Below are positions 1 through 28,723 of a stretch of 28,723 bases of DNA, one piece after another. The notes beneath the pieces were generated by a model that saw only the letters and a program-made list of their open reading frames with translations, ran no database searches and had not been told where the DNA came from. Position numbers and translations under genes: made by a program. The first letter of the stretch is position 1, and each line of letters starts with the position of its first letter. This stretch comes from a virus, in IMG/VR virus record IMGVR_UViG_3300017963_000641, positions 1-28,723 of that record; one strand, 5' to 3'.

Positions 1-2
1 TG

Positions 3-65
3 CAGGGTTTTTTACAGGCTAATTTTGACCGAGAGGGGACTTTTACAACTTTCAGAAAATATTGA
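3..65 (+). CDS. Possible 3' end of an upstream gene (partial)
   Basis: The third frame is open from the window edge to a TGA at 63-65, ending with residues FDREGTFTTFRKY. The stop lies 5 bases before the ATG of the small terminase gene, which is the spacing expected for the end of a preceding gene in the same operon. The first frame is also open from the edge, to a TAA at 82-84, so the frame choice is uncertain. The fragment is too short to assign a family. Confidence 0.3.
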   Translation, partial: QGFLQANFDREGTFTTFRKY

Positions 66-70
66 AACTT

Positions 71-436
71 ATGAAACCATATAAGAAACTAAACGTACAA
101 GAACAAAGGTATTTTGACCGATTGGTTCAGGACCTTGAATACTGCGGACTCTTAAACGAAGCCGATTCCGTTATCGTAACTCGTTGCGCTCGTTCAATTC
201 AGTTATTGGAAGAAGCGGATGCGGAATTGAAAGGAAATCAAATTCAAACGTATCCAAATGGATCTCGACAAGTTAGTCCGGAATTGACCGTGTATAAAAC
301 GCATCTTGCACACGTTGAAGGATTTTTAAAGCAACTTGGATTGACTCCGGCAGTACGCGACAAGATGCGAAACGAACAAGCCGAAGAAGTAAGTGATCCG
401 TTCGATATTATAATGAACCAGAGCCATACAGGATAA
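71..436 (+). CDS. terS: Terminase small subunit, P27 family
   Basis: A 121-aa protein that would recognise phage DNA and bring it to the large terminase for packaging. It has the P27-type layout: an N-terminal helical segment (LNVQEQRYFDRLVQDLEYCG) followed by a helix around ARSIQLLEEADAELK. It ends with the family-like phrase LKQLGLTPAVRDKM and a short acidic tail. A TTG in frame lies at 62, but I chose the ATG at 71 because MKPYKKL is a natural beginning. The TAA stop is followed directly, in the same frame, by the start of the large subunit gene. The family call rests on sequence pattern and position and is fairly sure. Confidence 0.8.
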   Translation: MKPYKKLNVQEQRYFDRLVQDLEYCGLLNEADSVIVTRCARSIQLLEEADAELKGNQIQTYPNGSRQVSPELTVYKTHLAHVEGFLKQLGLTPAVRDKMRNEQAEEVSDPFDIIMNQSHTG

Positions 437-2116
437 TTGGAAGTACGCGAATACATATCTGACGTTTTAAAAGGCAAAAGGATTTGTGGCGACTTGGAAT
501 TGGCTGCGGTCAAAAGGTGGGAACAGTTCGAAAACAATCCGGATATATATTACGATGCCGAAGGTGTTCAAAGGATTATTACCATTTTCAGAATGCTTCG
601 GCATACTTCTGGGGAATATTACGGAAAACCTTTCCAATTACTTCCGTGGCAGATATTTGTATTGAGTTGGATATTTGGATGGAAATATAAGCGCAACAAT
701 TACCGAGTAACGCGAAAGGCTTATGTAGAAGTAAGCAAAAAAAATGGGAAATCGGAATTTGCCGGAGCATTAGGTGTAATCGGTGCTTTTTTCGATGGAG
801 AAATGGGTGCGGAATGCTATTCGGCTGCAAACAAGTACGACCAGGCAACCATTTGTTGGAATGCCGGTAAAGTTATGGCTACACAATTTATGCAAGAAAG
901 TAAGAAGTTTGCAAGTATTTGCAAGGTTTACGATTCTATTACAACTCGTGGATTAAAAAACTTGCAAGGCGAATCGAGTTTTAAACCTATTGCAGCCGAT
1001 TCCAAAACATTGGATGGAGTTCGACCACATTTTGCAATTATTGACGAGTATCACGAAGCAAAGGACGATTCAATATTGCGTAACCTTGCATCCGGAATGG
1101 TAAATAGAACGCAACCGTTGTTGTTTATTATCACAACCGCCGGATTTAATATAAACGGACCTTGCCATCAATACCGAAAGGTTGTGAATGACATCGTATC
1201 CGGAAAGAAGGATGACATCTCCACATTCGGATTAATATTCGCAGCCAATAAGGAAGACGATTGGCATAAGGAAGAAACGTGGCAAAAGGCGAATCCTTCA
1301 ATAGGTACAACACCAAGTTGGGAAGGATTAAGAACGGAATACACCAAGGCTATAAACGAAGGTCAATCTGCGGAGATTAATTTTAAGACCAAGAATCTAA
1401 ACATTTGGGTTCGGCAGTCAAAAACGTGGATTACGGACAAGATTTGGATGAAAGGCAACAAATCCGTATCCGAAAGCGAAATAATCGGAAGCGAATGCTA
1501 TGCTGCGGTGGATTTAAGTACGAAATGGGATTTAACTTGTTTCGGAATATTGTTCCCCCCAACACCAGACCGCGACAGTTTCATATTTAAGGCGAAATAC
1601 TATTGTCCGGAAGAAGGAGCGCAATTCCGAGCCAAAAAAGATGGAGTTCCGTATCTGGATTGGGCTAAAGACGGGAATATGAATCTAACCAAAGGAAATG
1701 TAACCGATTTCAATGCGGTTCGAACCGACATTAACGAAGCAATGGATAATTATGCAATTCAGAAGATATATTATGATCCTTGGCAATCAACTCAATTCGC
1801 TTCGGAACTTTATGCGGAAGGTGTTCCAATGCGTGAATTTCGACAAACGGTTGTTTCTTATAACGAGCCGATTCGAGAATTGGAAGCCTTAATCGAAAAG
1901 GGTCAAGTTTGGCACGGTGCTGATCCGATTTTGAGATGGATGGCTGGAAATATTACCATCAAAACCAATCACACCGGATTAATTATGTTCGATAAAAGCA
2001 AAAGCCAAGAGAAAATCGACGGAATGGTGGTTTTGGCTATGTGTTACGCTGCGTATATGGATTCAAAAAAAGGTCAAACACCATTCAATGCTGATGAGGT
2101 TATTTCTTTCATATAA
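437..2116 (+). CDS. terL: Terminase large subunit (ATPase and nuclease)
   Basis: A 559-aa motor protein that pumps DNA into the prohead and cuts the concatemer. The ATPase half shows a Walker A-like segment VSKKNGKSEF (about residues 99-108), Walker B AIIDEYHE with D203 and E204, and the coupling motif IITTAG (231-236). The RNase H-like nuclease half shows the expected acidic residues: D359 in AAVDLS, D447 in YYDPW and D528 in KIDGM. It matches the Terminase_1 (HK97/P27-partner) type and is full length. No ATG exists before residue 53, and the N-terminal helix is needed, so the start is a TTG placed immediately after the small-subunit stop codon. The two subunits therefore lie in one frame separated only by TAA. 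Confidence 0.93.
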   Translation: MEVREYISDVLKGKRICGDLELAAVKRWEQFENNPDIYYDAEGVQRIITIFRMLRHTSGEYYGKPFQLLPWQIFVLSWIFGWKYKRNNYRVTRKAYVEVSKKNGKSEFAGALGVIGAFFDGEMGAECYSAANKYDQATICWNAGKVMATQFMQESKKFASICKVYDSITTRGLKNLQGESSFKPIAADSKTLDGVRPHFAIIDEYHEAKDDSILRNLASGMVNRTQPLLFIITTAGFNINGPCHQYRKVVNDIVSGKKDDISTFGLIFAANKEDDWHKEETWQKANPSIGTTPSWEGLRTEYTKAINEGQSAEINFKTKNLNIWVRQSKTWITDKIWMKGNKSVSESEIIGSECYAAVDLSTKWDLTCFGILFPPTPDRDSFIFKAKYYCPEEGAQFRAKKDGVPYLDWAKDGNMNLTKGNVTDFNAVRTDINEAMDNYAIQKIYYDPWQSTQFASELYAEGVPMREFRQTVVSYNEPIRELEALIEKGQVWHGADPILRWMAGNITIKTNHTGLIMFDKSKSQEKIDGMVVLAMCYAAYMDSKKGQTPFNADEVISFI

Positions 2117-2125
2117 TCAGATAAA

Positions 2126-2305
2126 ATGAGCAATCAAGAGTATTTCGACTATTTCTTTAGTATAGTTGATACAAAAATGAGCTATCACCAGGCTTATATA
2201 GCCACAGAACAATGGCATTTTAAACAAAAAGGGGTAAATAAATACAAGAATTACGGAACTTTTCGAGTAATGAAGTCGAAATGGTTACGAGGTATATTAA
2301 AATAA
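2126..2305 (+). CDS. Small hypothetical protein, 59 aa
   Basis: An ATG ten bases after the large terminase stop opens a 59-aa frame rich in aromatic and basic residues. It begins MSNQEYFDYFFSIVDTKMSY and ends KSKWLRGILK. The middle (MSYHQAYIATEQWHFKQKG) could form a helical DNA-binding-like segment, but I recognise no family. It continues the terminase operon and ends where a minus-strand gene's terminator hairpin begins. The tight spacing after terL and the A-rich leader (AGATAAAATG) support translation. An HNH nuclease or small head gene often occupies this slot in related phages, but none of those motifs are present. Confidence 0.55.
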   Translation: MSNQEYFDYFFSIVDTKMSYHQAYIATEQWHFKQKGVNKYKNYGTFRVMKSKWLRGILK

Positions 2306-2330
2306 AAAAAGCCGCCCAAAATGAGCGGCA
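2304..2330 (-). terminator. Rho-independent terminator for the minus-strand gene
   Basis: GCCGC at 2311-2315 pairs with GCGGC at 2325-2329 around a 9-base loop. Seven A residues at 2304-2310 become a U run when read on the minus strand. The plus strand has no matching U run after the hairpin. This places the terminator just beyond the stop of the gene at 2374-2643 on the minus strand. Confidence 0.65.
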
Positions 2331-2373
2331 ACGTAATAAAAACCGTAACTATGACCAACTTGATGCGAATATA

Positions 2374-2643
2374 CTAATTAATTTCGTGTTCTTCCGGAAT
2401 CCTATCTATATAAATGTGACCAATACGGCAATGGCTTGATTTATCGAAGCCATCTTTAGTCGTTTCGTAAAATTGCGGAATCAAATCTGGATTCTTTTTC
2501 CATAACTTATTAGCGCGTTGCAACATCTTCCAAGACAATTCACTATACCTGGAATACGCTTCTTTGTGGTCTTGATATGTTTCAAGATAGAATTTGCCAT
2601 CAAATTCACCATAAATTGAAAATAGGTCTTTGTAATTGTTCAT
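2374..2643 (-). CDS. Hypothetical protein, 89 aa, inserted minus-strand gene
   Basis: An 89-aa soluble protein rich in Tyr, Lys and Glu. It has an N-terminal strand-like stretch (YGEFDGKFYLETYQ) followed by a helix (HKEAYSRYSELSWKMLQRANKLW). I do not recognise the family. It is the only minus-strand gene in the first 22 kb. A promoter-like motif lies about 30 bases before its ATG and a terminator hairpin follows its stop. Genes of this kind, with their own promoter and terminator inside a late operon, are often called morons: they tend to be expressed independently of the lytic programme and to change host behaviour. That role is inferred here from layout alone. Confidence 0.6.
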   Translation of the reverse strand: MNNYKDLFSIYGEFDGKFYLETYQDHKEAYSRYSELSWKMLQRANKLWKKNPDLIPQFYETTKDGFDKSSHCRIGHIYIDRIPEEHEIN

Positions 2644-2670
2644 TTTTGATTGATTTAATGATTAACAATG

Positions 2671-2681
2671 GTACAATATAC
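2671..2681 (-). promoter_or_regulatory. Promoter-like motif GTATATTGTAC
   Basis: On the minus strand GTATATTGTAC lies 28-38 bases before the ATG of the 89-aa gene, followed after a short gap by TTAAT. Nearly the same string, GTATATTGTGC, occurs at 20-40 bases before two other minus-strand genes (start codons at 23300 and 24210). The TATATTG core resembles the Bacteroidota -7 box (TAnnTTTG), and a TTG lies 18 bases upstream of it. Confidence 0.5.
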
Positions 2682-2755
2682 GAAAAGTTAACAAAAAACA
2701 ACACTTTGTTAATTATTTTTTGGTTTTTACCAATAAAAATCGCAAATATTTGCCT

Positions 2756-3973
2756 ATGGGATTAATCCAACGTGTAATTCAACCGTTTAAAACGGCAAGG
2801 GCAGCTATATATTCCAAGATTGGACCGGCTAAAGATTGGTCAACTTGGCAAACCGTATTATTTTCGGCTTCAAGAGCAAAGGTTTCAGTAAATTGGAAGA
2901 CAAGTCAAGCAATCCCGGCTTATTTCCGAGCGGTAACTATCTTATCCGAACAAATAGCATCCTTACCGTTTTCCGTTTATACCAAGGATGCGGAAGGAAA
3001 CGTATTCGAAGCCGTAGATCATCCATTGTATCCGCTAATCAATTTCAGACCAGAGCCAACAAGGGATAAGTTTACTTATATGGAAACCTTGGTAAGGCAA
3101 ATGTTTACCGGTTCTTCTAATTACAAAGGTGGAAACGCATTAATCCATATAATGACGGACGGCAATGGCAATATTGATAGATTGCACTTAATCACGGAAG
3201 AATGGGAGCAATTTAAGGTTGAAGGAGAATATTTCTATTATATACACGAACACGGTGCATCCGTTCCGGCTTCGGAAATAATTCATTTAAGAATGTATTC
3301 AGAAGACGGGATTTTAGGCAAATCAATAATTGATTACCAACAAGACACACTTGGACGCGGAATAGCCGAAATACAACACGGTGCGAACTTCTACGGAAAC
3401 GGAGCGCAAATAGGTGGAGTATTGGAAACGGATCAGGCATTAAGTAAGGAACAACGCGATATAATTCAAGAAAGTTGGAATCGAAATTATCAGGGTCCAG
3501 ATAATTCTGGCAAAACGGCATTATTAAGTAATGGAGTCAAATATAGAACGACCGGAAAAGGAGTTGATGCAAACGACATAGAATCAAGAAGGCTTACCAT
3601 CACGGACATAAGCAATATTACCGGTGTTCCGGTTACGTTGTTGGGTCAATCCGAAACTTTTAACAATGCCGAGTTACTAAACCGAATCTTTGTCCAATAC
3701 ACATTAAGAAGCTGGACAAAGCGAATCGAATCCGAATTTAATTCCAAGTTATTCCCTCGTTCCGAATGGGGAAAGACCTTTGTCAAGTTTGATTTGGACG
3801 GATTGCTTCAAGGAGATACCGATTCAAGAGCGAGATTGTATCAAACGATGTATAACATTCGCGCATTAAATCCGAATGAGATTAGAAAGAAAGAAGGAAT
3901 GAACGGATACGAAGGTGGCGATGAATACGGAATGCCATTGGCTTCCAATTCAAAGGAAAACGTAAATCCGTAA
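2756..3973 (+). CDS. Portal protein, HK97 family
   Basis: A 405-aa portal subunit. Twelve copies would form the ring at one capsid vertex through which DNA enters and to which the tail joins. The sequence shows the expected pattern: an amphipathic start (MGLIQRVIQPFKTA) and the clip/stem-entry phrase AVTILSEQIASLPFSVY. It also has the conserved ITDISNITGVPVTLLG segment with the following LNRIFVQYTLRSW helix, and a C-terminal 'MYNIRALNPNEIRKKEGM' stretch. A TTG upstream in frame (2720) would add 12 residues. I chose the ATG at 2756 because the extra residues lack portal character and lie in the promoter gap. The gene follows the inserted minus-strand gene and is 2 bases from the protease gene. 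Confidence 0.92.
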   Translation: MGLIQRVIQPFKTARAAIYSKIGPAKDWSTWQTVLFSASRAKVSVNWKTSQAIPAYFRAVTILSEQIASLPFSVYTKDAEGNVFEAVDHPLYPLINFRPEPTRDKFTYMETLVRQMFTGSSNYKGGNALIHIMTDGNGNIDRLHLITEEWEQFKVEGEYFYYIHEHGASVPASEIIHLRMYSEDGILGKSIIDYQQDTLGRGIAEIQHGANFYGNGAQIGGVLETDQALSKEQRDIIQESWNRNYQGPDNSGKTALLSNGVKYRTTGKGVDANDIESRRLTITDISNITGVPVTLLGQSETFNNAELLNRIFVQYTLRSWTKRIESEFNSKLFPRSEWGKTFVKFDLDGLLQGDTDSRARLYQTMYNIRALNPNEIRKKEGMNGYEGGDEYGMPLASNSKENVNP

Positions 3974-3975
3974 TT

Positions 3976-4890
3976 ATGCCGTACAACGATTATCCGGAAG
4001 CTGCCGTAAATAACGCTAAAAGAGCGATTAAGCACAAGGAAGAAAACGGTTCGGATTGTGGAACAAATGTGGGATGGACAAGAGCCGGACAAATAGCGAG
4101 AAAAGAAAGGCTTTCAGTTGATACTATAAAAAGGACCTTTAGTTTTTTATCAAGAGCAAAAACTTACGACCAAGGGAAATATACGGATGAAGATGGAAAC
4201 GAGATTTGCGGATCAATTATGTACGACGCCTGGGGAGGAGATGCGATGAAAGATTGGGCAGAAAGAAAGATTAAGAATTTACCAGAAAGCGAAAGAAACA
4301 ACGAAATGGAAAAAGAAATAAGAACATTTGGATTGGATTTACGCGCAATGCACGAAGACGAATCCAAAAGAACCGTACGAGGTTACGCAGCTACATTTAA
4401 TTCGCCTTCGGGTGATTTAGGTGGTTTCATTGAGCAAATCGATTCGAGCGCGTTTGATGAAACGGATATGAGTGATGTTCGTGCGTTATTTAACCACGAC
4501 CAGAATTACGTTCTTGGCAGAACCGTAAGCGGAACGCTTCGATTAATGAAAGATGAAAAAGGATTAGCATACGAAGTGGATTTACCTGATACGCAATTAG
4601 GTAGAGATATGTACGAGTCAATTAAACGTGGAGATATTAGTCAATCTTCATTCGCGTTTACCATCGAGGACGATGAGTTTAGAATGGAAGATGGAAATGT
4701 ATATAGAACGATTAAGAAAATAAAGCGATTATACGATGTTGCTCCGGTTACCTTTCCGGCTTATGAAGCAACTTCGGTAATGGCAAGAGCAAAGGAATTT
4801 CTAAATAAGGGTAATAAAAAGGAAGATAATTCCAACACGGATGCCATAAGGCAGCGTGAATTATATTTACATCAATTAAATAAAAATTAG
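3976..4890 (+). CDS. Prohead maturation protease with extra N-terminal domain
   Basis: A 304-aa protein in two parts. Residues 1 to about 105 form a domain with the phrases NAKRAIKHKEENG, GTNVGWTRAGQIA, LSVDTIKRTFSFLSR and YDAWGGDAMKDWAERK. I remember this domain from other phage head proteins, but its function is not known to me. Residues about 111-290 are a U35/S78-type prohead protease, with the likely catalytic His174 in LFNHDQNYVLGRT and Ser225 in GDISQSSFAF. It would cut the capsid protein's scaffold-like N-terminus during head maturation. An internal ATG at 4306 (MEKEIRTFG) could start the protease alone. The gene sits between portal and capsid, as usual for HK97-like phages. Confidence 0.88.
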   Translation: MPYNDYPEAAVNNAKRAIKHKEENGSDCGTNVGWTRAGQIARKERLSVDTIKRTFSFLSRAKTYDQGKYTDEDGNEICGSIMYDAWGGDAMKDWAERKIKNLPESERNNEMEKEIRTFGLDLRAMHEDESKRTVRGYAATFNSPSGDLGGFIEQIDSSAFDETDMSDVRALFNHDQNYVLGRTVSGTLRLMKDEKGLAYEVDLPDTQLGRDMYESIKRGDISQSSFAFTIEDDEFRMEDGNVYRTIKKIKRLYDVAPVTFPAYEATSVMARAKEFLNKGNKKEDNSNTDAIRQRELYLHQLNKN

Positions 4891-4891
4891 T

Positions 4892-6247
4892 ATGAAAAAA
4901 TCTGATGAATTGAGGCAGAAAAGAGCTGAAGTGTTGGACCAGATGACAGCACTTCACCGTTCTGCCGGTGGTAATGAATTTACCGAAGAAATGTCTAACA
5001 AGTGGGATGAGTTAAGCAAAAGAGCGGAAGATTTAAACAAATCAATCGAAAGAGAATCTTTTATTGAAGCGGAAGACTTGAGAAAGGCAAACGAGGAAGC
5101 CAAAAGAAAGGCTAACGAAGACGCGAGAAGAAGCGTAAGCAAAAAGACCGAAGAAGAAAAGGTTTCTACCGAATTTAGATTGACCGGTAAGGATGGCGCG
5201 ATCACTCAATTAGTTGAAAGGGGAAGATTGGAAGGAGTTGCTGCGGAAATGCACCAAGAAGGTGTTCACGAAGCGCGACAGGCTGGTGTTTCTCCTAATG
5301 GTAACTTGACAGTTCCTAAAATGTTAATGAGAACTCCAGGAACAAAAAGGGATATGACTGCCGGAACAACTACTCAAGGTGGATTTACAATTCAAACTGA
5401 AGTAGGCGATTTGATTCCGTTTCTTGATCCAAGATTGGTAACTGAATCTTTAGGAGCAACTTACCTTACCGGATTAACGTCAAACATTGATTTCCCAAGA
5501 AACGATGCTGCTGCTACTGCCGTTTGGGAGGGAGAAAATGACATCAATGCGGAAACAAGTCCGACATTTGACCGAATCCAAATGAGTCCTAACAGATTAG
5601 GAGCATTCACCGATATTAGTAAGCAATTAATGGTTCAATCTACCATTGATGTTGAAAATATGGTAAGAAACCGTTTGAGCGTTGCGATTGCAAACGCATT
5701 GGATACTGCTGCGATTAATGGTTCTGGATCAAGCAACCAACCAACCGGTATTTTGAACACAAGCGGAATCGGAGATGTAGCCGGTGGAACTGATGGGGCA
5801 AATCCATCGTTTGCAAACATAATTGAATTGGAAACGGATGTAGCTTCTGCCAATGCTGATTTTGGTAACTTGGCTTACTTGACTACTCCTGGCGTTCGAG
5901 GTTACTTGAAAACTGCTGAAAAGGCAAACAATACTGCTCAATTTATTTTCGTTGATGGCGCACAAGCTGGAGAAGGACAATTAAATGGATATAGAGCAAG
6001 AGTTTCTACTTTAGTACCTTCTGACTTAACAAAAGGAAATGGTTCAAGCCTTCACGCGATTATTTTCGGTAACTGGTCTGAATTATTAATCGGACAATGG
6101 GCTGGAATTGACTTGGTAGTTGATCCTTATACATCAGCTAAAAACGCCTTGGTTACATTAGTAGTAAATTCTTGGTGGGATATTGCAGTAAGACACGCTG
6201 CTTCTTTCTCCGCTATGAAGGATGCTTCCGTAGTACAAGGTATATAA
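4892..6247 (+). CDS. Major capsid protein, HK97 fold
   Basis: A 451-aa capsid subunit. Residues 1 to about 110 are highly charged and predicted coiled coil (LRQKRAEVLDQMTAL, ANEEAKRKANEDARR), which fits the scaffolding delta domain removed by the protease. The capsid core begins near MTAGTTTQGGFTIQTEVGD. It has the usual order of elements: IDFPRNDAAATAVWEGE (E-loop area), FTDISKQLMVQST, the spine helix VENMVRNRLSVAIANALD, and a C-terminal WWDIAVRHAASFSAMKDA. The exact cleavage site cannot be read from sequence alone. It starts one base after the protease stop, with the A-rich leader typical of a highly translated Bacteroidota gene. Confidence 0.93.
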   Translation: MKKSDELRQKRAEVLDQMTALHRSAGGNEFTEEMSNKWDELSKRAEDLNKSIERESFIEAEDLRKANEEAKRKANEDARRSVSKKTEEEKVSTEFRLTGKDGAITQLVERGRLEGVAAEMHQEGVHEARQAGVSPNGNLTVPKMLMRTPGTKRDMTAGTTTQGGFTIQTEVGDLIPFLDPRLVTESLGATYLTGLTSNIDFPRNDAAATAVWEGENDINAETSPTFDRIQMSPNRLGAFTDISKQLMVQSTIDVENMVRNRLSVAIANALDTAAINGSGSSNQPTGILNTSGIGDVAGGTDGANPSFANIIELETDVASANADFGNLAYLTTPGVRGYLKTAEKANNTAQFIFVDGAQAGEGQLNGYRARVSTLVPSDLTKGNGSSLHAIIFGNWSELLIGQWAGIDLVVDPYTSAKNALVTLVVNSWWDIAVRHAASFSAMKDASVVQGI

Positions 6248-6263
6248 TTTAACAAATCCTAAA

Positions 6264-6704
6264 ATGGAAAATAAAATGAATAAATTTATGTTAGTAGGTG
6301 GTGCAGTCATTTTGGCTGCATCCCTAATCTTCACGGCTGCAAGGAACTCCGAGTTCGATGCCGGATATGAGATTTATAGAACAACAGCAAGTGATACTAT
6401 CACAGATAGCGAAGCGGATACAATTACAATTAGTCCGTATTTGTATAGCTTTTGGAAGTACAATCATACTGTTAAAGGTGTTCAAGAATCAGGTACTATT
6501 GATTTAACCTTGACTGTTCAAGAATCTAACGCATTGAGCGGAGATGAGTGGTACACGGTTGCAACTGATTCAGTTGACGCAGATGGCGAGATTACTCCAA
6601 TGACCGGTGATGTGTATGGAGTTAGGCAGAGAATTATCATTACGGGTGCTGGTACTCAATCTGCTGTTTACACGCATAGAATCACTTTGAAAAAACCTTA
6701 TTAA
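6264..6704 (+). CDS. Head-region protein with N-terminal membrane or signal segment
   Basis: A 146-aa protein whose residues 8-25 (FMLVGGAVILAASLIFTA) form a clear hydrophobic segment after Lys and Asn, like a Sec signal or signal anchor. The rest is a Thr/Ser/Asp-rich, beta-strand-like domain (TIDLTLTVQESNAL, YGVRQRIIITGAG). By position, directly after the major capsid gene, a head decoration or head fibre protein would be expected, and the beta-rich body fits that. The hydrophobic start does not fit a protein assembled in the cytoplasm. I do not recognise the family. It is followed one base later by the next gene. Confidence 0.6.
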   Translation: MENKMNKFMLVGGAVILAASLIFTAARNSEFDAGYEIYRTTASDTITDSEADTITISPYLYSFWKYNHTVKGVQESGTIDLTLTVQESNALSGDEWYTVATDSVDADGEITPMTGDVYGVRQRIIITGAGTQSAVYTHRITLKKPY

Positions 6705-6705
6705 T

Positions 6706-6939
6706 ATGGCAGATTTGGTAAAAGTAAAATTTATCAAGTCGCCAACAGGCAAGTTCAGGATGGCTTACAACGCTGGTCATTCTGGACTTGTTCATAAGGA
6801 ATTGGCAGATAAATTAATTAAAGAAGGCTACGCAGTTTTGGTGGATGCGCCCACAAAAAAGGTTGAAACCAAAACTTCAACGGAAGCGGAATTGGCAACA
6901 ACACAAGCAAAGAAAAGAACAACTCGTAAAACTAAATAA
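6706..6939 (+). CDS. Small basic head-region protein, 77 aa
   Basis: A 77-aa protein with a short beta-hairpin-like start (LVKVKFIKSPTGKFRMAY), one helix (KELADKLIKEGYAVLVD) and a flexible tail of Lys, Thr and Arg (AQAKKRTTRKTK-like end). The layout matches that of the 68-aa protein at 8963-9169, so the two may be distant paralogues. Function is unknown. The basic tail could contact DNA or an acidic surface of the head or connector. Its TAA stop overlaps the ATG of the connector gene (TAATG), showing translational coupling with the head-completion genes. Confidence 0.6.
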   Translation: MADLVKVKFIKSPTGKFRMAYNAGHSGLVHKELADKLIKEGYAVLVDAPTKKVETKTSTEAELATTQAKKRTTRKTK

Positions 6940-7532
6940 TGGGTTACTTTAAGGTATTATCGGGTCCATCTACACCAATACTCACTACAAGTGAGGCAAA
7001 CAACTATTTAAAATTAGACACATCCGCAGATGATACGCTTATTGACGATCTTATATTGGCTGCTACGAATTTTTGTGAGCAATACCTGGGTCAAAAATTT
7101 ATTACGCAAACTGTTTCAGAAGTTTTTGACAAAGTTCCAAAAGCAAAAATAACCGATTTGTTTCCGACCTTGTATTTGACTGCGCATCCGGTTCAATCGG
7201 TTACATCCATTGTTTACACGGATACAAGCGAAGTGGAACAGACTTGGAGTAGTTCTTTATACAAAGTGGATTTACACCGAAAGGCTGCACGAATCACACC
7301 AGCATACGGAGAAGTATTTCCTGATATTTTAGCCGAAATCAATTCGCTTACGGTCACTTATGTAGTCGGTTACGGAGATGCAGCTTCGGATGTTCCGGCT
7401 GCGATTCGACAAGCAATTAGATTGGTTTTGTCGGATATGTATCACAACCGTAGCGATTACGCAAAGGAGAAATACTCGGCTTCGCAATCTTTACTTGATA
7501 GATTGAATTATAACTTATTCGTTGGAATATGA
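6939..7532 (+). CDS. Head-tail connector (adaptor), phiE125 gp8 / HK97 gp6-like
   Basis: A 197-aa adaptor that would bind beneath the portal ring and extend the DNA channel. The family pattern is clear: LTTSEANNYLKLDTSADDTLIDDLILAA at the start (helical, acidic), then a CEQYLGQKF helix, a beta segment with HPVQSVTSIVY, and LTVTYVVGYGD. The last part is PAAIRQAIRLVLSDMYHNR, the C-terminal helices seen in these adaptors. It overlaps the preceding stop by one base and the next start by four (ATGA), so it belongs to a tightly coupled head-completion block. Confidence 0.85.
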   Translation: MGYFKVLSGPSTPILTTSEANNYLKLDTSADDTLIDDLILAATNFCEQYLGQKFITQTVSEVFDKVPKAKITDLFPTLYLTAHPVQSVTSIVYTDTSEVEQTWSSSLYKVDLHRKAARITPAYGEVFPDILAEINSLTVTYVVGYGDAASDVPAAIRQAIRLVLSDMYHNRSDYAKEKYSASQSLLDRLNYNLFVGI

Positions 7533-7867
7533 TTTGGAAAAAGAACGAGGTTTTGGGTCGAATGAATGAACGGATTGTTATTGAATCCGTAACCGAAACT
7601 CGTTCTGCTTCTGGACAAGTAAACAAATCTTGGTCCATATTTGCTACGGTTTGGGCTGCGGTCGAGTATAAACGAGTGGGTACGGACGAGAAAGAAATGG
7701 TTGCAAGGGAAACCGCAATCGGAAATGTAGAGTTTACGGTTAGATACCGTACAGATTTAAACGAGAAAATGCGGATTAGTTTCGATTCAAAGGTATTCGA
7801 TATTGAGCGGATATTGCCGGAACAAGAAAAGCAATTTATGGTGTTGGAAGCTAAAACAAGGAACTGA
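7529..7867 (+). CDS. Head closure / head-tail joining protein
   Basis: A 112-aa protein of the phage head-tail joining type (SPP1 gp16-like, Phage_H_T_join). It shows the recurrent phrases LGRMNERIVIESVTETRSASGQ, WSIFATVWAAVEYKRVG, EKEMVARETAIGNVEFTVRYR and FDIERILPEQEKQFMVLEAK, which form the small beta barrel of these stopper proteins. It would sit below the adaptor and close the DNA channel until the tail attaches. The start overlaps the adaptor stop by four bases and the stop overlaps the next ATG by one. Confidence 0.85.
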   Translation: MIWKKNEVLGRMNERIVIESVTETRSASGQVNKSWSIFATVWAAVEYKRVGTDEKEMVARETAIGNVEFTVRYRTDLNEKMRISFDSKVFDIERILPEQEKQFMVLEAKTRN

Positions 7868-8556
7868 TGGGATTGTATAAGAGAATGTTAGGGTCAAGTA
7901 ATTTTAGGGTAGGTTCGTATAGGTCAACGAGTTCTCGTGGTAGTTCTTCAAGATATAATAATTCACAAAGAAGTCCTATTGAATTATCCGAAGCAGATTT
8001 AAGGCAATTTAATGCCGATATAGTTAAGTTGCTAAAACAAGTAAAGGATAAAAAAGCAATAGCAAATATAATATATCCAGCTTCCGAGATAGTTAGAGAT
8101 CGAGCCAAACAATTAACTCCGGTTGCTCAACCAAGAAAACGACAAAAAGGATTTAGAAGGGAATTTAGTCCGAAACGATTGCGACCGGATGTTTTATATT
8201 TTTACAAAAAGGAAGGTGCAAGGAAAGCTGGTAAAGGGAAAGGTAAGATTAGATATAAATTTGGATTAGGAAACATTAAGAGTTCTATTCAAGTAATTTC
8301 AAAAGAGAAAGGATATAGAACTCCGATTGGTATAATTGGACCAATGTTCACAAAATTAAAAAGTGTAGTAAATCCAAATGATAAAAGGTTCAACGGTTGG
8401 TATGCACATATGATTTTTGGAGGAGCTAAACAATTTGGAGAGAAGGTTACATATAGGGCATTAAGAGATTCTAAAACATTAATATTTAATCAGATTAGCG
8501 CGGAAGTAAACAAATATTTAAATAGAACAAAAACTAATCTACGAAAGGTAAGTTAA
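7867..8556 (+). CDS. Neck / tail-completion protein, HK97 gp10-like
   Basis: A 229-aa basic protein. After a Ser/Arg-rich, probably disordered start (residues 1-38) comes a helical region (LRQFNADIVKLLKQVKDKKAIANIIYPASEIVRDRAKQL shape). A TPVAQPRKRQKG loop follows, then a beta domain with LGNIKSSIQVIS and GIIGPMFTKLKS, and a C-terminal YAHMIFGGAKQFGE. The order helix, 'A..L.P', beta sheet, 'W..h..efG' is that of the HK97 gp10 family, which helps join head and tail. The N-terminal tail and the Lys/Gly-rich insertion near KAGKGKGKIRYK make it longer than many relatives. The family call is probable. Confidence 0.65.
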   Translation: MGLYKRMLGSSNFRVGSYRSTSSRGSSSRYNNSQRSPIELSEADLRQFNADIVKLLKQVKDKKAIANIIYPASEIVRDRAKQLTPVAQPRKRQKGFRREFSPKRLRPDVLYFYKKEGARKAGKGKGKIRYKFGLGNIKSSIQVISKEKGYRTPIGIIGPMFTKLKSVVNPNDKRFNGWYAHMIFGGAKQFGEKVTYRALRDSKTLIFNQISAEVNKYLNRTKTNLRKVS

Positions 8557-8963
8557 TGACAACAAATGAAATTGGTAAGGCGATTTATGGATTACTTAAC
8601 GGAGCAAGTTCTGTTACTAATATTGTTGGCAGTCGTATTTATCCTGTTTCTGTACCACAATTTGCAGATTTCCCTTTCGTGGTATATACGACAACGGATA
8701 CAGAGCCGTCTATGACAAAGGATGGAAGTTCGCCTTTGGATGTAATCACGGTTCAAATTGATATGTACGCTAATGATTTTGACACGAACGCGACATTAGC
8801 CGGGGCGATACGATCAACTTTAGATTTTTACACCGGAACTATAAACGGACAAGCGATACAAAGAATAACAATGACGAATAGTAGCGATGGAGATTACAAC
8901 GCGGAATTGGAGGTTTTCTATTCGACTCAAGATTATCAAATCAGACTAAAACGTGAAAGATAA
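8556..8963 (+). CDS. Tail terminator / tail-completion protein, DUF3168-like
   Basis: A 135-aa protein matching the DUF3168 / gp17-like tail-completion pattern: IGKAIYGLLNGASSVTNIVGSRIYPVSVPQ at the start. It continues with FPFVVYTTTD, VITVQIDMYANDFDTNATLAGAIRSTLD and a final YSTQDYQIRLKRE. Such proteins form a hexameric ring that caps the tail tube and fixes its length before joining to the head. The ATG overlaps the preceding stop (TAATG) and the stop overlaps the next ATG in the same way. Confidence 0.82.
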   Translation: MTTNEIGKAIYGLLNGASSVTNIVGSRIYPVSVPQFADFPFVVYTTTDTEPSMTKDGSSPLDVITVQIDMYANDFDTNATLAGAIRSTLDFYTGTINGQAIQRITMTNSSDGDYNAELEVFYSTQDYQIRLKRER

Positions 8964-9169
8964 TGGAAGTTTTATTTTTACAAGACTGGTTAAATCCGGC
9001 AACAAATAAAATCATATATAAAGGCAGAAGAGTACACATTATGAAGAAAAAGGCATTGGAGTTAATTGCGGATGGGATTGCACAAGAAGTATTACCATTT
9101 GGGGTTGAGCAAGTGATTGAAGCCGAAACAAAAAAGGAAAAAAAGAAAAATCGAAAAAGAATATTTTAA
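8963..9169 (+). CDS. Small basic tail-region protein, 68 aa
   Basis: A 68-aa protein with two short strands (VLFLQDWLNP, KIIYKGRRVHI), one helix (KKKALELIADGIAQEVL) and a very Lys-rich end. The same three-part layout appears in the 77-aa protein at 6706-6939. Alignment by eye pairs ALELIADGIAQEVL with ELADKLIKEGYAVLV. No family is recognised and the function is unknown. It is coupled to the tail terminator gene by TAATG and is followed by an A-rich leader before the major tail protein. Confidence 0.55.
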   Translation: MEVLFLQDWLNPATNKIIYKGRRVHIMKKKALELIADGIAQEVLPFGVEQVIEAETKKEKKKNRKRIF

Positions 9170-9188
9170 AACTTAAAATTCATAGAAA

Positions 9189-9611
9189 ATGGCAGTAAAT
9201 GACATAATTAATGGAACAGACCTTCGCATATATAAGGATGGCACAACCGCCATTGGCGAAGCGACAACGGCTACTTTATCAGTTACAAGGGAAATGCGAA
9301 ACATCCTTACAAAGGATTCTCCAAGTTCCGGGTGGGTTTCAAATAAACCTGGACAAAAATCGGCTACATTAACCGTAGAGGCATTGTATAGCGAAACATC
9401 CGATAACGTACAACCAGATGTTTTATTCGATGCGCTCGATAACGGAACTGTTTTGGCTTTAACTTTAACCGAGAATACATCCGGTTACAACTTCTATTCC
9501 TTTAGCGCATATTGTACTTCTTGGGAAGTGAATACTCCGGTTGAAGATAACTCTTCCGTGTCCGCAACATTTACGATTTCTGGAGCGGTTTATCGCGGAA
9601 CAAACGCTTAA
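9189..9611 (+). CDS. Major tail protein (tube)
   Basis: A 140-aa beta-rich protein that would polymerise into the tail tube. Typical phrases are NGTDLRIYKDGTTAIGEATTATLSV, REMRNILTKDSPSSGW, KSATLTVEALY and a final SVSATFTISGAVYRG. These match the TP901-1-type phage tail tube family (Phage_tail_2). It stands just before the tail chaperone and tape measure genes, the usual place. Its leader (AATTCATAGAAAATGG) is A-rich, as for a strongly translated Bacteroidota gene. The length is normal for this family. Confidence 0.85.
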   Translation: MAVNDIINGTDLRIYKDGTTAIGEATTATLSVTREMRNILTKDSPSSGWVSNKPGQKSATLTVEALYSETSDNVQPDVLFDALDNGTVLALTLTENTSGYNFYSFSAYCTSWEVNTPVEDNSSVSATFTISGAVYRGTNA

Positions 9612-9643
9612 TTAAATGAACACACCACAAACACGGATTAACA

Positions 9644-9985
9644 ATGGTTAGATTTACTAAAATAAACAATAAGGAAGTGCCTGTTTCATTCGGGAATGCG
9701 ACTCTGATTCGCTTCGAAGAAGAAACGGGCATTTCTATTTTAACTCTTGGACAAAGTCCTTTGAATTACAAGGATTCATTGAAATTAATATTCGAAGGAT
9801 TGAGAGATGGACATAGAAAGGAAAAGATAGAGTTTAAATGGACCTTTGAAGATATGTGCGATGAATTGGATGAAGATATGGATGCAATTACACGAATTAT
9901 GAATCTATTCGCCAATTCAATGCCGACTGAAGAAAAAAAAACGAAAACGAGTCGAACGAAAGCGCATCTGACTCAAACAAAATAA
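9644..9985 (+). CDS. Tail assembly chaperone, gpG-like (zero-frame product)
   Basis: A 113-aa acidic protein between the tail tube and tape measure genes, the standard position for the tail assembly chaperone. It has the expected start with a small beta portion (VRFTKINNKEVPVSFGNATLIRFEEE), a helical middle (YKDSLKLIFEGLRDG, FEDMCDELDEDMDAITRIMNLF) and a polar end. Near its 3' end a run of nine A residues (9933-9941) offers a slippery site. A -1 shift there joins this frame to the one ending at 10323. The zero-frame end (KTKTSRTKAHLTQTK) looks unstructured, as expected if the main role is carried by the shared part and the fusion. Confidence 0.78.
   Translation: MVRFTKINNKEVPVSFGNATLIRFEEETGISILTLGQSPLNYKDSLKLIFEGLRDGHRKEKIEFKWTFEDMCDELDEDMDAITRIMNLFANSMPTEEKKTKTSRTKAHLTQTK
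9933..9941 (+). other. Probable -1 ribosomal frameshift site (A run)
   Basis: Nine A residues include A AAA AAA in the correct phase (9934-9940) relative to the chaperone frame. Slipping back one base continues without a stop through NENESNESASDSNK into the downstream frame ending at 10323. The position, between tail tube and tape measure, is where most long-tailed phages use this kind of recoding. Confidence 0.7.
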
Positions 9986-10323
9986 CCACTTGGAATCAAA
10001 TACGAGAAATCGCTATTGGGCAAATGGGAATGAGCAACCAAGATTTTTTAGATTCAGATTTTGTTGTGGTTATGGACGCAATCAAAGGTTTCAATCAAAT
10101 GAAACAATTAGAGTTCAGAAGCCAATGGGAGCAAACAAGATGGTTGGCAACGATAGGATTGCAACCGTATAGCGGCAAGGGTAAGACAATTAAAATGACG
10201 GATCTAATTGTATTTGATTGGGAGAAAGAAGAAAAGCCGGTTAAACGAGAAATGACAGCAGCGCAGAAGGAATATAGAAGAAGAATGGACGAATTTATGA
10301 AAAAGCAACACGGTCAAGCATAA
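9940..10323 (+). CDS. Tail assembly chaperone, T portion (reached by -1 frameshift)
   Basis: The frame entered after the slip is open from the slippery run to a TAA at 10321-10323. It adds 127 residues to the first 99 of the upstream gene, giving a fusion of about 226 aa. The sequence TTWNQIREIAIGQMGMSNQDFLDSDF and the following helices have the look of the tail chaperone second domain. The end is rich in Arg and Lys (KEYRRRMDEFMKKQHG). Independent translation from ATG 10024 is possible, but would cut the first helix (TTWNQIREIAIGQMG), which continues smoothly in this frame. The fusion would bind the tape measure protein during tail assembly and is absent from the virion in known systems. Confidence 0.7.
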   Translation, partial: NENESNESASDSNKITTWNQIREIAIGQMGMSNQDFLDSDFVVVMDAIKGFNQMKQLEFRSQWEQTRWLATIGLQPYSGKGKTIKMTDLIVFDWEKEEKPVKREMTAAQKEYRRRMDEFMKKQHGQA

Positions 10324-10326
10324 GAT

Positions 10327-12897
10327 ATGGCAGCAAATCAAATGAACGTATTTCTTAATCTGGACGTTAATAAGTTTAACGCAGCATTAAGAAATGCGCA
10401 AAGAAGTATGACCAAGTTCGGTCGCTCAATGCAACGAGTTGGACAAAACTTGACCACATCCGTAACTTTACCCGTTGTTGCAATCGGTGGTAATGCATTA
10501 AGGACTGCTGCACAATTCGAATCTGCAATGAATCAAGTTGCAGCCGTATCAGGTGCAACCGGAAAACAATTTCAAGAATTAGAAAACCTTGCAAAGCAAT
10601 TAGGCGAAACAACTTCTTTTAGCGCAAGTCAAGCTGCGGAAGGTATGTCGTTTCTTGCAATGGCTGGTTTTGAGGTCAATGATATACTTCAATCAATGCC
10701 AGGCGTTTTAAATCTTGCAGCAGCGGGGCAAATGGATTTGGCAATGGCTTCGGATATTGCAAGTAATATCTTAACCGGTTTCGGCAAGGATGCAAGTGAA
10801 ATGGCAAATGCAGTAGATGTACTTGCAAAAACATTTACAAGTTCAAATACAAACCTTGAGCAATTAGGAGAAGCAATGGCTTATGTCGCTCCGGTTGCTA
10901 ATTCTGCCGGATTACAATTTGAAGAAGTTTCTGCTGCCGTTGGATTACTTGGTAATGCCGGTATTCAAGCATCAATGGCTGGAACTGCATTAAGGGGTTC
11001 GATTAGTAGGTTATTAAGTCCAACTGCCGAATCCGAAAAAATATTGAATCGACTTGGTATTACTGCTTTAGATAGCGCTGGAAACCTTTTGCCGCTAAAT
11101 CAAATTATAGAACAACTCGAAAAAAGTGGTGCTACAACTGCTGACATATTAACCATTTTTGGGGATAGAGCCGGACCAGGTATTTCAGCATTAGTAGATC
11201 AAGGTTCGCAATCATTAAGAGAGTTAACAAAGGAATTAGAAAATAGTGGCGGTACGGCTCAAACGATTGCGGATAAACAATTAGAAGGATTAAACGGTGC
11301 ATTAAAAAGGCTTCAATCAGCATTCGAAGGTTTAATGATAACCATTGCTGATTCTGGATTATTAGATGCAGCAACAAGGTTAATTGAAAAATTAACCGCT
11401 TCGGTTAGTAAGTTAGCTGAAAGATGGAGAAAATTATCACCTGAAGTTCAAGAGAATATACTTTTAATGGTTGGAATTGCGGCTGCGGTTGGTCCGTTGT
11501 TATTAATATTTGGTAATCTTGTTACAGTTAGCGCAAGTTTAGTTGGCACATTTGCAAACATAACAAAAGGAATTTTAAGTGGTAGTGCTGCGTTTACACG
11601 TGTAATTCCAGTTATAGGAACAGTTATTACTTTATTTATAGGAATGTATAAAAATTCCGAAAACTTTAGAAATAGCATTGTTCCTTTAGTTAAATCCATT
11701 GGCAATCTTGGTACTGCTTTTATTAAGTTGGTAGATATTATGGTTTCGGCAGTACCCGGATTGAGTGGAATTGCTGATGTTTTTAAAATATTAGGAGATA
11801 GTTTCGCGGTCGTTTTAAATGGTTGGACTGATTTATTTAATGGATTAGCTGATTTAGATTTTGGAAAAATTATTACTGGTATTTTAGATTTAAGCGGATT
11901 AGGAAATGTAAAGAGAGCAATAATTGACGGCAAAAGTTATGGCGAATCCTATGCTGAAGCCGTTAAATGGGCAATGAGTAATTCATTAAATAAATCTGAA
12001 ATTGACAAACTTTACGCACCATTCCAACAAGCTCCAATTCCATTTATGCCGGGAGTATCTGCTTTACCAGGTATGTCAAAGCCAACTCCAACGCCTAAAA
12101 CCGTAACTCCTACTCCTACTGGTAAACCAAAAGGGAAAGAAGAAGAAGAAGCGATTAAAATAAATAAAAAACAAGCCTATTCAACCGGATTAGTTAATAC
12201 GCAATTACTTAATCAAGTTGAATCAATAAATAAGGTTAAATCGGCTCAAAGTGTATTAAATGAAGAATTTGAAAAAGCAAACGAAAGTTTACACAGAAAA
12301 GTAGTTTTACTTACCGAAAACGGACCAATAGAAATTGAACAAGCTAAAATTGATGAAGCAAAAATAAAGAACCAAGAAAGAATTAACGCGCTAAACGAAC
12401 GCGCTCAAACATTATTACAAGGTGTTGCAAGTATAGCTTCAACCGTTACGGATTCTGTATTTACCGCATTAGAACGAGGGCAAAACGTATTTAAATCATT
12501 AACACAAGGAATAAAGCAAATGATTGTGCAGTTAATTAAGGCTATTGCACAAGCGGCTATATTTGCAACTATTTTATCATTGATTCCGGGTGGTTCTGCG
12601 GTCGGTAAATTATTTAGCGGAATTGGATTAAAAACGGGCAGAGGTTCATTTGGTGGTAACATATTGGGATTACTCGGACTCGCTTCAGGTGGATTAGTGA
12701 CCGGACCGACAATGGCTTTGGTCGGAGAAGGAAGCGGAACAAGTTTAAGTAATCCGGAAGTTGTTGCGCCTTTGGATAAGTTACGGTCGATGTTGTCTAA
12801 TGTAGGAACAAATGGAAATTTTGTAGCGTCCACAAGATTGCAAGGTTCTGATTTATTATTGGTTGTTGAACGAGCCGAACGAAATCGAAATAGATAA
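10327..12897 (+). CDS. Tape measure protein
   Basis: An 856-aa protein that sets tail length and is packed inside the tail tube. The N-terminal half has the TP901-type core: MQRVGQNLTTSVTLPVVAIG, AAQFESAMNQVAAVSGATG, ASQAAEGMSFLAMAGF and AGLQFEEVSAAVGLLGNAGI. Two hydrophobic stretches follow (about residues 377-413 and 738-757), then a Pro/Thr-rich linker (PTPTPKTVTPTPTGKPK) and a coiled-coil stretch. The C-terminus carries LASGGLVTGPTMALVGEGSG and PEVVAPLDKLRSML, a common ending. With the known rule of about 0.15 nm of tail per residue, the tail would be near 130 nm. No lysozyme or peptidase domain is seen. It overlaps the next ATG by one base. Confidence 0.92.
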   Translation: MAANQMNVFLNLDVNKFNAALRNAQRSMTKFGRSMQRVGQNLTTSVTLPVVAIGGNALRTAAQFESAMNQVAAVSGATGKQFQELENLAKQLGETTSFSASQAAEGMSFLAMAGFEVNDILQSMPGVLNLAAAGQMDLAMASDIASNILTGFGKDASEMANAVDVLAKTFTSSNTNLEQLGEAMAYVAPVANSAGLQFEEVSAAVGLLGNAGIQASMAGTALRGSISRLLSPTAESEKILNRLGITALDSAGNLLPLNQIIEQLEKSGATTADILTIFGDRAGPGISALVDQGSQSLRELTKELENSGGTAQTIADKQLEGLNGALKRLQSAFEGLMITIADSGLLDAATRLIEKLTASVSKLAERWRKLSPEVQENILLMVGIAAAVGPLLLIFGNLVTVSASLVGTFANITKGILSGSAAFTRVIPVIGTVITLFIGMYKNSENFRNSIVPLVKSIGNLGTAFIKLVDIMVSAVPGLSGIADVFKILGDSFAVVLNGWTDLFNGLADLDFGKIITGILDLSGLGNVKRAIIDGKSYGESYAEAVKWAMSNSLNKSEIDKLYAPFQQAPIPFMPGVSALPGMSKPTPTPKTVTPTPTGKPKGKEEEEAIKINKKQAYSTGLVNTQLLNQVESINKVKSAQSVLNEEFEKANESLHRKVVLLTENGPIEIEQAKIDEAKIKNQERINALNERAQTLLQGVASIASTVTDSVFTALERGQNVFKSLTQGIKQMIVQLIKAIAQAAIFATILSLIPGGSAVGKLFSGIGLKTGRGSFGGNILGLLGLASGGLVTGPTMALVGEGSGTSLSNPEVVAPLDKLRSMLSNVGTNGNFVASTRLQGSDLLLVVERAERNRNR

Positions 12898-14822
12898 TGC
12901 CGAAAAAATTTGAATCAACATTTTTTTCTGAATCGGGAGCTGAATACATTATAGAGATTCATCAAAGTACCTTTACTGGGTCGGCTACTCAATTTGATAC
13001 ACTTGGGGTTCAAATAAAATATGATACTGGTGGGGATGAAGATAATAGGTTTAAATCAGTAATAAGTTCCGAGGCTTCTATTGATATGCACATTGATTCT
13101 TCTGCATTAAATTCTTTTGTAGAAGATTTAGTTACATCTTATGAAGATGAATATTTTTTATATATAAGAACGAATCAAACAACAGGTCAAACAGTATTCA
13201 AATGGGTTGGATATATTTTAACCGATTTGGTTTCCATTGAAGATGTTGATTTAAACCTTGGTTATTCTTTTGTACTAAAAGCAAAGGATGGATTAAATAC
13301 TTTAAAAAATATTGATTATAACGACAATGGAGTTCCATATACGGGAAAAGATTCTATATTTTCACACTTACTAAAGGTTTTATTAAAATTAGGTTCAGTT
13401 AATTATGCTTACGCATCGATTACAGAACCTTTATTTTCGGTAGTAATAAATTGGCATTCTCAAGAATATACATATAATTCTAACAATACAGTCTTAACAA
13501 AGGCAAGGATTCCGCATCGAGCATTTTATCACATTGACACCAAAGGCAATTACGTTTATAAAAACTGTTACGAAGTTTTAGAAGAAATATGCAAAACATT
13601 TGGAGCGCGAATTATTAATAGCGGATCAGGATTTTATATTACACAAATCAATGAATATCTAAATGCAAATTCGGTTATTGAAAAGAGTTATCCATTATTA
13701 GGTAGCTTACAAACTAATACAAGAGATTATTCGATTCTTCACGACCAATCCGATATAGATAATTCTGATTTATATAGATTAACCGGAAGTTCTTTTGAGT
13801 TCTTTGCTCCATTGCAATATGCTCGAGTTGAATACGAACATTTAGCAACAAGAAACTTATTACCAGGTGCAATTTGGGATTACAACGATGAAACTGCAAA
13901 GGTTGCTGAAGATGTTGCATCCAATAATTTTGATTCAATTCTGCAACTTGATTTTACACTTGCATTTTATACTGCATTTACTCAAACGGTTGCAACTACA
14001 TCTTTTCAAGACCATTACGTTGTTTTTAGAATTTTAATAAAATTAGAAGGAGAAGTAACAAATCATTATTATCAAAATCAATTTATAAGGCAGTATAATA
14101 AATTCGATGAAATAGGATTGCAAAATGCTTATTGGGATACAACAGAAGGTTATTATTATTTTCTATTACCAAAGGTTACAGATGGTAACGAAATATTGCA
14201 AAACATTCAATTAATAATTCCGCAAGTTCCAGCTGATGGAGATTTATCCGTAAAGGTTGAGTTTTATAATGTATATGGAGAATATGGTATTAATCCATTA
14301 ACTGCTATTTTACAAGGTGGTTCAGTTCCGGTTTTAGAAGATTATTATACCGTAACTTATGAGGCTTCAAATACATTCCTACAATACATTCATACCGGAT
14401 TCTTTTCGGATCAAAACGATATTATTAGATTTCAGTCCGACAACGATAATACGGCATATAAAACTTATGAGGTTAAAACCATTATTGGTGATGGTCCTAA
14501 TTTAAATTCTCCTGGTCATTTAGAAGTTAAAAACGATTCTGATGAATGGGTAATTACTGAAAACGGATGGAAGGTTGGAAATACAGGAGATGCAAAAAAC
14601 ATAAGTCAATTATTAGCAAACGAATCAATTAAAGGTCAATTATTGCCAGTTCGTAAATTTATGGGAACAACAATGGTAATGACTGATCCTGATAATGCGT
14701 TTTTACAACCACATTACGCAATTAATTATAATAGTGCCTATTGGATTTTTCACGGTGGTACTTATGATTTATATAGAGATATGGTAACAGGAATTTGGTA
14801 TCAAGTAAAAGAAGACAGTTAA
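12897..14822 (+). CDS. Tail-tip / baseplate protein (probable)
   Basis: A 641-aa protein directly after the tape measure, where distal tail and tail-tip proteins are encoded. The N-terminal 150 residues (FFSESGAEYIIEIHQSTFTG, SSEASIDMHIDSS, VFKWVGYILTDLVSIEDV) look like a beta-barrel attachment domain. Residues about 225-275 (YKNCYEVLEEICKTFGARII) look like part of a hub domain such as that of T4 gp27. The rest is beta-rich with many Asn and Tyr. I have seen this layout in flavobacterial phages but cannot name a family with certainty. It would join the tube to the fibres encoded next. It is coupled to its neighbours by TAATG at both ends. Confidence 0.6.
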   Translation: MPKKFESTFFSESGAEYIIEIHQSTFTGSATQFDTLGVQIKYDTGGDEDNRFKSVISSEASIDMHIDSSALNSFVEDLVTSYEDEYFLYIRTNQTTGQTVFKWVGYILTDLVSIEDVDLNLGYSFVLKAKDGLNTLKNIDYNDNGVPYTGKDSIFSHLLKVLLKLGSVNYAYASITEPLFSVVINWHSQEYTYNSNNTVLTKARIPHRAFYHIDTKGNYVYKNCYEVLEEICKTFGARIINSGSGFYITQINEYLNANSVIEKSYPLLGSLQTNTRDYSILHDQSDIDNSDLYRLTGSSFEFFAPLQYARVEYEHLATRNLLPGAIWDYNDETAKVAEDVASNNFDSILQLDFTLAFYTAFTQTVATTSFQDHYVVFRILIKLEGEVTNHYYQNQFIRQYNKFDEIGLQNAYWDTTEGYYYFLLPKVTDGNEILQNIQLIIPQVPADGDLSVKVEFYNVYGEYGINPLTAILQGGSVPVLEDYYTVTYEASNTFLQYIHTGFFSDQNDIIRFQSDNDNTAYKTYEVKTIIGDGPNLNSPGHLEVKNDSDEWVITENGWKVGNTGDAKNISQLLANESIKGQLLPVRKFMGTTMVMTDPDNAFLQPHYAINYNSAYWIFHGGTYDLYRDMVTGIWYQVKEDS

Positions 14823-15943
14823 TGCCTTACACAGAACAATCTTTAGTTTATTTATCAAGAGATTACCGTTTGGTGGCTTCATACGGTGCGGTAGGTGCTT
14901 CTTCTTCAGCTGGTGGTGCAGTTATTACAGATAATGACGATACATCAATAATTAATCCAGAGATTGGACACGGAGTAATATTTCAAGAGGTATTAACCGC
15001 TTCTGGTTCTGCTACCTTTACGGTTACGGAAAACAACGGAGTTTTACCTGAAAACGCAGCTGAAATTACTATATATAGAAATGGTTTGTTGTTAAATCAA
15101 ACCTATATAAGTTCACTTGATGCGATAAATGGTCAATTTACATTAAGTTTTACACCTGATGTTGGAGATAGAATTGCAGTAGTTTGGTTCTTTAGGGGAG
15201 AACTTGAAGATAGCGGAATATACCAACAGATATTTACACCAAGTGGATCTTCCGATACCTTTACTTGTACTTCTAATAACGGAATTATTCCAAGTAGAAA
15301 ACAAGAAATGTTAATTTACCAAAATGGTATTTTTATTGATTCTGATAAGGTTACAAGCTACTCACAAACAACATCTGAATTTACTTTGAATTATACTCCA
15401 AGTGCAGACGATAGTATCGCAGCTATTTGGTTTATGTCGCTGCCTAATAATTTAAAAATAATCCAAGAACAATTCATCGCGGATGGAACGCAATCAACCT
15501 TTACGGTGACCAAAAATGGAGGCAAACTCGCAAAGACAAAGGATGCGATTCTATTAATGCGAAACGGACAACATATTAATAACGATTATATATCCGGGAT
15601 TAACACAACAAACGGAACAATCACAATGACATTCGCTCCGGATCAAGGCGATGACATTACCTTGATTTGGTTTGTTGAGGAATTTGTTACACCTACGACC
15701 AATGCCGTGTCAATGTTTCAACAAGAATTTACTGCGGATGGGGTTTCGGCTACGTTTACGGTTACGGAGAACGAAGGTAAATTACCGGAAGATTTACCTT
15801 CTATTATGATATACAGAAACGGGCAATTCATATCTAATCAATTCATTTCTTCACACGATCCGGTCGCGGGTACGGTTACATTTAGTTTCGTTCCGCGTTC
15901 GGGAGAAAAAATAACCATTGTATGGGTCGTTTCAAATTTGTAA
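14822..15943 (+). CDS. Tail protein with four tandem beta-domain repeats
   Basis: A 373-aa protein. An N-terminal part of about 50 residues (LVYLSRDYRLVASYGAVG, Ser/Gly-rich linker) probably attaches to the tail tip. Four repeats of about 72 residues follow, at residues 54-124, 134-204, 214-285 and 299-370. Each has the frame 'F.Q.F...G...TFTVT.N.G.LP....I.IYRNG..I....IS.....G..T..F.P..GD.I..VWF'. Such 'NG' beta repeats are common in phage fibres and bind surfaces or act as spacers. The start is the ATG at 14822 overlapping the previous stop; an upstream ATG at 14795 would lie inside the previous gene. The last 22 bases overlap the next gene. Confidence 0.75.
   Translation: MPYTEQSLVYLSRDYRLVASYGAVGASSSAGGAVITDNDDTSIINPEIGHGVIFQEVLTASGSATFTVTENNGVLPENAAEITIYRNGLLLNQTYISSLDAINGQFTLSFTPDVGDRIAVVWFFRGELEDSGIYQQIFTPSGSSDTFTCTSNNGIIPSRKQEMLIYQNGIFIDSDKVTSYSQTTSEFTLNYTPSADDSIAAIWFMSLPNNLKIIQEQFIADGTQSTFTVTKNGGKLAKTKDAILLMRNGQHINNDYISGINTTNGTITMTFAPDQGDDITLIWFVEEFVTPTTNAVSMFQQEFTADGVSATFTVTENEGKLPEDLPSIMIYRNGQFISNQFISSHDPVAGTVTFSFVPRSGEKITIVWVVSNL
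14981..15931 (+). repeat. Four tandem protein-level repeats of about 72 residues
   Basis: Repeat units lie at about 14981-15193, 15221-15433, 15461-15676 and 15716-15931. Start-to-start spacing is 80, 80 and 85 codons. Units 1 and 4 are the most alike (SATFTVTENNG / SATFTVTENEG and IYRNG in both). Unit 2 has diverged most, with a Cys in its first strand (DTFTCTSNNG). Confidence 0.8.
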
Positions 15944-18084
15944 AAAATCTAATTCTAATCTCGTCAATGGTTTTACCTTTGTTCGCATTAGGACAAGGTT
16001 ATCCACGATTCGAATTGTATCAGCTCGTTCAAGGTCAAGATTCGGGGCAATTCGTTACGACCGGAGCGGATTCCAATTTAGATTTTAATTCCGTTTTAAG
16101 ATTCAGATTTGCCGATTCGACTTTGTTAATTGGCGCGGATACGGTTATAACGGATGCAACCATAGTTCCGATTTTGTTAGCTACTATCGATGCCGGATTA
16201 GGTATTGAAGTAAATCAAGTAGATGACCAAATATTTATTGAATCCTTATCGATTGAGGATTCGATTTACAATGGTAGCGGTTCGGTAATTTCAAAAGGAA
16301 CGCCATTATATGCGGTAGGAACTCAAGGTAATTATTGGAACGTTGCACCAGCTGACGCATCCGATCCGAGTAAAATGCCGGTTGTGGTTATTGCCGGAGA
16401 AGAAATCGGAATTGCTGAAGTTGGTTTAGGCTTAATAAAAGGTCATATTAAGCAAGTAAACACAACAGGTTTAGCGGATGGCGCGGAAGTGTATGTGGGT
16501 GTTGGTGGTGGTTATACGAGTACGAAACCGACTGCGGAAGGGGTTATTATTCAAAGGTTGGGAACGGTTATTAAGGGTAATTCTACAAACGGAAGCGGTA
16601 TTATCAATTTAGGTGACGAAGGGTTTTGGAATGATTATACATCACTTACCAAATTAAGAGATACTTTGGTCACGGTTAGGGCATCTATTATTACTCAAGT
16701 ATCCGATTCTTTAAGTAATTACGCTTCGAGAACGGAGTTACAGGATACGGCTTCTGCTATTAGGGCGGATTTCCCATCAGGCACAAGTTTATGGCAAGAA
16801 GGAGCAACTGCCGGAGAAATATATTACAATAGCGGAAATGTAGGAATAGGGAATACGGATCCAAATTATCCTTTGCACGTTACGGGCAGAATATATTCAA
16901 GTGATGATATATTGGTTGATGACGAGTTAATATTTGGAACAGATGGTAGCGGAGAGTTCCCATATATAGATAATATTGCTGGTAAAATGTACATCTCCAA
17001 TTATTTATTAACTGCATCAACTTTGTTTGAATTTAGAGATAGATATAATTCAGTTTCGCCATTATTAATAAATACTTCAACAGATACATACCAAATGGAA
17101 GTAAATGGCAAAACAGATTTGAATGGCAACTTAACGCAATCGGGTACAATCGTACAAGATGGCGGTACGGTTACGTTTAATAATACTGAAGCCAATTATG
17201 ACTTCGGAGTTTATTCGGATAATTGTTGTACAACAGCTCCTTTTATGTGGATAGATGCAAGTGCTGATAAAGTTCAAATTGGTTCTGGCAATCCACAATA
17301 TACTTTAGATGTAACCGGAGATATTAATTTTACAGGAGATTTATACGATGATGGAGTTTTGTTTACTGGAGGTGTTACGATTAATAATAACACAGATAAT
17401 TATCTTTTAACGGCTTCTGGTACATCTAATACAATTAATGGTGAAAGTAAATTGTCTTGGGATGGTAGTTCTTTCGATGCGGATGGAATAATAAAGATTT
17501 TATACAATAGTGCAACTGGTGGTGGATATTATTTAAGAAACACGACTACAGGTTTAACTTCAAGCGATGGTATAGCAATGAGTTTAGATTTAGATGATTT
17601 TTACTTAACGAATTATGAAAATGCTGATATAATTCTTACTACAAATAATAATGCTAACCAAAGATTAATACTAAAAAACAATGGAACGGTTCAGTTTACT
17701 GGTTATGGAGCTGGAACATTATCTACAGACGCAAGTGGAAACATATCCGCATCCGATGGTAGATTTAAAACAGTAACAAGAACAATAGAATCCGGATTGG
17801 ATAAGATTATGAAATTAAAACCATTGTATTACCGGTGGAATGAAAATAGCGGATTTAATACGGAATTTGAAGAAATTGGTTTTATCGCACAAGATGTCAA
17901 AAAGGTAATACCAGAAGCCGTACCGAACGAAGAAGAAGAAAATAAAAAATTAAACTACTCGGATCGTGCTATAATCGCAACGTTAACCAAAGCCATACAA
18001 GAGCAACAAATAATAATAGAATCGCAAGATAAACGCATTCAGCAATTAGAAGAAATGGTTAAACAATTAATCGAAAAGAATTAA
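15922..18084 (+). CDS. Tail fibre with Sec-type signal peptide and S74 chaperone domain
   Basis: A 720-aa receptor-binding fibre candidate. Residues 1-24 form a signal peptide (MGRFKFVKNLILISSMVLPL, then FALGQG with a likely cut after Gly). The opening module begins PRFELYQL and is shared with the next gene. Residues about 115-230 hold a fibre beta domain (SKGTPLYAVGTQGNYWNVAP, GLADGAEVYVGVGGGY). Later come VGIGNTDPNYPLHVTG and VQIGSGNPQYTLDVTGD motifs. The last 110 residues are an S74 intramolecular chaperone with the Ser611-Lys616 self-cleavage pair in SDGRFK, IGFIAQDVKKVIPEAV and a C-terminal coiled coil. Such domains trimerise the fibre and then cut themselves off. The signal peptide is unexpected for a virion protein. 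The start overlaps the previous gene by 22 bases. Confidence 0.85.
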   Translation: MGRFKFVKNLILISSMVLPLFALGQGYPRFELYQLVQGQDSGQFVTTGADSNLDFNSVLRFRFADSTLLIGADTVITDATIVPILLATIDAGLGIEVNQVDDQIFIESLSIEDSIYNGSGSVISKGTPLYAVGTQGNYWNVAPADASDPSKMPVVVIAGEEIGIAEVGLGLIKGHIKQVNTTGLADGAEVYVGVGGGYTSTKPTAEGVIIQRLGTVIKGNSTNGSGIINLGDEGFWNDYTSLTKLRDTLVTVRASIITQVSDSLSNYASRTELQDTASAIRADFPSGTSLWQEGATAGEIYYNSGNVGIGNTDPNYPLHVTGRIYSSDDILVDDELIFGTDGSGEFPYIDNIAGKMYISNYLLTASTLFEFRDRYNSVSPLLINTSTDTYQMEVNGKTDLNGNLTQSGTIVQDGGTVTFNNTEANYDFGVYSDNCCTTAPFMWIDASADKVQIGSGNPQYTLDVTGDINFTGDLYDDGVLFTGGVTINNNTDNYLLTASGTSNTINGESKLSWDGSSFDADGIIKILYNSATGGGYYLRNTTTGLTSSDGIAMSLDLDDFYLTNYENADIILTTNNNANQRLILKNNGTVQFTGYGAGTLSTDASGNISASDGRFKTVTRTIESGLDKIMKLKPLYYRWNENSGFNTEFEEIGFIAQDVKKVIPEAVPNEEEENKKLNYSDRAIIATLTKAIQEQQIIIESQDKRIQQLEEMVKQLIEKN

Positions 18085-18085
18085 A

Positions 18086-19975
18086 ATGAAACACACACTA
18101 ATAATATTCGCATTACTCACGGCAACGATACAGACCTTTGCCCAATCGCCCAGGATCAAATTGAACCAAATCACAAAGGATTCTTTAGCGGGTTCGGTTC
18201 TGATTTCTTCGCCAACGGATTCGGGAATGGTTTACTCTCGGGACTTATACATTTCCTATGGCGTTTCCGATACAGTTCTGATTCTAAATGGAGATACATT
18301 GGCAGCTACTTCTGGTATAATTAGTTCGGTTCTATCCGATGGCGTTACGATTGTAGGCGATGGCACAACCGGAAGCGAATTGACTGCGGATACATCTGTG
18401 TTGGCTACGTTACGAGCATTGTCCGATTCGTTGGCATTGGTAATTAGTTCGGTTACGACTGATAATGTAACCATTACCGGAGATGGCACGGTTGGTTCGC
18501 CTTTGACAGTTGATACAACAACTTATATAGCTACGAAGGGTGATTTGGATTTAAAACAAGACCAATTAAATGGAACAGGGTTTGTAAAGGCTACCGGTAC
18601 GACAATAAGCTATGACAATTCGACTTATTTAACTACGGAGGTGGATGGGTCAACTACTAATGAATTACAAACCATTTCGACTTCGGGTGCGGCTGGAAAC
18701 ATAACCTTATCCGATGGTGGTGGAACTTTAAACTTAAACGTAAACGATGCAGATGCTTCTACTACGAATGAAATCCAAGACATATCTACAACAGGTGCAG
18801 CCGGGAATATATCCATATCAAGTGGTTCAACATTAAATTTAAATGTGGACGATGCCGATGCGAGTGCGACAAATGAAGGTTCATTAACGGTAGGAGCTGG
18901 TACTGCATCCACATCCGTTATTAGTTCGAATACGAGTGGTAGCACGGATGTAACTTTGACTGCTGGAACGAATGTAACTTTATCGGAGTCCGGTAATAAT
19001 ATAACCATTGCCGCTACCGGAGGCGGAACAACCTACAACAACATAACGGAAACGGCAGATACTTTGTATATAAAAAAATACTTGGATGTCGATACTTCTA
19101 CATTGCACGTTGACGCAACTAACAACAGGGTTGGGATTGGTACGAGTACGCCGAGTGCTACAATGGATATACGAGGACAAACAATTATAAGACCAGAAAG
19201 TACGACATCTGCTGATATTGAGTTTGCTATTCAAGAGCGTACTTTTGCTGATGGTTCAACTTTTGGAATGATTGAAAAAACATCTGATAATGGATTAACT
19301 TTTATCGTTGATTCAACAGGAATTGGTTTATTTATGGATTTTTTAGGTACAAAAAACACTATAAGTGATGTTGGTAATGATGGTGATTATGTAATGATAA
19401 GATTTATGGAAACAAATGTTATTGGAGTACAAAATGATTTGATTTTTGATAATCCACAAGGAGATATTTTGATAGATTATTCTGGTAGAGGAGGAACTAA
19501 AATAGGAATAGGTACGTCAACGCCGAGTTATAAATTAGATGTAAATGGAAATGTTAGAGCAGATACATATTATTATGACGTTACTTCAACATTACAATCA
19601 AGTTCAGATGCAAGGTTAAAACAAAATATTACCGATATGGATAATGTTTTGGATAAATTAAAAGAATTAGAATTAGTAAAATATCAATGGAATGATAATA
19701 TGTATAAAAAACTTGAAGGCAGAACAAGTCAATCTAAATTAGGAGGAACATTTGAAGGAATGATTGCACAACAAGTTGAAAGTTTATTCCCGCAATATGT
19801 TGGAGAAGATGCAGATGGCTATAAAACTTTAAGCTATGTATCATTTGTCATACCATTATTAAAAGGATTCCAAGAACAACAAGCCATAATTGAACAACAA
19901 GCAACGGAAATAGAAACGCTTAAATCACAAATACAACTTATATTAACAGAAATTGAACAAATAAAAAATAACTAA
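18086..19975 (+). CDS. Second tail fibre with Sec-type signal peptide and S74 domain
   Basis: A 629-aa protein, probably a paralogue of the preceding fibre. Residues 1-19 are a textbook signal peptide (MKHTLIIFALLTATIQTFAQ). Next comes the shared module SPRIKLNQITKDSLAGSV with DTVLILNGDTL. The middle holds two near-identical repeats of about 36 residues (TTNELQTISTSGAAGNITLS, TTNEIQDISTTGAAGNISIS) and a diverged third start. Then follow VGIGTSTPSATMDIRG and IGIGTSTPSYKLDVNGNV. The final 124 residues are an S74 domain with the Ser507-Lys512 pair in SDARLK, MIAQQVESLFPQYV and a long coiled coil. The gene starts one base after the previous stop. It could be an alternative or accessory fibre, or a secreted protein; the sequence does not decide. 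Confidence 0.85.
   Translation: MKHTLIIFALLTATIQTFAQSPRIKLNQITKDSLAGSVLISSPTDSGMVYSRDLYISYGVSDTVLILNGDTLAATSGIISSVLSDGVTIVGDGTTGSELTADTSVLATLRALSDSLALVISSVTTDNVTITGDGTVGSPLTVDTTTYIATKGDLDLKQDQLNGTGFVKATGTTISYDNSTYLTTEVDGSTTNELQTISTSGAAGNITLSDGGGTLNLNVNDADASTTNEIQDISTTGAAGNISISSGSTLNLNVDDADASATNEGSLTVGAGTASTSVISSNTSGSTDVTLTAGTNVTLSESGNNITIAATGGGTTYNNITETADTLYIKKYLDVDTSTLHVDATNNRVGIGTSTPSATMDIRGQTIIRPESTTSADIEFAIQERTFADGSTFGMIEKTSDNGLTFIVDSTGIGLFMDFLGTKNTISDVGNDGDYVMIRFMETNVIGVQNDLIFDNPQGDILIDYSGRGGTKIGIGTSTPSYKLDVNGNVRADTYYYDVTSTLQSSSDARLKQNITDMDNVLDKLKELELVKYQWNDNMYKKLEGRTSQSKLGGTFEGMIAQQVESLFPQYVGEDADGYKTLSYVSFVIPLLKGFQEQQAIIEQQATEIETLKSQIQLILTEIEQIKNN
18650..18862 (+). repeat. Tandem repeats inside the second fibre gene
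   Basis: Units start at 18650 and 18758 (108 bases apart), with a third, partial start at 18863 (105 bases on). Each begins S(T/A)TNE and ends with LNLNV(N/D)DADAS. They would form short beta-helical or beta-prism fibre segments and could change number by recombination. Confidence 0.7.
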
Positions 19976-19976
19976 T

Positions 19977-20675
19977 ATGAAAACTGATTTTACATTTAAA
20001 CAGGCTTTGGAAATAGTGATGTTTATTTTAATAGCCTTATTTGCAAAGGGATTAAAAAGCCAAGTACCAGATTCGATTTATTACGAGCCATTCACGTTCA
20101 CTACCGAATCAACACTTGGCACATCAGATTCACAAGCTTTTATAGTTTACGAATCCAAGACGCTTCCAAATACAGGAGTGATGACCTTCGAAGCAATCGA
20201 CAAGATAATGGATTCAACACAAGTGGCTGAATATGCTTTTAATATCATATACCGAAACGAAAACCTAAATTGGTTGGATGCAGCTCGATTAAGCAAACGT
20301 GAAAAGTTACAACGATTATACGCTCCTGTCAACACTATTATCCGAGATATGCAAGGCTATGGTTTCTTTGCCAAGACTCGTATGAAATTCGGAGATGGAT
20401 TCGAAGGCAGATGGATTGCTCGAATAAATGGAGGTGATATTATATGGTTAAAGGTTGACCGATTTACAAACGTAGTTGAAACCACGATGCAAGGCGAAGT
20501 AATCGAGGGTGGTCGAACAGGAAAGATTTTGATTTACACCGAGAATAGATTCAAGGTTCAGACCTTATTCAATGACGTTATCGACTTTAGAGAGTTCTTT
20601 AATAAGGAGTTGGATTCGGATTTCTTTGTAATCGAATCGCAAGGGAATAAGGTAATAATGCGTAAAATAGATTAA
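19977..20675 (+). CDS. Hypothetical protein with N-terminal signal or membrane segment, 232 aa
   Basis: A 232-aa protein starting one base after the second fibre gene. Residues 11-23 (LEIVMFILIALFA) are hydrophobic, followed by KGLKSQVPDSIYYEPF. This resembles a Sec signal with a cut near KSQ, and so the third such start in a row. The body is soluble and of mixed structure, with KREKLQRLYAPVNTIIRDMQGYG as a likely helical part and GRTGKILIYTENRFKVQ as strands. I recognise no family. The position suggests a fibre-associated or envelope-directed role, but nothing in the sequence proves it. Confidence 0.6.
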   Translation: MKTDFTFKQALEIVMFILIALFAKGLKSQVPDSIYYEPFTFTTESTLGTSDSQAFIVYESKTLPNTGVMTFEAIDKIMDSTQVAEYAFNIIYRNENLNWLDAARLSKREKLQRLYAPVNTIIRDMQGYGFFAKTRMKFGDGFEGRWIARINGGDIIWLKVDRFTNVVETTMQGEVIEGGRTGKILIYTENRFKVQTLFNDVIDFREFFNKELDSDFFVIESQGNKVIMRKID

Positions 20676-20676
20676 A

Positions 20677-20937
20677 ATGAAAGCAATAATAGACAAGCTA
20701 CCCAATTTCGATTCGGTCATTAAATCAAGCGGTTTTGCCGTATTCGTTATGTTCGCGATGATGTCCGCAATGGCTTATACCTTATGGAATCAGTACAACC
20801 GGATGAACGACCGGTTGACAAAGTTGGAGCGCGAAGTAATCGAATGTTACCGGGAGAATATGCTACACAATCAAGGTATAATTGAGCGAAACACAAAGGT
20901 AATGGAAGAAGTTTTAAACAATCTAAATATAAAATAA
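20677..20937 (+). CDS. Small membrane protein with coiled coil, candidate holin or spanin
   Basis: An 86-aa protein with one transmembrane segment (about residues 18-36, SSGFAVFVMFAMMSAMAYT) and a following coiled coil (QYNRMNDRLTKLEREVIECY). The layout, one N-terminal membrane span plus periplasmic or cytoplasmic coiled coil, is found in Rz-like inner spanins and in some holins of Bacteroidota phages. No lipoprotein partner is seen next to it, and the amidase lies 3 kb away on the other strand. The lysis role is a guess from layout. It is spaced one base from each neighbour. Confidence 0.55.
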   Translation: MKAIIDKLPNFDSVIKSSGFAVFVMFAMMSAMAYTLWNQYNRMNDRLTKLEREVIECYRENMLHNQGIIERNTKVMEEVLNNLNIK

Positions 20938-20938
20938 A

Positions 20939-21286
20939 ATGGATAAGCAAGAATTAAAATCATTAGTTACCGCATTCGGTGAACTCATTACCGCAGCCGC
21001 TAAATTGGATTCGGACAAAGATGGTAAAATCGAATTGACCGAAATCTTTTCCTTTGTTCAAACATTAGTAATGAAGGTCGCTGCCGTGTACGGTTCATTC
21101 CCAGAAGCGATGAAACAATTTAAGGACGTAAAGAGCGCGGAACGAAAAGAATTAATCGCTGCGTTTGCGGATTCTTTTAATCTGGAAAACAACGATGCAG
21201 AAGAAGTAATCGAGGAGTGGTTATTCGTTATTGATGACATTGCGGATGCGGTGGTAATCACAAAGAAGTATTTTGCAATTAAGTAA
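20939..21286 (+). CDS. EF-hand-containing protein, 115 aa
   Basis: A 115-aa helical acidic protein carrying one full canonical EF-hand loop at residues 24-35 (DSDKDGKIELTE). It has Asp at positions 1, 3 and 5, Gly at 6, Ile at 8, Glu at 9 and Glu at 12. A helix precedes it (LKSLVTAFGELITAAAKL) and a helix follows it (IFSFVQTLVMKVAAVYG). This predicts calcium binding. The C-terminal half (KELIAAFADSFNLENNDAEEVIEEWL) could be a second, degenerate helix pair without a loop. The family is unknown to me. It follows the small membrane protein by one base and is followed by a probable terminator. Confidence 0.7.
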   Translation: MDKQELKSLVTAFGELITAAAKLDSDKDGKIELTEIFSFVQTLVMKVAAVYGSFPEAMKQFKDVKSAERKELIAAFADSFNLENNDAEEVIEEWLFVIDDIADAVVITKKYFAIK

Positions 21287-21310
21287 AAATCCGTGTGGTG
21301 TGGATTTCGA

Positions 21311-21345
21311 TTTGGGTGGGTGCGCATTTGCATCTGCCCATTTTT
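21311..21345 (+). terminator. Possible Rho-independent terminator after the EF-hand gene
   Basis: TGGGTG at 21317-21322 can pair (with two G-T pairs) with TGCCCA at 21335-21340, around an inner GCATTTGC hairpin. TTTTTATT follows. It would end the late structural transcript. The stem is imperfect, so the call is moderate. Confidence 0.4.
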
Positions 21346-21360
21346 ATTAAATAAAACAAC

Positions 21361-22209
21361 ATGAAACTAACGAACATACAGAAAATGACGGATTTATCCT
21401 TTCGGGTGGATTTAAATAGAACTGGAGATACGAAACAAATGTTTTTGCTTCTTTCCGATTTGCATATAGATAATCCAAAATGCGATAGGAAGCTATTAAT
21501 AAAGGTTCTAAATCAAGCCGTGGAAAAAAACGCATTGATACTAATCTTTGGAGATTTATTCTGCCTAATGCAAGGGAAAGGTGATCCGCGAAGGAGTAAA
21601 GCCGACATAAGACCGGAACATAACAAACCGAATTACATTGACGCGGTTGTAAAAGATACGGCTTTGATTCTTAAACCGTACGCGAATAATATCTTATTAA
21701 TAGCGGACGGTAACCACGAAACATCCATTATAAAACACATCGAGGTTGATCCGATTGAATATCTTTTAAATTACCTTCACAAATACAATCCATTAATTCA
21801 ACACGGAGGATACCAGGGTTTTGTTCGATTTTATAGCGATTCAGGTGGGAAAACTCGAACAATCGAATTATTCTACCATCACGGTGCATTTGGTGGTTCG
21901 GTTACGAAAGGAGTTCTTTCCGTTAATAGATACGCGTCCATAGTCAAATCGGATGTGGTGGTATCCGGGCATACTCACGATTCGTGGGTGGTTGAGCATC
22001 CGTTTTATGAAATGGATCAAAACTGCGTTGTGCATCAAAAAACGCAACATCACGTCAAGACCGGTACCTTTAAACAAGAATATTTGCAACCAAATGGTTT
22101 CCAAATCGAGAAGCAAGTAATGCCTAAACCTTTGGGTGGTTGGTGGATGGAATTAAGTGGAAAAACTATGAAATGGACACCGAAATTAACGTTTTCAAAA
22201 GCGGATTAA
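21361..22209 (+). CDS. Calcineurin-like metallophosphoesterase
   Basis: A 282-aa two-metal phosphoesterase. All family motifs are present in order: D33-x-H35 in LLSDLHID, GD (D65) in IFGDLF, GNHE (N118, H119) in IADGNHET, a His pair at 173-174 in FYHHGA, and GHTH (H204, H206) in VVSGHTHD. These ligate two metal ions and hydrolyse a phosphomono- or diester; the substrate cannot be read from sequence. Phage relatives are proposed to act on nucleotides, DNA ends or polynucleotide 3' phosphates. It stands alone between a probable terminator and a convergent terminator, so it may have its own promoter, though I see no convincing box. Confidence 0.88.
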   Translation: MKLTNIQKMTDLSFRVDLNRTGDTKQMFLLLSDLHIDNPKCDRKLLIKVLNQAVEKNALILIFGDLFCLMQGKGDPRRSKADIRPEHNKPNYIDAVVKDTALILKPYANNILLIADGNHETSIIKHIEVDPIEYLLNYLHKYNPLIQHGGYQGFVRFYSDSGGKTRTIELFYHHGAFGGSVTKGVLSVNRYASIVKSDVVVSGHTHDSWVVEHPFYEMDQNCVVHQKTQHHVKTGTFKQEYLQPNGFQIEKQVMPKPLGGWWMELSGKTMKWTPKLTFSKAD

Positions 22210-22245
22210 AAAAAGCCGAGCAAATTCCGTGTGGTGCTGCTCGGC
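22208..22245 (-). terminator. Convergent-junction terminator hairpin
   Basis: GCCGAGCA at 22215-22222 pairs perfectly with TGCTCGGC at 22238-22245. Seven A residues at 22208-22214 give a U run on the minus strand, so it ends the minus-strand operon. The perfect 8-bp stem may also slow plus-strand transcripts leaving the phosphoesterase gene, whose stop codon touches the A run. Confidence 0.7.
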
Positions 22246-22272
22246 TTCGAAATAAAAACAAAACAATGAAAA

Positions 22273-22989
22273 CTACCCTAATGCGCTTTCGATTAATCTA
22301 ATCTTTTCCTTCCATCTTTCAATTCCGTTTTGCATTGAATCCGGATTGCCTACGCCATTACGCAACTTGGATTCGTATGCTGCAAGGTTATTCTTGGCTC
22401 GTTGTAAATCCGCAACTAATTGTTGTGAATTGGTTTTGAATCCTATTGCGTTTAGATTGCTTCCGGTTACTGATGGTTGTGTATTTGTGGTCGTTTTTTT
22501 TAATGGTTTTTTTCTTATTGTTGCCAACTTCAATTCCTTATCGAGTTTTTCTTGTACGGATTGCATATAAGCCGCAATCATTAATTCTCCTAATAAAGCT
22601 ACCCAAAGTGCGGTGATTACAAACCATTTTGCGTTTGCAACTTGTTCCGTATTTATTGCAATACTTTGTGCAATCTCCGAAACGTGAGAGGTTGCCCAAC
22701 TCGTTAATCCAATCGAAACAAACACAAAGAAAACACCACGAGGGGCTTCTTGGTTTTGAATCATTTTTATGCCACCTAATCCGGATCCGAATCGTAATAT
22801 TGCAAATACAACTCCGGGTAAGATTGCGCTCCAAGTACCGATTATTTCTCGGTAGTGTAAATATTCAAGAAAGCCGTTAAATAATGCTAATAATAAAATA
22901 GATATTATTAAAAACGCTGGTGTTAATGCGGTTGTGACTGTAACCAGTCGTTGCGAAAATTCATTCGCTTTAATTTCAAAGGTTTTCAT
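22273..22989 (-). CDS. Four-span membrane protein of unknown function, 238 aa
   Basis: A 238-aa protein with four likely membrane spans at about residues 20-40, 52-70, 85-100 and 121-141. A charged, Thr/Asn-rich linker (RKKPLKKTTTNTQPSVTGS) and a C-terminal helical coiled coil (LVADLQRAKNNLAAYESKLR, ERWKEKIRLIESAL) follow. No enzymatic motif is visible. It is the last gene of a minus-strand unit and overlaps the preceding gene by 14 bases. A holin, an anti-superinfection protein or a membrane anchor are all possible. The soluble coiled tail is unusual for a simple holin. I do not recognise the family. Confidence 0.65.
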   Translation of the reverse strand: MKTFEIKANEFSQRLVTVTTALTPAFLIISILLLALFNGFLEYLHYREIIGTWSAILPGVVFAILRFGSGLGGIKMIQNQEAPRGVFFVFVSIGLTSWATSHVSEIAQSIAINTEQVANAKWFVITALWVALLGELMIAAYMQSVQEKLDKELKLATIRKKPLKKTTTNTQPSVTGSNLNAIGFKTNSQQLVADLQRAKNNLAAYESKLRNGVGNPDSMQNGIERWKEKIRLIESALG

Positions 22990-23191
22990 TGTTGTGATGG
23001 TTTTCTAATTGGTTAATATAACTAATGATTTTGGTGGCGTACAAAGAAGCATCCATAAGTTCTTCTTGTAAATGGATTAGCCAATCGCGTAGAAGTAAAT
23101 CTTTTCGGTCTAAATCTGTTCCGTATTTCTCCAACCCGGCTTCGGACCTTTCTTGATATTTCTTAATTAATTCAGCTAATATTGAATCCAT
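22976..23191 (-). CDS. MazG-like NTP pyrophosphohydrolase-type small protein (probable)
   Basis: A 71-aa helical protein. The segment LEKYGTDLDRKDLLLRDWLIHLQEELMDASLYATKI resembles, in pieces, a phage family of small MazG-like proteins that carry 'KYG..LDR.DL...WL.H..EE..D...Y'. The EE and D at EELMD would be metal ligands, as in all-alpha NTP pyrophosphatases. Known relatives hydrolyse dNTPs or act on signalling nucleotides, but the short length leaves only part of the usual four-helix unit, so activity may need dimers. It lies between a tiny membrane protein and a four-span membrane protein in the same minus-strand unit. Confidence 0.55.
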   Translation of the reverse strand: MDSILAELIKKYQERSEAGLEKYGTDLDRKDLLLRDWLIHLQEELMDASLYATKIISYINQLENHHNNENL

Positions 23192-23192
23192 A

Positions 23193-23300
23193 TTATATGC
23201 AAGTTACTTCGATTTTGTTAATGACTCCAAGAACGAATCCGAGAATGAACGCGCATCCGATTGCAAAGTAGATTAGTGAGTGTTTAAATTCCTTTTCCAT
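23193..23300 (-). CDS. Tiny single-span membrane protein, 35 aa
   Basis: An ATG at 23300 (minus strand) opens a 35-aa frame, MEKEFKHSLIYFAIGCAFIL and then GFVLGVINKIEVTCI. Residues 8-27 form one membrane span. It stands 30 bases after the conserved promoter-like motif and its stop lies one base before the next start, so it is the probable first gene of the unit. Small membrane proteins in phage lysis regions may be holins or antiholins, but this is a position-based guess. Confidence 0.5.
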   Translation of the reverse strand: MEKEFKHSLIYFAIGCAFILGFVLGVINKIEVTCI

Positions 23301-23329
23301 TGTTTTTAGATTTAGTGGTTAATAATTTA

Positions 23330-23340
23330 GCACAATATAC
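23330..23340 (-). promoter_or_regulatory. Promoter-like motif GTATATTGTGC
   Basis: Minus-strand GTATATTGTGC lies 30-40 bases before the ATG at 23300 and is followed by TAAATTATTAACC. It is nearly identical to the motifs before the genes starting at 2643 and 24210. It lies just beyond the end of the amidase gene, so the downstream unit can be transcribed separately from the amidase. Confidence 0.55.
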
Positions 23341-23350
23341 AACTATTTTT

Positions 23351-24001
23351 TTAACCAAACATAAATTTAATTGCAAACCTTAAATACATATTTGCAAACC
23401 GGTTGATTATATCCTTATTCAAAAGTAGAGCTGCATCTTCTACATTGTCAAAAAAACCGTGTTCGACAAGGACTGCCGGTGCGATTGACTTACGCAACAC
23501 ATAAAAATCGGCTTCTTTATCTAAATCACCATCGGAAGCGTAATCGGTTCTAAACTTAAAGGAATCAGATAATACCGGATCAGCTTTAAATTCTTCTCCT
23601 ATCATTGTCGCGTATTGGTCCGATAAGGTTTCGCCTTTGGACGTGAATATCTCGAATCCGCGTCCGTTGTGATTCGGTGAAGCGTTCGCGTGAAGGCTAA
23701 TTATAACGGCTTTGGACTGGGCGTTGGTCATTTCGTTGTAAGCTAATACTCTGGAACGAAGTGATACGTCTTGGTGGTCGTACGGAAACCAATTATATCG
23801 AATCTGTTCGTTTTGTTTTGCTTTGGAATTGAACTCGGTAAATAACGTAGTAATTTCCTTCATAAGGTTACGATTCCATTCGCCTTCGTAAAACCAGCCA
23901 AAATCGTGATGGAAGTATTGCTTGTTCGGAGCGGTTACATATTTTTCTGTTTCCGGGTCGATTCCACCGTGTCCAAGGTCGAATAAAATTAATCTACTCA
24001 T
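23351..24001 (-). CDS. N-acetylmuramoyl-L-alanine amidase, Amidase_3 type (endolysin)
   Basis: A 216-aa zinc amidase that would cut the bond between muramic acid and the peptide in peptidoglycan. The expected zinc and catalytic residues are visible: H11 in FDLGHGG, E41 in EGEWNRN, H104 in ISLHANAS, and E180 in VLVEHGFFDN. The domain fills the whole protein and there is no wall-binding domain, as usual for phages of diderm hosts. No signal peptide is present, so a holin or other route must release it. It is coupled by an ATGA overlap to the 70-aa gene upstream, on the minus strand, opposite to the structural genes. Confidence 0.9.
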   Translation of the reverse strand: MSRLILFDLGHGGIDPETEKYVTAPNKQYFHHDFGWFYEGEWNRNLMKEITTLFTEFNSKAKQNEQIRYNWFPYDHQDVSLRSRVLAYNEMTNAQSKAVIISLHANASPNHNGRGFEIFTSKGETLSDQYATMIGEEFKADPVLSDSFKFRTDYASDGDLDKEADFYVLRKSIAPAVLVEHGFFDNVEDAALLLNKDIINRFANMYLRFAIKFMFG

Positions 24002-24210
24002 TTGTTTAATTCGTTTTGAAGGTTAATGTATAAAGACCGGTAAAAGGCTTCCCACGGTTTTGTAATTTTCTTCTTACCGTTTTTGTGGCGAATCATTTCG
24101 CTTTGCAAATGCGGAGGAACGTCCATTCCTGTTGACAGTAAAAATTGAATTACATCGCGCGGTTTCATTTGCAACTCCTTATAAATATCGCTTAATTCGT
24201 TTGAATCCAT
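23998..24210 (-). CDS. Hypothetical protein, 70 aa, upstream of amidase
   Basis: A 70-aa soluble protein (MDSNELSDIYKELQMKPRDV at the start, FYRSLYINLQNELNK at the end) with helical segments and a Lys-rich stretch HKNGKKKITK. The first 35 residues (DIYKELQMKPRDVIQFLLST) have a loose helix-turn-helix look, but not enough to claim it. It is the first gene of the minus-strand amidase unit, 20 bases from the promoter-like motif, and overlaps the amidase start by four bases. Family unknown. Confidence 0.6.
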   Translation of the reverse strand: MDSNELSDIYKELQMKPRDVIQFLLSTGMDVPPHLQSEMIRHKNGKKKITKPWEAFYRSLYINLQNELNK

Positions 24211-24229
24211 ATTTTTTTATTAATTATTT

Positions 24230-24240
24230 GCACAATATAC
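24230..24240 (-). promoter_or_regulatory. Promoter-like motif GTATATTGTGC
   Basis: Minus-strand GTATATTGTGC lies 20-30 bases before the start at 24210, followed by AAATAATTAATAA. It is the third copy of the motif shared by all three minus-strand transcription units. It sits in the 83-base divergent gap that also holds the plus-strand promoter. Confidence 0.55.
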
Positions 24241-24251
24241 AAACAAATGTT

Positions 24252-24259
24252 TAGATTTG
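24252..24259 (+). promoter_or_regulatory. Bacteroidota-type -7 box TAGATTTG
   Basis: TAGATTTG matches the Bacteroidota -7 consensus TAnnTTTG exactly. A TTG at 24228-24230 lies 21 bases upstream, close to the usual spacing for the -33 element. The box is about 35 bases before the ATG of the first early gene (24294) and would drive the recombination operon. Confidence 0.6.
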
Positions 24260-24293
24260 TAACCGCACAAAATTATTAACTAAAACTTATATT

Positions 24294-24764
24294 ATGAAAA
24301 CACATTGGAAGAAAACAATGAATCCTAATTACCTTGGTGCGTATGCGCTCGAACCGAATCAGGATCTAATCGTGGAAATCACCGAGGTCAAAACCGAATC
24401 CGTAATGAACGCGGATGGAAGAAATGAAGAATGTTTGGTTGCACATCTAAAGGACCAGAAGCCATTAATCGTAAACAAAACCAATGCGAAGGCGATTGCA
24501 AAAGTATGCGGATCAAATTACATTGAAGATTGGAAAGGTAAGCAAATCGCGTTGTATATCTCCAATGTAAAAGCATTCGGAGAACTCGTGGAAGCGATTC
24601 GGGTAAGAACCGTTGCGCCTAAAGCTAAATCTAAAAGGAAACTAAACGATGACGATTTCAAGAAATTGGTTAAAGCCGTAGCGGATGGAAGCTATAACCT
24701 GGAAGATGCAATCGCGAATTTTGTCTTGAATGATTCGCAGCGTTCAATTTTACTTCAAGCCTAA
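24294..24764 (+). CDS. SSB-like early phage protein, 156 aa
   Basis: A 156-aa protein of a type I remember from many Bacteroidota phages (start MKTHWKKTMNPNYLGAYAL, then DLIVEITEVKTESV, NKTNAKAIAKVCGS and YIEDWKGKQIALYISNVKAF). The predicted five-strand pattern suggests an OB-fold, so DNA binding is plausible. The C-terminal part (KLNDDDFKKLVKAVADGSYN) is helical. It is the first gene of the operon ending with a lambda-type exonuclease, so a role in DNA recombination or protection of single strands is likely. The biochemical function is unproven. Confidence 0.65.
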   Translation: MKTHWKKTMNPNYLGAYALEPNQDLIVEITEVKTESVMNADGRNEECLVAHLKDQKPLIVNKTNAKAIAKVCGSNYIEDWKGKQIALYISNVKAFGELVEAIRVRTVAPKAKSKRKLNDDDFKKLVKAVADGSYNLEDAIANFVLNDSQRSILLQA

Positions 24765-24778
24765 AAATAGATTTAGGT

Positions 24779-25330
24779 ATGACTAAATTTGAACACATAA
24801 TCGAACAGGCTCAAACGTATCAAAAGGTTTGGGTCACCGGTCCACAACGATCCGGAACTACATTTGCATCCAAGTCGATTGCGAAAATATTACGTTATAG
24901 ATTCGTGGATGAAGGAGAATACCAGGTACACGATGAAAATTCGTTTAATGACCTTTTAATGTCGAATGAGAAGATGGTATTACACGGACCGGCAATGAGC
25001 CATTTATTACCCGTTAATTTTCCAAATATGTTCGTGATTTGGATGCAACGAAACATAATGGACGTAATAAAATCGGAAGACAAAATAAATTGGCACATTA
25101 AAGAGTTCTGGAATGAGAAGAATAAAGCTATGCGTAAGTTTCCGTTTCATACAAGCGTAATCGAATCCTTTCCGAATAACAAGCTGATGAAGGATTGGAT
25201 TTGGAACAATCTTCAAAAGGTTCGGATGTATAATTATGCAGAACTCAATTACAAGCACTTACGCGAGTGCGAAGGTTTTATTAAATCGAAAACTAAAAAA
25301 CAATTTTGGAATGACAAGCAAACCAAGTGA
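24779..25330 (+). CDS. Sulfotransferase-like P-loop protein
   Basis: A 183-aa protein with a P-loop at residues 19-30 (VTGPQRSGTTFA). GPQRSGTT matches the 5'-phosphosulfate-binding loop of sulfotransferases better than the GxxxxGK(S/T) of kinases, which would need a Lys. A second motif, VIWMQRNIMDVIKSEDKINW (about 86-105), resembles the 3'-phosphate-binding 'RN..D...S' of the same families. The C-terminal half is helical and highly charged. Other P-loop proteins such as small nucleotide kinases remain possible. It lies 14 bases after the SSB-like gene and overlaps the next start by 20 bases. Confidence 0.6.
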   Translation: MTKFEHIIEQAQTYQKVWVTGPQRSGTTFASKSIAKILRYRFVDEGEYQVHDENSFNDLLMSNEKMVLHGPAMSHLLPVNFPNMFVIWMQRNIMDVIKSEDKINWHIKEFWNEKNKAMRKFPFHTSVIESFPNNKLMKDWIWNNLQKVRMYNYAELNYKHLRECEGFIKSKTKKQFWNDKQTK

Positions 25331-25766
25331 ATTATTGCATCTAAATCAGATGCGAAGAAAATTAAGAACATATTCGAATCAGGATTACATCTTTATTAAT
25401 GCTACGAATATTCATAGATACAACGCGATGTATAAGATATTTAAGGAGATAACAATTAAAGGTATAGAACGAACCTTTGGTGTTCACAGGTCGGAATGGT
25501 TCAATATAGATTCGGCATACCAAAAACCTAATTTGGTAATTAAGTCGCGCAAATGGTTTTGCTTCTTTATGAATTATTACTTTAACGTGGCTATTGTCGT
25601 TTATGCACCAGATATGGGTTTGACCAAGTCCGGGGTAAAGCATTATATTAGCAATTTAGGCGAAGACAAATCGCTTGAAACAAGAGCGGAATACAATAAA
25701 ATATTAACTAATATATTCCTGACTGACGCAGAAATCGACACGGGAATAAAATCTTATGAAGTATGA
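25311..25766 (+). CDS. Possible DnaA domain IV-like DNA-binding protein, 151 aa
   Basis: A 151-aa basic protein in the recombination operon. The segment SRKWFCFFMNYYFNVAIVVY, then APDMGLTKSGVKHYISNLGE, has the spacing of DnaA domain IV: a helix with RK, a turn, and a helix with a 'xxSxVxHxxxN'-type signature in place of RDHSTVIHA. The match is weak and lacks the classical Asp-His pair. I therefore call it a helix-turn-helix candidate. I prefer the ATG at 25311 (overlap 20 bases with the preceding gene) to an upstream ATG at 25236, which would overlap by 95 bases. Its stop overlaps the exonuclease start (ATGA). Confidence 0.45.
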   Translation: MTSKPSELLHLNQMRRKLRTYSNQDYIFINATNIHRYNAMYKIFKEITIKGIERTFGVHRSEWFNIDSAYQKPNLVIKSRKWFCFFMNYYFNVAIVVYAPDMGLTKSGVKHYISNLGEDKSLETRAEYNKILTNIFLTDAEIDTGIKSYEV

Positions 25767-26398
25767 GCAAAATAACTATCCACACCGACATCCATCAACG
25801 GAGCGAACAATGGCACGAAATCAGATTAGGACGTGTTGGCGGTTCTGAATCGATTGTGTTATCTGTCAAAGGCAAATCCGCATCCGGACTTGGAGCGGCT
25901 GCGTTTACTTCATTATACGAAAAGGCATTCGAGATAAATGAAAAAAAACCGGTCAAGGAAAATATCGTTACTTTTGAAATGCAGCGCGGTATTGACCTTG
26001 AACCAGAAGCCATACACGAATACGAATTGCATAAGATGGTAAAGGTAGATCAAGTCGGGTATATTCTTAATTCCGATATGAAATACGCTGGTTATAGTCC
26101 GGACGGATTAGTAGGCGAGGATGGATTGATAGAAGTCAAATGCCCGGGCAATTCCGAATTTATGCGACAGATAATTACTACGGAGATTCCGAAGCGGTAT
26201 CTGTGCCAAATTCAATGGGGTATGTTATTATCGGATCGGAAGTGGTGCGATTATGTCGTATATAATCCGGATTACACCAAATCGCCTTTGTATGTTGACC
26301 GAGTAGATAGAGATGATAAAATGATTGAAATCTTAAAATCAAATTACCTTGCGTTTGAATCGGAGCTGGATGCGATTTTGGAAAGAATTAGAAAATAA
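25763..26398 (+). CDS. YqaJ-type exonuclease (lambda exonuclease family)
   Basis: A 211-aa nuclease of the PD-(D/E)XK fold that would digest one strand of double-stranded DNA ends for recombination. Motifs in order: QRSEQWHEIRLGRVGGSES (the 'W...R....t.S' motif), RGIDLEPEA (residues 75-83, with the conserved Glu), SPDGL (D114), IEVKCPG (E124, K126) and CQIQWGM (149-154). It is the end of the operon with the SSB-like gene. No RecT/Erf-type annealing protein is seen, so that function may lie with one of the unknown partners. Confidence 0.88.
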   Translation: MSKITIHTDIHQRSEQWHEIRLGRVGGSESIVLSVKGKSASGLGAAAFTSLYEKAFEINEKKPVKENIVTFEMQRGIDLEPEAIHEYELHKMVKVDQVGYILNSDMKYAGYSPDGLVGEDGLIEVKCPGNSEFMRQIITTEIPKRYLCQIQWGMLLSDRKWCDYVVYNPDYTKSPLYVDRVDRDDKMIEILKSNYLAFESELDAILERIRK

Positions 26399-26441
26399 GT
26401 TTGCAGACTTATAGAATTAGAAAATAAGGTTATAGACTAAT
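26384..26441 (+). repeat. Two-copy 29-bp tandem repeat at the end of the exonuclease gene
   Basis: AGAATTAGAAAATAAG occurs at 26384-26399 and again at 26413-26428, and the following 13 bases are similar, giving 25 of 29 identical positions. The first copy encodes the last residues of the exonuclease and its stop. The second is non-coding leader of the next gene. It looks like a small local duplication. Confidence 0.7.
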
Positions 26442-26455
26442 AAAATTAAAACAGT

Positions 26456-26692
26456 ATGACACCATTACAGATTTTACTTCAACACGAAAAGGATCTTACA
26501 CGAATGTTTGATTCAGATACCAAAGTAGCATTATCGCTTTTGGACACGATTCGGAAAACAGGTAAGCAATTAATTCAAGATGAGAAACATATCATTGAGG
26601 AAGCGTTTGAGAACGGGATATGGCATTATGAAAATACCGGATTAAATGCGACTGAATATTATGAAAGGGAATTTAAAACTGAAGCAATATGA
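26456..26692 (+). CDS. Small accessory protein, 78 aa (MTP/EYY type)
   Basis: A 78-aa helical, acidic protein (MTPLQILLQHEKDLTRMF at the start). The end, DEKHIIEEAFENGIWHYENT plus GLNATEYYEREFK, carries an 'A(F/W)(E/Q)(N/D)G...YY' pattern also found in the 98-aa protein at 28130-28426. I have seen similar tiny proteins in many flavobacterial phages, where they are hypothetical. It is the first of a run of small genes and overlaps the next by ATGA. Confidence 0.6.
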   Translation: MTPLQILLQHEKDLTRMFDSDTKVALSLLDTIRKTGKQLIQDEKHIIEEAFENGIWHYENTGLNATEYYEREFKTEAI

Positions 26693-26907
26693 CACCAAAG
26701 GAAAAGGCACAAGATTTAGTTAATCAATTTAGAATGGTTTTAATGAATGAAGATACCGAATGTGGTAATGAAATGCTTTGTACTTCAATAGCTATTAAAA
26801 ACGCATTGATTTTAGTAAAAAACGTAAAGGATTTTGCTAATCCTTGTTGTATTTCTGATAGTGTGAAATATTGGGAAGAAGTAAAAAAAGAAATAGATAA
26901 GTTATGA
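26689..26907 (+). CDS. Small accessory protein, 72 aa (MTPKEKA type)
   Basis: A 72-aa helical protein that begins MTPKEKAQDLVNQF and ends YWEEVKKEIDKL. The 75-aa protein at 27554-27781 has the same start (MTPKEKATELANKF) and the same end (FWKQVKVEINAL), so the two are paralogues. Function is unknown; the form, two or three helices, suggests a protein-binding role. It overlaps both neighbours by four bases (ATGA). Confidence 0.6.
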   Translation: MTPKEKAQDLVNQFRMVLMNEDTECGNEMLCTSIAIKNALILVKNVKDFANPCCISDSVKYWEEVKKEIDKL

Positions 26908-27131
26908 TAGACAATATTACAATAGATACTGGAAACGGTATTGCTACATTTTGCTTGGGGGGAGATATAGTCTTTACAAGCAGATTTAATGGGAAAAGAT
27001 ATGAAACAGTCAAACTTATTAAAATAGTAGATAATTATGATTGTTTAATAGAAACTGATTGTGGAAACCGTAGATATTACACAAATAATCGAATTATATC
27101 ATACGAACAATTAAATGTAAAAGAACTATGA
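26904..27131 (+). CDS. Hypothetical protein, 75 aa, beta-rich
   Basis: A 75-aa protein of mostly beta character, ITIDTGNGIATFCLGGDIVF followed by RYETVKLIKIVDNYDCLIET and YYTNNRIISYEQL. It could be a small SH3- or Tudor-like barrel, the shape of several phage host-takeover proteins, but no family is recognised. It is coupled to the genes on both sides by ATGA overlaps, so all four small genes from 26456 to 27364 form one operon. Confidence 0.55.
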   Translation: MIDNITIDTGNGIATFCLGGDIVFTSRFNGKRYETVKLIKIVDNYDCLIETDCGNRRYYTNNRIISYEQLNVKEL

Positions 27132-27364
27132 AAACACCACTACAAGAATTAATGGAGTATATGGAGCAAAACCAATACTTTATAGGAAATGATTTATTAG
27201 CGAAGTATAATGAATTAATTAAAAAAGAAAAGGAAGAGTATATTAGGTGCTGGATAAGAGCATATACTAAAGATTTCATTAATCCATTAAAAGAAAGTTA
27301 CTACTATCCTTTAGCAGAAGAATATTATTACACTTTTATTAATCCATTAGGCAAAAACGAGTAA
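27128..27364 (+). CDS. Hypothetical protein, 78 aa, with internal INPL repeat
   Basis: A 78-aa acidic, Tyr-rich protein that begins MKTPLQELMEYMEQNQYF. The phrase INPL occurs twice (DFINPLKESYYYPLAEEY and TFINPLGKNE), about 23 residues apart, each next to Tyr-rich stretches. It may be related to the other small acidic proteins of this region (MKTPLQEL compares with MTPLQILL). It is the last gene before the palindromic element at 27409. Confidence 0.55.
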   Translation: MKTPLQELMEYMEQNQYFIGNDLLAKYNELIKKEKEEYIRCWIRAYTKDFINPLKESYYYPLAEEYYYTFINPLGKNE

Positions 27365-27408
27365 ACCTATAAATAGCCATTAAACCTTAATTAGTGGTAA
27401 AATATAGT

Positions 27409-27544
27409 TACGCATAACGGTTTGTGTATGGCAAGTAGCCGATTGAACGCACTAACCTTTGATAGAAGAAATTAATTTATAAACACGCAAATAGTTTAAT
27501 TACAGCCCAATAACGGCTATTTGCTATACACTTTGTTATAGGGC
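27409..27544 (+). repeat. Long imperfect palindrome, attC-like element 1
   Basis: A 136-base non-coding element. Its outer arms can pair: ATAAC..GTGTATGGCAAGTAGCCG at 27414-27440 with CGGCTATTTGCTATACAC..GTTAT at 27514-27539, with few mismatches and a small bulge. A second inner pairing (ATTAATTTATAAAC with GTTTAATTA) is possible. The left end is TACGCATAAC and the right end GTTATAGGGC. I recall similar dispersed palindromes from Bacteroidota genomes, but cannot verify that here. The only ORF inside (ATG 27428, 15 codons) is not credible as a gene. Confidence 0.65.
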
Positions 27545-27830
27545 GTTTTTATTATGACACCAAAAGAAAAAGCAACGGAATTAGCAAACAAGTTTGTTAG
27601 AAAATCAGTATTTGATATGGATGATAACAAACTAAAAGAAGAAAGATTACAAGCAAAAAAATCAGCACTTATTTGCGCTGATGAATGTATAAAGTTAGCT
27701 AACCTTATGGATGGTGGATTTTCATTTGAAAAAGAAATTGAATTTTGGAAACAGGTTAAGGTTGAGATAAATGCCCTATAACGATTAAAGTAATAACTGT
27801 GTAGCGTAGCGGTATTGTTATTAATGCTGT
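27535..27830 (+). mobile_element. Integron-cassette-like module with one gene
   Basis: The 296-base interval runs from the GTT at the right end of palindrome 1 to the base before the GTT at the right end of palindrome 2. Its first ten bases, GTTATAGGGC, are exactly complementary to GCCCTATAAC at 27773-27782, where its own palindrome starts. It holds a single ORF without obvious promoter, and the ORF's stop lies inside the start of the palindrome, all as in integron gene cassettes. The end boxes keep the AAC/GTT triplets but depart from the classical GTTRRRY. No integrase is in the window. Confidence 0.5.
27554..27781 (+). CDS. Small accessory protein, 75 aa, cassette-borne (MTPKEKA type)
   Basis: A 75-aa helical protein, paralogue of the 72-aa protein at 26689-26907 (shared start MTPKEKA, shared end pattern W..VK.EI..L). 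The middle differs, with KSALICADECIKLANLMDGG. The ATG stands 19 bases after the GTT of palindrome 1, preceded by GGGCGTTTTTATT. The stop codon TAA (27779-27781) is part of the GCCCTATAAC box. The function is unknown; the same small family thus exists both in the ordinary operon and in a cassette-like setting. Confidence 0.6.
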   Translation: MTPKEKATELANKFVRKSVFDMDDNKLKEERLQAKKSALICADECIKLANLMDGGFSFEKEIEFWKQVKVEINAL

Positions 27831-27840
27831 GTTATGCGTA
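27773..27840 (+). repeat. Short imperfect palindrome, attC-like element 2
   Basis: A 68-base element, GCCCTATAAC at the left and GTTATGCGTA at the right. Inside are two pairs of inverted boxes: ATAAC at 27778-27782 with GTTAT at 27831-27835, and TAATAAC with GTTATTA closer in, separated by 8 and 7 bases. The centre contains GTAGCGTAGCGG. Size and box arrangement are like those of integron attC sites, where two box pairs fold into a hairpin. Confidence 0.6.
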
Positions 27841-27857
27841 TTTTAAAATTAAATAGT

Positions 27858-28133
27858 ATGAAACCATATAAATTAAAACATCATCCTACTGGATTGTATT
27901 ATCAACCTAAATCAGGTTTAAGTAAGAAAGGAAAGATTTATCAAACAGAATCAAATGCTTTGAAATATTTTACTGGGCACACCGTAACGATTTCAATAGA
28001 CATTACTAAAAAACAATTTGCACCTTTTAAGGATTATTTTGATAGATTAAAATCTGAATTTTCAGATGTGTTGCAACATAGAACGAATACATATTTAATC
28101 CCTAAACAACATTTTGTAAAAGAAGAGATATGA
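27858..28133 (+). CDS. Small phage protein of the 'KHxPTGLYYQP' type, 91 aa
   Basis: A 91-aa basic protein with the phrases YKLKHHPTGLYYQPKSG and LSKKGKIYQTESNALKYF, which I remember from many small hypothetical proteins of Bacteroidota phages. The remainder is HTVTISIDITKKQFAPFKDY and YLIPKQHFVKEEI. Two starts are in frame. The ATG at 27834 lies inside the palindrome end; I prefer ATG 27858, which has the A/T-rich leader AAATTAAATAGT and gives the usual beginning MKPYKLKH. The stop overlaps the next ATG (ATGA). Function unknown. Confidence 0.6.
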   Translation: MKPYKLKHHPTGLYYQPKSGLSKKGKIYQTESNALKYFTGHTVTISIDITKKQFAPFKDYFDRLKSEFSDVLQHRTNTYLIPKQHFVKEEI

Positions 28134-28426
28134 CACCAATTAAAAAAGTATTAGAACGTGTTAGAGACATGATACACGTTAGGGAAGATGATTTTTATAA
28201 TTCTCAAGATTTAGAAGTTAATGCTGAATATTTTATACTTCAAGACCTTGAAATTTTATTAGAAAAATTAGATGCAGAGGAACAAGTAATAATCAAAAGA
28301 GCATGGCAAGATGGTTATAGTGTAGGAATGAGGATGATGGATGGTGGAATGGTAGAGCCTTCAACACCTAAAGATGCTTATACATATTATTGGAAGTTGA
28401 ACGATTCGGAAAAACCGAACAGTTGA
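28130..28426 (+). CDS. Small accessory protein, 98 aa (MTP/YY type)
   Basis: A 98-aa acidic helical protein, MTPIKKVLERVRDMIHVRED at the start. The stretch EEQVIIKRAWQDGYSVGMRM followed by AYTYYWK parallels EKHIIEEAFENG...EYY in the 78-aa protein at 26456-26692, so both probably belong to one family. The role is unknown. The gene is coupled to the one before it by ATGA and is followed by a 12-base gap before the next start. Confidence 0.6.
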   Translation: MTPIKKVLERVRDMIHVREDDFYNSQDLEVNAEYFILQDLEILLEKLDAEEQVIIKRAWQDGYSVGMRMMDGGMVEPSTPKDAYTYYWKLNDSEKPNS

Positions 28427-28438
28427 AATAAAAAAACT

Positions 28439-28723
28439 ATGAAAAATATTTTAAAAGAAGTAATAGAAAGACTTGAAAAAGAAATGAATAGCCTTGACGG
28501 AAGTATTAGCAATAAATATTGGGTAATACAAGGTTTGCACAAGGCTTGGGAAATTTGCCATAAAGTTGATGATGAAAGTAAGGATAAACAAAAAATAATA
28601 ACATCTAACAATAGTTACGAAATTCTTAAAAAATTTAAAATCTATTATGACGTAGTTGAAAACAATATTAAGTTTCCTGATTCGCATGATGATAGAGTTG
28701 TAAGTGAATTTATAACTAAAGAA
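28439..28723 (+). CDS. Hypothetical protein, partial at window end
   Basis: An ATG at 28439 opens a frame of 95 codons that is still open at the window edge. The translation begins MKNILKEVIERLEKEMNSLD and continues with KYWVIQGLHKAWEICHKVDD, then a Lys-rich linker and YEILKKFKIYYDVVENNIK. It is helical and charged, like the other small genes here, and continues the same operon after an A-rich leader (GAAATAAAAAAACTATG). The family is not recognised and the 3' end is outside the window. Confidence 0.55.
   Translation, partial: MKNILKEVIERLEKEMNSLDGSISNKYWVIQGLHKAWEICHKVDDESKDKQKIITSNNSYEILKKFKIYYDVVENNIKFPDSHDDRVVSEFITKE

Follow-up and report, generated by a model that had tools for sequence, protein, structure and literature searches.

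A phage gene cassette and the integron-like recombination system of Bacteroidota, with a probable compact XerA-like recombinase, to which it probably belongs

Introduction

In integrons, the tyrosine recombinase IntI adds one-gene cassettes at the attI site beside its own gene. The cassettes have complementary start and end boxes, and their attC sites are hairpins with the crossover at AAC (GTT). The IntegronFinder 2.0 survey found integrons to be almost absent from Bacteroidetes (PMC9024848). Qi et al. (2023) reported attC sites and clusters in phages, including Polaribacter phage P12002L, and IntI1 recombined P12002L_attC2 in E. coli from the bottom strand, with no recombination from the top strand (PMC9892861). 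In the integrons of Treponema, the recombinase and the cassette genes share one strand, and transcription of intI runs towards attI, the same way as that of the cassette genes (PMC3607928). The Xer enzymes XerA, XerC and XerD resolve chromosomal dif sites, and a hairpin of the Xer-using phage CTXphi is recombined without an IntI-type extra domain (PMC4792948).

Herein, we analyzed a linear virus record of 28,723 nt (28.7 kb; the window), which has terminase and major capsid genes. A sequence-only reading had seen in it a module resembling an attC-bearing integron cassette. Comparison with related loci indicates that this feature is very probably a single gene cassette that belongs to an integron-like recombination system found in Bacteroidota and in their phages, with a compact XerA-like enzyme as the probable recombinase. 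The system has one-gene cassettes, complementary boxes, hairpin sites, an AAC (GTT) crossover and a tyrosine recombinase with addition beside its gene at an attI-like site, all as in integrons. Unlike in integrons, the recombinase has no IntI-specific insertion, the boxes are 9-10 nt long and rarely of the form GTTRRRY, G-T wobbles replace extrahelical bases, the hairpin is 5' of the gene and the genes face the recombinase. As in Treponema, the recombinase and the cassette genes are on the same strand; here, however, the recombinase gene follows the array on its 3' side, with transcription leading away from the attI-like site. In size, sequence and fold group, it resembles XerA, XerC and XerD, but it is gene-cassette arrays, not dif sites, that adjoin its gene; as with CTXphi, a phage hairpin would be recombined by an enzyme that has no extra domain of the IntI type. 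No description of this cassette system was found in the literature searched (without preprints and most subscription journals).

Results and Discussion

Parts of the cassette in the window

Four 10-mers, complementary in pairs, had been noticed in the sequence, and our analysis bore them out. The features of the locus are the following.

27409..27418, plus strand: end box (R''-like) TACGCATAAC before E1; sequence pairs with 27831-27840, with an AAC junction as in the Freya phages
27419..27534, plus strand: hairpin site E1, attC-like, class 1; from the fold, the family descriptor and model R1
27535..27544, plus strand: start box (R'-like) GTTATAGGGC, from the sequence; it opens the leader GTTATAGGGCGTTTTTATTATG, which precedes several different ORFs elsewhere
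27554..27781, plus strand: cassette ORF, 75 aa, PHROG 21441 (unknown function); stop codon inside the end box
27773..27782, plus strand: end box GCCCTATAAC, by sequence the exact complement of the start box 27535..27544
27783..27830, plus strand: hairpin site E2, degenerate family member; from the fold and an R1 match at 27777-27837
27831..27840, plus strand: start box GTTATGCGTA, by sequence the complement of 27409-27418
27419..27782, plus strand: proposed mobile unit, E1 with gene and end box; from the Freya junctions and units common to unrelated phages
27834..28133, plus strand: ORF, 99 aa, whose start lies in the outer start box; no match in the family search

With their boxes, E1 covers 27409-27544 and E2 covers 27773-27840. 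In the stem of E1, GTGTATgGCAAgTAGCCG (27424-27441) pairs with CGGCTAtTTGCtATACAC (27514-27531), extended by an outer ATAAC/GTTAT, and G-T wobbles occur at 27430 with 27525 and at 27435 with 27520; E2 folds into a 7-bp stem plus ATAAC/GTTAT. Compared with shuffled sequences, the folding energy was exceptional for neither element (z of -1.55 for E1 and -0.28 for E2), and the significance of the hairpins comes from comparison, not from folding energy. E1 matched the family descriptor with zero mismatches and scored 71.8 bits with model R1; as the training set of R1 includes E1, this score is in part by construction. E2 gave a marginal match to R1 (18.2 bits, E 0.1, 27777-27837, plus strand), weak but at the expected place and on the expected strand.

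The 296-bp module first described is a real span (27535-27830), but it equals the gene plus E2; from box to box, the module measures 248 bp, with a gap of just 9 nt between the start box and the ATG. Related loci imply that the mobile unit would be E1 plus the gene (27419-27782). The outer boxes (27409-27418 and 27831-27840) would form one site once the unit is taken out, which agrees with the earlier view that the outer ends are complementary and that one palindrome would be left after removal of the module. Neither of the window boxes GTTATAG and GTTATGC fits GTTRRRY, and the suggestion of a variant system, made on the same ground, is supported by our data.

Class 1 sites were found around none of the 22 viral relatives of the cassette protein, and the gene family is therefore not tied to cassettes. 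A similarity search with the protein adjoining E2 found no relatives, and an Rfam search at the place of the hairpin and the cassette gave no convincing family.

A widespread family of hairpin sites

A search of public collections with the right arm of E1 matched 26 IMG/VR contigs and 3 GTDB genomes. The sequence-only reading had proposed a search for copies of the palindromes with other ORFs; copies of the E1 stem exist, with different genes and boxes on both sides. By sequence comparison, E1 belongs to a widespread family of hairpin sites, in which AACG and TGTT enclose a stem that has G·T wobbles at two fixed positions. The full plan reads AACG, spacer, TATg NNNN gTNGC ... GCNAt NNNN tATA, spacer, TGTT, and the stems vary. 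When both mismatch positions of the descriptor were set to each letter pair, G-T gave 47 sites (about 27 with the stem by which loci were picked, the remainder without it), A-C, the reverse complement, gave an equal number, and the others gave 0-2.

Model R1 was built from 21 sites, among which 12 pairs are changed on both sides, a count that leans towards structure because the sites were selected for pairing. The aligned stems of sites so selected are symmetric, with two G-T positions and no one-sided extrahelical bases of the attC kind. Symmetric pairing was also checked without this selection: in a search by sequence in which complementarity was not required, the 4-bp segment was fully complementary in 88 of 126 pairs, with 21 different segments. 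The core box GTTRRRY/RYYYAAC is not a property of the family, R' fitting GTTRRRY in 9 of 156 sites (4/89 in phages and 5/67 in chromosomes).

A second hairpin class, with apical CGTTTTAATG, was observed in 74 copies in the same arrays (L062-L121, e.g. L069:9281 and L073:7924; L002:3253). Its stem reaches at least 10/12 in 63 of the 74 copies, and 63/63 are on the recombinase strand. For three permuted 10-mers, the copies add up to 6.

Movement of whole units among phages

A relative of the recombinase is encoded by the cultured Polaribacter phages Freya_1-10, all from a single host strain. Comparison of seven Freya isolates revealed the presence or absence of whole units, with gain or loss exactly at AAC. 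Units of 842, 902, 472 and 307 bp are found at AAC|, where the stretch that leads to the integrase begins; an internal unit of 902 bp is present or absent as well. A unit extends from after one AAC to the next AAC, and the junctions have an overlap of 3-11 nt that ends in AAC. Phages with no other relationship share units of 354, 485 and 802 bp at identities of 99, 93 and 95%, respectively; the limits of these units are at AAC, and their flanks are unrelated. Given these limits in the Freya phages and in unrelated phages, the hairpin lies 5' of its gene. The length difference between the phages Danklef_1 and Danklef_5 lies outside the array.

Box pairing, polarity and cargo

Complementary start and end boxes (R'/R'') were found as in integron cassettes. 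In 67% of 58 units, the start box and its own end box have at least 5 complementary bases beyond GTT/AAC, against 3.2% within one hairpin and 1.8% for random pairs; about a third of the intervals fail to pair. Once sites of the second hairpin class are counted too, pairing is seen in 46% of 70 intervals (controls, 3.3% and 4.6%). A 9-nt box and its exact complement bound 62 units, of median length 407 bp, and the longest ORF is on the site strand in 59/59 units. Since so many intervals do not pair and half of the recombinase loci have no class 1 site under the strict descriptor, other sites are probably still missed.

Modules opening with GTTATAGGGCGTTTTTATTATG (or one T fewer) close with TAAATGCCCTATAAC or a near variant and contain clearly different ORFs, and other modules have other box pairs. 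E1-type hairpins retain the leader GTTATAGGGCGTTTTTATTATG, while the upstream gene and box vary. Since the hairpin moves with the downstream gene, the cassette polarity is reversed with respect to classical integrons: the genes point to the recombinase, instead of an attC 3' of the gene and transcription away from attI. The earlier interpretation thus stands as to a cassette-type mobile gene with GTT/AAC boundaries, but not as to an attC that follows its gene, the hairpin travelling with the downstream gene and not the upstream one. Among the genes carried are DNA methyltransferases of the C5 and N6 types, as well as an RNA ligase.

A common leader up to the ATG and a common end box, around different ORFs, were also observed in the window (27535-27553) and in L032, L033, L042, L044, L047, L049 and L052. 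Such an exchange of ORFs within one leader and tail bears on the origin of cassettes.

Recombinase and attI-like site

In two MAG contigs with sites (L051 and L053), which look like phage contigs in their gene content, a 263-aa tyrosine recombinase adjoins the sites. Among 60 viral loci with relatives of this recombinase, 60 class 1 sites were found in 30 loci, all on the recombinase strand; there were none in the reversed-sequence control and none in 124 kb of other viral loci. Relative to the recombinase, 52 sites are upstream and 2 downstream, even though more downstream DNA was examined, and 54/54 are on its strand. R1 matched 35 of 40 whole recombinase-bearing records; terminase was above the cut-off in 9 of the 40, including records of 246-362 kb.

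The gene of the recombinase, of about 263 aa, closes the array at its 3' end and adjoins an attI-like site, AAC|TATNATATAT. A loose pattern detected this motif in 43 of 52 cases, at a distance of 41-91 nt ahead of the recombinase. The end box directly before TATNATATAT is the exact complement of the start box of the last cassette in about half of the loci tested. The Freya sequence deviates (ACCCCTATAACAAC). A primary site comparable to attI is thus indicated in related loci, by the motif and by the gain and loss there in Freya phages, and not in the window.

The recombinases scored 116-196 bits with TIGR02249 and 162-206 bits with NF040815, below the IntI cut-off of 265 and the cut-off of 220, respectively. 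Their profile aligned to IntI4 (2a3v) in two pieces, with about 33 intervening residues versus about 81 (about 48 missing), whereas it aligned in one piece to XerA, XerC-like and XerD proteins; the additional domain specific to IntI was not found. The catalytic R, K, H, R, H and Y are retained on a compact Xer fold, as in Xer-type enzymes. The fold was predicted with a mean pLDDT of 84.8 and a pTM of 0.65, and XerA was the best match by E-value with IntI4 soon after, a search that is supportive at most because domain placement is uncertain. Phage 'integrases' of this type are currently taken as signs of lysogeny (PMC8776804).

No relative of these compact XerA-like recombinases was found within the 28.7-kb window fragment, and the mover of the window cassette is for this reason inferred. 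A host integrase or an undescribed recombinase had been considered; the enzyme was likely a compact XerA-like recombinase encoded by a phage or a chromosome, and not a known IntI.

Distribution in bacterial genomes

Sites (E 1e-5 or better) were detected in at least 78 of 296 Bacteroidota genomes, with few candidates scored per genome, and in 2 of 249 Pseudomonadota genomes, one of them a Methylophaga MAG. In the chromosomal arrays that were sampled, as many as 13 sites share a single strand within 20 kb. A recombinase was seen in some of the sampled array regions and not in every one; where seen, it was mostly at the 3' end, and some are of a 393-aa type convergent with the array.

Relation to classical integrons and other explanations

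R1 found sites between and beside the methyltransferase genes of P12002L, which are therefore probably the same sites as the published attC. The gene positions suggest that the tested P12002L_attC2 is probably a family member. Several minus-strand R1 matches were seen in the methyltransferase region of P12002L (L158, 31114-39712), exceeding the two attC tested (PMC9892861).

That IntI1 recombined one P12002L attC in E. coli (PMC9892861) would be in keeping with a fragment of a classical integron array (CALIN), i.e. ordinary attC cassettes that the phage acquired and that depend on a host IntI for movement, as would the cassette logic, the attC-like hairpins and the GTT/AAC core. We regard this as unlikely, since GTTRRRY is rare in R', the aligned stems have no one-sided extrahelical bases, the gene orientation is reversed, and the array recombinase has no IntI-specific insertion and falls below the IntI cut-off. 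Moreover, the canonical attC sites published for phage TJE1 gave no match to R1, and Bacteroidetes are nearly free of integrons (PMC9024848). If IntI, GTTRRRY and attC polarity are what defines the integron family, the system falls outside it. It is very improbable that no dedicated recombinase takes part and that genes are shuffled when repeated hairpins recombine by homology or by single-strand annealing. Phages do recombine by annealing, similar stems are repeated in many arrays, and E1 and the leader are common to different ORFs; but in the Freya phages the junctions fall at AAC next to the integrase and overlap by only 3-11 nt, the sites are strictly co-located and co-oriented with the tyrosine recombinase, and an attI-like motif is present.

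Another reading takes the elements as the termini of a transposon or MITE flanked by target duplications, which had been named among the findings that would contradict the cassette. Long imperfect inverted repeats do surround a short module, with copies in many genomes. Against this, Freya units join with an overlap of merely 3-11 nt ending in AAC, and the sites hold one strand relative to the recombinase. The boxes pair within a unit and differ between units, and are therefore neither fixed ends nor constant target duplications; with boxes specific to each unit, this reading was rejected as having almost no probability.

Proposed mechanism and implications

These comparisons leave an integron-like working of the system well supported at the sequence level. 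Each cassette has three parts: a hairpin site, a single gene that is usually short, and an end box. Because its start box (GTTNNNNNNN) and end box (NNNNNNNAAC) are complementary, circularization of a cassette would extend the hairpin to a complete, long site. The compact XerA-like tyrosine recombinase at the 3' end of the array would then probably catalyze the joining of the folded single strand of the circle to the attI-like site 5' of its own gene, with the cut within AAC, and the same enzyme would remove cassettes again. The fixed G-T wobbles, which are A-C on the opposite strand, may mark the strand for use, as the extrahelical bases of attC do. We infer that the same system placed the cassette in the window.

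In our judgment, there is an even chance that this is a second, separately evolved integron-type system, with a XerA-like enzyme without the IntI extra domain, folded single-stranded DNA sites with G-T wobbles, reversed polarity, and a home in Bacteroidota chromosomes and phages. Integrons are hardly found in Bacteroidota (PMC9024848), and a widespread cassette system there, carried by phages, would give them a route to trade small genes, possibly counter-defence genes; DNA methyltransferases are among the cargo. Since the enzyme has no IntI extra domain, the system also bears on the origin of single-strand cassette recombination from Xer enzymes. The cultured Freya phages render it testable.

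Phage context of the cassette

Relatives of the exonuclease of the window match the window up to about position 26,807 and diverge beyond, in agreement with the placement of the cassette in a phage accessory region. No empty site, i.e. a cassette-free version, was found among these relatives. The 10-nt box TACGCATAAC is also present near the contig end of a relative of the window phage (L179:10509). A 29-nt direct repeat lies in tandem at 26384-26441, at the end of the exonuclease gene. A PHROG 21441 paralogue of the cassette gene was observed 865 bp upstream (26689-26907), where no adjoining hairpin site was found. Four neighbouring ORFs, at 26456, 26689, 27554 and 28130, begin with ATGACACC(A/G or C) in a similar context (repeats D1 and D3).
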